DNA of 64,000 nt. Source: Gammaproteobacteria bacterium. Its GTDB lineage: Bacteria; Pseudomonadota; Gammaproteobacteria; JAJPIJ01. Below are positions 1 to 64,000 of the stretch, piece after piece. The notes below the pieces were generated by a model. It searched no databases. It saw nothing but the letters and a program-made list of their open reading frames with translations, and was not told the origin of the DNA. The translations under genes and the position numbers were made by a program. The DNA lies in NCBI GenBank assembly GCA_022071965.1, contig JAJVIQ010000007.1, forward strand, positions 124,001 to 188,000. The letters run 5' to 3'. Numbering within the stretch: position 1 is the first letter of the stretch; the number at the start of each line of letters is the position of its first letter.

Positions 1-1218
1 ATCGACGGCATGTCGGGGCTCTGGTGCTGCAATCTCGGCTACGGTCGCAGGGATCTGGTCGAGGCCGCCTGTGAGCAGATGCGCGAGCTGCCCTACTACA
101 ACAGTTTCTTCAAGACCGCGCATCCACCGGCCATCGAACTGGCGGGACTGCTCGCCGAGGTCACCCCGGCGCAGTTCAAGCACGTCTTCTATACGGGCTC
201 GGGTTCCGAGGCGAACGATACCGTGATACGCCTGGTGCGCCGCTACTGGGATATCGTCGGGCAGCCCAATCGCCGCATCATCGTCTCGCGGGAGAACGCC
301 TATCACGGCAGCACCATTGCGGCGGCCAGCCTCGGCGGACAGTGGCCGGTGCACGAGCAGGGCCACCTGCCGATACCGAACATCGTTCACGTCGGAGCGC
401 CATATTGGTATGGTTGCGGGGGCGACCTCACTCCCGATGCGTTCGGCATCGAGGCCGCCCGCGAGCTCGAGACGAAGATCCTCGCCCTCGGCCCCGAGAA
501 TGTCGCGGCCTTCATCGGCGAGCCGGTGCAGGGCGCCGGCGGCATGATCATCCCGCCGGCGACCTATTGGCCGGAGATCAATCGCATCTGCGAGCGCTAC
601 GGGGTCCTGCTCATCGCCGACGAGGTCATCTGCGGTTTCGGGCGTACCGGCAGATGGTTCGGCAGCGAGCGCTTCGGCATCAAGGCCGACCTCATGTCGT
701 TCGCGAAGGGCGTGACCAGCGGTTACCTGCCTCTGGGAGGGGTCATGGTGGGGGATCGCGTGGCCGGTCCCTTGATCGAGCAGGGCGGGGAGTTCTACCA
801 CGGTTTCACCTACTCCGGCCATCCCGCCGCCTGCGCGCTCGCCGTGGCCAACATCAACGCCATGCGCCGCGAGGGCATCGTCGACCGGGTCCATGACGAG
901 CTCGGCCCTTACCTGCAACGACGCTGGCAGGAGTTCGCCACGCATCCCCTGGTCGGCGAGGTTCGGGGCGTCGGGCTGCTCGCCGGCATCGAGCTGACCC
1001 GCAACAAGGCCACGCGCGAGTTCTTCGAGCCGATCGGCGACGTGGGCACTGTCTGCAGGGATTTCTGTTTCCAGAACGGCCTGGTCATGCGGGCCGTTCG
1101 AGACACCATGATCATCGCGCCGCCGCTGGTCTCCACCATCGCTGACATCGACGAGATGTGGATCCTTGCAAGGAAGAGCCTGGACATGACTGCGGCGCAA
1201 CTGGGCATCGCGGCGTGA
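1..1218 (+). CDS. spuC: Polyamine (putrescine)-pyruvate type class III aminotransferase, 5' end missing
   Basis: PLP-dependent fold-type I class III aminotransferase that would transfer the amino group of putrescine or a related omega-amine to a keto acid. The reading frame is open from base 1, so the N-terminus lies outside the window. Visible motifs are GSGSEAND (cofactor phosphate), YHGST, EPVQGAGG, IADEVICGFGRTG with the PLP-nitrogen Asp, and SFAKGVTSGY with the Schiff-base Lys encoded at 706-708. Substrate is inferred mainly from context: a polyamine ABC transporter follows 216 bp downstream, the order of the Pseudomonas spu locus. Other omega-amine transaminases (beta-alanine, GABA) share these motifs, so family is sure and substrate is probable. 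Confidence 0.9.
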   Translation: MDGMSGLWCCNLGYGRRDLVEAACEQMRELPYYNSFFKTAHPPAIELAGLLAEVTPAQFKHVFYTGSGSEANDTVIRLVRRYWDIVGQPNRRIIVSRENAYHGSTIAAASLGGQWPVHEQGHLPIPNIVHVGAPYWYGCGGDLTPDAFGIEAARELETKILALGPENVAAFIGEPVQGAGGMIIPPATYWPEINRICERYGVLLIADEVICGFGRTGRWFGSERFGIKADLMSFAKGVTSGYLPLGGVMVGDRVAGPLIEQGGEFYHGFTYSGHPAACALAVANINAMRREGIVDRVHDELGPYLQRRWQEFATHPLVGEVRGVGLLAGIELTRNKATREFFEPIGDVGTVCRDFCFQNGLVMRAVRDTMIIAPPLVSTIADIDEMWILARKSLDMTAAQLGIAA

Positions 1219-1399
1219 TCCTATGGGCGCACGCCGTCGGGCGGTCGCGAGGCGCGAGTTCTTCCGGTAAGGACGGTCTGTCTTTACAGGGCGAGGAGTC
1301 CGGAGCGAGAATCCGCCGAGGCGATACTCCCGCCGGATTCGGTTTGTGCACTGCGGTGTTGATCGGTCTCCGGTGCTGCCGCTCGACATCGAAAACATA

Positions 1400-1411
1400 C
1401 AATTGCAATTG
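1400..1411. promoter_or_regulatory. 12-bp palindrome upstream of potF
   Basis: CAATTGCAATTG is a perfect 12-bp palindrome 24 bases before the potF start codon, in the 216-bp gap after the aminotransferase gene. A good ribosome binding site, GAGGAGA, lies between it and the ATG at 1435. Position and symmetry suit an operator, but no known regulator motif is recognised. Confidence 0.3.
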
Positions 1412-1434
1412 ACGCATACAGAGGAGACGGCGAG

Positions 1435-2610
1435 ATGCGCGGATACTTCAGGTTGGCGTTTGTCCTTTCCCTATTGACCTTCGCCGGCTGCGGCGAGAAG
1501 GGCGGCGAGGCCGCCAAGCCCGCCGAGAGCACCGAGCCGGCCGCCTCCACCGAGGGTGCCGCTGCCCCTGCTGCTGGGGGTGAGGAGGAGAAGGTCCTGA
1601 ATATCTACAACTGGTCGGACTATATCGCCGAGGACACCATCCCGAACTTCGAGAAGGAAACCGGCATCAAGGTACGCTATGACGTCTTCGATTCGAACGA
1701 AGTGCTCGAGGCGAAGATGCTGGCGGGCAAGACCGGTTACGACATCGTCGTGCCCACTGCCAACTTTCTGGCCCGCCAGGTGCACGCGGGCGTGTTCCAG
1801 AAACTCGACAAGTCCAAGCTCACCAACTATGGCAATCTCGATCCCGAGATGATGAAGACCTTGTCGAAGTATGACCCCGACAACGCCTACTCGGTGCCCT
1901 GGATGTGGGGAACCACCGGGGTGGGCTACAACGTCACCAAGATCAAGGAGAGAATGCCCGACGCGCCGATCGGTTCCTGGGACCTCATCCTGAAGCCGGA
2001 GAACGCGGCCAAGTTCGCAGACTGCGGCATCACCATGCTCGATGCGCCCACCGAAGTCATGGCGTCGATATTGAATTACCTGGGCAAGGATCCGGCCAGC
2101 GAGGACCCCAAGGATCTGGAGGCCGCAGAGGCCTTGATGATGCAGCTGCGGCCGCACATCAAGTACTTCCATTCCTCGCAGTACATCAACGACCTGGCCA
2201 ACGGCGAGATCTGCCTGGCGATCGGGTGGAGCGGTGACGTGTTCATCGCGAAGACCCGCGCGGAGGAGGCCGGTCAGGGAACGGAGATTGCCTACTACAT
2301 CCCCGACGCAGGCGCCGAGGTGTGGTTCGATCTGATGGCGATACCGGCGGATGCGCCGCACCCGAACAACGCGCACCTGTTCATAAACTATATCCTGCGG
2401 CCGGAGGTGGTCGCCGCGATATCGAACTTCGTGACCTATGCCAACGCCAATTCGGCGGCAACACAGCTCGTCGACGAGGCTGTCAGAGACAACCCGGCGA
2501 TATACCCGCCGGCGGAGGTCAAGGCCAAGCTGTTCCCCAACCCCGTGCACACGGCGGAATACGATCGACTGCTGACACGCGCGTGGACGAGGATAAAGAC
2601 GGGCGAGTAA
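1435..2610 (+). CDS. potF: Putrescine/spermidine ABC transporter substrate-binding lipoprotein (PotF/SpuD type)
   Basis: Captures polyamines and delivers them to the PotHI permease. The 391-residue product starts at an ATG preceded by GAGGAGA. The N-terminus is a lipoprotein signal (hydrophobic VLSLL, then TFAGC with Cys near residue 19), followed by about 35 residues rich in Ala, Glu and Pro. The mature domain begins LNIYNWSDYIAEDTI, the usual start of PotF/PotD proteins, and continues with SVPWMWGTTGVGYN and an AIGWSGDV segment. Most gammaproteobacterial PotF proteins are soluble in the periplasm, so the lipid anchor and spacer are notable. It is the first gene of potF-potA-potH-potI. Polyamine choice (putrescine or spermidine) cannot be read from sequence alone. 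Confidence 0.93.
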   Translation: MRGYFRLAFVLSLLTFAGCGEKGGEAAKPAESTEPAASTEGAAAPAAGGEEEKVLNIYNWSDYIAEDTIPNFEKETGIKVRYDVFDSNEVLEAKMLAGKTGYDIVVPTANFLARQVHAGVFQKLDKSKLTNYGNLDPEMMKTLSKYDPDNAYSVPWMWGTTGVGYNVTKIKERMPDAPIGSWDLILKPENAAKFADCGITMLDAPTEVMASILNYLGKDPASEDPKDLEAAEALMMQLRPHIKYFHSSQYINDLANGEICLAIGWSGDVFIAKTRAEEAGQGTEIAYYIPDAGAEVWFDLMAIPADAPHPNNAHLFINYILRPEVVAAISNFVTYANANSAATQLVDEAVRDNPAIYPPAEVKAKLFPNPVHTAEYDRLLTRAWTRIKTGE

Positions 2611-2665
2611 TCGACTGAACCAGGACGAGCGTCGTGGTGAGGACGGAAAGAGCGAGGAATGACCG

Positions 2666-3811
2666 ATGAACGAAGCCCGACGCAATGACAAGTACGTTCC
2701 GCCTTGGACGGATCCCAAGGCGGAACCCTATGTACGCATCGAGAAGGTCACCAAGAAATTCGGGGATTTCGTCGCCGTCGACGACGTCTCGCTCAACATC
2801 TACAAGAACGAGCTGTTCTGCCTGCTCGGCGGGTCGGGGTGCGGCAAGTCCACGCTGCTGCGCATGCTGGCGGGCTTCGAGCAGCCCACATCCGGCTCCA
2901 TCTATCTCGATGGTGTGGACATGGCCGGCATCCCGCCCTACAACCGCCCGGTGAACATGATGTTCCAGTCCTATGCGCTGTTCCCGCACATGAGCGTGGA
3001 GGACAACGTTGCCTTCGGCCTGAAGCAGGAGCGTCTGGCGAAGAACGAGGTCAGCAAGCGGGTGAACGACATGCTCGGACTGGTGCAGCTCGCCCAGTTC
3101 GCCAAGCGCAAGCCGCATCAGCTCTCCGGGGGCCAGCGCCAGCGCGTGGCGCTCGCGCGCGCCCTGGTGAAGCAGCCCAAGCTCCTGCTGCTCGACGAGC
3201 CGCTCGGCGCGCTGGACAAGAAGCTGCGCGAGCAGACGCAGTTCGAGCTCGTGAACCTGCAGGATCGCACGGGTGTCACCTTCGTGGTGGTGACGCACGA
3301 CCAGGAAGAGGCCATGACGCTCGCCTCGCGTATCGGCGTCATGAACCAGGGACGGATCGTGCAGGTGGGAACGCCGACGGAGATCTACGAGTTCCCGACC
3401 ACCCGGTTCGTGGCGGATTTCATCGGCTCGGTGAACATGTTCGAAGGGCGCATCGTCGATGAGGACAACGATTTCGTCCGAATCGGAGCCGAGGACGCGC
3501 GCTGCACGATATTCATCAATCATGGCGTCGCGGCAGCGCCGAATTCCACCCTGTGGGTCGCGATACGGCCGGAGAAGGTCAACATTTCGCGCGAGCCGCC
3601 GCCCGATGCCAGCGAGAACTGCACGACCGGCATCGTGCAGGACATCGCCTACATGGGCGACGTCTCGATATTCAACGTGAAGCTGGACGGCGGCAAGGTC
3701 GTGAAGGTCACCCAGCCAAACTTGTTCCGCCATGCGGAGGAGACCATCACCTGGGAGGATCGCGTGTACCTGCACTGGCACCCGGCCAGCGGCGTGGTGC
3801 TCCTGCAGTGA
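2666..3811 (+). CDS. potA: Polyamine ABC transporter ATP-binding protein (PotA/PotG)
   Basis: Cytoplasmic ATPase that powers polyamine import. The 381-residue length is typical. Visible are Walker A GGSGCGKST at residues 55-63, a Q-loop MMFQSYALFP, the signature LSGGQRQRVALARAL, Walker B LLLLDEPLGALD, and the switch His in VVTHDQEEAM. The last third is a TOBE domain (VAIRPEKVNIS). It begins 55 bp after potF and its stop overlaps the GTG start of potH, so the four genes are one transcription unit. Called potA here; in a spu-type locus the same gene would be named potG or spuF. Confidence 0.95.
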   Translation: MNEARRNDKYVPPWTDPKAEPYVRIEKVTKKFGDFVAVDDVSLNIYKNELFCLLGGSGCGKSTLLRMLAGFEQPTSGSIYLDGVDMAGIPPYNRPVNMMFQSYALFPHMSVEDNVAFGLKQERLAKNEVSKRVNDMLGLVQLAQFAKRKPHQLSGGQRQRVALARALVKQPKLLLLDEPLGALDKKLREQTQFELVNLQDRTGVTFVVVTHDQEEAMTLASRIGVMNQGRIVQVGTPTEIYEFPTTRFVADFIGSVNMFEGRIVDEDNDFVRIGAEDARCTIFINHGVAAAPNSTLWVAIRPEKVNISREPPPDASENCTTGIVQDIAYMGDVSIFNVKLDGGKVVKVTQPNLFRHAEETITWEDRVYLHWHPASGVVLLQ

Positions 3812-4812
3812 CGCGCATAGCCTACGTGCCGTTGGGGCATCGGCTCGCGCACATGTTCGAGCCGCTGGCGCGGCAGCTCGTCCGGCTCCCCCCGGTGCGC
3901 TGGCTGCTTACCCAGGTCAGCCGCCTCGGCTTTTCCGGCAAGAGCCTGGTGATCTCCGTCCCGTACGTCTGGCTGCTGCTTTTCTTCCTGGTGCCGTTCG
4001 TGATCGTTCTGAAGATTTCCTTTGCCGAGCAGGTCGTTGCTCAACCCCCGTACACCGCGCTGCTGGGCTGGGTCGACGAGAAATTCCTCACCCTCAAGCT
4101 CAATATCGCCAATTACCTCTTCATCGTGCGCGACAGCCTCTACTGGAAGGCGTACCTGAACTCGATGAAGGTGGCGGCGATCTCGACGCTGTTGTGCCTG
4201 CTCGTCGGCTATCCGATGGCCTACGGCATCGCGCGCACGTCCCCCGCCTGGCGGAACGTGCTGCTGATGCTCGTGATACTGCCCTTCTGGACATCGTTCC
4301 TGCTGCGGGTGTACGCGTGGATCGGCATACTCAAGAACAACGGCATCATCAACAACATCCTCATGAGCCTGGGCATCATCGACAGCCCGATCGTCATGAT
4401 GCAGACGCCTTTCGCGGTCTACGTCGGCATCGTCTACTCCTACCTGCCGTTCATGGTGATGCCGCTGTACGCCACGCTCGAGAAGATGGACCTCACGCTG
4501 CTGGAGGCCGCCTACGATCTCGGCTGCCGACCCTTCAAGGCCTTCCTCAGGATCACTCTGCCGCTGTCGATCCCGGGTATCGTCGCCGGTTGCATGCTCG
4601 TGTTCATTCCGGCGGTCGGCGAGTTCGTGATCCCCGAGCTGCTGGGCGGACCCAATACACTGATGATCGGCAAGGTGCTGTGGGATGAGTTCTTCTCGAA
4701 TCGCGCCTGGCCCGTAGCCTCGGCGGTGGCGATAGCGATCCTGCTGCTGCTCGTCATACCCATCATGATCTTCCAGCACTACCAGGCCAGGGACGCGGAG
4801 GCCGGACGATGA
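3808..4812 (+). CDS. potH: Polyamine ABC transporter permease (PotH)
   Basis: Inner-membrane permease subunit. The frame is open well upstream inside potA, but GTG at 3808 overlaps the potA stop (GTGA) and gives a normal 334-residue protein; an ATG at 3853 is the alternative. There is an N-terminal hydrophobic segment (VWLLLFFLVPFVIVL), a periplasmic loop, then at least five further membrane segments. The EAA loop that contacts the ATPase is seen as LLEAAYDLGCRPFKAFLRI. It overlaps potI by four bases (ATGA). Family assignment is firm. Confidence 0.94.
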   Translation: MTRIAYVPLGHRLAHMFEPLARQLVRLPPVRWLLTQVSRLGFSGKSLVISVPYVWLLLFFLVPFVIVLKISFAEQVVAQPPYTALLGWVDEKFLTLKLNIANYLFIVRDSLYWKAYLNSMKVAAISTLLCLLVGYPMAYGIARTSPAWRNVLLMLVILPFWTSFLLRVYAWIGILKNNGIINNILMSLGIIDSPIVMMQTPFAVYVGIVYSYLPFMVMPLYATLEKMDLTLLEAAYDLGCRPFKAFLRITLPLSIPGIVAGCMLVFIPAVGEFVIPELLGGPNTLMIGKVLWDEFFSNRAWPVASAVAIAILLLLVIPIMIFQHYQARDAEAGR

Positions 4813-5651
4813 ACCAGAAGCGTTCGTGGTTTCTTCCGGCCTGCCTGATCGCGGGATTCGCATTTCTCTACGTTCCCATCCTTTCGCTCGTCATCTTCTC
4901 GTTCAACGCCTCCAAGCTGGTCACGGTCTGGGGCGGCTTCTCGGCGAAGTGGTATGCCGAGCTGCTCGGGAACAGCCAGATTCTGGACGCCGCATGGCTG
5001 AGCGTGCGCATCGCGGCCATCAACGCATCACTCGCGGTCGTACTCGGCACCATGGTGGCGCTGGTGCTGACGCGACTGGGGCCGTTCCGCGGCCGGGCAC
5101 TGCTCTCCGGGATGGCGACGGCGCCGCTGGTGATGCCAGAGGTGATCACCGGGCTGTCGATGCTGCTGCTGTTCGTTTCACTGGAGCAGTGGTTCGGCTG
5201 GCCGCAAGGACGCGGGGTCACGACCATCGTGATCGCGCATGCCACGTTCTCGCTGGCATACGTGGCCGTCATCGTCCAGTCGCGACTGACGCAGCTGGAC
5301 GAGTCCATCGAGGAAGCGGCGCTGGATCTGGGCGCAAGGCCCGCCAAGGTCTTCTTCGTCATCACGCTGCCCATCATCGCCCCGGCGCTGATATCCGGGT
5401 GGCTGCTCGCCTTCACGCTCTCGCTCGACGACCTGGTGATCGCGAGCTTCACCTCGGGCCCCGGATCGACAACGCTGCCGATGGTGATCTTCTCGAAGGT
5501 CAGACTCGGCGTGAGCCCGGAGATCAATGCGCTGGCAACGATCCTGATAGCCATCGTCGCGATCGCGGTCGTGGTCGCCGGGTACTTCATGAAGCGGCAG
5601 GAGTCGATGCGCCAGCGCGACATACAGAGGGCCATCGCGGCGAACCAGTAG
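4809..5651 (+). CDS. potI: Polyamine ABC transporter permease (PotI)
   Basis: Second permease subunit, 280 residues, pairing with PotH in the inner membrane. It starts at an ATG inside the ATGA overlap with potH. Six hydrophobic segments are visible, the first being FLPACLIAGFAFLYVPILSLVIFSF. The EAA loop is IEEAALDLGARPAKVFFVITLP and is followed by ISGWLLAFTLSLDDLVIASF, typical of PotC/PotI. It is the last gene of the polyamine operon. No intrinsic terminator is seen after its stop. Confidence 0.94.
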   Translation: MNQKRSWFLPACLIAGFAFLYVPILSLVIFSFNASKLVTVWGGFSAKWYAELLGNSQILDAAWLSVRIAAINASLAVVLGTMVALVLTRLGPFRGRALLSGMATAPLVMPEVITGLSMLLLFVSLEQWFGWPQGRGVTTIVIAHATFSLAYVAVIVQSRLTQLDESIEEAALDLGARPAKVFFVITLPIIAPALISGWLLAFTLSLDDLVIASFTSGPGSTTLPMVIFSKVRLGVSPEINALATILIAIVAIAVVVAGYFMKRQESMRQRDIQRAIAANQ

Positions 5652-6052
5652 CCTGTGCCGCGTTTGGGTGCCGGAAGGAGAAACGGCGCCCTGCGGTGCA
5701 TTCTTTCCCTCCGTCGCGGTGTCGTACGCGCGGGCTTCATGGGAAGCTGGCGTAGCGCGTCTCGAGGCCGTCGCTCATGCCGGGCCCGGGCCAGCTCATG
5801 TCGGACTCGAGGCCGCCGCTGTCCTTGCAAGCGCCGGCGTGCCGCCAGGCGCGCCGCGCCCAGCAGGTCGGGTGCGAACATGCGTGGTTTCATTCGTTGC
5901 TTCCTGCCGGCAGGGGACGATGCAACCAGGTCTTTGCGGGGTCCTGGCCGGGCGCAGACGGACTTCAACTCCGTTACACTGCGCTATCGACCATGTTCCC
6001 GCAGGCCACACAGCCCCCCTCGGAGCGAGCGGGATGCGGCGAGAGGAATGAA
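5652..6052. other. Gene-poor 401-bp gap between potI and tRNA-Glu
   Basis: Several short open frames cross this gap on both strands, but none has a convincing start, recognisable domain or length. The GC-rich sequence contains near-palindromes such as GCCGGGCCCGGGCC around 5779. Nothing was identified as a gene, and no intrinsic terminator is apparent for either potI or the convergent tRNA gene. Confidence 0.5.
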
Positions 6053-6128
6053 TGGCGCTCCCTAGGGGAATCGAACCCCTGTTTTCGCCGTGAGAGGGCG
6101 ACGTCCTGGGCCGCTAGACGAAGGGAGC
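6053..6128 (-). tRNA. tRNA-Glu (anticodon CTC), CCA encoded
   Basis: The reverse complement folds as a 76-nt tRNA: acceptor stem GCTCCCT pairing with AGGGAGC, discriminator G and genomically encoded CCA. The D arm TCGTCTAGCGGCCCAGGAC closely resembles E. coli tRNA-Glu. The anticodon stem is TCGCC/GGCGA around the 7-nt loop CTCTCAC, giving anticodon CTC (codon GAG). The T arm is CAGGGGTTCGATTCCCCTA. E. coli uses only the TTC anticodon for Glu, so a CTC isoacceptor is worth noting. A near-consensus promoter sits about 30 bp upstream. Confidence 0.97.
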
Positions 6129-6158
6129 GGATGCGGGGCCAAGCCTGCAAGCGGTGGT

Positions 6159-6186
6159 ATTATAGTCAACCGCCGCTGTCGCTCAA
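6159..6186 (-). promoter_or_regulatory. sigma70-type promoter of tRNA-Glu
   Basis: Reading the minus strand, TTGAGC (complement of 6181-6186) and TATAAT (complement of 6159-6164) are 16 bp apart. The predicted start site falls about 20 bp before the mature tRNA 5' end. Confidence 0.75.
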
Positions 6187-6239
6187 CGGGATTTTCAAGT
6201 GCCCGACGCCGCGCCCTCCCCACACGTACCCACGCACGA

Positions 6240-7586
6240 ATGACCGACCATACCCTGACCACCCATAACGTCGTACCCCTGCGCCCGGCACCGCGCATCA
6301 TCCCCCGCGCCGAGCACTGCATCTCGCGAGCCCAGATCTCGGAGTACGCGCTGAAGGTGCTCTACCGGCTCAAGAATGCCGGTTACCAGGCCTACCTCGT
6401 CGGTGGCAGCGTGCGCGATCTCCTGCTGGGACGCAGGCCCAAGGACTTCGACATCGCCACCAACGCCCATCCCGAGCAGGTCAGGGAGCTATTCAAGAAT
6501 TGCCGCCTCATCGGTCGCCGCTTTCGTCTGGCGCACGTGCACTTCGGACCGGAGATCATCGAGGTCGCCACTTTCCGCAGCAGCGACGAAGCCGAGGCAG
6601 AGGGTGATCGGGTGATGGAAGATGGCCGGATCCTGCGTGACAACGTTTACGGCAGCAGCGTCGAGGAAGACGTCTGGAGGCGGGATTTCACCGCGAATGC
6701 CCTGTACTACAACATCGAGGATTTCTCAATCGTCGACTATGTGGGCGGCGTGGCCGACATTCAGGCCCGCCAGTTGCGGCTGATTGGCAATCCCTACGCG
6801 CGTTACCGCGAGGACCCGGTGCGACTGCTGCGAGCGATCCGTTTTGCGCGCAAGCTCGGGCTGACCATACACCCCGACACCGAGCGCCCCTTCACCGAAC
6901 TCGGCCCCCTGCTCGAGCAGATCCCCTCCGCCCGCCTGTTCGAGGAGGTGTTGAAGCTGTTTCTGGGCGCCCATGCCCTGCCGACCTACGAGGCGCTGCG
7001 GCATTACGGCCTGTTCGGCCATCTCTTTCCCGATGTCGAAGCAGCGCTCGTCGAGGGCGGGGATGGCTACGCAAGCCGGCTGCTCGCGCAGGCGCTGGCG
7101 AACACCGACCGCCGCATTTCGGAGGACAAGCCGGTGACGCCCGCGTTTCTGTTCGCGGCCCTGCTCTGGCCGCCGTTGGTGCAGCGAGAGCAGTACCATC
7201 GAGGTCACGGGCATCCACCCCTGGTGTCCATGCAGATGGCCCAGGACGACGTCATCTCGCGACAGGCGGCGCGGGTGGCCATTCCCCGCCGCTTCACGCA
7301 GGTGACTCGGGAGATCTGGTCGCTGCAATGGCGCCTGGAGCAGCGAGCGCCGAAGTCCGCGCTGCGCATGCTGGGGCATCCGCGCTTCCGCGCCGCGTAC
7401 GATTTCCTCCTGCTGCGCGCCGAGGCCGGCGCGCCGCTGGCGGATTGCTGCGATTGGTGGACGCGATTCCAGGCGGAGAACGAGCAGGCCCGCGGCCAGA
7501 TGCTGAGCGAACTCCCTTCACAGCCTCGCCGCCGCAAGCGGCGGCCCGGCGGGCGCAGGCGCGCCGGAGCATCGCATACGCCATGA
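6240..7586 (+). CDS. pcnB: Poly(A) polymerase I
   Basis: Adds 3' poly(A) tails to RNA and so promotes its decay. ATG 6240 gives 448 residues; an in-frame start at 6090 would run through the tRNA gene and its promoter. The nucleotidyltransferase head has YLVGGSVRDLLLGR and PKDFDIATNA (the metal-binding DxD), then RRDFTANALYYNI and the RYREDPVRLLRAIRFARKLG helix. The tail ends in a very basic stretch (SQPRRRKRRPGGRRRAG), as in PcnB and unlike CCA-adding enzymes. The stop overlaps the folK start (ATGA). pcnB-folK order is common in gammaproteobacteria. Confidence 0.95.
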   Translation: MTDHTLTTHNVVPLRPAPRIIPRAEHCISRAQISEYALKVLYRLKNAGYQAYLVGGSVRDLLLGRRPKDFDIATNAHPEQVRELFKNCRLIGRRFRLAHVHFGPEIIEVATFRSSDEAEAEGDRVMEDGRILRDNVYGSSVEEDVWRRDFTANALYYNIEDFSIVDYVGGVADIQARQLRLIGNPYARYREDPVRLLRAIRFARKLGLTIHPDTERPFTELGPLLEQIPSARLFEEVLKLFLGAHALPTYEALRHYGLFGHLFPDVEAALVEGGDGYASRLLAQALANTDRRISEDKPVTPAFLFAALLWPPLVQREQYHRGHGHPPLVSMQMAQDDVISRQAARVAIPRRFTQVTREIWSLQWRLEQRAPKSALRMLGHPRFRAAYDFLLLRAEAGAPLADCCDWWTRFQAENEQARGQMLSELPSQPRRRKRRPGGRRRAGASHTP

Positions 7587-8083
7587 CCGGGGCGGTTCGG
7601 GCCTTCATCGGTCTGGGCAGCAATCTTGAGGATCCGCGCCGGCAGATTCGCACGGCGATTGCGGAGCTGGATGCCTTGCCTTACACGTGCGTGGCAGCGC
7701 GATCCTCGCTCTATAGGTCTGACCCCATGGGTCCTCCCAATCAGCCCGACTATATCAATGCCGTGGCCGCCGTGGACACGATCCTGACGCCTCTTGCCCT
7801 GCTCGATGCACTGATGGGGGTGGAACGTTCGCACGGCCGCATCCGCCATGCCGAGCGTTGGGGTCCGAGGACCCTGGACCTCGATCTGCTGGTATATGGC
7901 GATCGGATCACTTCCGACGCGCGGCTGACGCTGCCGCATCCGGGCATCGCGGAACGGGTGTTCGTGCTTCTGCCCCTGCTGGAGATTGCTCCGGATCTCG
8001 AGATTCCCGGCCGCGGCCGCGCCGCCGCTCTCGCGGCAGTCCTGCCCGATGGCGGCATCGAGCGCCTGAAAAGCGATGAGTGA
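7583..8083 (+). CDS. folK: 2-amino-4-hydroxy-6-hydroxymethyldihydropteridine pyrophosphokinase
   Basis: Transfers pyrophosphate from ATP to hydroxymethyl-dihydropterin in folate synthesis. ATG 7583 overlaps the pcnB stop (ATGA) and gives 166 residues, the normal length. Motifs are FIGLGSNLEDP at the start, DPMGPPNQPDYINAV for the pterin-binding loop, ERSHGRIRHAERWGPRTLDLDLL (catalytic Arg and the two metal-binding Asp) and LPHPGIAERVFVL. It overlaps the following kinase gene by eight bases. Confidence 0.97.
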   Translation: MTGAVRAFIGLGSNLEDPRRQIRTAIAELDALPYTCVAARSSLYRSDPMGPPNQPDYINAVAAVDTILTPLALLDALMGVERSHGRIRHAERWGPRTLDLDLLVYGDRITSDARLTLPHPGIAERVFVLLPLLEIAPDLEIPGRGRAAALAAVLPDGGIERLKSDE

Positions 8084-8795
8084 ACGTCGATTCGATTACA
8101 TCGTCGTGGAAGGGCCCATCGGCGTCGGCAAGACGACGCTGGCGAAACGCCTCGCCCGCAGCCTGGATTCGGAGTTGATCCTGGAGGCGCCCGAGGAGAA
8201 TCCGTTCCTTGAGCAGTTCTACAGGAATCCGGAGCGCTCCGCATTGCCGACACAGCTGTCCTTCCTGTTCCAGCGCGCGAAACTGGCACAGATGCTGCGC
8301 CAGGGCGACATGTTCCGGCCTACGCGGGTCGCCGACTTCATGATGGAAAAGGATCGGCTGTTCGCACGCATCAACCTGACCAGCGAGGAGCTGAAGCTGT
8401 ACAATCTGGTTTACCAGCAGCTCGCCCCCGAGCCGGCCGCGCCCGATCTGGTGATCTATCTGCAGGCCCCGGTCGAGGTGCTGAGGGAGCGCATCGCACG
8501 CCGTCGGCACGATTATGAAAAGAACATATCCTCGGCGTATCTGACGCGTCTCGTGGAAGCCTACGTGGAGTTCTTCCATCACTACGCGCAGTCTCCGCTG
8601 TTGATGGTCAACGCGGCCGAGGTCAATCTCGCGGAGGGACGGGGCGAGTACGAAACCTTGCTGGCAATGGTTCGATCCGGCCCGGTGGGCAAACAGTTCG
8701 TCAATCTGCGCGCCGACGCCGGCCAGCCTGCCGAGCCGCCCAGTGCAATGGCCAGCCAGGGTTCATGGCGGGCTGCCCAGGAGGAACAGGCATGA
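8076..8795 (+). CDS. Deoxynucleoside kinase (deoxyadenosine/deoxycytidine kinase family)
   Basis: Likely phosphorylates salvaged deoxynucleosides. The 239-residue product opens [20 protein letters not shown], a P-loop of the dCK/dGK family, followed by [15 protein letters not shown], the [12 protein letters not shown] helix, MMEKDRLFA (the DR motif of this family) and [20 protein letters not shown] (lid region). It overlaps folK by eight bases and panB by four (ATGA), so it is translated within the folate/pantothenate operon although neither pathway needs it. Specificity cannot be settled from sequence. The C-terminal 40 residues are low-complexity and may be disordered. Confidence 0.88.
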
Positions 8796-9604
8796 GTCAG
8801 CAACCGCCGGTTCGCAACAAGATCTCCATAACGCATCTGCGCGATATGAAGGCCAACGGCGAGCGGATAGCCTGCCTCACCGCCTACGACGCCACGTTCG
8901 GCCGCGTGCTCGACGAGGCGGGGGTGGAGGTCATCCTGGTCGGTGATTCGCTCGGCATGGTGATGCAGGGCCACGACAGCACGCTACCGGTCACCGTCAG
9001 CGACATGATCTACCACTCCGCCAACGTGCGACGCGGTGTCGACCGTGCGATGCTCATGACGGACATGCCGTACATGAGTTACGCGCAACCCGAACAGGCG
9101 CTGTCCACGGCGGCGCGCATCATGAGCGAAGGGCGCGCGCAGATGGTGAAGCTGGAGGGCGGGGGCTGGGTGGCGGACACGGTGCGGCTTCTGACCGAAC
9201 GCGGCATTCCGGTATGCGGACACCTGGGTCTGCAGCCGCAGTCCATACACCGTCTGGGCGGTTACCGCGTGCAGGGCCGCGATACGGAGTCGGCGCGGCA
9301 GATCCGCGAGGACGCCCGTGTGCTGGCGGATGCCGGCGCCGTCATGCTGCTGCTGGAATGCGTTCCGCGATCGCTCGCTGCCGAGATTACACACGCGCTC
9401 TCGATACCGGTCATCGGCATCGGGGCGGGGAGCGACTGCGACGGACAGATACTAGTGCTCCACGACATGCTCGGTATCGGATTCTCGCATCGCTTTACGC
9501 GCGATTTCATGCAGGGCGGCCGCAGCATCACGGAGGCGATCGAGCGCTACGCGAGGGCCGTGAAATCCCGGGAATTCCCCGCCCACGAGCACGGTTTCGA
9601 TTGA
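8792..9604 (+). CDS. panB: 3-methyl-2-oxobutanoate hydroxymethyltransferase
   Basis: First committed step of pantothenate synthesis: ketoisovalerate plus methylene-THF gives ketopantoate. ATG 8792 overlaps the upstream stop and is preceded by AGGAGG at about 8779-8784, giving 270 residues; an in-frame ATG at 8765 is less likely. Seen are [28 protein letters not shown] with the Mg-binding Asp, [15 protein letters not shown] and [21 protein letters not shown] with the catalytic region. panC follows after 27 bp. Confidence 0.97.
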
Positions 9605-9631
9605 CGGCGGGCGCATCGATCTTCGTCGCAC

Positions 9632-10483
9632 ATGAGGCCTGTCGAGGACATCGACGAATTGCACGCTGCCCTCGCCTCGTGGCGTCGTGCCGGCGATACG
9701 ATCGCCCTGGTACCTACGATGGGCAATCTGCACGCGGGCCATCTTGCGCTGGTAAGGCGGGCCCGTGCCTTGGCCTCGCGCACCGTGGTGAGCATCTTTG
9801 TCAACCCGATGCAATTCGTGGAGGGTGAGGACTTCGATCGTTATCCGCGCACTCCCGAGGCGGACCAGCGTATGCTCGCGGAGGCGGGCGTCGACGCCGC
9901 ATTCATGCCATCGGCTGCCCAGATGTATCCGAACGGGTATGCCGATACGACCCGCGTGCACGTGCCGGGGCTGGAGAGCATCTACTGCGGCGCGTTCCGG
10001 CCGGGCCACTTCACCGGCGTGGCGACAGTCGTCGTCAAGTTGTTCAACCTGGTGCGGCCCGACTTCGCCATCTTCGGAGACAAGGACTTTCAGCAGTTGA
10101 TGCTCGTCAGGCGGATGGCCGCGGACTTGCGTTTCCCGATTGAGATCATCGGCGTGCCGACCGTGCGCGACGCCGACGGACTGGCCCTGTCCTCCCGCAA
10201 CAACTACCTTTCGGCGGAGGAGCGCGGGCGCGCACCGAGGCTGTATGAGATCCTGAGCGGGTTGGCCGCGAAGCTCGAGGCGGGGAGCACGGATTATGCC
10301 GCCTTGCAGGCCGAGGCCATGTCCGGGCTGTCTGCCGCGGGGTTCGTGCCGCAGTATGTCGCGATCTGCCGGCATGCCGATCTGCAGCCGCCGAGGAGCG
10401 CCGATCGTGAGCTGGTGATCCTGGCGGCGGCGTGGCTCGGCAACTCACGCCTCATCGATCACATCGAGGTCAGGGCCGGGTAG
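9632..10483 (+). CDS. panC: Pantoate-beta-alanine ligase
   Basis: Joins pantoate to beta-alanine using ATP. The 283-residue protein carries the nucleotidylyltransferase signature VPTMGNLHAGHLALV (HxGH), then VSIFVNPMQF, GHFTGVATVVVKLFNLVRPD, GDKDFQQLMLVRRM and the KMSKS-like LSSRNNYLS. It is the last gene of the pcnB-folK-dNK-panB-panC run and converges with the coiled-coil gene 23 bp away. No panD is present in the window. Confidence 0.97.
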   Translation: MRPVEDIDELHAALASWRRAGDTIALVPTMGNLHAGHLALVRRARALASRTVVSIFVNPMQFVEGEDFDRYPRTPEADQRMLAEAGVDAAFMPSAAQMYPNGYADTTRVHVPGLESIYCGAFRPGHFTGVATVVVKLFNLVRPDFAIFGDKDFQQLMLVRRMAADLRFPIEIIGVPTVRDADGLALSSRNNYLSAEERGRAPRLYEILSGLAAKLEAGSTDYAALQAEAMSGLSAAGFVPQYVAICRHADLQPPRSADRELVILAAAWLGNSRLIDHIEVRAG

Positions 10484-10506
10484 GCAGGCCGGGGGCGCTC
10501 GTGCCG

Positions 10507-13353
10507 CTACCTTCCGCTGCCCTTCTTGTCGGTATCCTGTTTCTGATTCAGCACCGTGGCGAGCTCCTCGAGCAGGTAGAGGTCGTGCAGCTGCGTGCGC
10601 ACCTTCGCCTCGCGCGCCTTGCGTTTGATCCGCTCACTCTGCGAAGTGCGTGAGCGTCCACGCTTGTTCGCCGCCACGGCCTGCTGCTCCTGCTCGGAGA
10701 TCCAGTCGGACAGCTCCTTTTCGAGCTGACTGCGTAACTGCTCCTGCTGCTCGTAGGTCTGCTCCATCATGCGCTCGTTGGCGGCGCGCGCCTGTTCCAG
10801 GCGCTCCTCGATCCGAACCGCGTCGCGCAGGCGCTCCGCGGCCGCCGCCGCCTCGGCCTTGACCGTCTGGATGTCCATCTTGATCTGATCGACCGCGACA
10901 TTCGTCGTGCCGAGATCGCGCTGCCGGCTCTGCAGGTCATTGAGGTGCTGTTGTACGGTGCGCTGCAGATTCTCGGCCTCCTCGCGCGCCCGCCGTGCCT
11001 CCTCCATCTCCGCTCTGAGCTTGCGGCGCTCATCCTCGAGTTTGCCGAGTTCCTCCTGCAAACGGTTCTGCTCGATGATGCGCGCCTGTTCGTGGGCGTG
11101 GCGATATTCGGCGATAATCTCCTCGGCCTCCTGTGCAGCGGCGCGACGTGCCGCCTCTGCCGCCGCCTTTTCACGTTGAACCAGCTCGAGCATCGCGGTG
11201 TTGCGCAGGAACTCGGTCTCGATCTTCTTGCGCTCCTCCGCGAGGCGTGCCTCGGCCTCCTCGCGCAACTTGCGCTCCTGCTCCTGCTGCCGCATCAGTT
11301 GAGCCTGTGTCGCCTCGAGGCGTTGACGCGCATCCTCCTCGAGCCGCCGCCTTTCCTCCGCGAGGCGTGCCTCGGCCTCCTCGCGCAAGTGACGCTCGTG
11401 GTCCTGCTTGCGTGACAACTCGGCGTGAGCGGCCTCGAGCTGCTTGCGGGCCTCGGCCTCGATACGCGTCTTTTCCTTCAAGAGTTTTGCCTCCGACTCC
11501 TCGCGCAATCGCTTCTCCTGTTCGTGCTGCTGCAACAGCTGCGCCTGGACGAGCTCCAGCTGGGCGCGCGCCGCACGGTCCAGCTTCTGTCGGTCCGCGG
11601 CCAGGCTCGCCTCGGCCTCCGCCTTCATTGCCTGGATGCGTTCCAGTTCCTCGGCATTTCGGCGATACAATTCCTCGAGCCGCTTCTTCTCCGCCTGCAA
11701 TCGCGCATCGGCCTCGGCCTTGATGCGCTGCAGTTGCTCTTCCTGCTCCCGCCGCTGGCGCGCGGCCTCCAGCTCCGCCGCGCGCTTCTGCTCCTCGATT
11801 TCGTGCTTGAGCCGGCGCGCCTCCTCCAGAAAATCCGTGGCTTTGCGGGCCTCCGAATCCAGCTTCTCGCGCTCGCGGCGCAGCCGCTGCTCGATCTCCT
11901 TCTCGGCGGCGCGGCGCGCGGCCTCCGCCTCGGCATTCAATCGCTGACGCTCGGCCTGGAGGCGCTCCTCGATCGCCTTCTCCGCCTGCCGTACGAGCTG
12001 CTGGCGTTCTGCCAGCAGGCGGTCCTGCAGCGCCCGCTCCGCCGACTTTTTCGCGGCCTCCGCCTCGGCCTGCAGACGCTTGGCCTCTTCCAGCGCGAGT
12101 GCCGCGCGCGCAAGTTCGGCCTTGAGCACGGAGGCACGCACCTCGGCCTCGGTCGGATCGGCGACCGGATTTGGCAATTCCGACAGGGGCGCGGTCGGCG
12201 CGGATTCTGCCTCCACGCTTGCGGCGTCGGTCGTCGCCCTCTGCTTCGGCTTGGCCGCGCCGCCCTTGCCGCCTGCCTTGCCGATAGCCGGCGCCGGTGC
12301 GATGTACCGGAAATAGCCGCCCTCGAGGTAGCTCGCCTCGAATCCGCGCTCCGTCAGTACGAACGCGGCCACCGAACTGCGGCTGCCTGTGTCGCAGTAG
12401 GCGATGTAGTGCTTGTCGTGATCGAGCTTGGCGGCCTGCGCACGCAGCATGCTCAACGGGACATTCATGCTCCCGGGTATGGAACCGGCGGCGTGCTCGT
12501 CGCGGAATCGCACGTCGAGCCAGATGGCACCCGACCTCGCGACCTGGTCGCAGCCTTGTTCATAGCTCACGGTGCTGATCAGCGGATTCTTGATGAGATT
12601 GACGAAATCGTCCTTCGTCAACCGCAGCAATGTGCCGGTGCTGAGCATCCGCACCGTGGCGTTGCGGCGGGAGTCCGACACCAGCGCCTCCTCGCCGAAG
12701 CTCTCCCCGACGCCGAGTTCCGCGAGCTTGATCTCCTGCCCGCTGCTGGTGTTGCGCAGCACCTCGCAGCGGCCTTCGCGGATGAGGTAGTAGTAATCGC
12801 CGGCGTCGCCCTGTTTGACGACGACGTCGCCCTTCTTGTACGACACCGCCTCCATGGTCGAAAGCAGCTTGGAGATGTTCGAGGCGGGAACCCGCGCGAA
12901 GAGCTCCGACTGCAGGAGACTGCCGACCCAGTCCGCGTCCGCGCCTTCGATGACTTCGACTTCGATGCCGGATTTGTCGTCATACGCGCCGCCCTCGCCC
13001 CCAAGGCTGAGCAGCTTGTCCAGGAGCAGGCGATTGATGCGCAGCACGGTTATCGCCGTGGTGGCGCGCGCCGACATCTGGCGCGGCTGCAGCTGAGCGA
13101 CCGGGAAGAAGGCCTGGCCGGTGCCGCCATCGAGCTTTTTTATGAGCTGGTCGCTGGCGACCAGCTCGAGCGTGCCTTCCAGGAGATAGTAGGTGTAGTT
13201 GTCGCGGCTGCCCTGGTGAAATACGTAGTCGCGCTTGCGGAAGGTGAGGATCTCGCCGTCCCTGATGATCTGGTCCTGCAAGGCCGGGGCGAGGCCGTTG
13301 ATCGGCACCAGCAGGCGCACCAGTTCTTGGAAATCGTGGTCCTGTTTGTTCAT
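10507..13353 (-). CDS. Multidomain protein: two cyclic-nucleotide-binding domains, rhodanese domain, long coiled coil
   Basis: A 948-residue protein of unknown function. Residues 1-140 form a CNB-like domain with a degenerate phosphate-binding cassette. Residues 145-265 are a second CNB domain with a good cassette, GESFGEEALVSDSRRNATV (Glu221/222, Arg229/230). Residues 268-350 are a rhodanese domain: WLDVRFRDEHAAGSIPGSMN and the active loop CDTGSRSS with Cys320. A Pro/Ala linker (355-405) leads to about 470 residues of Arg/Glu/Ala/Gln-rich coiled coil, then a basic tail near residues 890-920. No signal peptide, membrane segment or DNA-binding motif is seen, so it is probably a cytoplasmic scaffold. 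It lies downstream of a DUF465-type gene on the same strand and converges with panC. Confidence 0.85.
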   Translation of the reverse strand: MNKQDHDFQELVRLLVPINGLAPALQDQIIRDGEILTFRKRDYVFHQGSRDNYTYYLLEGTLELVASDQLIKKLDGGTGQAFFPVAQLQPRQMSARATTAITVLRINRLLLDKLLSLGGEGGAYDDKSGIEVEVIEGADADWVGSLLQSELFARVPASNISKLLSTMEAVSYKKGDVVVKQGDAGDYYYLIREGRCEVLRNTSSGQEIKLAELGVGESFGEEALVSDSRRNATVRMLSTGTLLRLTKDDFVNLIKNPLISTVSYEQGCDQVARSGAIWLDVRFRDEHAAGSIPGSMNVPLSMLRAQAAKLDHDKHYIAYCDTGSRSSVAAFVLTERGFEASYLEGGYFRYIAPAPAIGKAGGKGGAAKPKQRATTDAASVEAESAPTAPLSELPNPVADPTEAEVRASVLKAELARAALALEEAKRLQAEAEAAKKSAERALQDRLLAERQQLVRQAEKAIEERLQAERQRLNAEAEAARRAAEKEIEQRLRREREKLDSEARKATDFLEEARRLKHEIEEQKRAAELEAARQRREQEEQLQRIKAEADARLQAEKKRLEELYRRNAEELERIQAMKAEAEASLAADRQKLDRAARAQLELVQAQLLQQHEQEKRLREESEAKLLKEKTRIEAEARKQLEAAHAELSRKQDHERHLREEAEARLAEERRRLEEDARQRLEATQAQLMRQQEQERKLREEAEARLAEERKKIETEFLRNTAMLELVQREKAAAEAARRAAAQEAEEIIAEYRHAHEQARIIEQNRLQEELGKLEDERRKLRAEMEEARRAREEAENLQRTVQQHLNDLQSRQRDLGTTNVAVDQIKMDIQTVKAEAAAAAERLRDAVRIEERLEQARAANERMMEQTYEQQEQLRSQLEKELSDWISEQEQQAVAANKRGRSRTSQSERIKRKAREAKVRTQLHDLYLLEELATVLNQKQDTDKKGSGR
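11200..11559 (-). repeat. Three tandem 120-bp (40-residue) repeats in the coiled coil
   Basis: Residues 599-638, 639-678 and 679-718 are three in-register 40-residue units with the shared core LREE(A/S)EA(R/K)L and a preceding Q/H-E-(Q/H)-E run. At DNA level, the stretches near 11235-11268 and 11355-11388 are nearly identical and exactly 120 bp apart; a third, more diverged copy lies 120 bp further on. This indicates growth by internal duplication. Confidence 0.85.
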
Positions 13354-13413
13354 TCTTGTCTTTCGCGCGGGCCGCCTTGGTCACCCGCAACCGGGCGAAT
13401 ACGCCCCTGCTGT

Positions 13414-13620
13414 TCAAGCGTCCAGGTCAGGAATGAGCTGGCTCCGCAGTCGTGCGATCTGATCCTTCAGCAGCAGCTTTCTTTTCTTAAGGCGCGTCAG
13501 CTGCAGTTGGTCCACACCCGGGTCGGCGGCGAGCCGCCGGACGATCTCGTCCAGATCGCGGTGCTCCACTTCGAGCTCGAGAATCCACTTCTGGATCGAT
13601 TTTGGCTTTTCCTCGCTCAT
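13414..13620 (-). CDS. DUF465 (YdcH-like) small helical protein
   Basis: A 68-residue, highly charged helical protein. It resembles the DUF465/YdcH family: an N-terminal helix with EHRDLDEIVRRL and a second helix, LTRLKKRKLLLKDQIARL, forming a hairpin. Members are small cytoplasmic proteins of unknown function. It lies 60 bp upstream of the CNB-rhodanese gene and 73 bp downstream of hemC on the same strand. The pairing of a helical-hairpin protein with a long coiled coil is suggestive but unproven. Confidence 0.8.
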   Translation of the reverse strand: MSEEKPKSIQKWILELEVEHRDLDEIVRRLAADPGVDQLQLTRLKKRKLLLKDQIARLRSQLIPDLDA

Positions 13621-13693
13621 ATCGAATTCAGCACACGTGGCCCCTCCACCGAAGGGTCGTCCGCGCTGGCGGGTGCCCGTTCAAGCCCATGAA

Positions 13694-14653
13694 TTATAGA
13701 CCCCCCTTCACGCCCAGACCGTGCTCGGAGAGGGCCGCAAGGATTGAACCGGCGCCACGCCGCAGCAATTCCTCTGCAAGCTCCAGGCCTAGTCGTTCGC
13801 CTTGATCGGCCGCGCCCGCACTGCTGCCGCGCACCAGGCGGGCGCCGTCCGGGCTGCCGACCAGCGCCTCCAGCTCGATCGTTTCACCCCGCAGCCGGGC
13901 GTGGCCCGCAATCGGGACCTGGCAGCCGCCGAAAAGGCGCCGGTTGATGGCCCGTTCGGCCAGCACACAGACGGCCGTCTCGCCGTGGTGCAGCGGCGCG
14001 ATCAGGGCATGGATCTCCGTGTCATCGGCCCGGCATTCCACCCCGATCGCGCCCTGTCCGATGGCCGGCAGCATGATCGGAGGCTCCAGGTACTGCCTCA
14101 CCCTGGCGGCGAGACCGAGGCGTCGGACGCCCGCGGCCGCCAGAATGATGGCGTCGAAACGCCCGTCGTCCAGGTGCTTGAGGCGGGTGCCGACGTTGCC
14201 GCGCAGGTCCTCGGTGAGAAAGCCCCGACTCAACGCATGCAACTGGCATTGCCGGCGCAGGCTCGAGGTGCCTATGCGGGCCCCCTCGGGCAACTCCTCC
14301 AGGCTGCCGTACGCATTGGAGATGAAGGCGTCGCGCGGATCGTCGCGCTCGAGGATAACCGGCAGGGCGAGGTCCGCAGGCAGGTCGACGGTGACGTCCT
14401 TCATGGAGTGGACGGCGATGTCGGTCTGCCGCTCGCGCAGGCTTTGCTCGAGTTCCTTGATGAACAGGCCCTTGCCGCCGATCTTGGCCAGCGGGCTGTC
14501 CAATATCTTGTCCCCCGTGGTCTGTATCGCTAGCAGCTCGACGCGCAGGCCCGGATGCGCCGACTGTAGCCGCGCCCTCACGTGCTCGGCCTGCCAGAGG
14601 GCGAGCGGGCTCTTGCGGGTGGCGATGCGAAGTGGCCTGGACGGGGTGCGCAT
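13694..14653 (-). CDS. hemC: Porphobilinogen deaminase (hydroxymethylbilane synthase)
   Basis: Polymerises four porphobilinogens into hydroxymethylbilane for haem synthesis. The frame is open upstream to 14713, but ATG 14653 gives [21 protein letters not shown] and a normal 319 residues. Motifs include [56 protein letters not shown] and [12 protein letters not shown] with the dipyrromethane-attaching Cys. gshB diverges from its start across about 97 bp. hemE is in the window at 40.8 kb but is not linked. Confidence 0.97.
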
Positions 14654-14750
14654 GCGGTTGTTGGATTCGGCCGGCGTGGAACCTATGCTAGCGGCCGGAC
14701 CTCTTGGGCACAAACCGTGGAGTCTCCCGAGGAAAGGCGGCGTTCAGCGT

Positions 14751-15704
14751 ATGACGGTGCGTCTCGGCGTGGTGATGGATCCTATCGGCGAGATCAAGAT
14801 CGCCAAGGATACTACCTTTGCATTGCTGCTGGCGGCGCAGGCCAGGGGCTGGATACTGCACTACATGGAGATGGCGGACCTTTCCTTGTCCGACGGCGTT
14901 GCCCATGCGCGCACCCGCCTGCTGACCGTGAACGACGACCCCGCCGGCTGGTACCGCTTTGGCGAGACCCGATCCATGCCGCTGACGGAGCTCGACGTGG
15001 TGCTGATGCGCAAGGACCCGCCCTTCGACATGGAGTATGTATTCAGCACCTATCTGCTGGAGCAGGCGGAGCGGGCCGGCGTGCTGGTCGTCAACCGGCC
15101 CGCGAGTCTGCGCGACGCCAACGAGAAGCTGTTCACCGCCTGGTTTCCGCAGTGCTGCCCCCCGACACTGGTCACGCGCCGGGACAGGCAGATCCGGGGC
15201 TTCCTGCGCGAGCATGGCGATATCGTCGTCAAACCGCTCGACGGGATGGGGGGCACGTCGATCTTCCGGCTGCGGGACGGGGACCCCAACACCGGCGTCA
15301 TCATCGAGACCATGACGCGGAACGAGGAGCGATACGTGATGGCGCAGCGATTCATCCCGGAGATCGTCGAGGGCGACAAGCGCATCCTGATGATCGATGG
15401 GGAGCCGGTGCCCTATGCGCTGGCGCGCATCCCGGCACCCGGCGAGACGCGCGGCAATCTCGCCGCCGGCGGGCGCGGCGAAGGGCGCGCGCTCGGCGAC
15501 CGCGACCGGTGGATCTGCGCCCAGGTCGGGCCGGTGCTGCGCGAACGCGGTCTGCTGTTCGTCGGCCTGGACGTCATCGGCGATTACCTGACTGAGGTCA
15601 ACGTGACCAGCCCGACCTGTCTGCGTGAGCTCGAATCGATCTACGGCATCGACATCAAGTCGAACGTGCTCGACGCCATCGCCGCCCGATGCCCCAGGCG
15701 GTGA
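14751..15704 (+). CDS. gshB: Glutathione synthetase
   Basis: ATP-grasp ligase that adds glycine to gamma-glutamylcysteine. ATG 14751 gives 317 residues, equal to the E. coli enzyme. Seen are LGVVMDPIGEIKIAKDTTFA, RKDPPFDMEY, VVNRPASLRDANEKLF, DIVVKPLDGMGGTSIFR, RFIPEIVEGDKRILMIDGEP, NLAAGGRGEGRALGDRD and EVNVTSPTCLRE. It diverges from hemC and is followed 71 bp later by a TonB-type gene, as in Pseudomonas. Confidence 0.97.
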   Translation: MTVRLGVVMDPIGEIKIAKDTTFALLLAAQARGWILHYMEMADLSLSDGVAHARTRLLTVNDDPAGWYRFGETRSMPLTELDVVLMRKDPPFDMEYVFSTYLLEQAERAGVLVVNRPASLRDANEKLFTAWFPQCCPPTLVTRRDRQIRGFLREHGDIVVKPLDGMGGTSIFRLRDGDPNTGVIIETMTRNEERYVMAQRFIPEIVEGDKRILMIDGEPVPYALARIPAPGETRGNLAAGGRGEGRALGDRDRWICAQVGPVLRERGLLFVGLDVIGDYLTEVNVTSPTCLRELESIYGIDIKSNVLDAIAARCPRR

Positions 15705-15733
15705 ATACGCGCGGTTTGCGCGGGCGTTGAGGT

Positions 15734-15739
15734 TATAAT
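15734..15739 (+). promoter_or_regulatory. Possible -10 element upstream of the TonB-type gene
   Basis: A perfect TATAAT lies 30 bp after the gshB stop and about 37 bp before the proposed TTG start. No good -35 hexamer is visible at 16-18 bp, so it may be a weak or activated promoter. Confidence 0.35.
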
Positions 15740-15775
15740 CGGCCCGGAACCTGAACGGCGAGAGACCCTGGACCC

Positions 15776-16855
15776 TTGGCTGCCATCACCGTCGACACTG
15801 CCGTCACCGACAGCGACCGACTCAGTCTCACGCTGTGCCTTGCGATCCTGTTTCACGCCATTCTCATCCTCGGTGTGAGCTTCATCCCGCCCAAGGTCGA
15901 TCTGCCCAACTACGAGACGATGGAGATCGTCCTCGTAAACAGCGAGTCCGCCGAGAAGCCGGAGCAGGCCAAGCTGCTCGCACAGGCCAACCAGGTGGGG
16001 GGCGGGGATGAAGACACCGACGAGCGGCCGGCCACGCCTCTCACCACGCCGGTGCCGGCGGCAGTCGCCGCGGTTTCCATGGCGCCAGACCCGGAAATCA
16101 CCCCGCAACTTCCGGCGCCGCGCCCCGAACCCCAGGCGTTTGCCGTTTCCACGCATGCGGCGACACCGGTGGAGGGACAGGCGGCAGCCGGGCGGCAGGC
16201 CGACGAGGCGGCGGCGACCCGGGAACTGGTGGCCGAGGCGGTAAAGGAGCTCGATCGTCAGCTGAACGAGACGCCGCGAAGCGAGACTGACGTCCTGAAA
16301 CAGGCGGAGCCGGCCAGGAAGCCGGAAGAGGACCCCGTCCGCAAGGCCGAGGCGCCGCGATCGCCGGAGGCGGAGCAGAACGCCGCCGCGGCGCCAACCC
16401 CGGCGACGCCCTCGGGAGCCGCACTCATCGCGCGGTCGTTCGAGATCGCCAGTCTCGATGCCGAGATCGCCGAGCGCATGGAGGCCAAGGCCAAGCGGCC
16501 GCGCCGCAAGTTCATCTCGGCGACGACCTCCGAGTACAAGTTCGCCGCCTATATGGAGGCGTGGCGCGCAAAGGTGGAGCGGATTGGAAACCTGAACTAC
16601 CCGGATGAGGCGCGCCGCGACAAGCTTTCGGGCAGCCTGATCCTCGATGTGGCGCTGCGATCCGACGGCAGCGTCGACGAGATCACCGTGCGCAAACCCT
16701 CGGGGCACGCGGCGCTCGATGATGCGGCCATACGCATCGTCAAGCTTGCCGCGCCCTATGCGGCATTTCCCGCGGCGTTCAACAGGGAGGTCGACATCCT
16801 GCACATCACGCGCACCTGGCAATTCCAGAGCGGCGACCGCTTCGCCAGCCAGTAG
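15776..16855 (+). CDS. TonB-type energy transducer
   Basis: A 359-residue inner-membrane protein that would couple the proton-motive force to outer-membrane receptors. A TTG start is the only usable one, since a stop in the same frame lies at 15752; GAGAGA precedes it. One N-terminal membrane anchor (LTLCLAILFHAILILGVSFI) is followed by about 220 residues rich in Pro, Ala and Glu and a C-terminal TonB fold (AKVERIGNLNYPDEARRDKLSGSLILDVALRSDGSVDEITVRKPSGHAALDDAA in several motifs). It is the counterpart of the TonB-like gene between gshB and yqgE in Pseudomonas. No exbB or exbD is nearby, but a TonB-dependent receptor is convergent. Confidence 0.9.
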   Translation: MAAITVDTAVTDSDRLSLTLCLAILFHAILILGVSFIPPKVDLPNYETMEIVLVNSESAEKPEQAKLLAQANQVGGGDEDTDERPATPLTTPVPAAVAAVSMAPDPEITPQLPAPRPEPQAFAVSTHAATPVEGQAAAGRQADEAAATRELVAEAVKELDRQLNETPRSETDVLKQAEPARKPEEDPVRKAEAPRSPEAEQNAAAAPTPATPSGAALIARSFEIASLDAEIAERMEAKAKRPRRKFISATTSEYKFAAYMEAWRAKVERIGNLNYPDEARRDKLSGSLILDVALRSDGSVDEITVRKPSGHAALDDAAIRIVKLAAPYAAFPAAFNREVDILHITRTWQFQSGDRFASQ

Positions 16856-17038
16856 ACGCCGGAGCGCGCGGGTGGCCCCCGGTCGCTCCGTCGGCGGCCG
16901 CTCGTCAGCCATGCAATTCTCATGTCCTCGGGCCGTGGCGCGTGACCGGCCGCTGGCATACGGTCGCCCTGCCGGCGGTTCCACCCGTTGCCTGGAGCCC
17001 GGATGCCAGGGCGCAATGATGCCGGGGAACCGCTGGCC
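16856..17038. other. Convergent gap between the TonB-type gene and the receptor gene
   Basis: This 183-bp stretch lies between two 3' ends. It is GC-rich, contains no plausible gene, and no hairpin with a T tract is recognised on either strand. Confidence 0.4.
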
Positions 17039-19162
17039 CTAAAAGTCGTAGCGGACCGTGATCCCACCGTAGACGTTATGTGGCGGCGCAGGCTCGAAGT
17101 ACCTGCCGCCGAACGCGTTCAGCCGGACGTTGGCGTTGTACTCCTCGTTGAAGAAGTTGTTGATCCCGAGAAAAGGGGAAAACAGCCATGCGCCCCTCTG
17201 GAAATCGCGACCGACGCGTAGGTTGGCGACGTGATAGGCATCGTTGGTCGCGGTGTTCGCATTGTCCGCGTACAGCTCGCCGACATGCAGCATGTCGAAC
17301 AGGGCGTAGAACCCGGACGGGTGGTAGTAGCTGACCTGGCCGTGAAACTGGTGCCGCGGCACGCCCGGGACCTGCATGCCGTCGCAATTTCCGTCCGGCG
17401 TTCCGCAAGCCTGGGTGGAGCGGAACTGATCGAACTCGAAATCCGAGTAGGTGTAGGCGCCCTGCAGCGTAAGGCCGGGAAATACCTCCCACGCCACTGC
17501 GGCCTCGAGGCCGTCACGAGTGGAATCCGCGGCATTGGTGAAGAATGAGCGTCCCTGAGGCGCGCCAGGAATCTCGAATTGCACGATCTCGTCGGACACG
17601 TCGATCGTGAACACGGCGAGCTCATAGCGGACCTTCTCGGCTATCAGTCCCTTGATGCCCACCTCGTAATTGGTCGCCGTCTGGGGCCCCAGGCTCGCGT
17701 TGAAACCGCCGGCATTGCCGTTGTTCGCAGGATTGGCGAATTCGGTGGTCGTCGGCGTTTCGAAGGCGGTGGAGACTGTGCCATAGAGGTTGATCTCCTC
17801 GATCGGGCTCCACAGCAATCCCACCATGGGGCTGGTCGCATCGAAGTCGACGTCGCCGGAGTCGTCGCCATCGGAGAGGAAGTCGTCCTCGACGTCGAAT
17901 TCGACCACGTCGTAACGCGCCCCGGCCGTCAGTTCGAGGTTCTCGAGGATCGAGAACTCGTTCTGCAGATAGAAGCCGCGGCTGTTCACGTTCTCCGCCT
18001 GATCGAACCGCAGCGGCCCTTGGATGCCGCCCGGCAGGTTGGTGTACCGTTGACGATTGTCCTCCTGCGAATCGATGTCGAAGCCGGCCGTAAAGCGATT
18101 GCGATGACCGAGGAAGCTGTCCGTGTAGCTGTATTGGCCGCCGCCTCCCAGGAAGAATCTGTCGAACTCCACCCACGCATTGTTGGTGAGCGCCGCCCCC
18201 GGATTTGACGGCAGCTTGTTCTGGAAATCGCGCAGCACGTAGTAATTGCGCAGCGTCAGTGAGTGTTTCGGGCCGAAGTCCTTCCGGTAGACCAGCCCGA
18301 CGCGCTGCTGTTCGACGGCCTCGCCCGCATCGAACAACAGGTTGTTGGGGGCTGCAATCTGCCGGTCCGTCGCGACTTCGCCTGCGTTCAGACCGCCGGG
18401 GTCGTTGGCCAAGGGCGAGTCGATGGCATTGAACGTCAGCGTCAGGTTCGACGTCGGATCGAAATCGTACCGGAATTTGCTGTTGAGGACGTTGTTCTCG
18501 GTCTCGGAGTGATCCCGAAATCCGCCCAGGTAGAGATGTGAACCGTTGATCAGGTAGTTCAGGTTGTCGTACTGCCCGCCGCCCTTCAGCTGGAAGTTCT
18601 GAAAGCCGTATGAGCCATAGTCGGCCCGTCCCTGCACGAACGGTATCGGCGGACCGTCCTCGGTGAATATGTTGATCACGCCGCCGGAGGCAACGCCGTA
18701 CAGCGATGACGACGGACCACGCAGCACCTCGATGCGCTGCGTGGAGCCGAGGTCGACATCGTCGATGCCGCCCTGACCGTCAGGCAGGGTGGCCGGAACT
18801 CCGTCGGTATAGATGCGCACCCCACGGATACCGAAATTGGAGCGGGCGCCGAAGCCGCGGATTGATATGCGCAGATCCTGGGCGAAGTTGTACCGGTCTT
18901 GGAAAAACAGGCCCGGCACGCTGTTCAGCGACTCGTCCAGGCCCAACTGTTGCCGCCCGAGCTGAATCTCGTCCTGGCCGACGACGCTCACGGCCGCCGG
19001 GACCTTGAGGGCGGATTTCTCCACGCGCGTGGCAGTGACGGTCACGTCCGTCAGTCTCTCGGTTTCGTCCGTGCCGGATTCCTGCGCCGGGAGTGGCGAG
19101 GAATGAGGCGCCAGTGCGGCGAGCATGGCGGTAAGCGCCCCGTATGGGCGAAGAATGGACAT
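17039..19162 (-). CDS. TonB-dependent outer-membrane receptor
   Basis: A 22-strand barrel receptor for a scarce ligand such as an iron chelate. ATG 19162 follows an AAGGGGGAT ribosome binding site and opens a signal peptide ending near LPAQESG; 707 residues. The plug domain has LTDVTVTATRVEKS, ALKVPAAVSVVGQDEI, GFGARSNFGIRGVRIYTDGVPATLPDGQG, RIEVLRGPSSSLYGVASGGVINI. The barrel ends NVYGGITVRYDF with the usual terminal Phe. Ligand cannot be predicted. It is convergent to the TonB-type gene and interrupts the gshB-tonB-yqgE order common in relatives, suggesting a local insertion. Confidence 0.92.
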   Translation of the reverse strand: MSILRPYGALTAMLAALAPHSSPLPAQESGTDETERLTDVTVTATRVEKSALKVPAAVSVVGQDEIQLGRQQLGLDESLNSVPGLFFQDRYNFAQDLRISIRGFGARSNFGIRGVRIYTDGVPATLPDGQGGIDDVDLGSTQRIEVLRGPSSSLYGVASGGVINIFTEDGPPIPFVQGRADYGSYGFQNFQLKGGGQYDNLNYLINGSHLYLGGFRDHSETENNVLNSKFRYDFDPTSNLTLTFNAIDSPLANDPGGLNAGEVATDRQIAAPNNLLFDAGEAVEQQRVGLVYRKDFGPKHSLTLRNYYVLRDFQNKLPSNPGAALTNNAWVEFDRFFLGGGGQYSYTDSFLGHRNRFTAGFDIDSQEDNRQRYTNLPGGIQGPLRFDQAENVNSRGFYLQNEFSILENLELTAGARYDVVEFDVEDDFLSDGDDSGDVDFDATSPMVGLLWSPIEEINLYGTVSTAFETPTTTEFANPANNGNAGGFNASLGPQTATNYEVGIKGLIAEKVRYELAVFTIDVSDEIVQFEIPGAPQGRSFFTNAADSTRDGLEAAVAWEVFPGLTLQGAYTYSDFEFDQFRSTQACGTPDGNCDGMQVPGVPRHQFHGQVSYYHPSGFYALFDMLHVGELYADNANTATNDAYHVANLRVGRDFQRGAWLFSPFLGINNFFNEEYNANVRLNAFGGRYFEPAPPHNVYGGITVRYDF

Positions 19163-19469
19163 GGAATCCCCCTTGGAAAACTGGATGGTTATTCGATCGC
19201 CGCGGCCCGGATAAGCGGGTAACGCTCGCCGGCGATCCCGCGTTGGACCTGCCATTGTCGTTTGCAAGCAGCGCGCCGATCTGCGGATTTGGCCATTGTC
19301 GCGAAAAGCATACAAATATCAACCGACTGCACGCAGGCACGGTGCCTTGGCCGACACCTCCCGGGAGGAACCGCCCGCGCCACCGGATGCCAGCGAACAC
19401 CCGCTGGTTCTCCGCAACCACCGGCGCCTTTCCCGGTCCAATTTCATTGGTGACCGTTATACTTCAACC
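19163..19469. other. Divergent region between the receptor gene and yqgE
   Basis: A 307-bp divergent control region. On the minus strand the only tidy element is the receptor ribosome binding site (complement of 19165-19174). TTGATA (minus strand, around 19316-19321) resembles a -35, but its -10 partner is poor. No convincing Fur box was found. On the plus strand TTATAC just before the yqgE start resembles a -10. Confidence 0.35.
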
Positions 19470-20030
19470 ATGGCGTCCATAAATCTGACCAACCATTTTC
19501 TGATCGCCATGCCGACGCTGGCCGATCCGAACTTCTCCCAGACGGTGACCTACGTCTGTTCGCATGGAGAGGACGGCGCCATGGGGATCATCATCAACCG
19601 GCCGCTGGATTTCGGGCTCGGGGAGATCCTCTCGCAGATGCAACTGCAGCCCACCGACGAGCGCATCGGCCACATCCCGGTGTACCAGGGCGGGCCGGTC
19701 CAGCGTGATCGCGGCTTCGTGCTGTTCAGGCCCGGCGCCAGCTGGAATTCCAGCATCCAGGTGACCGAGGACGTGGGGGTGGCGACCTCGCGCGACATCC
19801 TGGAGGCGATATCCAAGGGAGAGGGCCCGCGGGAGACGCTGATTGCCTTGGGCTACGCCGGATGGGCCGGCGGCCAGCTGGAGCAGGAGATGCTCGATAA
19901 CGCCTGGCTGTCGATCCCGGCGAGTGAGGACATCATCTTTCGCGTGCCGCCGCAAGAGCGCTGGCACCGGGCCGCGGCGCTGCTCGGCATCAATATCGAT
20001 ACGATTGCCCACGACGCTGGCCACGCATGA
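19470..20030 (+). CDS. yqgE: YqgE/AlgH family protein
   Basis: A 186-residue member of the UPF0301 (YqgE/AlgH) family, whose biochemical role is not established; AlgH was named for an effect on alginate genes in Pseudomonas. ATG 19470 gives NLTNHFLIAMPTLADPNFSQTVTYVCSH, then EDGAMGIIINRPLDFGLGEIL, YQGGPVQRDRGFVLF, VTTSRD-like VATSRDILEAI, GYAGWAGGQLEQEM and DNAWLSIPA, all characteristic. An upstream in-frame extension to 19296 is not supported. It overlaps ruvX by four bases. Confidence 0.95.
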   Translation: MASINLTNHFLIAMPTLADPNFSQTVTYVCSHGEDGAMGIIINRPLDFGLGEILSQMQLQPTDERIGHIPVYQGGPVQRDRGFVLFRPGASWNSSIQVTEDVGVATSRDILEAISKGEGPRETLIALGYAGWAGGQLEQEMLDNAWLSIPASEDIIFRVPPQERWHRAAALLGINIDTIAHDAGHA

Positions 20031-20446
20031 GCCGGGGCGTCCAGCCGCCGCTCACGCTCATGGCCTTCGACTACGGCGAGCGGCGAATCGGAGTGGCGGT
20101 CGGTCAGACCATCACCCGCTCGGCCTCGCCCCTTGCTATCATCGCGGTGCATGACGGCCGACCGGAGTGGGAGGAGCTCTCGCGCCTCGTTGAGCAGTAC
20201 GCGCCGGAGCGGATGATCGTCGGACTGCCGTCGCATGCCGACGAGGCGCCGCATCCGATGGCAGCGCGAATAGCACGGTTCTGCAATCAGTTGCGGGAGC
20301 GTTACCGGCTTCCGGTACAGACCATCAACGAGCGGCTGTCATCGCACGAGGCGCGCGCGCGCGCGGACACCGATGGACAGGCGATCGACGCGCTGGCTGC
20401 GCAGGTCATACTGGAGACGTGGCTGAATGAAAACCGCCCCGCGTAG
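20027..20446 (+). CDS. ruvX: RuvX/YqgF family putative pre-16S rRNA nuclease
   Basis: RNase H-like nuclease implicated in 16S rRNA 5' end maturation. It has 139 residues and begins at the ATGA overlap with yqgE. The metal-binding motif LMAFDYGERRIGVAVG, the AVHDGRPEWEEL region, MIVGLPSHADE and the C-terminal acidic AQVILETWL are seen. It overlaps pyrR by 20 bases, so yqgE-ruvX-pyrR-pyrB-pyrC' is one unit. Confidence 0.94.
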   Translation: MSRGVQPPLTLMAFDYGERRIGVAVGQTITRSASPLAIIAVHDGRPEWEELSRLVEQYAPERMIVGLPSHADEAPHPMAARIARFCNQLRERYRLPVQTINERLSSHEARARADTDGQAIDALAAQVILETWLNENRPA

Positions 20447-20951
20447 GAAAGCTGCCATCGACATCACGGCCTTGCTGAACGACATGGCAGGGCGTCTCGG
20501 CGCCTGCCTTCGAGAGCTCGGCCGCGGGGATTTCGTGCTAATTGGCATACGTACCGGCGGCGTGTGGGTGGCCGAGGAGTTGCACAAGCGGCTGAAGCCT
20601 CCCGAGCCGGTGGGTGGGCTGAATATCGCCTATCACCGGGACGATTTCGCGCGCAAGGGGCTGCACCCGACGGTGGAGCCGTCCGATCTGCCCTTCGGCG
20701 TGGAGAATCGGCACGTCGTGCTCGTCGACGACATTCTTTACACTGGCCGCACCGTTCGCGCGGCCTTGAACGAGATCTTCGACTACGGTCGTCCGGCGAG
20801 CGTGACGCTCGTCGTGCTCGTCGACAGGTGTGGTCGGGAATTGCCCATCGAGGCCAACCTGGTGGGTACCACGATGACGCTCGCGCCCGGCGAGCATGTT
20901 AAACTCACAGGACCTGAACCGCTCGCACTCAAGCTGCAGAAGTCGGCATGA
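20427..20951 (+). CDS. pyrR: PyrR bifunctional pyrimidine regulator / uracil phosphoribosyltransferase
   Basis: A 174-residue type I phosphoribosyltransferase. The PRPP loop [12 protein letters not shown] is at residues 98-109, and [19 protein letters not shown] lies near the start. In Bacillus PyrR binds pyr mRNA to attenuate it; in Pseudomonas the linked PyrR regulates pyrimidine genes. No PyrR-type anti-antiterminator stem was identified here, partly because the upstream sequence is coding. It overlaps ruvX and pyrB (ATGA). Confidence 0.94.
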
Positions 20952-21913
20952 CGGCACGTGACCTACAGATCAACGAACATGGTCGCCTGCAGCATTTCAT
21001 CACCGTCGAAGGGCTTCCCCGTCAGCTGTTGATCGACATACTCGATCGCGCCGAGGGCTTCGCCGGACTCGGTGGCGGTCGTGCCGTCAAGAAGGTTCCT
21101 CTGCTGCGCGGCAAGACGGTCATCAACCTGTTTTTCGAGCCGAGCACCCGCACGCGCACGACCTTCGAACTCGCGGCCAACCGCCTGTCCGCCGACGTAT
21201 TGAGCCTGAATATCGATGCCTCCTCCGCGAAGAAGGGCGAATCGCTGCTCGACACCCTGCGCAATCTGGAGGCGATGCACTGCGACATGTTTGTCGTGCG
21301 GCACAATCTGAGTGGCGCAGCACACTTCATCGCCACCCACGTCTCCCCGCATATCAGTGTCATCAACGGCGGCGACGGGCGGCATGCGCATCCGACGCAG
21401 GCGATGCTGGACGCCTTCACGATACGCCAGCACAAGCACGATTTCCGAATGCTCTCCGTCGCGATTGTCGGCGACATCCTGCATTCGCGCGTGGCACGCT
21501 CCAATATCCACGCCCTGCGCATCCTCGGGGTTCCCGACATCCGCGTGGTCGGTCCGCATACGCTCATACCGGCAGGCATCGAGACCTTGGGCGTACGCGT
21601 ATTCCAGGACCTGGAGGCCGGACTTCGCGACGTTGACGTGGTGATCATGCTCCGATTGCAGCAGGAACGGATGCGCGGCGCGCTGCTGCCCAGCTCCTCG
21701 GAGTACTTCCGGCTTTACGGGCTGACCGAGCAGCGCCTGAGGGTGGCCAAGCCGGACGTTATCGTCATGCACCCGGGCCCGATTAACCGCGGCGTGGAGA
21801 TCGACTCCGCAGTCGCCGACGGCAGCCGATCGGTCATCCTGCAGCAGGTCAGCCATGGTATCGCGGTGCGCATGGCCGTAATGGCGCTCTGTGCCGGCAG
21901 CCAGACGGAATGA
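20948..21913 (+). CDS. pyrB: Aspartate carbamoyltransferase catalytic subunit
   Basis: Makes carbamoyl-aspartate in pyrimidine synthesis. The 321-residue product has [13 protein letters not shown] at residues 62-74 (carbamoyl-phosphate loop), [54 protein letters not shown] and [12 protein letters not shown]. There is no pyrI regulatory subunit. Instead the next gene is an inactive dihydroorotase, the arrangement in which PyrB forms a dodecamer with PyrC' in Pseudomonas. Confidence 0.97.
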
Positions 21914-21923
21914 GGCGGGCGGC

Positions 21924-23201
21924 ATGCGTATAGCCATCAGCGGCGGCCACGTGATCGATCCGGCCAATGACATCGATGCCGTAGTGGACGTTTTCATCGA
22001 AGCCGGCCGGATCGCCGCGCTTGGACGCGCGCCAAAGGGCTACAAGGCCGAGCGGACGGTCAACGCCCGCGGTCTGCATGTCATTCCCGGACTCGTGGAG
22101 CTGAGCGCGCGCCTCGGCGAGCCCGGTTACACGCACAAGGGGACGATCGCCAGCGAGACGCGCGCCGCCGCCGCCGGCGGAGTAACCACCCTCTGCTGCC
22201 CGCCCGATACCCTCCCGGTCATCGATACCCCCGCGGTCGTGGAGTTGATACATCAGCGCGCTACCGCCAGCGGCAGGGCGCGGGTGGTATGTCTGGGCGC
22301 GCTGACGCGGGAGCTGAAGGGCGAGCTGCTGGCCGGCATGGGCGGGCTGCGGCAGGTCGGGTGCGTAGGCGTCAGCAACGCGCGCGTGCCGATCCCGAAC
22401 AGCGAGGTCATGCGCCGGGCGATGGAGTATGCCGCCACCATCGGGATGACGGTTTTCCTGCACGCCGAGGACCCGTGGCTGGCGGCGCAGGGCCACGTTC
22501 ACGAGGGGGCGACCAGCACGCGCATGGGACTGCCCGGGATCCCGGAGACCGCGGAGACCATTTCCGTGGCGCGCGATCTTCTGCTCATCGAGCAGACCGG
22601 GGTGCGGGCGCATTTCTGCCGCCTGTCGACGTCGCGCTCCGTCGCGATGGTCGCGGAGGCGAGGCGGCGAGGCCTGCCGGTCACTGCCGATGTGAGCATC
22701 CAGCATCTTCATCTCATCGACGAGGATGTCGCCGGCTACAACAGCCTGTGCCACGTCCGGCCGCCCCTGCGCGGTCGGCGGGATCGCGACGGCCTGCGCA
22801 AGGCGCTCCGCAAAGGCGTGGTGACGGCCATGTGCTGCGACCATCAGCCTCAGGATCAGGATGCGAAGAAGCTGCCGTTCGATGCCACGGAGCCGGGCGT
22901 ATCGGCGCTGGAGACCTGGCTGCCTCTGGCGCTGCGCCTCGTCAATGAGGGCGTACTGGACATGGCGGCCGCGATTGCCCAGATGACCGCCGCGCCGGCG
23001 GAGATACTCGGTATCGAGGCCGGAACCCTGAGCGAGGGCGCCACCGCGGACATATGCGTGTTCGATGCCAACGCTCAATGGGTGCTCAGCGAGGATAGCC
23101 TGGTGAGCCACGGGAAGAACTCGCCGTTCCTCGGCGAGACGATGCGTGGTCGCGTTTGCTATACGCTGTTGGGCGGCGCCATCGTCCACGAGTCGGCCTG
23201 A
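21924..23201 (+). CDS. pyrC': Dihydroorotase-like protein lacking metal ligands (PyrC')
   Basis: A 425-residue amidohydrolase-fold protein starting at ATG 21924, 10 bp after pyrB. Dihydroorotases carry HxH after the PGLVD strand; here the sequence is PGLVELSARLGEPG, with Ser61 and Arg63 in place of the two His. The usual FSDDG segment is VSNAR, and DHAPH is DHQPQ. Other family features remain: GVTTLCCPPDTLPV, FLHAEDPWL, HFCRLSTSRSV, LCHVRPPLR. It is therefore almost certainly catalytically dead and serves as the structural partner of PyrB, as PyrC' does in Pseudomonas. An active dihydroorotase must be encoded elsewhere. Confidence 0.92.
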   Translation: MRIAISGGHVIDPANDIDAVVDVFIEAGRIAALGRAPKGYKAERTVNARGLHVIPGLVELSARLGEPGYTHKGTIASETRAAAAGGVTTLCCPPDTLPVIDTPAVVELIHQRATASGRARVVCLGALTRELKGELLAGMGGLRQVGCVGVSNARVPIPNSEVMRRAMEYAATIGMTVFLHAEDPWLAAQGHVHEGATSTRMGLPGIPETAETISVARDLLLIEQTGVRAHFCRLSTSRSVAMVAEARRRGLPVTADVSIQHLHLIDEDVAGYNSLCHVRPPLRGRRDRDGLRKALRKGVVTAMCCDHQPQDQDAKKLPFDATEPGVSALETWLPLALRLVNEGVLDMAAAIAQMTAAPAEILGIEAGTLSEGATADICVFDANAQWVLSEDSLVSHGKNSPFLGETMRGRVCYTLLGGAIVHESA

Positions 23202-23286
23202 GCCGCGGTGCCGCGCGCTCCGGGGCGCCTCGCAAGTTCCGCGGAGGAGGACTTGCGGCTGCCGGCAACTCCCCGTTGCGAAACAG

Positions 23287-23517
23287 CTACTGCTGACTGC
23301 CCTCGTTGTCGAAGACCCGCCCCTGCGGCGGCTGCACCTGCTTGCGCAGGCTGGCAGCAATGAGTGTTACCAGGCCGAGGATGATTTCGTCGGCAAACGG
23401 GACGAAGTCGGGGACGAGGACATCGACGACAAAGAGGCCGAGCGCGAGCAGAAACAGCTGCGGAAATCGCAATCCCGAGGCGAACCGTAGCACCGCGCGC
23501 GGGGCGAGCTGCACCAT
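23287..23517 (-). CDS. Small uncharacterised membrane protein
   Basis: A 76-residue protein with an N-terminal basic stretch and one or two membrane segments: FLLALGLFVVDVLVPDFVPF and EIILGLVTLIAASL. The C-terminus is polar. It resembles small DUF6116-like proteins seen in Xanthomonadales-type genomes, but I am not certain of that family. It starts three bases after the stop of the barrel gene, so the two are translated together. The 3' end converges on pyrC'. Confidence 0.7.
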   Translation of the reverse strand: MVQLAPRAVLRFASGLRFPQLFLLALGLFVVDVLVPDFVPFADEIILGLVTLIAASLRKQVQPPQGRVFDNEGSQQ

Positions 23518-23520
23518 GGC

Positions 23521-24447
23521 CTAGAACCTGTACAAAAGGCCGGCCCGCAGCAGCAGGCCGTCGTAGTCGTTGTCGCCCTCGCCATATGCCCGGAAATGAA
23601 GAGCCGAGAGATCCAGGGCCAGGCTTTGCGACATGGCGAAGTTGATACCGAGCTCGCCCGTGAGGGTGTCGGCGTCCAACCGGTAGGCGAACCGATCGCC
23701 CGGATAGAAGCCGCCAACGGGGATCGCTGCGATGGGGCGCTCGCTGAGCGCCTCGTCGAGGCGCCACGTCTCGGAGGCGTTCAGAACCTGCGGCCGGGGT
23801 GTCGCCGTCGACACGACCTCCCCGGTCTGCCAGGCAAGCGTTCCGTACAAGGTCATCCTTTCCCCGATGTCGTAGTCGAGGTTGCCGGAGAAACGGTGGT
23901 TGTCCAGATCGAAGACATCCCCCTCCCAGGCCCGGCGCAGCTCATAGCGGTAGCTCACTCTTCCGACGAGCCGATCGGTGAAATTGCGTCCTAGCGCCAG
24001 ATTGAGATGCAATTGCGCGCCGTCGCGTATGTCGCTGTCGCGGTACTGCAGCAGCGCCGCAACCAGCTGAGCCTCGTACCACGGCGCCGAGAAGGAGGCG
24101 CCCGGCTGATACCGGAACGTGCTCGCGGCGCTCGCGGTCAGGGCGCTCAAATCATCCCACTCGGTGTGCGCGGCATACTCCAGCCGCAAGGAATGCAGCA
24201 GCCCGGAGCGGCTGTCGAGCACCTGCGGCACGTTGAGCGATCCCGACAACGCGATGATGTTGTCTTCCAGTACGTCCTCGTCGACCTCGGCGCGCCCGAC
24301 GTTGTCGTCATGCAGAAAATCGAGTGAGGCATCGAAATAGTGACTCTGCGCAGCGGCGTCACTGCCGGCCCCGAGGGACGCCAGGACGAGCAGGACCGCT
24401 GCCGTCGCGGGTCGGCGTGGACGGGCGTTAGGGAGGCCGGCTGTCAT
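23521..24447 (-). CDS. Predicted outer-membrane beta-barrel protein
   Basis: A 308-residue protein with an N-terminal signal peptide (AAVLLVLASLGAGSDAAAQ). The mature part consists of alternating polar/hydrophobic strands rich in Tyr, Leu and Asp, for example SHYFDASLDFLHDDN, GRVSYRYELRRAW and LYGTLAWQTGEVV, and ends LLRAGLLYRF with a terminal Phe, the usual outer-membrane signature. The frame is open further upstream to 25119, but that extension is antisense to the FecR-domain gene. It is divergent from the FecR gene across 114 bp. No specific family is recognised. Confidence 0.78.
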   Translation of the reverse strand: MTAGLPNARPRRPATAAVLLVLASLGAGSDAAAQSHYFDASLDFLHDDNVGRAEVDEDVLEDNIIALSGSLNVPQVLDSRSGLLHSLRLEYAAHTEWDDLSALTASAASTFRYQPGASFSAPWYEAQLVAALLQYRDSDIRDGAQLHLNLALGRNFTDRLVGRVSYRYELRRAWEGDVFDLDNHRFSGNLDYDIGERMTLYGTLAWQTGEVVSTATPRPQVLNASETWRLDEALSERPIAAIPVGGFYPGDRFAYRLDADTLTGELGINFAMSQSLALDLSALHFRAYGEGDNDYDGLLLRAGLLYRF

Positions 24448-24561
24448 GGCGCACAATTGTGAATCCGCCGTCGCTAACACACAAGCCGATGCAAACCGGC
24501 CGTGCTGCTGGTATTGTTGAATTCGCCGCATTCGGGCTGGTGGAAGATTCGGGGGAGCGAC

Positions 24562-25293
24562 ATGACTGCACGCGCACGGGATGTGGATGACCCACGCCGG
24601 CAGTTTCTGATTGCCCTGCTCACGGCGGGCGCATACATGCTGGGGCGGCCGCCGGATGCGGCGGCGGGACTGCTCGGTACCGTGCCGAGGCCTCTGCCGC
24701 CCGGCCGGTCGGTGCACACCCACTCCGGTGGAGTCCGCGTCAACGGGCGACCCGTGGATGTCGGAACGCTGATCCACGCCAGCGACGTGGTGGAGACGGA
24801 TGCCGGCGGCAAGCTCGTGTTCGTCGTCGGCAAGGACGCCTTTCTGCTGCGGGGGCAGAGCCGGCTGGAGCTGATCGCCGCCGGCGCCGAACAGTTTGCG
24901 GTGGGGACCTTGCGGCTCGCGACCGGGCGGCTGCTGTCGGTCTTTGGCAGGACCGCGCATCGTGTCGAGACCGTGACCGCCACCATCGGGATACGTGGCA
25001 CGGGTCTGTATGTCGACTCTGAACCGGATCGCACCTACGTGTGCACCTGTTATGGCACCACGGAGATCGCGGCCGTCGGCGATCCGCAGAGCAGCGAGAT
25101 CATCAAGGCCTCCCATCACGACGCGCCGCGTTACGTGCTTGCATCAGGCAGCAGCGGCAAACGCATCGAGGCCGCTCCATTCAAGGATCACACCGACGAG
25201 GAGCTGGAGTTGCTGGAGGCGCTCGTCGGCCGGACTACGCCATTCAGGCTGCCCGGTGACGCCTACGGGCGCCCACGTCGCAATACCTACTAA
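24562..25293 (+). CDS. FecR-domain protein with Tat-like signal
   Basis: A 243-residue protein starting at ATG 24562 after GGGGGAGCGA. The N-terminus DPRRQFLIALLTAGAYML has a twin-Arg (residues 12-13) and a hydrophobic stretch, suggesting Tat export. A FecR-like beta-domain follows: GGVRVNGRPVDVGTLIHASDVVETDAGGKLVFVVGKDAFLLRG, seen as shorter motifs, then RLATGRLLSVFG and TATIGIRGTGLYVDSEPD. The second half holds CTCYG and a predicted helical tail. Unlike FecR itself there is no cytoplasmic sigma-factor-binding part and no sigma gene nearby. Related FecR-domain proteins are often linked to outer-membrane barrels, as here. Confidence 0.82.
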   Translation: MTARARDVDDPRRQFLIALLTAGAYMLGRPPDAAAGLLGTVPRPLPPGRSVHTHSGGVRVNGRPVDVGTLIHASDVVETDAGGKLVFVVGKDAFLLRGQSRLELIAAGAEQFAVGTLRLATGRLLSVFGRTAHRVETVTATIGIRGTGLYVDSEPDRTYVCTCYGTTEIAAVGDPQSSEIIKASHHDAPRYVLASGSSGKRIEAAPFKDHTDEELELLEALVGRTTPFRLPGDAYGRPRRNTY

Positions 25294-25382
25294 CTCAGGC
25301 GCGGGGCAATTCAGCGGTAGTTCAGTCCCTCGCTCCTAGATTGGGCCACGTTCGGCAATCCTGCGAAAGCGAGGTAAAGCTC

Positions 25383-25778
25383 ATGCGTACCCTGAACAGA
25401 ATGTTGGTTTGTGTTGCGACGGTGATGACGACGCTGCTGCTGCCGTCCACGAGCTTCGCTCGGGACAACGTCTATCTCAATTTCGGATACAGCAGCGCTT
25501 ACCCGGCAACTCATTACCACCGGAACCGATACCCCGGCGTGATCCACGCAACGCCGTACTATCCGCTGCCCGTAACCCACTATCGCCACTATTACTCACC
25601 GCGCCACTATTACGCCGATCGATGCGCGCCGCGCGGGTACTTTGACGCTTACCGGCCGCGTCATCATGGCCGGCGCGACCTTCATCGCGACCATTGGCGC
25701 GGCGGCGATGACGGATATCATGGCGGTCGGCACGACCGGCGGGGCAGCAGCCACATCTTCGTCGAAAAGGACGACTGA
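25383..25778 (+). CDS. Secreted His/Tyr/Arg-rich small protein
   Basis: A 131-residue protein starting at ATG 25383 after GAGGT. A signal peptide (MLVCVATVMTTLLLPSTSFA) precedes a mature part that is rich in Tyr and His (YHRNRYPGVIHATPYYP, HYRHYYSPRHYY) and then Gly/His/Arg/Asp-rich (DYHGG-like runs near the C-terminus). Such composition could bind metal, but no domain is recognised. Its 3' end is followed by a hairpin terminator at 25794-25832. Confidence 0.7.
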   Translation: MRTLNRMLVCVATVMTTLLLPSTSFARDNVYLNFGYSSAYPATHYHRNRYPGVIHATPYYPLPVTHYRHYYSPRHYYADRCAPRGYFDAYRPRHHGRRDLHRDHWRGGDDGYHGGRHDRRGSSHIFVEKDD

Positions 25779-25793
25779 ATACGATTCGCGATG

Positions 25794-25832
25794 CCTGCAC
25801 GGGCCGGAGAGGCCCGTGCGGGTTGAGTTTTG
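25794..25832 (+). terminator. Intrinsic terminator after the His/Tyr-rich gene
   Basis: CCTGCACGGGCC and GGCCCGTGCGGG form a 12-bp stem (one G-T pair) around the loop GGAGA, followed by TTGAGTTTT. It lies 16 bp past the stop codon and ahead of the next gene, whose longer possible N-terminus would begin inside it. Confidence 0.75.
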
Positions 25833-25882
25833 CTGACTCCGCGGCTATTGTTTTCGCCCGGTTCGCAGGGCGACAGGGTACG

Positions 25883-26407
25883 ATGACCGCGACGCAGCTG
25901 CAGCTGCTTCAGGCGATGCCGATCTTCGGCGGCATCAATGAGGATGTGCTGAGCTACCTGCTCAGGTTCACCCATGTCGTCGCGCAGCCCTCCGGCGCCT
26001 ACTTCTTCCGCGAGAATGATCCTGGTGACTCGATGTTCGTGCTGGAGCGGGGAGAGGTCGACATCGTCAAGGGGTGGAAGGATCGCATGTACTTTCTCCG
26101 CAAGATCGGGATCGGCGACTGCTTCGGCATACTCACCCTTCTCGATCTCGGACCGCGCAGCGGGTCGGCGATCGCGCGCCAGGACTGCACCGCCATCGAG
26201 ATCTCGACGACGAACATGTACGAGATCTACAGGATGGATCGCAAGCAATACACCATTATGCTGATGAACCTGGCCAGGGAGGTCAGCCGGCGCCTCAGGG
26301 GCTCCGACACCCAGTTGTTCAGGACTCTCGTCGATCCCGTGGACGCCGGCAGGCATTGGATGGCCGGCGACCTATACGACTTCCCGGCGATCGAGACTCC
26401 GACCTGA
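25883..26407 (+). CDS. Stand-alone cyclic-nucleotide-binding domain protein
   Basis: A 174-residue protein starting at ATG 25883; an in-frame ATG at 25823 falls inside the terminator hairpin. It is a single CNB beta-barrel: LLQAMPIFGGINEDVLSYLL, GAYFFRENDPGDSMFVLERGEVDI, GDCFGILTLLDLGPRSGSAIA. The cassette keeps Pro-Arg-Ser but has FGIL where cyclic-AMP binders have FGE, so the ribose-binding Glu is missing. A helix follows, and there is no HTH, kinase or other output domain. Function unknown. Confidence 0.82.
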   Translation: MTATQLQLLQAMPIFGGINEDVLSYLLRFTHVVAQPSGAYFFRENDPGDSMFVLERGEVDIVKGWKDRMYFLRKIGIGDCFGILTLLDLGPRSGSAIARQDCTAIEISTTNMYEIYRMDRKQYTIMLMNLAREVSRRLRGSDTQLFRTLVDPVDAGRHWMAGDLYDFPAIETPT

Positions 26408-26439
26408 AGTCAAGCCTGCGGGCGACACCCGGCGGGCGC

Positions 26440-26445
26440 TATAAT
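26440..26445 (+). promoter_or_regulatory. Likely -10 element of rep
   Basis: A perfect TATAAT lies 33 bp after the upstream stop and 37 bp before the rep GTG. The -35 region is poor. Confidence 0.4.
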
Positions 26446-26481
26446 CCGACCTACCCCAGACCCGGAACAGCGAGTTTTACC

Positions 26482-28452
26482 GTGCGCCAGTTGAATTCCG
26501 CGCAGCGTGCCGCCGTGCGCTGCCTGGACAGGCCACTGATGGTCCTGGCCGGCGCCGGCAGCGGCAAGACCAGCGTAATCACCGAGAAGATCGCCTATCT
26601 GCTGGAGGGCGGCGCGGCCGAGCCGCGGCAGATCGTGGCTGTCACGTTTACCAACAAGGCGGCGCGCGAAATGCGCGAACGCGTCGGCCAACGCATAAGG
26701 GGACGCGACCTGTCGGCATTGCGGGTGTCGACGTTCCACGCCCTCGGCCTTGCGATCCTGCGGGAGGAGATCACGCGCCTCGGATACCGACCGCGCTTCA
26801 CGATCTATGACGGCCAGGATGCCTGCCAGCTACTCGCGGATATCCTGGTCTGCGACGCGAATGACCCGCGCGTGCCGGCGGCGCAACAGCGCATCTCGCG
26901 ATGCAAGAATGCGGGGGAAACGCAAGCGCCGCCGCCAGACGACATGCAGGCGCTATGCGAGGAGTTCGACCGCCAGATGCGAGCGCGCAACGCGGTGGAT
27001 CTCGACGATCTCATCGCATTGCCGGCGCGACTTCTGGCCAACGACAGCGAGGTCCGCGCACGCTGGCAGGATCGGGTCGGATATCTGCTCGTGGACGAGT
27101 ATCAGGATACCAACGGCGCGCAGTATGCGTTGATGAAACTGCTGGTGGGATCCCGGGCGCGGTTCACGGTCGTTGGCGACGACGATCAGTCGATCTATGC
27201 GTGGCGTGGCGCGCAGCCGGAGAATATCCGGATGCTCGGTCAGGATTTCCCGGCGCTGGAGGTAATAAAGCTCGAGCAGAACTATCGCTCCACGCGCCGC
27301 ATCCTCAAGGCCGCCAATCACCTGATCAGCCGGAATCCGCATGTTTACGAGAAGCGCCTGTGGAGCGATCTCGGCGTCGGTGATCCCATTCGTGTGATTC
27401 GCACGCACGACGAGAACGACGAGGCCCGCCGGGTGGTTGCGCAGATACTGCATCACCGTCTGATGGTGCGGGGCAAGTACGGCGATTATGCGATTCTCTA
27501 CCGCGGCAACCACCAGTCCCGGCCATTCGAGCAGACTTTGAGGGAACACGGCGTGCCATATGTCGTCAGTGGCGCAATGTCCTTCTTCGAGCATGGCGAG
27601 GTGCGTGACCTGCTCGCCTACATGCGTTTGCTGGCCAATCCGACGGACGACGGTGCGTTCCTGCGGATTGTCAACACCCCGCGCCGCGAGATCGGACCGG
27701 CAACCGTGGAGAGGCTGGCCGCCTTCGCGAGGACACGCGATGCGAGTCTCTTTGACGCCTGTTGGGAGGAGGAATTCCTGGCGGCTCTTGGCGAGCGCGT
27801 GCGGGCGCGGATGCGGGATTTCGCGGCGCAGGTCTCCGCGTGGTCGGAGCGGGCGGAGTCGGAACCGGCCGCGCCCCTGGTGACGGAGATCGTCGAGGTC
27901 ATCGGATATCGCCGCTGGCTGGAGTCACGGGCGGACAGCCCCGCGGAGACAGAGCGGCGCCATGGCAATGTCGAGGAACTGCTGGCATGGATCGCCCGGC
28001 TGTCGTCCTCGCCAACGGGCGATCGGCCTCTGCCGGAGGTACTCAATCAGCTTGCACTCATGGAGGCGCTGACCGAGCGCACCGCCGATGATCACGCCGA
28101 CCGGGTCCGCCTGATGACGCTGCACGCTGCCAAGGGATTGGAGTTCCCGCACGTCTTCCTCGCCGGTGCGGAGGAGGATTTGCTGCCGCACCGCGCGAGC
28201 CTTGAGTCCGGCAACGTCGAGGAGGAGCGTCGGCTTGCGTACGTAGGGATCACGCGGGCGAAAGCTACCCTGACCTTTACCTGGGCGGCCGCCCGTCGCC
28301 GCTATGGTGAGACGCGCGACTGCCAGATAAGTCGATTTATCAATGAGTTGCCAGGTGACGACCTGGAGTGGATAGGCGTCGATCAGGACACTCGGGTCTC
28401 GCCCGAGGAGGGGCGGCGGGCGTTGGCATCACTGAAGGGCCTGGTGCGGTAG
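26482..28452 (+). CDS. rep: ATP-dependent DNA helicase Rep
   Basis: Superfamily 1A 3'-5' helicase that clears proteins ahead of replication forks. The frame is open far upstream, but GTG 26482 gives RQLNSAQRAAVRCLDRPLMVLAGAGSGKT with Walker A at residues 24-30 and a 656-residue product close to E. coli Rep. Motifs Ia (TFTNKAAREMRERV), II (LLVDEYQDTN), III (VGDDDQSIYAWRGA), IV (LEQNYRST), V (LMTLHAAKGLEFPHVF) and VI (EERRLAYVGITRAK) are present. LEFPHVFLAG and the length favour Rep over UvrD. Confidence 0.94.
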   Translation: MRQLNSAQRAAVRCLDRPLMVLAGAGSGKTSVITEKIAYLLEGGAAEPRQIVAVTFTNKAAREMRERVGQRIRGRDLSALRVSTFHALGLAILREEITRLGYRPRFTIYDGQDACQLLADILVCDANDPRVPAAQQRISRCKNAGETQAPPPDDMQALCEEFDRQMRARNAVDLDDLIALPARLLANDSEVRARWQDRVGYLLVDEYQDTNGAQYALMKLLVGSRARFTVVGDDDQSIYAWRGAQPENIRMLGQDFPALEVIKLEQNYRSTRRILKAANHLISRNPHVYEKRLWSDLGVGDPIRVIRTHDENDEARRVVAQILHHRLMVRGKYGDYAILYRGNHQSRPFEQTLREHGVPYVVSGAMSFFEHGEVRDLLAYMRLLANPTDDGAFLRIVNTPRREIGPATVERLAAFARTRDASLFDACWEEEFLAALGERVRARMRDFAAQVSAWSERAESEPAAPLVTEIVEVIGYRRWLESRADSPAETERRHGNVEELLAWIARLSSSPTGDRPLPEVLNQLALMEALTERTADDHADRVRLMTLHAAKGLEFPHVFLAGAEEDLLPHRASLESGNVEEERRLAYVGITRAKATLTFTWAAARRRYGETRDCQISRFINELPGDDLEWIGVDQDTRVSPEEGRRALASLKGLVR

Positions 28453-28724
28453 GCATTGCCCGGGCGCCACCGCCGCCTGTCGTCCGACCCCGACATTGCA
28501 GCCGTCCGAGGCACGTCCGGCGATCCTAGGCACGCCGCACCTATCTTCATATATCGCTTTAGATATTTAGGTCATGTACATGAATTAAATGCTGCATGGC
28601 AGCCCGGTGATCGGGTGGTGCGGCACTGCCTTCGGGCTTGGCATATCGGCTGCAATGTAGTTACTGCACACGCAGGCAGGCGTGTGGGAATTCAGGGACT
28701 CAATCAAGAACGAGGCTTGGACAC
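28453..28724. other. AT-rich gap between rep and a small gene
   Basis: The middle of this 272-bp gap (about 28545-28600) is distinctly AT-rich for this genome, with TATATCGCTTTAGATATTTA and a TGTACATGAATTAAAT run, and probably holds the promoter of the following small gene. An open frame across it (28456-28881) has no family resemblance and is not called. Confidence 0.4.
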
Positions 28725-28991
28725 ATGGGATTACAGCTGGTCGTCGATAACACCGCACGGGCGCAGGCCTACAGCACTTCGCTGCCCGCCGGGACCCCGT
28801 ATTTCGATGGTCTGCTCGAGCGCACGCGCGCCCAGCTTCGCGAGGACCTGCGTTACTACCAGAACCGCCTGCGCGACCTGAAACAGATGGAGCCACACAA
28901 CCTCGCGGAACTGCGCGCACTGTATCGCTCACGCGAGCAATACATCCTGCGACTGTTGCGCACGATGGGTGACCGGCTGCAGGCGATCTGA
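28725..28991 (+). CDS. Small uncharacterised helical protein
   Basis: An 88-residue protein starting at ATG 28725. After an N-terminal MGLQLVVDN segment, residues 28-85 are strongly helical and charged (LLERTRAQLREDLRYYQNRL, LAELRALYRSREQYILRLL), with no signal peptide or membrane segment. No family is recognised. Its reality is supported by an AT-rich upstream region and a strong intrinsic terminator 39 bp after the stop. A longer frame from 28638 is possible. Confidence 0.65.
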   Translation: MGLQLVVDNTARAQAYSTSLPAGTPYFDGLLERTRAQLREDLRYYQNRLRDLKQMEPHNLAELRALYRSREQYILRLLRTMGDRLQAI

Positions 28992-29325
28992 ACCGAATTT
29001 GTCGCTGTTCCCTTCTCGTTGGGACCTCTGCCCGCCTTAGGCGGGCTTTTTTTGTCCGTATCGCCGGCTGTCCAGCCGCCACGCAATTTGCAAGCGCACG
29101 CTATGACCCGGCGCACCAGCAGCGGTAATGTTCACGACATTCCGATCGGGACGATCGGGACGGATCGGCCCGCCACCATTCCGGCCAGACCCGTGGCGGG
29201 GGCAGTGTAGGAAGAACGGGGCGGCCTGGCGTCATTTCAGATAACCGGTGCGCCGTCGGCGCAGCCTGAGCTGAGGCCGCTTCCACGGCGGCGTTGGTGC
29301 CCCGATGCGTGCCATTGCCCCCTGT
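28992..29325. other. Convergent gap before ttcA
   Basis: This 334-bp stretch holds the plus-strand terminator at 29030-29053. The rest, between two 3' ends, shows no convincing gene on either strand; short frames near 29100-29290 lack any family features. Confidence 0.5.
29030..29053 (+). terminator. Intrinsic terminator
   Basis: GCCCGCC, loop TTA, GGCGGGC, then seven T residues: a textbook rho-independent terminator 39 bp after the small helical protein gene. Confidence 0.93.
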
Positions 29326-30168
29326 TCATTGATCGTCAGAGGGGATCAGCCAACCTTTTGCCGCGCGTCCGCTCCCCTCGCCCAGCGATCTGAAATCGAA
29401 CACGGAGCGATCGGCCAGATGCGAGGGGCTGACCGTTTGTAGCGCGGAAAAGATCGTCTCGAGCCTTCCGGGGTAATGCCTTTCCCATTCCTTCAACATC
29501 GACTTGATCTGCCTGCGCTGCAGATTTTCCTGGTTGCCGCACAGGTTGCACGGAATGATCGGGAAGGCGCGCCGCACGGCGTATTCCGCGATGTCGTCCT
29601 CCTTGCAGTAGGCAAGCGGCCGGATGACGATGTGGGCGCCGTCGTCACTTCGTAGTTTAGGCGGCATCGCCTTGAGCGTGCCGCCGAAGAACATGTTGAG
29701 GAACAGCGTCTCGATTATGTCATCGCGATGATGGCCGAGGGCGATCTTGCTCATGCCGTGTTCGCGTGCGAACCGGTAAAGAATCCCGCGCCTGAGACGT
29801 GAGCAAAGGCTGCACATGGTCTTGCCTTCGGGCACGACGCGCTTGACGATGCTGTAGGTGTCTTCATCGATGACGTGGAACGGGATGCCGAGGTGGCGAA
29901 GGTAGTCCGGAAGCACTTGCTCCGGGAAACCGGGCTGCTTTTGGTCAAGATTCACCGCCACTATCTCGAAATCCACCGGGGCACTACGCCGCAGCGACAG
30001 CAGCACATCCAACAGCGTGTAGGAATCCTTGCCCCCCGAAAGGCCCACCATGACCCGATCGCCGTGCTCGATCATGTTGAAGTCCTCGATCGCGCGACCG
30101 ACGTTGCGCCGCAGGCGCTTGGCGAGCTTGTTGTACTCCAGTTCGTGTTTCTGGGCGATTGAAAGCAT
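29326..30168 (-). CDS. ttcA: tRNA 2-thiocytidine biosynthesis protein TtcA
   Basis: Thiolates C32 of certain tRNAs using ATP and an iron-sulfur cluster. The 280-residue protein has the PP-loop SGGKDS at residues 44-49, the Cys pair [11 protein letters not shown] (Cys119, Cys122), [28 protein letters not shown] and a second pair PCNLCGNQ (Cys207, Cys210). These match TtcA rather than TilS. It is on the minus strand with a downstream gap and 160 bp upstream to the cold-shock gene. Confidence 0.96.
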
Positions 30169-30270
30169 GAAGGGGCTCGATGAAAGACGTCGAATCTCGA
30201 CGCTCGGCGGCGATCTTCTTTATGCGGCCAGCGTGAACAGGAACGTCAAGGCCCGAAAAAGAAGGCTGGA

Positions 30271-30300
30271 CAAACAAGAAACCCCGCGTTCCGGCGGGGT
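30271..30300 (-). terminator. Intrinsic terminator of the cold-shock gene
   Basis: On the minus strand ACCCCGC, loop CGGAAC, GCGGGGT is followed by TTCTTGTTTG. It lies 28 bp after the cold-shock stop codon. Confidence 0.85.
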
Positions 30301-30328
30301 CCCCCGGGCTCCCGAGCGACGGCTGAGA

Positions 30329-30535
30329 TCAGCCTTCGGGCGTTACCGACGCTGCCTGCAACCCCTTCGGGCCTCGCTGCACTTCGAAGTTCACCTTCTG
30401 GCCTTCCTGCAAGGTGCGGAATCCAGAGCCCTTGATGGCAGAGTAATGGACGAAGACTTCGTCACCACCCTCGCTCGGCGTGATGAAGCCGTAACCCTTT
30501 GCCTCGTTAAACCACTTCACGGTACCGGTAGCCAT
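30329..30535 (-). CDS. Cold-shock domain protein (CspA family)
   Basis: A 68-residue single OB-fold RNA chaperone. RNP1 (KGYGFI, residues 13-18) and RNP2 (VFVHY, 27-31) are intact, framed by [14 protein letters not shown] and [27 protein letters not shown] ribosome binding site precedes the ATG. The approximately 240 bp to folM may contain a long leader as in other csp genes, but no cold-box sequence was identified. Whether it is cold-induced or constitutive cannot be told. Confidence 0.96.
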
Positions 30536-30776
30536 GCAAATAAACTCCGCTGATTTTTCGCCAAGGGTGTCGTGCAGAGTATCGGGGGGCAGCGCAAGGA
30601 GACCATCAGGACTTTCTTTTTACTACCTGCGACACTGTAACTGCAGTCGGTCTCAAGCATAGACCAAAGCCATTGCGCCCGCCAAGTACCCGGCTTGCGG
30701 GGAATCAAGCCGTTTGCGATATCCCGCAGTGCGGCATAATGGACGCCTGCGATGACAATCGGGTAACTTGGCTATC

Positions 30777-31547
30777 ATGGCTTTGCAAAAGCATCTCGTT
30801 GATCAGGTGGCGCTTGTTACAGGTGGCGCGAGACGCGTCGGTCGTGCAGTAGCCCTGACCCTGGCAAGGGCCGGAATGCACGTGGCCATCACTTATAATC
30901 AGAGCCGTGCCGAGGCCGATCAGGTCGTCGATGCAATTAAGACAATTGGACGAAGCGCCTTGGCGCTGCAGGTGAGGATGGAGGACGTCGATGCCGCCGA
31001 ACAGCTATATCGCGCGTTGAACTCCCGGTTCGACCGCCTCGACGTGCTGGTAAACAACGCCAGCATCTTCGATCCGACCCCGTTTGGTTCGATAACCGTG
31101 GAACAGTACGATCGCAATCAGGCCATCAATGCGCGGGCTCCCCTGATGCTGATACAGAAATTTGCACCCATGTTGCGTGCCCATTATCACAGCGACGATC
31201 CATCCAGCCCCGGACGGATCGTCAACTTCATAGACATACACGTCATGGGCGAGCCTCTGCAGCATTTCGCGGCGTACAACAGCTCCAAGGCAGCCCTCAT
31301 GGAGATCACGTCCACCTGCGCGATAGAGCTCGCGCCGCACGTGACCGTGAACGCCATCGCGCCGGGCGTCGTGGCGTGGGCCGATTCCTACAGCGAAGAG
31401 ATGAAGCGGGAGTATATGACCCGCGTGCCCCTGGCACGCCCCGGTACCCCCGAGGATGCGGCTGTCGCGGTGCTTTATCTGGTTCGCGATGCGGCGTATT
31501 GCACAGGCCAGATCATCCGTCTCGACGGTGGGCGTTTCCTCACCTGA
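30777..31547 (+). CDS. folM: Pteridine reductase / dihydromonapterin reductase (FolM-like SDR)
   Basis: Short-chain dehydrogenase reducing pterins. ATG 30777 gives 256 residues; an in-frame TTG at 30768 would add three. The nucleotide site TGGARRVGR (residues 15-23) has Arg where most SDRs have Gly, a mark of pteridine reductases. NNA is at 93-95, Asp153 replaces the usual catalytic Ser (FIDIHV), and the pair Tyr167/Lys171 is in YNSSK. All this fits PTR1/FolM. It is followed nine bases later by rimB-like and rimK genes. Confidence 0.88.
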   Translation: MALQKHLVDQVALVTGGARRVGRAVALTLARAGMHVAITYNQSRAEADQVVDAIKTIGRSALALQVRMEDVDAAEQLYRALNSRFDRLDVLVNNASIFDPTPFGSITVEQYDRNQAINARAPLMLIQKFAPMLRAHYHSDDPSSPGRIVNFIDIHVMGEPLQHFAAYNSSKAALMEITSTCAIELAPHVTVNAIAPGVVAWADSYSEEMKREYMTRVPLARPGTPEDAAVAVLYLVRDAAYCTGQIIRLDGGRFLT

Positions 31548-31555
31548 GGGGCGCC

Positions 31556-32077
31556 ATGCCCGATCCCACTGACGCAACGGAAGAGCCGGGGGAGACCGGT
31601 GCGCAGGGTCTGGATCGATCCGATGGCGGCATCATGCGGATTGGCTGGCGAGAATGGGTCGCCCTGCCGCAGTTCAACATAAGGGCAATCAAGGCAAAAG
31701 TCGACACTGGCGCCCGGACATCCGCGCTGCATGCGTACTCCGTGGAGCGCTTTCTGCATCACGGCGCGCCGCGCGTGCGGTTCATGCTGCATCCGAGGCG
31801 GCTGCGCACCGACATTGCAGTGGTGTGCGAGTGCGACATCGTGGATGAGCGTGCGGTGACCGATTCCGGGGGACATCAGGAACGGCGAATCGTGATCGTC
31901 ACCGACATCGTGCTCGGGCATCTGCGATACCCGATAGAACTCACGATTACCGATCGCGACACCATGCGATACCGCATGCTGCTCGGCCGCAGCGCCATGC
32001 GCGACCGTCTGACGGTGGACCCCGCTCTGTCCTACGGGGCCGGCAGACCGCAATTGCCGCGAAAGAGGAAGCAATGA
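31556..32077 (+). CDS. rimB: RimB-like retropepsin-fold protease (RimK-associated)
   Basis: A 173-residue protein of the RimB/DUF785 family, annotated elsewhere as ATP-dependent zinc protease but with a retropepsin-like fold. After a non-conserved N-terminus, [30 protein letters not shown] carries the aspartic DTGA motif, followed by [12 protein letters not shown] and [10 protein letters not shown]. In Pseudomonas rimA-rimB-rimK, RimB acts with RimK on glutamate tails of ribosomal protein S6. It overlaps rimK by four bases. The N-terminal 25 residues may be optional; a second Met lies near residue 27. Confidence 0.88.
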
Positions 32078-32982
32078 AGATTGGCATCCTTTCCCGCAAC
32101 CCGAAGCTCTATTCGACCCAGCGGCTCATGGATGCGGCGTCCAAACGCGGCCATGAGGTGCATGTCGTCGACTTCCTGCGCTGCTACATGGATATCACCT
32201 CCAAGAATCCGCAGATGTTCTACAAGGGGGAGCCGTTACAGGGATTCGATGCGGTGATCCCGCGCATCGGCGCGTCCGTGACCTTCTATGGCGCGGCCGT
32301 GGTCCGCCAATTCGAGATGATGGGGGTCTTCAGCGTGAACGAGTCCGTCGCCATTACACGCTCGCGCGACAAACTCCGGTGCCTGCAGTTGCTCGCGCGC
32401 CGCGGTGTGGGCCTGCCGACGACCGGCTTCGCGCATGAAACCACGGACGTGCAGGAACTCATCCGCAAGGTGGGCGGCGCGCCCGTGGTGATCAAGCTTC
32501 TCGAGGGCACCCAGGGGATCGGCGTGGTTCTTGCCGAGACCGTGACCGCCGCGGAGAGCGTCATCGAGGCGTTCATGGGCCTGAAGGCCGATATTCTCGT
32601 CCAGGAGTACATCAGCGAGGCGCAGGGCAGCGACATCCGCTGTTTCGTGATCAATGGCAAGGTGATCGCCGCCATGCGTAGGCGAGCGCGGGCGGGCGGT
32701 TTTCGATCAAATCTGCATCGGGGCGGATCGGCAGAGCTGGTCAAGATCACGGCCGAGGAGCGCGCCACGGCAGCGAAGGCTGCCAGGGTGATCGGCTTGA
32801 ACGTCTGTGGCGTCGATCTACTGCGGTCGCGGCGCGGCCCTTTGGTGATAGAGGTGAATTCCTCACCCGGGCTGGAGGGCATAGAGGGTGCCACCGGCAA
32901 GGATGTCGCGTCCCTGATCGTCGAATTCGCAGAGAGAAAGACAGTGGAGACCGCCAGCACGCGTACCCGCGGCACAGGCTGA
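32074..32982 (+). CDS. rimK: RimK alpha-L-glutamate ligase
   Basis: ATP-grasp ligase adding glutamates to the C-terminus of ribosomal protein S6. The 302-residue product starts at the ATGA overlap with rimB. Seen are [91 protein letters not shown] and [14 protein letters not shown], all standard for RimK. The RREAKPGEFR motif common in relatives is [10 protein letters not shown] here. Confidence 0.96.
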
Positions 32983-33154
32983 CAACTGCTGCAGGGTGCT
33001 TCATTGGTGGGGTTCGGGGTCCGCACAGGCCGTGTTCAGCCGCGGCGTGCTCGCCGCGCGTGGCCGCATGGGTGGGAAATCTATCGCGCGGGGCGGGCAG
33101 CCACAGGGTATCCCGCGGGGCAGGCCCACCCTGTGGGTATTCCCAGGTAATGGC

Positions 33155-33649
33155 CTACGGCCGGTGGGTCGTGCCGGTCTTGGCCGGCGGGGCTGTGCTG
33201 TCGGTCGGGGGTTCGCTGCCCACGATCCGCAGAGTCTGCACGTTCATCGGAGTGATGCTCGGGGCGTTTTTCTGCCGCCAGACCGCGTCGGTGCTCGACT
33301 CGTTGGCGACCCTGAAGTCGGTGGCGCGCTTCTGGCGCTCCGTGAGGATGAGGGATCGCGGGTCCTCTCCATTCAGGAACTTGCCGATAAAATCCACCAG
33401 CCTGGCGGACGCGAAGCAGCTGATCCCCGCGCACAACGCGATCACCCCCGATTTCAGGCCGAGTTCCAGGATGCGATCATTTTCCGCAAATGCCATTGTC
33501 AGCAAGCCGGCGGCGGCTAGCCCCAATCCGACCACTCCGAGGCTATCCAGTATGAGGCTGAACCTGCCCAGAATGCCGCCCATCTGCCAGACATAACGGT
33601 GTAGCGGGCGGGTGAGGTCGAATGCGTAGCGCTTGGTGGGATTCGGCAT
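33155..33649 (-). CDS. Uncharacterised inner-membrane protein
   Basis: A 164-residue protein starting at ATG 33649 with AAGGGC upstream; an in-frame extension to 33772 is unlikely. Two membrane segments lie near residues 36-55 (LGVVGLGLAAAGLL) and 66-86 (SGVIALCAGISCFA). The C-terminal half is soluble and charged (LNGEDPRSLILTERQKRATDF). No family is recognised. It is divergent from the Rap1a-like gene. Confidence 0.65.
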   Translation of the reverse strand: MPNPTKRYAFDLTRPLHRYVWQMGGILGRFSLILDSLGVVGLGLAAAGLLTMAFAENDRILELGLKSGVIALCAGISCFASARLVDFIGKFLNGEDPRSLILTERQKRATDFRVANESSTDAVWRQKNAPSITPMNVQTLRIVGSEPPTDSTAPPAKTGTTHRP

Positions 33650-33904
33650 GCTTTTGCCCTTCGTACACGCTTTCCTTGGGCCCCGCTCTTTGGCGGGTCC
33701 TCCTTGTCGTTGGACATCGGTCTTCTCGCCGGACACGCGCCATTGTACAGCCTCGAGGACACTGTGAGACACTCGCGCGGGGAGTCCTGCGAACTGGTTC
33801 TCTCAGGGACGCCCCAACCTTCCAGCGCAGTCGGGGTGCCCATTCGGCGGCGATCTCGCCCGTGCGCTGGCGATGCCGGCAAGGCCGATCTCGCGACACA
33901 GACT

Positions 33905-34336
33905 ATGCAATTCGTTCAACAGGTTAGCACTGTCATGGTCGCGGCGATTCTGCTCCGGTCCGCATTGGCCGAAGGCCCGTCTGCCGCACCGGTTACCCCC
34001 ATGGGCGAGCCGGCCGCCGAGGAGCAGGTGCTAACCGGCCGCGAGCTCCTGGACAGCTGCAGGCGCGGGGAAGCCGATGCCGAGGCGCATACCTTCTGTA
34101 TGACATTCATGGTCGGCCTGGTGCAGACGGTATCGATCATGCAGCAGGCGGGCGATGGTCCGGCGCTGTTCTGCATCGACCCCAATCGGGTCAGCCCGGA
34201 GGATGTTCGCGGCCGGGCGGTGGCCTGGCTCCAGGCCCATCCGGAGCGGCTGGATGAGGCGGCGTACGTACTGGTGGGCGAGGCGCTGCATCAGGGGTAT
34301 CCGTGTCCGCCGACGGGCGGGGTCCGGCGGCCCTGA
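33905..34336 (+). CDS. Rap1a/Tai-family immunity-like secreted protein
   Basis: A 143-residue protein with a signal peptide ending near SALAEG. The mature part fits the Rap1a/Tai immunity fold: LLDSCRRGEADAEAHTFCMTFMVGLVQT, CIDPNRVSPEDVRGRAVAWL, HPERLDEAAYVLVGEAL and YPCP, with four Cys placed to form the family's disulfides. In Serratia such proteins neutralise type VI amidase effectors in the periplasm. No effector or type VI gene is visible here, so this may be an orphan immunity gene or a family member with another role. Confidence 0.8.
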   Translation: MQFVQQVSTVMVAAILLRSALAEGPSAAPVTPMGEPAAEEQVLTGRELLDSCRRGEADAEAHTFCMTFMVGLVQTVSIMQQAGDGPALFCIDPNRVSPEDVRGRAVAWLQAHPERLDEAAYVLVGEALHQGYPCPPTGGVRRP

Positions 34337-34462
34337 GCCGCGGGGTCGGCGTGCGGGATCGCAGCCGGCGGCCCGGAGGATTCGGCGCCAGAGAGTCCGT
34401 CTTTGCTGGCGAAAATCTCGCAAAACGATTAACTTAACGGCCTCCCCCGTCCCGAAACCGGC

Positions 34463-35806
34463 ATGGCGCGCAAGCTGTACATCAAGACTTTTGGCTGCCA
34501 GATGAACGAGTATGACTCGGCCAGGATGGCCGATGTGCTGGCGGCCTCGCATGGCTTCATAACCACGGCGAACCCTGCCGAAGCCGATGTATTGCTTGTG
34601 AACACATGTTCGGTTCGCGAGAAGCCGCAGGAGAAGCTGTTCTCGCAGCTCGGGATGTGGCGCGAGTACAAGCAGGCGCGCCCCGGGGTGGTGCTGGGTG
34701 TGGGCGGGTGCGTGGCCAGCCAGGAGGGATCCGCGATCTGGAAGCGTGCACCTTATGTCGATATCATTTTCGGGCCGCAGACGGTGCACAGGCTGCCGCG
34801 GATGCTGGATGAGGTAGAGCGCCGGCGCCAGCGCACCATCGATATCAGCTTCCCGGAGATCGAGAAGTTCGATCGTCTTCCGGAGGCCCGGGCGAAAGGG
34901 CCGACGGCGTTCGTCTCCATCATGGAGGGATGCAGCAAGTACTGCACGTTTTGCGTGGTGCCTTACACGCGTGGCGAGGAGTTCAGCCGCCCCTTCGACG
35001 ACGTGCTGGCGGAGATTGCGGGACTGGCGCGGCAAGGCGTGCGCGAGGTGACCCTGCTTGGTCAGAACGTCAACGCCTACCGCGGCGCGAAGCACGGTGG
35101 CGGGGTCGCGGACCTCGCCGATCTCATCCGATACGTCGCCGCCATCGACGGAATCGGGCGGATCCGGTTCACCACCTCGCATCCGGTGGAGTTCAGCGAT
35201 CGACTCATCGAAGTCTACGCAGAGGTTCCGGAACTCGTCGACCATCTGCATCTGCCGGTGCAAAGCGGGTCGGATCGCATCTTGGCGCTGATGAAGCGGG
35301 GCCATACCGCGCTGGAGTACAAGGCGAAGATACGACGATTGCGCAAGCTGCGTCCGAAGCTGTCGCTGAGCACCGATTTCATCGTGGGATTCCCGGGGGA
35401 GACCGATGCCGACTTCGCCGCGACGATGACACTGATTGAAGACGTCGGCTTCGACACCTCGTTCAGCTTCGTCTACAGCAGGAGGCCGGGAACACCGGCA
35501 TCGAACCTTCCCGATGACGTCCCGGCGCACGTGAAGAAGCAGCGCCTCGCCAGCCTGCAGCGGCGCGTGGAGGAGTTGTCGGCGCAGGTGAGCGGGCGCA
35601 TGGTCGGCGGCGTTGAGCGCGTGCTGGTGACCGGCGCCTCGCGCAAGGATCCGGCGCAGATGAGCGGGCGTACCGGGAACAACCGCATAGTCAATTTCGA
35701 TGGCTCCGCGCGGCTCGTCGGTGAATTCGTGGACGTCCGCATCGCCGAGGCGCTCCCGAATTCGCTCCGCGGCCAACTCCTGAAAAAGCTTGAACACGCC
35801 TGTTAA
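34463..35806 (+). CDS. miaB: tRNA-2-methylthio-N6-isopentenyladenosine synthase MiaB
   Basis: Radical-SAM methylthiotransferase acting on A37 of tRNAs reading UNN codons. The 447-residue protein has the auxiliary cluster Cys12, Cys49 and Cys83 ([26 protein letters not shown]) and the radical-SAM CxxxCxxC at Cys157, Cys161, Cys164 ([17 protein letters not shown]). [11 protein letters not shown] and the C-terminal TRAM domain ([13 protein letters not shown]) follow. It overlaps phoH by 17 bases. Confidence 0.97.
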
Positions 35807-36785
35807 TCTTCTCCGATCGCGCGCGCGTGAAGTCGTCCTCGAACCACTCGACAACGCGCGTCTGGCGAACCTCTGCGGCCAGTTCGACGAGCACCTGCGC
35901 CAGATGGAGCGGCGCCTGGGCGTGGAGATCAACAATCGCGGCAACCTGTTCCGCATCCTCGGCGCGCCGGACGCGACCAAGTCGGCGGGCGACGTCCTGG
36001 AGCGGCTGTACATGCTCACCAGCGAGGGGGCTCTCACACCTGCCAAGGTTCACCTGCACCTGCAGGCCGAGAGTCTTGGCCTGGACGAGGATACCGGTGA
36101 TTCAGAGACGATCGCGGTCAGCACCCGCCGCGCGCTCATCCGTCCACGCGGGGCAAATCAGCGCAACTATCTGCAGGCCATCAGATCGCACGACATCAGC
36201 TTCGGCGTCGGTCCCGCGGGCACGGGCAAGACCTATCTCGCCGTGGCCTGCGCCGTGGAGGCCCTGGAGTCCGAGCGCGTACGCCGACTTGTGCTGGTGC
36301 GTCCCGCCGTCGAGGCGGGCGAGCGGCTCGGGTTCCTGCCGGGAGACATGTCGCAGAAGATCGACCCGTACCTGAGGCCGCTATACGATGCCTTGTACGA
36401 GATGCTCGGGTTCGAGCGTGTGGCGAAACTGATCGAGCGCAGCGTCATTGAGGTGGCGCCGCTGGCGTTCATGCGCGGCCGCACGCTCAACGAATCCTTC
36501 ATCATCCTCGACGAGGGGCAGAATACCACCGTCGAGCAGATGAAAATGTTTCTGACGCGCATCGGCTTCGGCTCCACTGCGGTCGTTACCGGGGATATCA
36601 CTCAGATCGATCTGCCGCGCGAGCGGCCTTCCGGACTGCGGCAGGTCATCGATGTGCTTGCCGGAACCGAGGGCATCAGTTTCACGTTCTTCCGGTCCAA
36701 GGATGTCGTGCGCCACCCGGTAGTTGCGCGCATACTCGACGCCTACGACAGCTTTGACCAGGGGCGGACGGGCTCCGAGGTCTGA
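35790..36785 (+). CDS. ybeZ: PhoH-like ATPase (YbeZ)
   Basis: A 331-residue cytoplasmic ATPase linked to YbeY and RNA metabolism. The only early start is TTG 35790, inside the end of miaB. Walker A GPAGTGKT is at residues 141-148, Walker B is [11 protein letters not shown], and [19 protein letters not shown] and [11 protein letters not shown] are typical of PhoH. An N-terminal KH-like region (about 20-115) precedes the ATPase. Its stop shares one base with the ybeY ATG. Confidence 0.95.
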
Positions 36786-37243
36786 TGCCGAACGCGCGGA
36801 CCTTCGTTCAGTACACCACGCGACGGCGCGGCGTGCCCCACCCGCGATCTGTTCGCAGATGGGCGCAGGCGGCCCTGCGGAGTGTGCGGCGCCGGAGCGG
36901 GGACCTGACGGTGCGCTTTGTCGGTGCACGCGAGGGCCGTGCGCTGAACCGCCGATGGCGCGGCCGTGATTATGCGACCAACGTGCTGTCCTTTCCGGGC
37001 GCGGCTGCCAGCGATGCCATTGCGTGGCTCGGTGACATCGTGTTGTGCGTGCCCGTCATCCTCGCCGAGGCGCGCGCCCAGCGCAAACCAGCCGATGCAC
37101 ACTACGCGCACATGGTCGTGCACGGCGTTCTGCATCTGCTGGGCTATGACCACCTTCGCGGGGGGGACGCGATCATGATGGAGCGCCGCGAGACAGCCAT
37201 CCTGCGATCCCTCGGCTACCCCGATCCCTACGGTACCGGTTGA
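36785..37243 (+). CDS. ybeY: Endoribonuclease YbeY
   Basis: Zinc-dependent RNase for 16S rRNA 3' maturation and ribosome quality control. The 152-residue protein carries the metal-binding HGVLHLLGYDH at residues 113-123 (His113, His117, His123), with the conserved NRRWRGRDYATNVLSFP before it. Its ATG overlaps the ybeZ stop (TGATG). The N-terminus is unusually Arg-rich. Confidence 0.97.
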   Translation: MPNARTFVQYTTRRRGVPHPRSVRRWAQAALRSVRRRSGDLTVRFVGAREGRALNRRWRGRDYATNVLSFPGAAASDAIAWLGDIVLCVPVILAEARAQRKPADAHYAHMVVHGVLHLLGYDHLRGGDAIMMERRETAILRSLGYPDPYGTG

Positions 37244-37254
37244 ATTGCACGGCG

Positions 37255-38133
37255 ATGGCGGGCACCGGCAACAAGGCGGCGGACGGCGCGGCGTGGCTAC
37301 AGAGGTTCCGGCGCATTTTTCGCACCGAACCCCGCGACCGGGCCGAACTGGTCGAGGTACTTCGTGACGCGGAGCGCGGTAACCTGGTCGACACCGACAC
37401 CCTGGCGATGCTCGAGGGCGCGCTTCAGGTGTCGGAGATGCAGGTGCGCGACATCATGGTGCCGCGCTCGCAGATGGTCGTCGTCGAGGAGGGCGTGGAT
37501 CCGCGCGAGTTCCTGCCGACCGTAATCGATTCCGGGCACTCGCGCTTTCCGGTGATGAACGAGCGCAAGGATCAGGTCGTCGGGATCCTGCTTGCCAAGG
37601 ACCTGCTCGCCTACATTGCGCAGCAATCGGGAGAGCGCTTCCAGCTCAAGGACGTACTGCGACCGGCCGTCTTCGTGCCGGAGAGCAAGCGGCTGAACAT
37701 ACTCTTGCGCGAGTTCCGGTCCAGCCGCAATCATCTGGCCATCGTGGTCGATGAATATGGCGGCGTTTCGGGTCTGGTGAGCATCGAGGACGTGATCGAG
37801 CAGATCGTGGGGGAGATCGAGGACGAGCACGACATCGAGGACGAGGACTATATCAAGCCGCACGGGACCACGCGCTTCACGGTCAAGGCGCGCACTCCGA
37901 TTGCCGATTTCAACGAGTACTTCAACGTCCAGTTCAGCAACGAGGACTACGATACCATCGGTGGCATGGTTCTGAAAGAACTCGGCCACCTGCCCAAGAA
38001 GGGAGAACGGCTGGAGTACAAGGGATTCAGTTTTCTCGTGCTGCGTGCCGATCGACGCCGCATTCACACAATACGCGTCATCCGTCACCATCCACCGGAT
38101 GAGGCGGCGGCACCATACGCTACGAGTGGCTGA
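37255..38133 (+). CDS. corC: CorC/YbeX CBS-domain protein
   Basis: Cytoplasmic protein with two CBS domains and a C-terminal CorC/HlyC domain, linked to magnesium/cobalt handling and, with ybeY, to ribosome function. ATG 37255 gives 292 residues; a TTG at 37240 overlapping the ybeY stop would add five. Seen are VRDIMVPRSQMVVVEE, RFPVMNERKDQVVGILLAKDLL, VPESKRLNILLREFR, AIVVDEYGGVSGLVSIEDVIEQIVGEIEDEHD and the terminal SFLVLRADRRRIHTIRV. The membrane DUF21 part of larger homologues is absent, as in E. coli. Confidence 0.95.
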   Translation: MAGTGNKAADGAAWLQRFRRIFRTEPRDRAELVEVLRDAERGNLVDTDTLAMLEGALQVSEMQVRDIMVPRSQMVVVEEGVDPREFLPTVIDSGHSRFPVMNERKDQVVGILLAKDLLAYIAQQSGERFQLKDVLRPAVFVPESKRLNILLREFRSSRNHLAIVVDEYGGVSGLVSIEDVIEQIVGEIEDEHDIEDEDYIKPHGTTRFTVKARTPIADFNEYFNVQFSNEDYDTIGGMVLKELGHLPKKGERLEYKGFSFLVLRADRRRIHTIRVIRHHPPDEAAAPYATSG

Positions 38134-38195
38134 TCGGCGGTCGGGTTGCCGCCGCTACGGGGACGGCAGGCGAGCTGCCGGGCGGGAGAAGCGAA

Positions 38196-39710
38196 TTGAA
38201 TCGTCAAAGCCTCGGCGGCATCGGGCGCAGTGCCTACCTGGGCGATCTGCTGGCGCTGCTCGCCGGCGCCAGCATGCCGCTGGCGTTTGCTCCCTACGGC
38301 TGGTCCGCCGTCGCCATGCTCTCTCTGGCCGTGTTGTTCCGGTGCTGGCTCGATGTGCGACCGGGCCGCGCGTTCTGGCGCGGATGGCTTTTCGGGCTCG
38401 GCATGTTCGGTCTTGGGATAGCCTGGGTGCAGACAAGCGTGCATCAGTTCGGGCTGCCGGTCCTCGCCTTCTCGGTGTCGGTCACGGCGCTGCTGGTCAT
38501 GTTCATGGCGTTATACCCGGCTCTGGTCGGCTTCGCTGCGCAGCGCTGGTTCCGGATCAGCCCGGGTGCCTCGCTGCTGGTGGCCATGCCGGCGCTTTGG
38601 GCCCTGGTGGAGTGGTTGCGCGACTGTTTGTTCACGGGCTTCCCCTGGCTCAGTGTCGGTTACAGCCAGATTGACGGACCGCTGGCGGGCTACGCCCCGG
38701 TCGGCGGCGTGTTCCTGGTCGGCCTGGCCGTCGCGGCCAGCGCCGGCGCGCTTGCCTCGCTGCCGGGGGAGCGCCTGCGTGCGCTGCTGACACTGAGCGC
38801 GGTCTGGGGCCTGGCGCTGGCTCTTTCGCTGGTCTCGTGGACGAGGGCCGAGGGGGCGCCGGTGCGGGTCGCCCTCGTTCAGGGGGGGATCGAGCAGAGC
38901 CAGAAATGGGATCCGGAGATGAAGGATCGGACCCTGGAGTTGTACCGGCGGCTGAGCGAGAGGTACTGGGGGCAGGCGAAGATCATCGTCTGGCCGGAGA
39001 CGGCCATCCCGGCGTTCGGCTCCGAAGTGAAGGATTTCATCGCCGAGATCGACGATCGAGCGATCCGCTCCGGAACCGATATCGTGCTTGGCCTGCCCAT
39101 CGATGATCGCGACGGACAGGGCCGCATCGTGAACTATTACAACAGCATCATCGCGCTGGGCTCGGCGGTGAGCCGTTACGACAAGCGTCACCTCGTGGTG
39201 CTGGGGGAGTATCCGCCGTTTCCGTCGATCCTCATGCCGATATTGCGATCCCTCAGTATCCCGATGTCGGAATTCAGCCATGGGGCGCATGATCAGCCAC
39301 CGCTGACCGCCGCCGGGCTGAAGCTGGCGCCATCGATCTGCTTCGAAGACGCCTTCGGTGAGGAGGTGATCGACTTCCTGCCGCAATCGCAATTGCTCGT
39401 CAACGTCAGCAACGACGCCTGGTTCGGGGATTCGCTGGCGCCGCATCAGCACCTGGAGATCGCGCGCATGCGGGCGGTCGAGACCGGCAGGTATCTGCTG
39501 CGCGCGACCAACAACGGGATCTCGGCCATCATCGATCCGCGCGGCGGGATCGCGGGCCGTTCCCCGCAGTTCATCGCTCACGTGCTGGCCGGTGACGTCA
39601 TTCCCCGCGTCGGCGCCACCCCCTATGTCAGGATCGGCAATGCATTGCTGGTCATGCTGGCGGTGGCGCTGCTGGTGATCGTCCGGCTGCGCGCGCCGCA
39701 CGGTGAATGA
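38196..39710 (+). CDS. lnt: Apolipoprotein N-acyltransferase
   Basis: Inner-membrane enzyme adding the third acyl chain to lipoproteins. The best start is TTG 38196 with GGGAGAAG just before it, giving 504 residues. About seven membrane segments occupy the first 210 residues (LALLAGASMPLAFAPYGW, then TGFPWLSVGYSQ). The nitrilase-like domain has VALVQGGIEQSQKWDPEM, the catalytic Glu in WPETAIPAF, Lys in the YDKRHLVVLGEYPPF region and Cys in ICFEDAFGEEV. A final membrane segment ends the protein. It overlaps srkA by four bases. Confidence 0.95.
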   Translation: MNRQSLGGIGRSAYLGDLLALLAGASMPLAFAPYGWSAVAMLSLAVLFRCWLDVRPGRAFWRGWLFGLGMFGLGIAWVQTSVHQFGLPVLAFSVSVTALLVMFMALYPALVGFAAQRWFRISPGASLLVAMPALWALVEWLRDCLFTGFPWLSVGYSQIDGPLAGYAPVGGVFLVGLAVAASAGALASLPGERLRALLTLSAVWGLALALSLVSWTRAEGAPVRVALVQGGIEQSQKWDPEMKDRTLELYRRLSERYWGQAKIIVWPETAIPAFGSEVKDFIAEIDDRAIRSGTDIVLGLPIDDRDGQGRIVNYYNSIIALGSAVSRYDKRHLVVLGEYPPFPSILMPILRSLSIPMSEFSHGAHDQPPLTAAGLKLAPSICFEDAFGEEVIDFLPQSQLLVNVSNDAWFGDSLAPHQHLEIARMRAVETGRYLLRATNNGISAIIDPRGGIAGRSPQFIAHVLAGDVIPRVGATPYVRIGNALLVMLAVALLVIVRLRAPHGE

Positions 39711-40735
39711 GCCGAGTACGGAGCATGGATGAAGAAGGCCCGGGCTTGCGGGCGCCGTACACGGGGCTGACGCCGGAATGCATCCTGGATGCCGTGGAGA
39801 TGTTTCATCTGCGCTGCGATGGCCGTCTGCTCGCGCTGAACAGCTACGAGAATCGCGTATATCAGGTCGGCATCGAGGAGGCGCCACCGGTTATCGCCAA
39901 GTTCTATCGTCCCGGGCGCTGGACCGATGCGGCAATCCTCGAGGAGCATCGCTACACACAGCAGCTTGCCGAAATCGAGATCCCGGCAGTTCCCCCGATC
40001 GCCGATGAGTGCGGGCGGACGCTGCATCGGCACGCCGGCTACCGCTTCAGCATATATCCGCGCAAGGGTGGACGCGCTCCGGAATTGGGCGACGGGGAGA
40101 CGCTGACCTGGCTGGGGAGATTCATCGGGCGAATGCACGCCGTGGGCAGGGCCGCGGGGTTCGAGCACCGGCCGACGCTCAGCATCGAGGCATACGGGGA
40201 GCGACCATCGCGGTTCGTCATCGACAAGGGCTTCGTTCCGCCCGATCTGCTCGCCGCATACCGCAGCACGGTCGACGACGTCCTGCAGGCCGTCCGCGCC
40301 GGTTATCAGCGCGCCGGCGACATTGCGCTGTTGCGATTGCATGGTGACTGCCACATGGGCAACGTACTATGGACGGATGCAGGCCCGCACTTCGTCGACT
40401 TTGACGATTGCATGATGGGGCCCGCCGTACAGGACCTGTGGATGCTGCTGTCCGGAAGTCGCGATGACATGATCGCGCAGCTCGCGAGCGTCCTGGACGG
40501 CTACGAGGAGTTCGCGGAGTTCGACTACTCGGAGCTGCAGCTCATCGAACCGCTACGCAGCCTGCGAATGATTCACTATGCCGGCTGGCTTGCCCGGCGA
40601 TGGGACGACCCGGCCTTTCCCATGCATTTCCCCTGGTTCAACACGCAGCGATACTGGCAGGATCACGTGCTCTCCCTGCGCGAACAGCTGGCCGCGATGT
40701 CCGAGCCCGCGCTCAACGTTCTCGGAACGCGTTAG
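39707..40735 (+). CDS. srkA: Stress response kinase A (YihE family)
   Basis: A 342-residue serine/threonine kinase with a choline-kinase-like fold, thought to protect against envelope-stress-linked cell death. It starts at the ATGA overlap with lnt. Motifs are SYENRVYQVGIEEAPPVIAKFYRPGRW, the catalytic LHGDCHMGNVLW and the metal-binding HFVDFDDCMMGPAVQDLWML. It converges with hemE, 36 bp away. Confidence 0.93.
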   Translation: MSRVRSMDEEGPGLRAPYTGLTPECILDAVEMFHLRCDGRLLALNSYENRVYQVGIEEAPPVIAKFYRPGRWTDAAILEEHRYTQQLAEIEIPAVPPIADECGRTLHRHAGYRFSIYPRKGGRAPELGDGETLTWLGRFIGRMHAVGRAAGFEHRPTLSIEAYGERPSRFVIDKGFVPPDLLAAYRSTVDDVLQAVRAGYQRAGDIALLRLHGDCHMGNVLWTDAGPHFVDFDDCMMGPAVQDLWMLLSGSRDDMIAQLASVLDGYEEFAEFDYSELQLIEPLRSLRMIHYAGWLARRWDDPAFPMHFPWFNTQRYWQDHVLSLREQLAAMSEPALNVLGTR

Positions 40736-40771
40736 GGTTGCCATCGCGGTTGCGGGTATCCTGCCCGCCAA

Positions 40772-41830
40772 TCACGCTCCCGCGCTGAGCCTGTGAACGG
40801 CTTCGATGAAGACACCGGCGTTCTCGGGATCGACATCCGGGGTGATCCCATGGCCGAGATTGAAGACGTGGCCGGCGTGCGGTCCGAAGCTCCTCAATAT
40901 CGCGGCGACCTCCTCGCGGATGCGCTCCGGGGTTGCCAGCAGAACTGCCGGGTCCATGTTTCCCTGCAATGCGATCCGGCCCCCGACGCGCTGGCGCGCC
41001 GCGCCGATCTCCGTGGTCCAGTCCAGGCCGGCGGCATCGCATCCGGTCCCGGCGATGAGGTCCAGCCATTGCCCGCCGCCCTTGGTGAACAGGATGCACG
41101 GCACGCGACGCCCTTCGCTCTCCTTGCCCACGCCCTCGACGATTTGTCGCATGTAGCGCAGGGAAAACTCTTCGTATGCCGGCGTCGAAAGCGCCCCGCC
41201 CCAGGTGTCGAATACCATCACCGCCTGCGCTCCGGCTGCGATCTGGGCGTTGAGGTAAAGTACCACAGCGCGAGCGAGCTTCTCGAGCAACTCATGCAGT
41301 ATGCGCGGCTCCCGGTACATCATCGTCTTGACGACGTGGAAGTCCTTGGTCCCCCGCCCTTCGATGGCGTAGGTGGCCATGGTCCACGGGCTGCCGGCGA
41401 AGCCGATCAGAGGCACGCGACCGTTCAATTCGCGCCGGATCAGGCGCACGCTGTCGATGACGTATCGGAGATCGATCTCGGGGTCAGGAATGCCGATGGC
41501 ACGGATGTCGCTCGGTGTCCGTGCCGGGCGCTCGAAGTGCGGCCCCACGCCCTCGTTCACCGTCAGGCCCAGCCCCATCGCATGAGGCACGACGAGTATG
41601 TCGGAGAACAGGATCGCCGCATCGAGCGGATAGCGGTCGATAGGCTGCAGCGTCACCTCGCAGGCAAGCTCGGGTGTCGTGCACAGGGTCATGAAGCTGC
41701 CCGCGCGCTGGCGCGTGGCCCGATACTCTGGCAGATACCTGCCGGCCTGCCGCATCATCCACACCGGCGTCATGTCCACGGGCTGACGCAGCAGCGCGCG
41801 CAGGAAGCGATCGTTTCTAAGGGCGGTCAT
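40772..41830 (-). CDS. hemE: Uroporphyrinogen decarboxylase
   Basis: Decarboxylates uroporphyrinogen III to coproporphyrinogen III. The 352-residue protein has [17 protein letters not shown] near the start, [68 protein letters not shown] and [18 protein letters not shown]. It lies 146 bp downstream of gltD, as in Pseudomonas, and ends the long minus-strand block. Confidence 0.97.
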
Positions 41831-41975
41831 GCGGAGGATTCTACGTGCTGTGGACCGCCCATGTATGCGTGTTGTCAGTCGGCGATGAACGGTGTTGGGG
41901 GTGCGGTGGTGCTGACGTGAAGAACGAACGGGCGCTCACGCGGCGCCCCCCGGTGCATCCCTGCCCTGATGGGGT

Positions 41976-43427
41976 CTAGGGCAGGGGAGCCGGCAGATCG
42001 GTCGAGCCCATCAGATATCGATCGACGCCCGCGGCAGCCGAACGGCCCTCAGCGATGGCCCACACGATCAGGGATTGCCCGCGCTGCATGTCCCCGGCCG
42101 TGAACACTCCCGGAATGCTGGTCATCCAGTTCCCGTCGCGCGCCACGTTGCCGCGGTCGGTGAGCTTCACGCCGAGCTGCTCGAGCATGCCGGGTTTCTC
42201 GGGTCCCACAAAGCCCATCGCCAGGAAAACGCGCTCTGCCTGGATCGTGTGTACCGAATCCGGCACTTCTTCGAAAGCCATGCGGCCGCTGGCGTCCTTC
42301 TTCAGCTCCACCTTCACGAGTTCGATCGCCTTGACGTTGCCTTGCTCGTCCCCGATGAACCGCTTGGTCGATACCGCATACACCCGCTCACCGCCTTCCT
42401 CGTGTGCCGGCGCGGTACGATAGATGATCGGCCACTCCGGCCAGGGGTTACTCTCCGCGCGCCGCTCGGGCGGACGCGGCATGATCTCCAGCGAGCTGAC
42501 GGACTTTGCGCCCTGTCGGTGCGAGGTTCCGATGCAGTCCGCGCCGGTGTCGCCGCCACCGAGGATGACCACGTGCTTGTCCTTGGTGGTGATGAATTGG
42601 GCCTCGGGTATCTCGTCGCCCTCGCAGCGCCGGTTCTGCAGAGTCAGGAATTCCATGGCCGGATGAATGCCCTTGAGATCGCGCCCGGGGACGTCGATGT
42701 CACGGGCATGGCAGGCTCCCCCCGTCAGCACGATGGCGTCGAAGTCCTTGCGCAGCGACTCCACGGGCACGTTCACGCCGATGTGCGCGCCGGTCCGGAA
42801 CGCCACGCCTTCGGCGCGCAACTGCTCGAGGCGGCGATTCAGAACACGCTTCTCCATCTTGAACTCGGGGATGCCGTAGCGCAGCAGACCGCCGAGCCGA
42901 TCGTCGCGCTCGAAGATCGTGACCTCGTGCCCGACCCGACGCAATTGCTGTGCCGCAGCGAGGCCCGCCGGCCCGGAGCCGACGATCGCAACCTTCTTGC
43001 CCGTGAGCCTGACGGGAGGCTGCGGCACCACCCAGCCCTCCTTGAAGGCACGCTCGATGATCGCGAGCTCCACGGCCTTGATGGTGACCGGCTCGTCGTT
43101 GATGCCGAGCACGCAGGCGCCTTCGCACGGCGCCGGACAGAGGGTCCCGGTGAAATCAGGGAAGTTGTTGGTCGCATGCAGTCGGTCGATGGCCTCGCGC
43201 CAGCGGTTCCTGTAGACGAGATCGTTCCAGTCCGGGATGAGGTTGCCGAGCGGACAGCCCTGATGACAGAAGGGAATGCCGCAATCCATACAACGCGAGG
43301 CCTGTTGCCTGAGGGCATCGTCCGCCCAACCGGCCATGACCTGCTTCCAGTCGCGCACCCGCTCCCTGACCGGTCGGTAGGGCTGCTTGGCACGGTGAAA
43401 CTCCAGGAACCCGGTCGTCTTACCCAT
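41976..43427 (-). CDS. gltD: Glutamate synthase small subunit
   Basis: NADPH-oxidising subunit of GOGAT, passing electrons to GltB. ATG 43427, with GGAGG before it, overlaps the gltB stop and gives 483 residues; eight more would come from an upstream Met. The N-terminal iron-sulfur region has [25 protein letters not shown] and [13 protein letters not shown]. The FAD site is [17 protein letters not shown] and the NADPH site [13 protein letters not shown], ending with [17 protein letters not shown]. An inverted repeat at 41959-41986 overlaps the stop but has no T tract. Confidence 0.96.
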
Positions 43428-46400
43428 GTGCGGCCTCCATGACGGCGACATCCTCGGGTATGCCGTTTCTGCGCGCGTGATCGATCGCGCTCAGCACACG
43501 CTTGTAGTCGTTCGGCATGACTTTCACGAACTTCGCCTGCATGGCATGCCAGTTCGCGAGAACCCTTCGGGCGACCGTGCTGCCGGTGTATTTCAGGTGT
43601 CGGTTGAGCAGTTCCTTCACCAGCTCCACGTCCTCGTCACGCTCGAGCTTTTCCAGCCCGACCATGGCGGTGTTGCACCGGCTGCGGAAGTCGCCTTTGT
43701 GGTCGAGCACGTAGGCCACGCCGCCGGACATGCCGGCGGCAAAGTTGCGTCCCGTCGCGCCGAGGACCACGACGCGGCCGCCGGTCATGTACTCGCAACC
43801 GTGATCGCCGACTCCTTCGACCACGCTGAGCGCGCCGCTGTTGCGCACGCAGAACCGCTCCCCGGCGATGCCGCGCAGATACAACTCGCCGGCGGTCGCG
43901 CCGTAGAGCACGGCATTGCCGACGAGGATGTTCTCCTCGGCCACGAAAGTCGAATGCCGCGGCGGGTAGACGATGATTCTGCCGCCGGAGAGGCCCTTGG
44001 CGGTGTAGTCGTTGGCGTCGCCCTCGAGCGTCATGGTGATGCCATTCGGAAGGAACGCGCCAAAGCTCATGCCGGCAGAGCCGCTGAAATGCAGCTTGAC
44101 GGTGTCGTCCGGAAGACCGGCCGCCCCGTAGCGCCTGGTCACTTCGTAGCCCAGGATGGTGCCGACGGTGCGATTGGTGTTCTTGATGCGAAGTATGGCC
44201 TCCACGGGCCTTCCCTCCTCGAGCGCCGGGCGGCATAGCGGTACGATCGTCGTGACATCGAGCGATTTGTCCAGACCATGGTCCTGCTCGCGCACGCGGC
44301 GCACGTCGACACCGGCGGGCGCCGGCGGCGGATTGAGGATGGCGCTGAAGTCCAATCCGTGCGCCTTCCAGTGATCGACGGCTTTCTTCACGTGCAGCTT
44401 GTCGATGCGGCCAATCATCTCGTCGATCGTGCGGAAGCCGAGCCTGGCCATCCACTCGCGCACTTCCTCGGCGATGAAGCGGAAGAAATTCACCACGTGC
44501 TCCGGCTTGCCGGTGAACTTCGCGCGCAGCCGCGGGTCCTGCGTGGCCACGCCGACCGGGCAGGTGTTCAGATGGCAGACGCGCATCATGATGCAGCCGA
44601 TGACGACAAGCGGCGCAGTGGCGAATCCGAATTCCTCGGCCCCCAGCAGCGCGGCGATGACGACGTCGCGACCGGTCTTGAGCTGGCCATCGGTCTGCAC
44701 GACGATACGGTCGCGCAGCTTGTTGGCGACCAGGACCTGCTGGGTTTCAGCCAGGCCGAGCTCCCAGGGGACGCCCGCGTGCTTCAGGGACGTCAGCGGC
44801 GAGGCGCCCGTCCCGCCGTCGTAGCCGGAAATGAGCACGACGTCGGCGTGCGCCTTGGCCACGCCCGCGGCCACGGTGCCGACGCCGACCTCGGCGACCA
44901 GCTTCACGTGGATGCGCGCCCGGGGGTTGGCGTTCTTCAGGTCATGGATGAGCTGCGCAAGGTCTTCGATCGAATAGATGTCGTGATGCGGTGGCGGCGA
45001 GATGAGGCCGACTGCCGGCGTGGAATGGCGTACCTTGGCGATCCACGGATACACCTTGGAACCCGGCAGCTGGCCGCCCTCGCCGGGCTTGGCACCTTGC
45101 GCCATCTTGATCTGGATGTCGTCGGCATTGACGAGATACTCGCTGGTCACGCCGAAACGGCCGGATGCGACCTGCTTGATGGCGCTGCGCTTGGAATCTC
45201 CATTCGGCAGGGGCTTGTAGCGCTCGGGGTCTTCGCCGCCTTCGCCGGTGTTGGATTTGCCACCGATGCGGTTCATGGCAATGGCGAGCGTCTCGTGCGC
45301 CTCCTGGCTGATGGAGCCGTAGGACATTGCGCCGGTCTGGAAGCGACGGCAGATCGATTCGACGGATTCCACCTCCTCCAGCGGAATGGGCTCGGGGGCG
45401 AGATGGAACTCGAACAGGCCGCGCAGGGTAGCCAGCTTCTTGTCCTGGTCGTCGATGAGCTGGCTGTACTCCCGGAATATGCGGTATTGACCGGTGCGCG
45501 TAGCCTGCTGAAGCTTGAACACGGTGCCGGGATTGAAGAGGTGATATTCGCCTTCGCGACGCCACTGATACTCCCCGCCCCAGTCGAGATCGGGCGTGCC
45601 CGCCGGGCGCTCGGGAAATGCGCGGTGATGGCGCTGTCGCTGCTCCTCGGCCACGACCTCGATGCCGATGCCGCCGATGCGCGAGGCGGTGCCTGTGAAG
45701 TGCTTCTCGACGAAGGCCCTGTCCAGGCCGACGGCCTCGAAGATCTGCGCTCCGCGGTAGGATTGCACCGTGGAGATGCCCATCTTCGACATCACCTTGA
45801 CCAGGCCCTTGTTGCATGCCTTGATGTAGTTCTTGTCGGCGGTCTTGTTGTCGATGCCGGTCAGTATGTTCTGGCGGATCATGTCGTCGATCGACTCGAA
45901 CGCCAGGTACGGATTGATGGCGCCGACGCCGTAGCCGATGAGCGTGCACATGTGGTGCACCTCGCGCGGCTCGCCGGATTCGAGGATCAGCCCCACCTTG
46001 CAGCGGGTCCCGGCCCGCACCAGGTGATGATGGACGCCCGCGACAGCGAGCAGCGCCGGGATGGGGGCGAGCTGTGCGCTGATGCCGCGATCCGAGAGGA
46101 TGAGATATGAGCAGCCTTCCGCGATCGCCTTGTCGGCCTGAGCACACACGCTCCGTATCGCCTCTTCCAGCGCCTTGTCATCGCTGTCGACCGGATAAAG
46201 GATGGAGATCGTGGTTCCGCGGAAACCCTCCTTGTCGAAGTGGCGGATGCGCGCCAGGTCTTCGTTGCTGAGGACGGGGCTGGACAGTCTGATCTGCCGG
46301 CAGCTCAGGGGGTCAGGCTGCAGCAGATTGCCCTCCGGCCCGATCGGTGTGGCGACTTGCGTGACGAGCGCCTCGCGGATGCCATCCAGCGGCGGATTGG

Positions 46401-48015
46401 TCACCTGCGCGAACATCTGCTTGAAATAGTCATACAGCATGCGCGGACGATCGGAGAGCACGGCCAGCGCCGCGTCCGTACCCATCGAGCCGATGGGCTC
46501 CTCGCCGTTCCTCGCCATTGGCAACATCAGCAGGCGCAGGTCCTCGAGCGTGTAGCCGAAGGCCCGCTGGCGCTGAAGTACCGTGCCGTGGTCCGGCTCC
46601 GGCACGTGCGGCGGCTCGGGCAGCGACTCCAGCGGTATGTGGTGCTGCTGCAGCCACTCCGCGTAGGGATGTTCCTTGGCAAACCCGGCCTTCAGCTCCT
46701 TGTCGTCGATGATGCGACCCTGGGCGGTGTCGACCAGGAATACCCGGCCGGGGTGCAGCCGCTCCTTGATGAGCACGTTCTCCGGCGCGACCTCGAGCAC
46801 GCCGACCTCGGAGGCCATGATGACCATGTCGTCCTTCGTGACGTAATAGCGGGAGGGACGCAGACCGTTGCGATCGAGCACGGCGCCGATGACGGTGCCG
46901 TCGGTGAAGGCGACCGAAGCCGGTCCATCCCAGGGTTCCATCAGGCAGCCGTGATATTCGTAGAACGCCTTGCGCCCGGCGTCCATGGATTCATGACCGC
47001 TCCACGCCTCCGGGATCATCATGAGGATGGCATGCGGCAGCGACCGGCCCGACATGTACAGAAACTCGAGCACGTTGTCGAAGCAGGCCGAGTCCGAGGA
47101 TCCCTCGTAGACGATCGGGAACAGCTTTCCGATGTCCTCGCCCCAGAGCGGCGAGGCGCACATCGTCTCCCGCGCGCGCATCCAGTTGGCGTTCCCGCGG
47201 ACCGTGTTGATCTCGCCGTTGTGGGCAATGTAACGGAACGGATGCGCGAGCGGCCAGGACGGGAACGTGTTCGTCGAGAAGCGCTGGTGTACGAGCGCAA
47301 GGGCCGTTTCGACGTCCGGCTCCAGCAGATCCGGGAACATCGGCTCGATCTGCACCCCCGTGAGCATGCCCTTGTAGATGAGCGTCCTGGAGGAGAGGCT
47401 CGGGACGTAAAAAATCTCCTTCTCGCTCAGATCGGCGTTGCGAACGGCGATCTCGACGCGCTTGCGAATGATGTACAGGCGGCGCTCGAAGGCCTGATCA
47501 TCCAGGCCCGCCCCCCGGCCGATGAAGATCTGCCTGAAGGTCGGTTCGCAGGCGCGCGCCGTCGGTCCCACCGAGGAATCGTCAGTCGGCACGTCGCGCC
47601 AACCGAGCAGCGTCTGGCCCTCCTCGCGGATGATCCTCTCGAACTCCGCAATGATCCAGCCGCGCTCGTCATGCGCACGGGGGAGGAAGATCATGCCGGC
47701 GCCGTAGTGGCCGGCCGGGGGCAGGGCGATGCCGATCTCCTTGCACTTTCGGGCCAGGAACGCATGGGGCATCTGGATGAGGATGCCCACCCCGTCACCG
47801 GTATTGACCTCGCAACCGCACGCGCCACGGTGGAGCAGGCTGCGCAGGATGGTCAACGCCTGCTGCACGATGGCGTGCGACTTGCCGCCCTTGATGTTGA
47901 CGACGAAGCCGACCCCGCACGCGTCGCGCTCGAAGCCGGGGTCGTAGAGGCCGTGCGCGGGAGGCCTGCTGGCGACGCGCTCGGACGGCGCGCCGTGTCT
48001 CTGTGAGTCTTGCAT
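43420..48015 (-). CDS. gltB: Glutamate synthase large subunit
   Basis: Ferredoxin-like/NADPH GOGAT alpha chain: takes the amide of glutamine and makes glutamate from 2-oxoglutarate. ATG 48015 after GAGGTCG gives 1531 residues; the frame extends upstream without family resemblance. Cys33 ([10 protein letters not shown]) becomes the N-terminal glutaminase nucleophile after removal of a 32-residue propeptide. Later parts show the central domain, the FMN domain ([33 protein letters not shown]), the 3Fe-4S Cys cluster [15 protein letters not shown], and a C-terminal beta-helix ([23 protein letters not shown]). gltD follows with an eight-base overlap. Confidence 0.97.
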
Positions 48016-48113
48016 CGGTTCGACCTCGCGATGCTCGTGTCGGTGAGCGACGGACAAAAGGGCCGGGATTATATCTCGGTCACCCGCCATGTAAAACGGC
48101 ACCAGTCGGTTCG

Positions 48114-49679
48114 TCAATCGACGGCGATGGCCCGCAGATCGGCGATCTTCCGCACCCAAGGGCTCAGGCGTCGAACCTCGTCCGGCAGGCCGCCGATCGC
48201 GTTCCTGGCGCGGGCGCGGTCTCCGTAAGAGCCGTAGACCACCACGTACCAGGTCTTGCCATCCCGAACGGTGGCGATGACGTTCGCCCGGGGGCCAAGC
48301 CTGTGCCGGGCGATAAACTGGTCGGCGGAGGAGCGCTGAAAGGTGGCATAGAGCTGAACGACATAATTCCCCTGTGGCTGCTGCCTGAGCCAAGGGCCGC
48401 CCGCGCCCTCCGGCGCCCTGGCGGCCGTTGGCGGCGGCTTGCGCTCCGGTTTTGCCCGTGTGGGTCCCCGTTCCTCGCGCATCGGCCCCGGCGGCGGCGA
48501 CGTGGCAGCCACAGGCGGCGGTTGCGGCGCAACCGCCCGTGGCATGCCGGTAGCGGCGGCCGGGCCGCCGATAGCCGCCGGCGGCGCGGGCGGTGCATTG
48601 ACGGCCGACGCGGCTGCCGGCAGAGAGGGCTGGACGTCGGGGACCAGCGGATAGTCGACGATCGGCGGGGCCGGGCCCGCCGGGGCGGGTGCGGACGGCG
48701 AGGCCGCTGTCGGGGATGGGGGTGGGACGTCGGTGCCGGTCTGCACCGGCACCGACTCCACTATGGGCCCCATCGCGCCGGCGGGCGCGGCCGATTCGTT
48801 CGTACGCTGGCTCAACCAGTATCCGACGGCCAGCAGCATGGCGACCGCACCGCCGGCCGCGGCCCAGCCCAGCGGCATATGCCGCCCGGACCCGGGTTCC
48901 GCGACGGCGGTGCTCTCGGTCGCCGACTCCGAAAGACTGGTGCGCACCAGTGCCTTGATACGTCCAGGGATGCCTTCCGAAGCGACATGGACCTCGCGCA
49001 CGTATCCCTCGTCGAGGATCGGGTCGCCGTCAGGGTCCACCGCCGCCCAGTGAGTGGCCAGGTAGCGCATCGTGTCCTCGAGGGTGAACGGTGCCATCTC
49101 GACCGTATGCAGCAGGGTGTCCTTGAACGCGTGCAACTGCGGGCTGCCCAGCGTGCGGGTCATGCGGGAGTCACAGAACAGCGCCACCCGCAGGTGCGGC
49201 GCCTCGGACTCCGGCTGCGCGAGGCGCAGCAGCAGCAGCAGGGCGTCCGCAGGCAGAAGATGTGCGTCGTCCACCACCACCACGGGCACCAGCAGCGCCC
49301 GGCGCATGGTCGCGAGGAAGGTGCTGAATCCCTCCGTGCGGCGTTCGAGATCGTCGCGCTCGGTGAAGTTGAGATCGAACTCGGCACCGAGCCTCTTGAT
49401 GAGCGCTTCGGCGTCGCACATCGGGTCGGCATTGACCTTGGCCACCCGCCAGTTCTCCGCAGCCGTCGCGTGCAGATGATGAAGCAGCGAGGTCTTGCCG
49501 CTGCCCTCATCCCCCATCACCAGAACGATCTGGCGGCTGAAATCTATCAGGTGACGTATGAGGTCGATGCGCTGCGACAGCGCGGCGGTGAGCAGATAGC
49601 CCTCGCGGTCCGCCTGGGCGGCTTCGGCGGCGGGCCCTGGCAGCGATTCGGGTCCATAGTCCTCGGAATGCGCCTGCAT
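48114..49679 (-). CDS. DamX/ExeA-like ATPase with SPOR domain
   Basis: A 521-residue membrane protein. Residues 25-270 form an ExeA-type AAA ATPase with Walker A GDEGSGKT (56-63) and Walker [12 protein letters not shown]. One membrane segment ([19 protein letters not shown]) follows, then about 120 residues rich in Pro and Ala, and a C-terminal SPOR domain ([40 protein letters not shown]). SPOR binds septal peptidoglycan, so a division or cell-wall role is likely. It holds the place of damX between aroB and gltB in Pseudomonas-type genomes, here with dgt between it and aroB. Confidence 0.9.
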
Positions 49680-49708
49680 CGCTCGAATATTCGTCTGCCG
49701 CTCCCGGA

Positions 49709-50854
49709 TCAGGTCAATACGCCTGGGGTGAATATACGCCCATACTCCGCGATTGCGTAGCGATCGGTCATGCCCGCTATGTAGTCGGCGATCACCTGGG
49801 CGCGCGCGGCCTCCTCACCGGAGTCAATCGCGGCGGATCGAGTGCCGGTGGGCAGCAGTCGCGGGTCGCCCATGAATGCGGCGAACAGCTCGCGCACGAC
49901 CTTGTCGGCCTTGGTGGACATGCGCACGACGCGGTAGTGACGATAAAGGTTGGTCATGAGGAAGTCTTTCAGCTCCTTCAGGCCGATGCGCATCGCATCG
50001 GAGAAGGCGATGAGCGGCGAGGTGTTCCCGCGCACTTCCTCGATCGACGCCGGTGCGGCCGCCAGGACTCTCGCCCGGCTGGTCTCGACCAGGTCCGTAA
50101 CCTGGGCACCAATCATGCTGCGCACGGTCTCGTAGGCCAGCCGGCGTTGCGAGAGGGAGGGGTACCGCGCGACCGCCGATTCGCAATGCTTCGTGAAAAT
50201 GGGTACCTGCAGCAGCTGCTCGCGCGTCAGCAGCCCGGCCCTCAGACCATCGTCGATATCGTGATTGTTGTAGGCGATCTCGTCGGCAAGGTTTGTCAGC
50301 TGCGCCTCCAGCGACGGCTGACCGCCGCCCATGAACCGCCGGCCCAGTTCCCCGAGGCTCTCCGCCCTGCCCCGCGGGCAGCGCTTCAGTATGCCCTCGC
50401 GCGTCTCGAACGTCAGATTCAGACCGTCGAATTCGGCGTACTTCTCCTCCAGGACGTCGACGACACGCAGGGACTGCAGGTTGTGCTCGAAGCCGCCATA
50501 GGGGCGCATGCAATCGTTGAGCGCCCGCTGACCGGCATGCCCGAAGGGCGTGTGTCCGAGGTCATGGGCGACGGCGATCGCCTCCGCAAGGTCCTCGTTC
50601 AGCCGCAGCGCGCGGGCGATGGTGCGGGCGATCTGCGCCACCTCGATGGAATGCGTGAGGCGGGTCCGAAACATGTCGCCCTCGTGATTGACGAAGACCT
50701 GTGTCTTGTATTCCAGGCGCCGGAATGCCGCGGAATGAATGACGCGATCGCGATCGCGCTGGTGCTCGCTGCGATAGGTGGGCGACGGTTCCGGATATCG
50801 CCGTCCGCGGCTGTTGCTGTCGCAGGCAGCGTAGGGCGCGAGCGGTGCGTGCAA
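49709..50854 (-). CDS. dgt: Deoxyguanosinetriphosphate triphosphohydrolase-like protein
   Basis: HD-domain enzyme hydrolysing dNTPs to deoxynucleosides and triphosphate. The 381-residue frame starts at TTG 50854, 17 bp after the aroB stop; a later start cannot be excluded. Motifs are [47 protein letters not shown] (first His), [21 protein letters not shown] (HD pair) and [20 protein letters not shown] (final Asp). It lacks the longer insertions of E. coli Dgt and matches the dNTPase family of Pseudomonas. In many relatives aroB is followed directly by damX, so this is an added gene. Confidence 0.92.
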
Positions 50855-50871
50855 CTTCGGAGCCCGCCGTG

Positions 50872-51984
50872 TCAGGCAAGCGCCGAGGCCGCGCCGCGCC
50901 GGTGCGCGAGCGTGGCCCTCAGTGCCCCGTGTTCATACTCGCCGGTGACGACGGCGCGGCCGATCTCCTCCAGCAGAACGAGGCGTATCCGTCCTTCCTG
51001 AACCTTCTTGTCCACCGCCATCAGGGCGAGCATCTGCTCCGGGCCGAGCTGTGACGGCAATTGTGTCGGCAGACCGCCGTCGTCGATCAGCGCGATCGCC
51101 CGTTCGGCATCGGTGCGGCTCAGCCACCCGAGGCGGGCGGAGAGATCCGCCGCCAGGCACATCCCGGCCGCCACCGCCTCGCCGTGCAGCCATGAGCCGT
51201 ATCCCAGGCCGGTCTCGATGGCGTGGCCGAAGGTGTGGCCGAGATTGAGCAGGGCCCTCTGGCCGCTCTCGCGCTCGTCGGCAGCCACCACCTCGGCCTT
51301 GTTCCGGCACGAGCGCTCGATGGCGTGGGCCAGTGCCGGCGGGTCGCGCGCCAGCAGGGCGTGGATGTTCGCCTCCAGCCATCCGAAGAACCCGGCATCG
51401 CGGATCAGGCCGTACTTGATGATCTCCGCCACCCCAGCGCGCAGTTCGCGATCGGGCAGCGTGGAGAGCGTATCGGTATCGGCGAGGACCAGTCGCGGCT
51501 GATGAAATGCGCCGATCATGTTCTTGCCGAGGGCATGGTTGACAGCCGTCTTGCCGCCGACGGATGAGTCCACCTGCGCCAGCAGCGTGGTCGGAACCTG
51601 TATGTAGTCCACGCCGCGTTGATAACAGGCGGCGGCAAAGCCGGTGATGTCGCCGACGACGCCGCCGCCGAGGGCGAGCAGCGTGCAGCCGCGGTCGAAA
51701 CGCGCCTCGAGCAGCGCGCCGATTATCCGCTCCATCGTCGCCAGCGTCTTGAACTGCTCGCCATCGGGCAGCGCGACGATCTCCACCTGGCGCTGCCCGA
51801 GCGCGGCCCGCAGGCTCTGAACGTACAGGGGGCCGACGGTGCTGTTGGTGACGATCATCACCTGGCGGCGCAGATGGGATTCGAAAGGCGCCGGGTCGGC
51901 AAGCAGGCCGCGACCGATGAGGATCGGGTAGCTGCGGTCGCCGAGATCGACCTTCAATTCGATGGATGGGTGTCTGGTCTGCAT
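50872..51984 (-). CDS. aroB: 3-dehydroquinate synthase
   Basis: Second step of the shikimate pathway. ATG 51984 lies inside the end of aroK (31-base overlap) and gives 370 residues. Seen are [93 protein letters not shown] and [12 protein letters not shown] with zinc-binding His. The overlap with aroK is typical of the aroKB pair. Confidence 0.97.
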
Positions 51985-52493
51985 TGATGGCGGATCATGG
52001 AGACGACCTGCCGTACTGTACGGTTCCCCGTATCGATGATCAAATCCGCGACCTCGCGGTAAAGCGGTTCGCGCTCCTGCAGCAGCGCCCGCAGCCGCTC
52101 CTGTGGATCGGCCGTGGCGAGCAGCGGTCGGTTGTGATCCCGCGACGTGCGCTCGACCAGCAGGGAAAGGGGCGCTCGCAGATAGATGACGAAACCGCGC
52201 TCGCGCAGGTGCCGGCGATTGTCTTCCCGCAATACCGCGCCTCCGCCGGTGGCCACGACAAGGTTCTCCTGCCGGGTCAGCTCGTCGATGACCTGGGCCT
52301 CACGATCGCGGAAGCCCTTCTCGCCCTCGATCTCGAAGATGAGCGAGATGGAGGCCCCGGTGCGTTCCTCGATCACCTTGTCGCTGTCGAGAAAGGATAG
52401 CTCCAGCGCGCGGGCCAGCTGTCTGCCGACGGTCGACTTGCCGGCACCCATGGGGCCGACCAGGAAGAAGTTTCCGGTCGCGGGCGACCTCAT
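51954..52493 (-). CDS. aroK: Shikimate kinase I
   Basis: Phosphorylates shikimate. ATG 52493 gives 179 residues; the frame is open upstream to 52613 but would run into the terminator hairpin. Walker [10 protein letters not shown] is at residues 13-21. [16 protein letters not shown] has the shikimate/Mg-binding Asp pair, [23 protein letters not shown] and the lid DHNRPLLA are present. A separate promoter is likely, since a terminator lies just upstream. Confidence 0.96.
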
Positions 52494-52587
52494 GTCCGCA
52501 CCTTCTTGCGGGGAATCATGCGGAAGAGTGTGTGATTGCTCGCCGCCGATGGCAAGGCGCCGGCGGACTTCACAGCCGTACGCACGC

Positions 52588-52620
52588 AAAAAAAGGGGTG
52601 CATGGTCGCCCATGCACCCC
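52588..52620 (-). terminator. Intrinsic terminator after pilQ
   Basis: On the minus strand GGGGTGCATGG, loop GCGA, CCATGCACCCC is followed by a run of T residues. The stem begins 19 bases past the pilQ stop. It separates pilMNOPQ from aroK-aroB, which are often co-transcribed in relatives. Confidence 0.95.
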
Positions 52621-52638
52621 CGGGTCGAGAATGCTCGA

Positions 52639-54786
52639 CTACTGCTCGAGCGCCAGCCCGTCCTTGATGATCTTCGGGGTGACGAAGATCAGCAGCTCAT
52701 CCTTGTCGTGCTGCTGGGAGGTGTTCTTGAACATCCAGCCGAGGTAGGGGATGTCGCTGAAGAAAGGCACCCGCTCGAGGTCGGTGCGATTCTCCTGCGT
52801 GTAGACGCCGCCGAGCACCACGGTCTCACCGTTGTCGACGAGGACCTGGGTGGCCACGTTCTGCGTGTCGATCGACGGCACGCCCGCGAACACCTGGCCG
52901 ATGACGTCCTTGTTGACCCTCAGGTCCATGATCACGCGGTCATCCGGCGTGATCTGCGGCGTGACCCGGAGGCTCAGCACGGCCTTCTTGAACGAGACGG
53001 ACGTCGCACCGCTGGAGGTCGCCTCCTGGTACGGGATCTCCGTACCCTGTTCGATCACGGCCTCCTTCTGGTTGGCGGTGATGACGCGCGGGCTGGAGAT
53101 GACCTCGCCCTTGCCCTCGGCCTGCAGCGCGGAGAGTTCCAGCTGCAGCAGGTAGCTGCCGATCTTGCCCACCGCGAGCGCGAGCGCGCCCGAGGGGTTG
53201 GCGACCGGCAGGTCGACGATGTAATTCTCCAGATCCTCGGTGTTGAAGGAAGTGGTTCCGCCGTAGTCGACGTCGCCGGGCAGCTTGCCGCCAATGGCGT
53301 ATTCGGTGTCATCACGCGACAGCGCGCCATTGTGGTTGGAGTTCTTGCTGTAGCCGAAGCGCACGCCGAGGTCCTTGCTGAAATCCTCGTTGGCGATCAC
53401 GATGCGCGACTCGATCAGCACCTGACGCACCGGGATGTCCAGCGTCGCGACCAGCTTGCGGATCTCCTCCAGCTTCTCCGCCGTCTCCTGGATGAGCAGG
53501 GTGTTGGTGCGCTCGTCCACCGATACGTTGCCGCGCTCGGAGAGGATGTTCTTGCCCTCCGACTTGAGCAGCGTGGCGATGTCCGCCGCCTTGGCGTAAT
53601 TGATCTGCACGAACTCCGTGCGCAGCGGGGCCAGCTCACGCAGCTGCTTCTGAGCCTCCAGCTCCAGCTTCTCGCGGGTGGCGATCTCCTCGGCCGGGGC
53701 GACCATGACGACGTTTCCGTTCTGGCGCATGGCCAGCCCCTTGGACTTCAGAATGATGTCCAGCGCCTGATCCCAGGGCACGTTCTTCAGCCGCAGGGTG
53801 ACGTTGCCGGTCACCGTATCAGCCGCCACGATGTTGAGGCCCGTGAAGTCGGCGAGCAGCTGCAGCACCGCGCGCACCTCGATGTTCTGGAAGTTGAGCG
53901 ACAGCTTCTCGCCCGTATAGCCGAACTTCTCCTTCTTCGCCTTCTCCTCCTCTTCCTTCGTGAGCGGCTTCAATTCCACCGTGAAGAGGTTGTCCGTCTG
54001 GTAGGCCAGATGGTCATAGAGGGTCTTGCCCGTGGGCGAGATGGTCATGCGCACGCCATTGCCGCGGCGCTTGGTATCGACCTCCTTGACGGGTGTCGCG
54101 AAGTCGATGACATCGAGGCGGCGATCGAGCTTCGCGGGCAGCGTCACGTTGGCGAAGTCGACGAGCACCTTGCCGCTCTGCTCCGTGATGTTGACGGGCG
54201 TGGATGGGTCGGTGAGTTTGATGAGCACCATGCCTTCGCCGCCGGGACCGCGTCGGAAATCGATGTCGCTGATGGTGGGCGTGCCGTTCGGCGCTGCCGC
54301 GGCCGCCGTGGGCATGGGGGCGCCGCTCGTCTGCTGCGCGGTGGCCGTCTGTGCGACGTTCTCGCCGACGGTGACCACCACCGTGTTGCCGTCGAGACTG
54401 ACGTCGTAGGGCACCATCCTCGACATGTTCAGCACCACGCGCGTGCGTCCACCGGCTTCAACGGCGCTGACGCTCTGCGCCAGGCCCGTGCCGATGTTCT
54501 GGGTCTTGTTGGGAACCTGCAGCGCGGTGCCCGGGAAATCCAGCGCGAGCCTCGCCGGATTGTCGATGGTGAAGCTCAGCGGTTTTGCCGCCGGCGGCGC
54601 GTCCATCTCCAGGCGGAGCTGGAGCTTGTCGCCGGGCAGTGTGGACACCTTGATGTCCTTCAGCGCGTTGGCGCTGACGATCGTGGTCCAGGCAGGCAGC
54701 AGCAAGGCGCCTATTGCGAGGACGGTCATCCGCAACAACCGACGGTAACTTGTTTGACTGAGTTTAACGGTCGTCATAGTCGTCAT
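52639..54786 (-). CDS. pilQ: Type IV pilus secretin PilQ
   Basis: Outer-membrane secretin through which the pilus exits. The frame gives 715 residues; a second Met nine bases downstream (54777) has better spacing from GTGAGG. A signal peptide ([21 protein letters not shown]) leads to two AMIN domains ([39 protein letters not shown]), a secretin N0/STN domain ([20 protein letters not shown]), an N1 domain and the secretin barrel ([45 protein letters not shown]). Last gene of the pil operon. Confidence 0.96.
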
Positions 54787-54801
54787 ACCTCACCCTTTGC
54801 C

Positions 54802-55383
54802 TTACTCCTGCTCGGTTAACGCCAACGTCGCGGGGCGTTCTTCGAGACCCCCACTGCTGGTGTTGATGATCTCGCGAAGCTCGATCTTGTCCTCTGTGAT
54901 GCTCATGATCTTTCCGTAGTTCCTGCCCATGAAGTTTCCGACTCGCACGCGGTGAACGGTGCCCTCCTTGTCCAGAACGATGCCCCAGAGCTGATTGTTG
55001 TCCTTCAGCGTTCCCACCATGCGCAGCGCATCGAGTTCGAACTGTTCGAGTTCCTCGGGATTGCGCCCCTCGATCTCCCGGCGCAAGGCCGCAGTCTTCG
55101 CGTCATCGCCGCCCGGTTTCGCGGCCTCCTCCGCGCGCTGCTTCAGGAAACTTTCGAACGGATCGCGTTTGCCGGCCTGCGCCGCCTGGTACGCATACGT
55201 CTCGGGCACGATGAGTTCCGGCAGCGGCTGTATGGTCGTGCGCGCCGCGCGCGCATTGATCTCGGCGATATAGTTTTCGAGATCGCTCATGTCGGTCGAA
55301 ACACATCCGCTCGTCAGGAACACGGTCGCGCCGACGATGCCCGCCGCGGCGGGCCGGAAGGTCCTATTGGCTGGCTTGCGCAT
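54802..55383 (-). CDS. pilP: Type IV pilus assembly lipoprotein PilP
   Basis: A 193-residue inner-membrane lipoprotein that links PilNO to the PilQ secretin. The lipobox FLTSGC places the lipidated Cys near residue 27. A flexible segment (PLPELIVPETYAYQAAQAGKRDPF) binds PilNO, and the C-terminal beta-domain has LRMVGTLKDNNQLWGIVLD and RVRVGNFMGRNYGKI. It overlaps pilO by 20 bases and lies 15 bp before pilQ. Confidence 0.96.
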   Translation of the reverse strand: MRKPANRTFRPAAAGIVGATVFLTSGCVSTDMSDLENYIAEINARAARTTIQPLPELIVPETYAYQAAQAGKRDPFESFLKQRAEEAAKPGGDDAKTAALRREIEGRNPEELEQFELDALRMVGTLKDNNQLWGIVLDKEGTVHRVRVGNFMGRNYGKIMSITEDKIELREIINTSSGGLEERPATLALTEQE

Positions 55384-55984
55384 TTTCTGCCGCCGCCTCC
55401 TCTTCTTCGTCCATATAACGGTACGTCTTGGCCGTCGCCTGCATCATCAGCTTGCCCTTGTCGTCGCCGGCGGGGCGGATCTTCACGTCGTGCACGGTGA
55501 CGATGCGCTGCAGCGCGGCCACGCCGCTGATGAATGTGCCGAACTGGTGATACGTGCCGGTCACCTGGATCTGGATCGGCAGTTCCACATAGAACTCCTG
55601 CGGCTGCTCGGCACCCGGCTTGAAGATGTCGAACTCGAGGCCCGCGCCCAGCCCCGTCTGGGAGATGTCCTGCAACAGATCCGGCACCTGGGTCTTGCTC
55701 GGCAGCTTCTGCAGCAGCTCGCCCATGGTCTGCTTGATGTCCTCGAGCTGCTTCTTCAGCACTTCCAGGTTGGCGGCCTTCTGCTGCTTGCCATCGAACT
55801 CCGCGCGCAGTTCCAGCTCCCGGTTCTGAGCCGTCTTCAATTCCTCGATCTTCGGGGTGGTGAGCTTCCAGTAGCCCAGGCCTATGACCGCGGCGCAGAT
55901 GAGAAGAACGGTCGCGATCTTCACCGGGATTGGCCAGCTCCCGATGTTCTCCATCGTCAGATTATTCAGATCCGACAGCTTCAT
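55364..55984 (-). CDS. pilO: Type IV pilus alignment protein PilO
   Basis: A 206-residue bitopic protein forming heterodimers with PilN. The N-terminal cytoplasmic part is LSDLNNLTMENIGSWP, the membrane segment is KIATVLLICAAVIGLGYW, then a coiled coil (LKTAQNRELELRAEFDGKQQ) and a ferredoxin-like domain (YVELPIQIQVTGTYHQFG). It overlaps pilN by four bases. The C-terminal tail is rich in Glu and Ala. Confidence 0.95.
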   Translation of the reverse strand: MKLSDLNNLTMENIGSWPIPVKIATVLLICAAVIGLGYWKLTTPKIEELKTAQNRELELRAEFDGKQQKAANLEVLKKQLEDIKQTMGELLQKLPSKTQVPDLLQDISQTGLGAGLEFDIFKPGAEQPQEFYVELPIQIQVTGTYHQFGTFISGVAALQRIVTVHDVKIRPAGDDKGKLMMQATAKTYRYMDEEEEAAAENAQASQ

Positions 55985-56586
55985 GGCGTACCTCCGCTAC
56001 CTGCCGAGCTTCCCGAGGCCTCGGTCCCCGAATCGCCCTGGGGCTTGGGAACGACCTGTTCCACCTGGAGGGTGAAGTCGCTGAGGCGCTCGCCTTCCTT
56101 CGAGGTCGTCTGCACGACATCAAGCTTCGGCTTGGTCACCCACTTGGAGGCTTCGATATTGCGCATGTAGCTGGAGACGCGGGTCTGCGACTGCGCCGTG
56201 CCCTGGATGGTGATGGCCGTGCCGCTCTGATTGATGTTCGTCAGGAACATGCCCTCGGGAAGCGTGTTGACGATCTCGTCGAAAAGCCGCACGACCAGCG
56301 GACGGTTTGCCTCGAGCGTCTGGATGGCCTCTATGCGCTTGACCAGTCGCTCCTTCTCCCGCTCGAGCGTCTTGATCTCCTCGATCTTCTTGTCCAGCGT
56401 CGCGATTTCGGCCTCCAGCCGCGCATTTCGCGACCCCTGGTACGCAATGCGCTGGTTGAAGTGCCATTGCACCAGGGCGACGATGCCGCAGGCCGCAACG
56501 GCCGAAAGCCCGAGTATCGACAGGAATTTCTTCTTTTGCTGGCGCCGTATCTCGGCGCGCCATGGAAGCAGATTGATATGAGCCAT
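55981..56586 (-). CDS. pilN: Type IV pilus alignment protein PilN
   Basis: A 201-residue partner of PilO. ATG 56586 shares a base with the pilM stop (TAATG). The conserved start MAHINLLPWRAEIR binds PilM, followed by the membrane segment FLSILGLSAVAACGIVALV, a coiled coil and the periplasmic domain GMFLTNINQSGTAITIQGTA. The last 20 residues are Gly/Ser-rich and probably disordered. Confidence 0.96.
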   Translation of the reverse strand: MAHINLLPWRAEIRRQQKKKFLSILGLSAVAACGIVALVQWHFNQRIAYQGSRNARLEAEIATLDKKIEEIKTLEREKERLVKRIEAIQTLEANRPLVVRLFDEIVNTLPEGMFLTNINQSGTAITIQGTAQSQTRVSSYMRNIEASKWVTKPKLDVVQTTSKEGERLSDFTLQVEQVVPKPQGDSGTEASGSSAGSGGTP

Positions 56587-57647
56587 TAGTCGAAGCTCCT
56601 CAGCGCCAGTCCGGTCGCAATCATCATGGCCGGCGCGTCGTTCTGGATGACCTCCTTGCGTATCCGCGGCGATACGGTCATCCCCGCGAACGGATTTGCG
56701 ACCGTGCAGCGGGTCCCGGTCTTCGCCTCGATCGCATCGGCCACGCCGCTGATGGCCGCGCAACCGCCGGCGACGTAAATCTGGTCCACGGCGCCGATCT
56801 GGCTGGCCGAATAGAAGAACTGCAGCGCCCGGCTGATCTCCATCGCCATGGACTGCTTGAAGGGCTCGAGAACCTCGGGCTCGTAGTTGTCCGGAAGACC
56901 GCCCTGCCGCTTCGCCAGGCCGGCCTCCTCGTAGGAAAGGCCGTATCGGCGCTGGATCTCCTCGGTCAGTTGCCGGCCCCCGAACTGCTGTTCACGGCTG
57001 TAGATGATGCGCATGTCCTGCATGACGCTCAGCGTCGTGAGCGTCGCGCCGACATCGGCCACGGCGACGACCGCGTCTTCGCCTTGCCCAGGCAGGTCGC
57101 GCATCAACAGTCCGACGGAGTTCTCCAGCGCAAAGGCCTCCACGTCGACGACCTGCGCTATCAGGCCGGCGTTTTCCAGCGCCGCCACGCGGACATCGAC
57201 GTTGTCCTGACGCGAGGCGGCGAGCAGGACCTCGACCTTGCCCGGCTCGTTGGCGACGGGTCGCAGCACCTCGAAGTCCATCCGTACTTCATCGAGGCGA
57301 TATGGAATATACTGATCGGCCTCGATCATGATCTGGTTTTCCATCTCCTCATCGGAGAGGTTGGCGGGCATCGTGATGACCTTGGTGATCACCGCAGAGC
57401 CGGCCACGGCGCACGCGGCGTGCTTGGTGCGGGCTCCGGATTTCTTGACGGCTCGCTGGATTGCCTGGCCGACCAGTTCCACGTCCGAGACATTGCGGTC
57501 GGTGACGGAATTGGGCGGCAAGGGCTCCACGGCATAGCTCTCGACGTGATAACCCTTGCTGCGGCGGCTCAGCTCAATCAACTTGACGGACGTTGACGAG
57601 ATGTCTATTCCGAGTAGAGGAACCTTTTTTTGCCGTAGCAGCGCCAC
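56586..57647 (-). CDS. pilM: Type IV pilus assembly protein PilM
   Basis: A 353-residue actin-like cytoplasmic ATPase. LLGIDISSTSVKLIEL at residues 11-26 is the phosphate-1 motif; AVAGSAVITKVITMPANL, MIEADQYIPYRLDEVRMDF, VADVGATLTTLSVM and YVAGGCAAISGVADAIE follow. First gene of pilMNOPQ, divergent from ponA across 194 bp of AT-rich sequence. Confidence 0.97.
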   Translation of the reverse strand: MALLRQKKVPLLGIDISSTSVKLIELSRRSKGYHVESYAVEPLPPNSVTDRNVSDVELVGQAIQRAVKKSGARTKHAACAVAGSAVITKVITMPANLSDEEMENQIMIEADQYIPYRLDEVRMDFEVLRPVANEPGKVEVLLAASRQDNVDVRVAALENAGLIAQVVDVEAFALENSVGLLMRDLPGQGEDAVVAVADVGATLTTLSVMQDMRIIYSREQQFGGRQLTEEIQRRYGLSYEEAGLAKRQGGLPDNYEPEVLEPFKQSMAMEISRALQFFYSASQIGAVDQIYVAGGCAAISGVADAIEAKTGTRCTVANPFAGMTVSPRIRKEVIQNDAPAMMIATGLALRSFD

Positions 57648-57690
57648 TGGTTTTCCCTTCTAAAGTCGACGTTTATGTTTCATACATCGC

Positions 57691-57738
57691 TTTTAACATT
57701 AACTCGTATGGGCAACTATAGTTGAATTAATGTTAAAA
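57691..57738. repeat. Perfect 12-bp inverted repeat in the pilM/ponA promoter region
   Basis: TTTTAACATTAA (57691-57702) and TTAATGTTAAAA (57727-57738) are exact reverse complements separated by 24 bp. The pair sits between the start codons of pilM (57647) and ponA (57842). It may be an operator. Confidence 0.7.
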
Positions 57739-57747
57739 AACAAATCA

Positions 57748-57776
57748 TATCTATTAGGTAATCCCCTAAATGTCAA
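57748..57776 (-). promoter_or_regulatory. Possible sigma70 promoter for pilMNOPQ
   Basis: On the minus strand TTGACA (complement of 57771-57776) and TAGATA (complement of 57748-57753) are 17 bp apart. The spacer contains the palindrome TTAGG-N6-CCTAA, which could be an operator. A second candidate, TTGTTT-17 bp-TATAGT, lies closer to pilM. Confidence 0.45.
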
Positions 57777-57841
57777 AGGTATTTTGGCTTTGAGGCACCT
57801 CCAGACCAGATCTTGAGCCGGATTTTTTTCTCAAACACCAT

Positions 57842-60310
57842 ATGTTGCGTTGGACCTTCAACCTGCTGCTGGCCGCCTTCCTCGCCACTACCCTCGCCGC
57901 CGCCGCCGTCGTCTGGTACCTGATCCCAGGCCTTCCTGCCGTCGATGCGCTGCGCGACATGCGGCTGCAGGTGCCCATGCGCGTGTACACGAGCGACGGC
58001 GTTCTGATCGGCGAGTTCGGCGAAAAGCGTCGAATTCCGGTCAGGCTGACCGAGGTCCCCGACCTCGTGGTCAAGGCATTCCTCGACGCGGAAGATGATC
58101 GATTCTATGAGCACCCTGGCGTTGACTGGCAAGGCATAATTCGTGCCACGGCTTCCGAGCTGCGCCGCGGCGATCGCGGGCAGGGCGGCAGCACGATCAC
58201 GCAGCAGGTCGCGCGCGCATACTTTCTGAGCCCCGAGAAGACCTACATCCGCAAGGTCCGGGAGATGTTGCTGGCCCTGAAAATCGAAAAGGAGCTCAGC
58301 AAGGACGAGATCCTCGCCCTCTACCTGAACACGATATTCCTCGGCCAGCGCGCATACGGCATCGGCGCCGCGGCCCAGGTCTACTATGGCAAAAGGCTCT
58401 CGGAGCTGAGCCTGGCGGAAGTGGCGACCATCGCGGGAATACCGCCCGCGCCGTCGGCCTACAACCCCGTCACCAGTCCGAAGGAGGCCTTGCGACGGCG
58501 CAGTTACGTCCTGCGGCGGCTGTTCGAGAAGCAGCATATATCCCGGGAGCAGTACGATGTGGCGATGGCCGAGCCGATCGAGACGCGCGTGCACGGCCTG
58601 CGTCTGGAGGCCGAAGCGCCCGACGTGGCCGAGATGGTGCGCCAGCAGATGGTCGAGAAGTACGGCGAAGAGGCGGCGATGACCTCGGGCTATCGCGTCT
58701 ACACGACGGTGGACAGCACGCTGCAGGCGGCGGCGACCAGGGCGCTGCGTGGCGCGCTGATGGACTACGATCGTCGTCACGGTTATCGCGGCGCCGAACG
58801 ACATGTGGACCTGCCCGCCGATTCCACCGTATCGCAATGCCAGCAGGTGGTGCAGGGCGTTCCGGCGCTGGGCGGCCTTCAGGCCGCCGTCGTGACCCGC
58901 GTCGACGAGCAGAAGGTCAGCGCCTGCACCGCCATGCATGGCACGATCGAGATCGGCTGGCGCGGCATGTCGTGGGCCGCACCGTACATCGACAAGGATC
59001 ACCGCGGGCGGGCGCCACGCAAGGCGGCCGATATCCTGAAGGTCGGTGACGTCATTCGCGTTCAGCTCGACGTGACGGCCAACGAGGAAGACGCCAAGGA
59101 TGCGAAGGCCGCCAAGTCGGGCGCCGAGGCCAGGCGGGACGATGAGCCTGGCTGGCGACTGGTGCAGGTGCCCGTCGTTCAGGGCGCGCTGGTCTCCATC
59201 TCGGCCTCCGATGGCGCCATACAGGCCATGGTCGGCGGGTTCGACTTCCAGCAGAGCAAGTTCAACCGGGTAACGCAGGCGCTGCGCCAGCCGGGCTCGA
59301 ACTTCAAGCCGTTTCTCTATTCCGCCGCCCTGGATGCCGGCTTCACCCCGGCCAGTCTCATCAACGACGCCCCGGTGGTGTTCGACTCGCCGGGAGGCGC
59401 GAACCCCACCTGGCGGCCGGAGAACTACGGCGGCGAATATAACGGGCCGACGCGGCTGCGCGAGGCGCTCAGTGCCTCACGCAATCTCGTGTCGATACGG
59501 TTGCTCAGCGCGGTCGGCATCGATTACGTTGCCGATTACGCGCGCCGCTTCGGATTTCCCAACGAGCGACTGCCCCGCGACCTCGCGCTGGCGCTCGGCA
59601 GCGGGGTCGCGACACCGCTGGAGGTCGTTCGTGGCTACAGCGTTTTCGCCAACGGGGGTTACCTCGTGGACCCCTACCTGATCAGGCGCGTCGAGACCAG
59701 CGACGGCGTATTGGTCATGGAGGCCGATCCCGTGCGCGTCTGTGCCGAGTGCGAGACGGTTGCTTCGACTTCGTCGGCGGCAGTTGATCCTATGCTGCGG
59801 CCGGCACGCATCGCCCCGCGCGTCATCGGCGCGGAAAACGCGTGGATGATGAACTCGATGATGCAGGACGTGATCAGGGTCGGCACCGGGAGGCGAGCGC
59901 TCGCGCTGAAGCGCAAGGACCTGGCGGGCAAGACCGGCACCACCAACGAGCAGCGCGATGCCTGGTTCTCCGGGTTCAATGCCAAAGTGGCGACGACCGT
60001 CTGGGTAGGCTTCGATCAGGTGCAGCCGCTCGGCAAGGACGAGACCGGGGCGCGCGCCGCGCTGCCGATGTGGATTGACTACATGGCGGTGGCCCTCGAG
60101 GACATGGAGGAGGCCACGATGCCGCAGCCGCAGGATCTCGTTACCGTGCGCATCGATCCGGATACCGGCAATCTCGCGCGATCCAGCGATGCGGATGCCG
60201 TATACGAAACCTTCCGCACCGATGACATACCCATGCAGGAGTCCGATGATGCCGCGCTCGGCCTCGGCGTCGATGGCCCCGCTGTCCAGGGACCCGAGCA
60301 GTTGTTTTGA
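57842..60310 (+). CDS. ponA: Penicillin-binding protein 1A
   Basis: Bifunctional peptidoglycan synthase of 822 residues. After a short cytoplasmic start, LLLAAFLATTLAAAAVVWYL anchors it in the inner membrane. The glycosyltransferase domain has FLDAEDDRFYEHPGVDW with the catalytic Glu and GQGGSTITQQVAR. An OB-like insertion lies around residues 300-430. The transpeptidase domain has Ser486 and Lys489 in PGSNFKPF, the SRN motif in ALSASRNLVS and KTGTT at Lys697. The ATG has no clear ribosome binding site. Divergent from pilM, the order seen in Pseudomonas. Confidence 0.96.
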   Translation: MLRWTFNLLLAAFLATTLAAAAVVWYLIPGLPAVDALRDMRLQVPMRVYTSDGVLIGEFGEKRRIPVRLTEVPDLVVKAFLDAEDDRFYEHPGVDWQGIIRATASELRRGDRGQGGSTITQQVARAYFLSPEKTYIRKVREMLLALKIEKELSKDEILALYLNTIFLGQRAYGIGAAAQVYYGKRLSELSLAEVATIAGIPPAPSAYNPVTSPKEALRRRSYVLRRLFEKQHISREQYDVAMAEPIETRVHGLRLEAEAPDVAEMVRQQMVEKYGEEAAMTSGYRVYTTVDSTLQAAATRALRGALMDYDRRHGYRGAERHVDLPADSTVSQCQQVVQGVPALGGLQAAVVTRVDEQKVSACTAMHGTIEIGWRGMSWAAPYIDKDHRGRAPRKAADILKVGDVIRVQLDVTANEEDAKDAKAAKSGAEARRDDEPGWRLVQVPVVQGALVSISASDGAIQAMVGGFDFQQSKFNRVTQALRQPGSNFKPFLYSAALDAGFTPASLINDAPVVFDSPGGANPTWRPENYGGEYNGPTRLREALSASRNLVSIRLLSAVGIDYVADYARRFGFPNERLPRDLALALGSGVATPLEVVRGYSVFANGGYLVDPYLIRRVETSDGVLVMEADPVRVCAECETVASTSSAAVDPMLRPARIAPRVIGAENAWMMNSMMQDVIRVGTGRRALALKRKDLAGKTGTTNEQRDAWFSGFNAKVATTVWVGFDQVQPLGKDETGARAALPMWIDYMAVALEDMEEATMPQPQDLVTVRIDPDTGNLARSSDADAVYETFRTDDIPMQESDDAALGLGVDGPAVQGPEQLF

Positions 60311-60328
60311 GGAGGCGGCAGGCGGCCC

Positions 60329-60958
60329 GTGAAAATGTTCCGCGAGCATGGCGACAGGGCGTCGCGGCAATTGCGCCACAGCGTCGCGCATCTCGCTGCA
60401 CAGCTGCTGATGCAGGACGGTGCGCTGAGTTACGCGGCCGCGCGGCGCAAGGCGGCCGAACGTATCGGTGACGCGCGCGGCCGTGATCTGCCTGACCTCG
60501 CCGAGGTCGAGGCGGCGCTGATGGAGAGCCAGCGGATATTCGGCGGGAGTCTCCATGCCGAGTGTCAGCAGGATTCTCGTGCCGACGCGTTGCGGGCGAT
60601 GAAGTTCCTGGCCGAGTTCGAGCCGAGGCTGGTGGGTCGGATACTCGCCGGCACGGCAGGGCCCGCGACCCCGGTATGCCTGCACGTCTTCGCCGAGACC
60701 GCCGAGGAGGTCCTCGCGTATCTCCACGAGCGTGGTGTGCCCTGTGAGTTGGTCGAGCGGCGATTCTCCGATCTGGGGGCGTTCCCGATGATCCGCTTCG
60801 TGGCAGGCGTGCGTCGCGTCGAGCTGGTCGTCTTTCCGCACCGGGGGCAACGCCAGGCCCCCCGCAGCGACGTCACCGGCAAACCGATGGCCCGCGCGGA
60901 TATCTCCGCAGTCCGCGCCCTCGTGGATCGGCCGGGCGCGGCCGGCGCTGCAACCTGA
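60329..60958 (+). CDS. Conserved-looking protein of unknown function
   Basis: A 209-residue frame starting at GTG 60329 (or ATG 60335), with GGAGG at about 60310. It is a soluble, mostly helical protein: SVAHLAAQLLMQDGALSYAAARRKAAERIG near the start, then AAVL-like helices, VCLHVFAETAEEVLAYLHERGVP, RRFSDLGAFPMIRFVAGVRRVELVVFP. The second half resembles the beta-sheet edge of a nucleotidyltransferase-like fold, but no catalytic motif is seen. It sits between ponA and priA in the same direction. Confidence 0.7.
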   Translation: MKMFREHGDRASRQLRHSVAHLAAQLLMQDGALSYAAARRKAAERIGDARGRDLPDLAEVEAALMESQRIFGGSLHAECQQDSRADALRAMKFLAEFEPRLVGRILAGTAGPATPVCLHVFAETAEEVLAYLHERGVPCELVERRFSDLGAFPMIRFVAGVRRVELVVFPHRGQRQAPRSDVTGKPMARADISAVRALVDRPGAAGAAT

Positions 60959-60976
60959 CAGCACGCGGAACCGCGG

Positions 60977-63223
60977 ATGACGGCGCGGCCATCCGGCCTG
61001 GAGGATGCGTCGGTCGAGCAAATCATGCGCGTGGCCATCGATGTCCCGCTGCGCAGGCTGTTCGATTATCTACCGCCCCCCGGTGTCAGTCCTGCGAGGC
61101 TCGGCGCGGGCCTTCGTGTGTGCGTGCCATTTGGGCGCGGCGTTCGCGTCGGCGTTGTCATGCAGACCGGGCCAGCGGGGGAAGAGACCCACTCGGCGCC
61201 GAGGCGCGCCCGCTCCCTGCTCGATGAGACCCCGCTCTGGCCGGCGGCCCTCCTTTCGGTCATCGAGTGGGCTGCGGCCTACTACCATCACCCCATCGGC
61301 GAAGTGGTCGCCGCAGCGTTGCCGCCTTCTCTGCGCCGCGCCGCAGAACTGCGGCCGGCGATGCCGGCAGCCTACAGAGTTACCGATGCGGGCAGGGCCT
61401 CGATCGCTCCATTGCAGCGGCGCGCGCCGAGGCAGGCCGCGTTGCTGCAGGTATTCCTGGCGCACGACGGCGTGTTGACGCGGGATGCTCTCCTCGCCGA
61501 AGGTCGCGCTGTGCGCGCGTCACTGAAGACCATGGTCGGGCATGGATTGATCGAACCGGCGGATCGTGACGCCGTGGCGCCGGAATACGCTCGGGATGCG
61601 CCGCCGAGCCTGTCGGAACCGCAGGCGGCGGCGGTCGTACCGGTTACACGCCGTCTCTTCGAGTTCGGGACCTTTCTGCTCAACGGTGTGACCGGCAGCG
61701 GCAAGACCGAGGTGTACCTTCGCGTCGTCGAAGCCGTGCTCGCAGCCCGCCGGCAGGCTTTGGTGCTGGTGCCCGAGATCGGCCTGACGGCACAGACCGT
61801 TCGGCGCTTCCAGGCCCGATTCGGGGCGCGCGTGGTGCTGATGCATTCCGGGCTGGGCGATGCGCAACGTCTGCTCGCATACGAAAAGATGCGGACCGGA
61901 GCGGCGGACATCGGCATCGGCACGCGATCGTCGGTATGGGTTCCGCTCGCGCGCCCGGGAATCATCATCGTCGATGAGGAGCACGACCAGTCGTACAAAC
62001 AGCAGGAGGGCTTTCGATACTCGGCGCGGGATGTGGCGGTCATGCGCGCACGGCACGAATCGATACCCGTGGTGCTGGGATCGGCGACACCGTCGCTTGA
62101 AAGCCAGCACAACGCGGACGCCGGCAGGTACACGTGCCTGCACCTACCGGTGCGTGCCGGTCCGGCGAGCCTGCCGGCGCTGAAGATCATCGACGTCCGC
62201 ACGAGTGCATTGCGGTCCGGCATGAGCGAGTTCGTTCTGACGGCGATTTCCGAGACCGTGAACCGGGGCGAGCAGGCGCTCGTGTTCCTGAACCGGCGCG
62301 GATACGCGCCGACGCTTTTTTGCGACGCCTGCGGAGGTGTGGCGATGTGCAAGCGTTGCGACGCACGCATGACCTGCCATGCCCGGGACCGCCGTCTGCA
62401 ATGTCATCATTGCGGCGCGCAACGCCCGACGCCCGCGGCTTGCGAGCAATGCGGTGCCGCGGAGCTGCTGCCACTGGGGCAGGGTACTGAGCGCGTCGCC
62501 GAGCTGCTCGAGGCGAGGTTCGGCGGCGCCCGGGTGGTGCGCATCGATCGGGATACGACGCGGCGCAGGGGCGCCCTGGAGGCGGCGCTCCAGGCGGCGC
62601 ATTCGGGCCGCGCCTCGATCCTGATCGGCACGCAGATGCTGGCCAAGGGGCATCACTTCCCGGGCGTGAGCCTGGTGGCGGTACTGAATGCCGACGCGCA
62701 GCTGTTCAGTGTCGATCTTCGAGCAACGGAGCGGCTCGCGCAGCTGCTGGTGCAGGTCGCCGGGCGGGCAGGCCGCGCCGACAAGCCCGGGACGGTACTG
62801 ATCCAGACACGTCTGCCCGAGCATTGGCTGTTCAGGGCGTTGCGGCATCAGGGCTACGCACAGATGAGCCGGGCGATGCTGAAGGAACGCGAGTCGGCCG
62901 ATCTGCCCCCATTCTGCGCGCTCGCCCTGGTGCGGGCCGAGGCCGCAACGGCGGAGACACCGTGGCAGTTCCTGCAGCGCGTGGCCGGTACCATCGCCGT
63001 GGAAAAGGATCGCGTGAGCGCCAGGGAGGTAGAGGTCTTTGGTCCCCTGCCCGCACCGCTGGTTCGCCGAGCCGGCCACTTCCGTTGGCAGCTGATGCTG
63101 CAGTCACGGCAGCGCCCTGCGCTGCACCGCCTGCTCGATGCCGTGATACTGCAGATCGAGGCGTGGCCGGAGGCGAGACGCGTGCGTTGGTCGCTGGACG
63201 TCGACCCTGCGGAACTATGCTGA
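60977..63223 (+). CDS. priA: Primosomal replication protein N' (PriA helicase)
   Basis: Restarts stalled replication forks. The frame gives 748 residues from ATG 60977; a start at 61025 (MRVAIDVPLRR) is also possible. The N-terminal DNA-binding domain is VAIDVPLRRLFDYLPP. Walker A GVTGSGKT is at residues 237-244 and Walker B is IIIVDEEHDQSY. Eight Cys form two zinc sites (CDACGGVAMCKRC, CHHCGAQRPTPAACEQCG), followed by TQMLAKGHHFPGVSLV and QVAGRAGR. argS follows after 94 bp. Confidence 0.96.
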   Translation: MTARPSGLEDASVEQIMRVAIDVPLRRLFDYLPPPGVSPARLGAGLRVCVPFGRGVRVGVVMQTGPAGEETHSAPRRARSLLDETPLWPAALLSVIEWAAAYYHHPIGEVVAAALPPSLRRAAELRPAMPAAYRVTDAGRASIAPLQRRAPRQAALLQVFLAHDGVLTRDALLAEGRAVRASLKTMVGHGLIEPADRDAVAPEYARDAPPSLSEPQAAAVVPVTRRLFEFGTFLLNGVTGSGKTEVYLRVVEAVLAARRQALVLVPEIGLTAQTVRRFQARFGARVVLMHSGLGDAQRLLAYEKMRTGAADIGIGTRSSVWVPLARPGIIIVDEEHDQSYKQQEGFRYSARDVAVMRARHESIPVVLGSATPSLESQHNADAGRYTCLHLPVRAGPASLPALKIIDVRTSALRSGMSEFVLTAISETVNRGEQALVFLNRRGYAPTLFCDACGGVAMCKRCDARMTCHARDRRLQCHHCGAQRPTPAACEQCGAAELLPLGQGTERVAELLEARFGGARVVRIDRDTTRRRGALEAALQAAHSGRASILIGTQMLAKGHHFPGVSLVAVLNADAQLFSVDLRATERLAQLLVQVAGRAGRADKPGTVLIQTRLPEHWLFRALRHQGYAQMSRAMLKERESADLPPFCALALVRAEAATAETPWQFLQRVAGTIAVEKDRVSAREVEVFGPLPAPLVRRAGHFRWQLMLQSRQRPALHRLLDAVILQIEAWPEARRVRWSLDVDPAELC

Positions 63224-63276
63224 TTCGCTCCTCCCCCGTCGGCGGCCTGTGCGGGTGCTGCGCCGGCACGGCGGGC

Positions 63277-63285
63277 TGGTAGAAT
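63277..63285 (+). promoter_or_regulatory. Extended -10 promoter of argS
   Basis: TGGTAGAAT is an extended -10 element (TG-N-TAGAAT) 33 bp before the argS GTG. The predicted start site is near 63292, ahead of a T-rich run. Confidence 0.5.
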
Positions 63286-63317
63286 GCCCACCTTTTTTGG
63301 CACCGAGTGAACGAATC

Positions 63318-64000
63318 GTGAAAAATGACCTGCGTGCCCTGGTTGCCGAGGCGGTCGGCGCTCTGGTGCGTGCCGGGGAGTTGCCCGAGGTCGCGGCGAT
63401 GGAGGCGCAGATCGAGCGCACCCGCGATCCCTGCCACGGCGACTTCTCGAGCAACGTCGCGATGGTCCTGGCCAGGCAGGCGGGACGCAGACCGAGGGAC
63501 CTCGCCGAGCGCATCGTGCGCGCGCTGCCGGCGTCCGAGCTGCTCGAGAAGGTCGAGATCGCCGGCCCGGGGTTCATTAATTTCCACCTGAGAGCGCAGG
63601 CGCTGCAGGCACTCGTGACGCGTATCCTAGCCGCAGGCGAGAGCTACGCCTGCGACCGGTCCGGGCAGCGTGGCAGGATCCTCGTCGAGTACGTGTCCGC
63701 CAATCCGACCGGACCCATGCACGTCGGGCATGGGCGTGGAGCTGCCTACGGCGACTCCGTCTGCAACATCCTGGCCGCCACGGGCTGGGCGGTGCATCGC
63801 GAGTATTACATCAATGACGCCGGCCGCCAGGCCGACATTCTTGCGCTCAGCGTCTGGATGCGTTACCTGGAGCGATGCGGGGAGGATCTGCCGCATCCAC
63901 GCCGCGCGTACCCCGGAGATTACATCCGCGCCTCGGCCGCTCGCATTCTGGAGACCGACGGACCGCGTTATCGCTGCGCCGCCGCGGAGGTCCTGCACGA
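63318..64000 (+). CDS. argS: Arginyl-tRNA synthetase, 3' end missing
   Basis: The first 227 residues of a class I aminoacyl-tRNA synthetase; the frame continues beyond the window. GTG 63318 begins VKNDLRALVAEAVGAL. The arginine-specific N-terminal domain has DFSSNVAMVLA and AGPGFINFHL. The catalytic domain starts ILVEYVSANPTGPMHVGHGRG, with the HIGH motif as HVGH from His135, followed by REYYINDAGRQAD. priA-argS order is common in gammaproteobacteria. Confidence 0.97.
   Translation, partial: MKNDLRALVAEAVGALVRAGELPEVAAMEAQIERTRDPCHGDFSSNVAMVLARQAGRRPRDLAERIVRALPASELLEKVEIAGPGFINFHLRAQALQALVTRILAAGESYACDRSGQRGRILVEYVSANPTGPMHVGHGRGAAYGDSVCNILAATGWAVHREYYINDAGRQADILALSVWMRYLERCGEDLPHPRRAYPGDYIRASAARILETDGPRYRCAAAEVLH

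Follow-up and report, generated by a model that had tools for sequence, protein, structure and literature searches.

A gammaproteobacterial protein with two cyclic-nucleotide-binding domains, a rhodanese domain and a long helical rod, and the widespread family to which it belongs

The locus and the domains of the encoded protein

The window, a stretch of 64,000 nucleotides from the genome of a gammaproteobacterium, carries on its minus strand a main ORF at 10507-13353, which has an ATG start and encodes a protein of 948 aa with two cyclic-nucleotide-binding (CNB) domains, a rhodanese domain and a long helical rod. The features detected at the locus are listed below.

10507..13353, minus strand: protein of 948 aa with the order CNB-CNB-rhodanese-coiled coil, a "type A" member of the soluble long clade
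13414..13620, minus strand: DUF465 (YdcH/SlyX-like) gene, 68 aa, PF04325, with LIPDLDA at its C-terminus; 60 nt separate it from the main gene that follows and 73 nt from hemC that precedes it, all on the same strand; unlisted, and missed by the earlier note
13018..13248, minus strand: CNB1, about residues 36-112, with a degenerate cassette (genome scan match at 13009-13245, AlphaFold2 fold, motif)
12589..12846, minus strand: CNB2, residues 170-255, with the intact phosphate-binding cassette FGEEALVSDSRRNATV (genome scan match at 12586-12846, Pfam match, conservation)
12304..12531, minus strand: rhodanese domain, residues 275-350, beginning directly after the last CNB2 helix (Pfam, fold)
12394..12396, minus strand: Cys320, the catalytic-loop cysteine of CDTGSRS, a C-x4-R loop (kept in 98/109 cores)
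10744..12156, minus strand: helical/coiled-coil rod, about residues 400-870, with an estimated length of roughly 70 nm if it is one continuous helix (composition, periodicity)
11234..11537, minus strand: tandem repeat of 120 bp (40 residues), 2.5 copies, within the coil; missed by the earlier note
11050..11235, minus strand: conserved coil block, about residues 707-768, ER.kLE.EF.RN...LE...EK.AAEAAR.AA.EA..IIaEY, common to type A and type B (alignment of relatives)
10546..10716, minus strand: conserved C-terminal tail motif, about residues 880-936, W..EQ ... RIK.+A..A ... LL.ElA..L (conservation)

The Pfam search of the 948-aa protein detected cNMP_binding in two stretches (E 9.5e-33, best at 170-255; PF00027, 112.5 bits against a curated cut-off of 27.5) and one rhodanese domain (275-350, E 5.9e-15; PF00581, 56 bits against a cut-off of 22.2), and nothing beyond these; a CRP/FNR-type C-terminal helix-turn-helix DNA-binding domain was absent from the Pfam matches, as were a kinase domain and the pseudosubstrate/docking-dimerisation region of PKA-R and PKG. 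The two CNB domains were matched separately in the genome-wide scan, with 38.2 bits for CNB1 and 84.2 bits for CNB2. The ribose-contacting Glu and the phosphate-contacting Arg of the cassette are both present in CNB2 (FGEEAL...RRNAT; Glu221, Arg230), while CNB1 on its own lacks the Glu and keeps the Arg (Arg91). The catalytic Cys of the rhodanese domain lies in a six-residue loop, CDTGSR, whose C-x4-R spacing is that of sulfurtransferases, the loop of Cdc25 phosphatases being C-x5-R. An AlphaFold2 model of residues 1-361, based on an alignment of eight sequences, contained two CNB-type folds and a rhodanese fold with a mean pLDDT of 74, but its pTM of 0.40 means that the domain arrangement is not predicted, so that domain contacts and gating are without structural support. 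Among solved structures, the core matched the tandem CNBs of PKG/PKA-R and rhodanese domains, including those of CoA-disulfide/persulfide reductases.

Residues 400-930 contain no proline at all, consist of A/E/R/Q/L to 74% and have hydrophobic positions that recur with a period of about 3.5-3.6 residues (z 4.6 and 6.9 relative to shuffled sequences), a signal that the globular part, taken as control, does not give. The tail of the 948-aa protein holds no membrane segment, the best 19-residue Kyte-Doolittle mean being 0.82. The domain layout of the earlier note is borne out by these data: Pfam, the genome scan and AlphaFold2 agree on two CNB folds of which the second alone has an intact cassette, the CNB1 Glu being lost; the rhodanese domain with its Cys320 loop is recovered by Pfam (275-350), by the CDTGSRS loop and by the modelled fold; the coil of about 470 residues that follows is proline-free with a helical hydrophobic periodicity; DNA-binding, membrane and kinase parts were not found by Pfam or, in the tail, as a hydrophobic segment; and the numbering of Cys320, Glu221 and Arg230 is correct.

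A chance or annotation artefact was rejected: an overlapping ORF at 11425-13692 (+) gives no indication of being a genuine gene, whereas the minus-strand ORF has the domains, the homologues and the top coding call. A plasmid-borne gene was also rejected, the plasmid collection giving no match. Promoter and terminator scans gave nothing above chance. Elsewhere in the window, an ORF at 25823-26407 (+) has a single CNB domain as its only Pfam match and overlaps the start of a UvrD-type helicase frame.

Distribution, architectures and residue conservation of the family

A total of 369 genomes of the class were searched with a 46-sequence profile (E<=1e-30), and the CNB-CNB-rhodanese core of about 350 aa was found in 171 of them (~46%). 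The rarity implied by the earlier note was thus wrong, and a unique fusion or misassembly was rejected because the architecture is widespread and recurrent in the family searches. A search with the core gave at least a domain match in 53 of the 56 relatives and full-core matches in many of them; the named relatives, Steroidobacter, Solimonas and Thiotrichaceae, identify the class as Gammaproteobacteria. Outside the class, seven phylum-level genomes matched, all of them weakly. A stand-alone core was also observed at L057:5980-7059, on a contig labelled as a Nitrospira MAG; it resembles gammaproteobacterial sequences closely, which points to either horizontal transfer or mis-binning.

Substantial variation in length was observed: among the best-ranked 149 matches listed, 81 are shorter than 480 aa and 65 have at least 650 aa, 38 of the latter exceeding 1200 aa. 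The stand-alone form of about 355 aa makes up 52 of the 111 family members collected, and the rods of other members reach more than 1000 residues. The source genome harbors six members or partial members, among which are a second long member of 1046 aa on contig C23 and a 353-aa stand-alone member beside aroE, and it has 25 CNB matches in all.

The tree of the 109 cores placed most long forms in one large group. Within the tree, 25 soluble long forms, including the window protein, and one 575-aa protein of the source genome form a clade with a support of 97, and the window protein belongs to a six-member clade, referred to here as type A, with a support of 99. The rod block and the C-terminal motif are common to the soluble relatives of the window protein. 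A second long group carries a membrane segment at the end and, in many cases, an FGE-sulfatase (PF03781) domain C-terminal to it, with lengths of up to 1984 aa. Giants of 1322-1984 aa with the order CNB-CNB-rhodanese, long coil, membrane segment and C-terminal FGE-sulfatase (SUMF1-type) domain were observed at L072, L073, L074, L076, L150-L153, L156 and L158, an architecture that is unusual in its own right. A 575-aa relative in the source genome (G000:C2:170097-171083; L021:4561-6288) has two CNBs, a rhodanese-like part below Pfam detection, a Cys to Ser replacement and a long branch, and is apparently a degenerate member.

No characterised protein or paper with the CNB-CNB-rhodanese architecture was found in the open-access literature, and NCBIfam contains no single family for the whole architecture, the family libraries offering single-domain models only; both are consistent with the earlier note, which knew of no characterised protein with this order. 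The component domains are ordinary, yet their combination appears to be uncharacterised in the open-access literature and the large family is apparently unstudied; the wider family is of more interest than the single window protein.

In its layout, a head, a long helical rod poor in proline and a tail, the window protein resembles bacterial intermediate-filament-like proteins. It might accordingly belong to a cytoskeleton in which the rod polymerises, as in crescentin and the Ccrp proteins of H. pylori, and the CNB and rhodanese heads merely tune assembly. Besides the layout, the conserved tail motif and rod blocks, the pairing of long paralogues and the rods of more than 1000 residues would agree with such a cytoskeleton, and coiled-coil proteins of this kind are described as forming filaments in other bacteria (PMC10873595, PMC2776988). 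However, short members without a rod are no less common, which means that the core function of the family cannot lie in forming filaments, and the likeness to crescentin is one of layout, coiled coils resembling each other by composition. We therefore consider a cytoskeletal role unlikely.

The earlier note had staked its sensory idea on whether relatives keep Cys320 and the cassette residues. The phylogeny and alignment of the 109 cores revealed that they are kept: Cys320 in 98 cores, Glu221 together with Arg230 in 103, and all three in 93. In the soluble long clade, Cys320 was found in 24/25, Glu221 in 25/25 and Arg230 in 23/25. In some members Cys320 is replaced by S, G or F, from which it follows that sulfur chemistry is not essential for every member; the residue losses cluster in subgroups such as the L080/L084 branch and in the CNB+rhodanese-like L019/L020 of the source genome. 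The FGE motif of CNB1 is replaced family-wide and Pro90-Arg91 in LAQLQPRQ is kept in all 25 members of the soluble clade, which indicates that CNB1 is a conserved non-canonical copy and not a decaying one. A degenerate, non-binding CNB domain among working ones has a precedent in PKG (PMC4412288).

The same counts bear on the idea that the rhodanese fold is purely structural, an inert interaction module without sulfur chemistry in a scaffold controlled by cyclic nucleotides. Rhodanese folds without the catalytic Cys are used for binding elsewhere, for example in TBC1D23 (PMC7274447), and Cys320 has been lost in several subgroups. Nevertheless, such high retention of Cys320, both in the soluble clade and overall, together with a largely intact C-x4-R loop, is unexpected for an inert module, and we give this explanation a low probability.

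Gene neighbours and co-occurrence across genomes

The 68-aa neighbour scored 56 bits with PF04325 against a cut-off of 25, and each of the six type-A genomes has such a 68-aa DUF465 gene, with LIPDLDA at its end, immediately upstream of type A and in the same orientation. Searching with a DUF465 profile revealed a seventh instance in G069 (L188), where the gene precedes another long core protein. In the other genomes inspected, DUF465 had varied neighbours; a role as dedicated partner everywhere was rejected because the single DUF465 gene has other neighbours in most genomes, the type-A link alone being consistent. With the genes in the order hemC, DUF465, type A and spaced by 73 and 60 nt, co-transcription is possible. 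A functional link to hemC was rejected, however, as the two genes are adjacent in the window only and hemC of G002 and G003 lies elsewhere on the same contig. An apparent gene loss in the sister genome G001 carries no information, since the assembly of G001 lacks the entire region, hemC included.

A long paralogue from a different sub-branch, designated type B, adjoins type A in five of the six type-A genomes, in tandem in two genomes of the taxonomic family of the window (G002, G003) and divergently in three genomes of two other families (G094, G215, G123). Since the sub-branches split before these taxonomic families, the adjacency of types A and B has outlasted a rearrangement. The type-B-like paralogue of the source genome is not adjacent, being located on contig C23. 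In G011 and G142, too, two long genes lie side by side, one of the two being very divergent.

A YajQ (DUF520) neighbourhood is not conserved in the source genome, where YajQ lies on contig C8, and was rejected. Among the relatives, YajQ adjoins soluble long CNB-rhodanese genes at L140, L142, L144 and L155, and a pair of a MoxR-type ATPase and VWA_CoxE occurs nearby at L140-L142 and L155. By eye only, a compact Cas9-like ORF of 1016 aa with Cas1/Cas2-like ORFs beside it was noticed near a CNB-rhodanese-coil gene (L143:356-4626, -), and two Hsp70/DnaK-like ORFs in succession just upstream of a CNB-rhodanese-coil gene that is split between frames (L070:1298-5958, +).

Class III cyclases (PF00211) were detected in 153 of the 171 family-positive genomes (89%) against 78 of the 198 family-negative genomes (39%), an odds ratio of 13. 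With one genome per taxonomic family, the figures were 66/73 and 37/83 (OR 11.7, p 1e-9); the association may be partly due to genome size or lineage, the odds ratios being without control for genome size. The source genome has five cyclase matches, and a cyclic-nucleotide ligand can thus be made there.

The dissimilatory sulfite reductase gene dsrA was present in 86/171 family-positive and 32/198 family-negative genomes, and with one genome per family in 40/73 against 15/83 (OR 5.5, p 2e-6, with lineage and genome size not fully controlled). This enrichment would suit a sensor of sulfur or redox state that is linked to sulfur-oxidation physiology and takes one input through the rhodanese Cys and a second through the CNBs. 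Yet half of the family-positive genomes are without dsrA, which had no match in the source genome or in G001-G003 of its taxonomic family, and SoxB had no match in the source genome either. Sulfur oxidation was consequently rejected as the physiological role in the source genome, and the sensor explanation seems quite improbable.

A possible cyclic-nucleotide-gated rhodanese and its comparison with known systems

On the basis of the architecture, conservation, clade structure, gene adjacency and cyclase co-occurrence observed here, we tentatively favor a rhodanese core that is gated by a cyclic nucleotide and borne by a rod of several subunits, and put the chances of this reading somewhat below even. 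CNB2 would bind a cyclic nucleotide, most likely cAMP, and the movement of its last helix would be passed directly to the rhodanese, where it might alter the access to, or the partners of, the persulfide-forming Cys320 and thereby sulfur transfer. CNB1, having lost the ribose-binding glutamate, may be a copy used for regulation or docking, similar to the degenerate CNBs of PKG. Other CNB proteins attach their output domain right after the last CNB helix. As the core alone is common to all members and also exists alone, and as the rhodanese follows directly after the CNB2 helix, a cyclic-nucleotide-controlled rhodanese is the simplest reading, and the existence of stand-alone cores of about 355 aa makes the coupling of CNB to rhodanese the common denominator of the family.

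In the window protein, the soluble helical rod that would carry this head has a conserved tail at its C-terminal end. Pairing of the rod is expected, either between copies of itself or with the adjacent type-B paralogue, as well as with the DUF465 helical protein, and the resulting assembly would be a multi-headed cytoplasmic scaffold in which the rod multiplies and positions the heads. A coil forming a single stable alpha-helix or lever instead of a multimeric coiled coil, as the very high E/R/A content, the few hydrophobics and the periodicity peak at 3.6 rather than 3.5 could suggest, is very improbable given the significant signal at 3.5-3.67, the conserved rod blocks, the paired genes and the peak at 3.5 (z 8.9) of the membrane-anchored L072. 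As far as sequence comparison can tell, the earlier proposal of a sensory core on a filament or scaffold would stand in part: in its nucleotide/persulfide core, which the conservation data uphold, and in its scaffold, which would fit the coil, the adjacent long paralogue and DUF465; its implied rarity falls.

To our knowledge, few effectors of cyclic nucleotides are known from bacteria, most of them regulators of the CRP type. The core occurs in about 46% of the sampled genomes, nearly always with class III cyclases, and its predicted output resembles a sulfurtransferase; if cyclic nucleotides do gate sulfur transfer or a rod-like scaffold, this would be a new target for class III cyclases. 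More broadly, the family could be an undescribed large class of gammaproteobacterial cyclic-nucleotide effectors whose rhodanese carries persulfide and is gated by the nucleotide itself, with the heads of the window clade on heteromeric rods of type A, type B and DUF465 and a sister group membrane-anchored to an FGE-sulfatase-type domain, a wider proposal that we regard as possible but doubtful.

Tandem CNB folds are shared with PKG and the PKA regulatory subunit, which gave the best Foldseek matches (E ~1e-19) and the best PDB sequence matches. The window protein differs from them in that its output is a rhodanese and not a kinase, in an identity of ~20% with a relative domain placement that is not reliably predicted, and in having no inhibitor sequence or dimerisation/docking domain by Pfam. 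The nearest solved rhodanese folds are those of CoA-disulfide/persulfide reductases and TSTD1 (identity ~30%, rmsd ~2 A); however, these are fused to flavoprotein reductases or stand alone, without CNB control. The head-rod-tail coiled-coil layout is shared with crescentin and the Ccrp cytoskeletal proteins as a works-like comparison only, and we know of no description of these proteins with CNB or rhodanese heads. Family 2B encapsulins likewise join a cNMP-binding domain with sulfur enzymes, having a cysteine desulfurase cargo, rhodaneses enriched in the cysteine-desulfurase operons and sometimes paired paralogues (PMC8346489). Nevertheless, they are HK97-fold shell proteins, whereas the window protein has no HK97 domain and matches the family 2B encapsulin model of NCBIfam at model positions 86-184 of 450, the CNB part only, with 40 bits against a cut-off of 400.

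A further comparison is with the stand-alone proteins of about 355 aa, such as those of Steroidobacter agaridevorans (L059) and Solimonas soli (L061), which have the same core, domain order, cassette Glu/Arg and rhodanese motif and are homologues over the whole core, but are without the rod and the C-terminal tail motif. No characterised member was found among such stand-alone proteins in the open-access literature. Since these 355-aa versions occur in cultured species, the family is directly testable.

Follow-up and report, generated by a model that had tools for sequence, protein, structure and literature searches.

A FecR domain is usually taken as the mark of an anti-sigma regulator. Here we describe a FecR-fold protein of a different anatomy, encoded together with an outer-membrane barrel in a stretch of gammaproteobacterial DNA of 64,000 nucleotides (hereafter the window). 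The protein shares the FecR fold of the PupR/FecR anti-sigma regulators over residues 72-214, but it is without their anti-sigma N-terminus, and carries instead a Tat-like signal and an invariant CxC/His/His set. Whereas PupR/FecR systems comprise a sigma factor and a TonB receptor, no sigma-factor gene is seen here between pyrC and rep (open reading frame list for 20500-29500, and Pfam matches of the flanking genes), and a 12-stranded barrel takes the place of the receptor. Ordinary periplasmic FecR-domain proteins share with the window's protein both the IGIRGT core motif and the region matched by Pfam FecR; however, the cysteine pair is absent from all four that were compared.

Other described systems resemble the locus in part. 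The Pco/Cop copper systems (PcoA/PcoB, CopA/CopB) pair a metalloprotein exported by Tat with a barrel, and here the likeness is in working only. PcoB (7pge) fits the window's barrel model at Z 14.3, but many other barrels score higher, and the FecR protein, unlike PcoA and CopA, has no Cu-oxidase domains by Pfam and is no multicopper oxidase. MtrAB-type porin-cytochrome conduits come to mind because some relatives of the barrel are clustered with exported proteins bearing CxxCH motifs, but the window's barrel has 12 strands, no cytochrome is encoded at its locus, and Pfam MtrB_PioB matched just one of 21 barrels (E 0.005). The 12-stranded fold is shared with the KdgM/NanC oligosaccharide porins (KdgM 4pr7_A, Z 19.6, rmsd 2.0, 170 residues aligned), but identity is 16%, the gene context is another, and the fold alone shows no function; among the Pfam matches listed for the barrels there is none to the KdgM family. 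Among the titles and abstract openings listed in literature searches, none described a barrel-FecR pair or a Tat-exported FecR family.

Gene content of the locus

An earlier note on this DNA had described five uncharacterised envelope and signalling genes between pyrC and rep. All five are present in the open reading frame list at the coordinates and strands that it gave (Table 1). The genes are real but do not make up a single system: two of them, for the barrel and the FecR protein, form a conserved pair, and the other three are local neighbours.

Table 1. Features of the barrel-FecR locus, with positions counted from the first letter of the window
Feature	Positions	Strand	Basis	Place in the locus
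DUF6116 small membrane protein, 76 aa	23287-23517	-	Pfam	local passenger
Outer-membrane beta-barrel, 12 strands, 308 aa	23521-24447	-	AlphaFold2, fold matches	half of conserved pair
Divergent intergenic region barrel/FecR, 114 bp	24448-24561	.	gene coordinates	
FecR-fold protein, 243 aa, Tat-like signal	24562-25293	+	alignments, model, PupR match	other half of pair
Twin-arginine codons R12-R13 of FecR protein	24595-24600	+	alignment A1	
Codons C161-T-C163 of FecR protein, putative metal ligands	25042-25050	+	72/72 homologues	
His/Tyr-rich exported protein, 131 aa, orphan	25383-25778	+	no Pfam match; no homologue in 19 other relatives	outside pair
Terminator-like hairpin, 13 pairs (strong)	25793-25823	+		after His/Tyr-rich gene
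Lone cNMP-binding-domain (CNB) protein, 174 aa	25883-26407	+	Pfam; synteny in G002 and G003	pyrC-ttcA neighbourhood, not pair

The length of the region between the two divergent genes is as the earlier note had it, but its description as a promoter region found no support, given that a sigma-70 scan yielded no site in those 114 bp. Among 17 divergent barrel/FecR pairs that were measured, the gap ranges from 37 to 204 bp. The barrel and DUF6116 genes are probably co-transcribed, since only 3 bp separate them.

The three neighbours are of diverse character. The small membrane protein matches Pfam DUF6116 at 57.2 bits (cut-off 27), and no homologue was found in the genomes of 11 other relatives. 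Histidine and tyrosine make up 27% of the 104 mature residues of the exported protein, which bears out the composition reported for it earlier. The CNB protein matches Pfam cNMP_binding at 52.9 bits (cut-off 27.5), with the cNMP domain only and no Crp/Fnr-type HTH among its Pfam matches. Two genomes from the window's family (G002 and G003) have an orthologue (70% identity) that comes after pyrC, in a block with ttcA at its end.

The FecR-fold protein and the barrel

Pfam scores for both members of the pair fall below the cut-offs (17.2 bits against 24 for the FecR match, 22 bits against 28.7 for the barrel), and their identities are settled by structure models. A search of NCBIfam gave no useful match for either protein, and sequence searches of the PDB yielded no counterpart of the FecR protein (best E 3.8) and, for the barrel, Opa60 at E 0.11. 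The FecR model (pLDDT 88.5) matches PupR (6ovk_R) at Z 15.0 with an rmsd of 2.7 over 131 aligned residues, and BDI_1681 (4m0n) at Z 13.7. The PupR alignment is confined to residues 72-214 of the model, and any comparison with a C-terminal STN-like lobe is limited to that span. With no more than 11 residues ahead of the twin arginine, the protein has no cytoplasmic anti-sigma domain, nor does Pfam find one.

The signal consists of R12-R13-x-F-L with a hydrophobic stretch. The arginine pair is kept in 43 of the 46 rows of alignment A1, which holds the window and 45 of 52 reference FecR rows (omitted are the own-genome copy L029, L016, L017, L018, L076, L082 and the paralogue L027:8381). L16 is kept in at least 90% of the aligned sequences, and the twin arginine is missing in two sequences, L186 and L187. 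Pfam TAT_signal matched one of the 46 proteins, at E 0.1.

Conservation is most conspicuous at four residues. C161, C163 and H186 are retained in all 72 FecR homologues counted, and H210 in 71 of them, where the count omits repeats (L155-L158, L192) and identical C-termini. The two cysteines are the sole ones in 32 of the 46 proteins of A1. In the model, they lie on strand 157-171, and the partner strand of the hairpin (174-183) stops just before H186. No metal-binding family matches the protein, for which Pfam yields FecR alone, and weakly. Judged from this pattern of conservation, the Cys/His set probably represents a metal site. We infer that the FecR protein is probably a Tat-exported, metal-binding periplasmic protein, not an anti-sigma factor.

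The barrel model (AlphaFold2, mean pLDDT 90.9) shows 12 strands, an even number, that close into a barrel following a signal peptide, and it is matched by outer-membrane barrels. Alignment A2 contains the window's barrel and 20 of 26 others, and omits L029 (identical to the window) as well as L009, L011, L060, L071 and L072 (cut or over-long frames). An LpxR- or OMPLA-type enzyme was considered and set aside: many barrels score like LpxR (Z 14.8) and OMPLA (Z 16.4), so the enzyme reading gains nothing specific. Of the 13 positions with the highest conservation, 11 are on what is presumed to be the outer side, and mean conservation of the two faces is alike (difference -0.01, permutation p 0.55). 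As the means favour neither face, the notion of a one-sided conserved face was dropped.

Linkage of the two genes across genomes

The divergent arrangement of the barrel and FecR genes is conserved. A barrel homologue adjoins the FecR gene at 21 of 52 FecR loci, 20 times divergently and once co-directionally, and at seven further loci it lies within a longer cluster. In the FecR tree, one clade (SH-aLRT 97, 34 rows) contains 27 of the 28 barrel-linked rows, which come from gamma- and betaproteobacterial records and have differing flanking genes. The earlier note would have been refuted had the genes been neighbours in no other genome; the barrel and FecR genes lie side by side in many, so for these two it stands. 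They do belong together, and joint action, whether at the cell surface or in the periplasm, is plausible.

Among the 369 genomes of the class sample, 34 carry the FecR gene, 21 the barrel gene and 16 both, where about 1.9 would be expected; the Fisher p of 9e-15 overstates this association because the barrel profile was built from FecR-adjacent barrels and the genomes are not independent. The FecR gene occurs without the barrel in 18 of the 34 genomes, and the barrel profile matches one of 44 further FecR genomes. Nine of the 26 barrel sites in the class sample lie within haem-protein-type clusters, with CxxCH motifs seen in eight of the nine.

Some features of the data bear on these counts. 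Gene maps came from a simple codon-usage caller that missed the FecR gene in L016, L029, L060, L082, L187 and L195, and the linkage counts also use profile matches on all open reading frames. Six candidates were scored per genome in the barrel search of the class sample. L005 and L065 are near-copies, and in L018 and L073 the contig stops just upstream of the FecR gene, which hides any partner there.

Possible roles of the pair

We propose, as a reading whose prospects we regard as evenly balanced, that the two genes form an envelope module for handling metal or electrons. The FecR protein would be exported via the Tat pathway and would keep the FecR fold without a cytoplasmic anti-sigma part, while C161-x-C163, H186 and H210 would bind a metal, or a metal cluster, inserted prior to export. 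Its partner would be a 12-stranded outer-membrane protein encoded on the opposite strand, and the two, possibly in contact, would jointly handle metal or electrons between the periplasm and the cell surface. More tentative is a broader reading, which we consider doubtful, of a widespread class of Tat-exported FecR-fold metalloproteins in which one clade recruited the 12-stranded barrel as a route for metal or electrons through the outer membrane, joined in part of that clade by cadherin-repeat CxxCH proteins and multihaem lipoproteins.

It is possible, if rather unlikely, that the FecR protein holds no metal. The CxC would then be a redox-active or structural disulfide, H186 and H210 would be structural, and the pair would serve envelope assembly or surface anchoring. 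A CxC is able to form a disulfide in the periplasm, some cofactor-less proteins also travel by Tat, and the frequent lack of any other cysteine fits this reading as well. However, the two histidines, which would be superfluous for a plain disulfide, are no less invariant than the cysteines, and relatives of the barrel occur in haem-protein contexts.

We consider it improbable that unrelated exported proteins have come together by chance or through mobile transfer as a block. Within one family, two genera do carry the pair at different sites in the chromosome, in one of them beside a tRNA-Ser-like sequence, but the link is kept in most rows of the clade described above, across both proteobacterial classes and amid differing flanks.

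Still less probable is the earlier proposal that all five genes make up one unit for envelope signalling in which the CNB protein is the cytoplasmic reader; we reject it on synteny. The genes are adjacent in the window, and at one other locus (L151) a barrel relative has a nucleotide cyclase, a Ser/Thr kinase and a CNB regulator of the CRP type as its neighbours. The L151 regulator, however, has a DNA-binding domain, which the window's CNB protein lacks, and in the window the terminator-like hairpin precedes the CNB gene. In G002 and G003, the pair does not accompany the CNB orthologue at pyrC: in G002 one deletion took most of both pair genes and left the tail of each, and in G003 the pair is on another contig than the CNB gene. 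CNB, DUF6116 and the pair occur together at none of 53 loci besides the window's own, and the DUF6116 and His/Tyr-rich proteins, not found beside FecR at any of the others, are not conserved neighbours.

Cell-surface signalling of the FecIRA/PupIRB type, with the FecR protein as anti-sigma factor and the barrel as transducer, has the real FecR fold in its favour (the PupR and BDI_1681 matches above), but it is the least credible reading and is largely refuted by the anatomy of both proteins, given the short stretch before the twin arginine, a 308-aa barrel that is no TonB-dependent receptor, and the lack of a sigma-factor gene between pyrC and rep.

The consequences reach beyond this locus. 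A FecR-fold family without the anatomy of a regulator, but with invariant cysteines and histidines and a Tat-like signal, would carry a wrong name in any annotation that relies on the domain only. Such misnaming could affect 34 of the 369 class-sample genomes and 47 of the 299 genomes that make up the phylum sample. If a metal is bound, these proteins would be a new kind of periplasmic metalloprotein, and the barrel partner would point to a candidate envelope pathway.

Position and persistence of the barrel-FecR pair

Five genes had been placed in the earlier note between a pyrC-like gene and a rep/UvrD-type helicase gene, and these positions proved to be correct. From left to right, they encode a DUF6116 membrane protein, an outer-membrane barrel, a FecR-domain protein, a His/Tyr-rich exported protein and a cNMP-binding (CNB) protein. 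A 3-bp gap separates the barrel gene from the DUF6116 gene. The divergent 114-bp gap between the barrel and FecR genes exists as described, but a promoter scan revealed no sigma-70-like promoter within it and thus does not back the shared promoter region proposed there.

Features of the window locus and of collected loci from other genomes (L-numbers)
Feature	Position	Strand	Remark
pyrC-like gene	21891-23201	+	left flank of the five genes
DUF6116 gene	23287-23517	-	
Barrel gene	23521-24447	-	
FecR gene	24562-25293	+	
His/Tyr-rich protein gene	25383-25778	+	
Terminator-like hairpin	25793-25823		strong, 13 pairs (scan); between His/Tyr-rich and CNB genes
CNB gene	25883-26407	+	
rep/UvrD-type helicase gene	26482-28452	+	right flank of the five genes
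Tandem FecR copies	L027:8381-9770		two copies, one fast evolving
Deletion scar in genome G002	L028:4200-4700		beside tRNA-Ser-like sequence
Ser/Thr kinase-like genes near FecR	L067:3028-4419; L077:2948-4366; L003:4814-6313		L067 gene has C-terminal cNMP-binding-like domain
Cadherin/Ig-repeat, barrel relative and CxxCH lipoprotein-like cluster	L157:4734-12127		also in L155, L156, L158, L064, L027, L146, L151; with or without FecR
Barrel relative between large sensor and ~200-aa exported protein	L148:4602-8525; L149:6349-10263; L154:3301-6824		L148 sensor is dCache-HAMP-GGDEF-EAL
Regulator of the CRP type, FHA-domain nucleotide cyclase, Ser/Thr kinase	L151:1126-4850		adjoin barrel-cytochrome cluster

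When genomes were scanned using the FecR protein as the query, 16 loci were retrieved in named records, including those of Gallionella, Gallionellales, Sterolibacterium, Magnetococcales and several Gammaproteobacteria. Within the class, FecR matches occur in 31 of 369 genomes at 1e-12, and in 34 of 369 when the family alignment is used at 1e-10. Our set of 53 loci includes 52 with a FecR gene and one (L028, from genome G002) with a remnant only. The earlier note had proposed that the barrel and FecR proteins may act together at the cell surface, and their neighbourhood is indeed conserved in other genomes. Specifically, a barrel homologue is the next gene in 21 of the 52 FecR loci, divergently oriented in 20 of them and co-directional in one (L076), with gaps of 37-204 bp in the 17 divergent pairs measured. 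Seven further loci (L005, L027, L064, L065, L068, L071 and L072) are assigned a barrel within a longer cluster that encodes a very large exported repeat protein, where the L005 barrel would fall past the end of the stretch, unseen, and L065 was completed using L155.

Of the 369 genomes, 34 have FecR, 21 have the barrel and 16 have both, compared to approximately 1.9 expected to have both, an excess that is overstated given that the barrel profile was built from FecR-adjoining barrels and that the genomes share ancestry. This concern is met in part by the FecR tree of 72 rows, because one 34-row branch (SH-aLRT 97) holds 27 of the 28 rows whose FecR gene adjoins a barrel homologue or shares a longer cluster with it. 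The 28th is the second, fast-evolving FecR copy of L027. Given this single branch, the link most likely arose once and then persisted despite many changes of chromosomal surroundings.

The sister genomes G002 and G003 belong to the same family as the window's genome. G003 carries the pair. At the same place in G002, both sides align and one deletion begins within FecR and extends almost to the end of the barrel gene, leaving the C-terminal tails of both. A single event that removes both genes fits with, and does not prove, their being a unit.

The other three genes, including the CNB gene whose product was envisioned as a cytoplasmic reader, do not hold up as partners and are incidental neighbours. 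A CNB orthologue (70% identity) lies downstream of pyrC in G002 and G003, followed by a small protein resembling, by eye, that of window positions 28638-28991 and then by a ttcA-type gene, and neither barrel nor FecR is present between the genes of this block in these genomes. Judged by gene order, the pair was either inserted into the pyrC-CNB-ttcA block or lost from it. DUF6116 was found in one of 12 genomes and the His/Tyr-rich protein in one of 20, each time the window's own, and neither profile matched any other collected locus.

Characteristics of the two proteins

The FecR protein scores 17.2 bits against the Pfam FecR model, under the cut-off of 24, and 42 of 46 family members match this model at E 0.1 or better. 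Its AlphaFold2 model (pLDDT 88.5) best matches PupR (6ovk_R; Z 15.0, rmsd 2.7, 131 aligned) and then BDI_1681 (4m0n; Z 13.7), with the next unrelated entry at Z 4.8. As modelled, the fold is that of FecR. The protein thus resembles the anti-sigma regulator PupR in fold, but differs from cell-surface-signalling regulators in having just 11 residues ahead of a twin arginine. This signal, R-R-x-F-L, retains RR in 43 of 46 rows (QR, QR and NR in the remaining three). In the window's FecR protein, an A33-x-A35 sequence located by eye after the hydrophobic stretch is a likely cleavage site, and in the two Magnetococcales copies (L017, L018) the signal ends in LSGC, a lipobox as read by eye in the alignment. 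Three genomic FecR matches (G220:C14, G370:C11 and G385:C104; 296, 314 and 333 aa) are split into two nearby pieces within one open frame, a pattern suggestive of an inserted segment.

Residues Y159, C161, C163, G165 and H186 are conserved in all 72 homologues, H210 in 71 and H185 in 63 (Tyr or Arg in the rest). Two relatives from the phylum set (L186, L187) keep the Cys/His set and lack the twin arginine. The CxC cysteines are the sole cysteines in 32 of 46 proteins, and four other FecR-domain proteins, taken from the window's genome and from related ones, do not have this pair. On strand 157-171 of the model, C161 and C163 occupy positions i and i+2, and hence one face; the hairpin partner, strand 174-183, terminates immediately ahead of H186, whereas H210 directly precedes helix 212-221. 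This predicted arrangement could be compatible with a Cys2-His2 metal site or a [2Fe-2S] site. The Tat pathway exports folded, cofactor-bearing proteins, and thus the Tat-like signal fits with a putative metal site.

The barrel model has 12 strands (pLDDT 90.9) and resembles KdgM (Z 19.6), a COG4313 channel (Z 18.9), OMPLA (Z 16.4), LpxR (Z 14.8), the copper protein PcoB (Z 14.3) and autotransporter domains. Because no match stands out, the fold gives no function. Eleven of the 13 most conserved positions are on the presumed outer side, and the averages of the faces are alike.

Contexts of barrel relatives and a possible role

The class search located 26 barrel places in 21 genomes, which we sorted by reading gene maps: 11 adjoin FecR, nine are in haem-type clusters, four are with a ~200-aa exported protein and two are elsewhere. 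Six of the nine haem-type clusters also hold FecR, and CxxCH was seen in eight (L027 uncounted). These clusters encode a large cadherin/Ig-repeat protein that spans 963-2461 aa in complete copies and mostly carries a single CxxCH close to the N-terminus. They also encode a lipoprotein-like protein of 612-784 aa, with two or three CxxCH in each of the six counted (L146, L150, L151, L155, L157 and L158); in L150, it was the only one of the two proteins to be seen. The cluster looks like a surface cytochrome system. The ~200-aa exported protein appears cupredoxin-like by eye, with a weak carboxypeptidase-regulatory match as its sole Pfam result, and a large sensor adjoins in three of the four places. 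Collectively, these contexts suggest a redox or metal connection.

FecR family members occur in 47 of 299 genomes of a phylum sample. Among the 44 new FecR genomes therein, the barrel profile gave one match, on a different contig from its FecR, and no partner common to the FecR loci was apparent by eye in the 18 of 20 phylum-set loci with readable gene maps. Since family members also occur without the barrel, the FecR protein is expected to have its own function, with the barrel as a clade-specific partner.

In the conserved divergent pair, an outer-membrane barrel is joined by a FecR-fold protein of the Tat type that probably carries a metal site. We consider the chances roughly balanced that the pair handles metal or electrons in the outer envelope, with metal binding and contact between the barrel and FecR proteins both being putative.
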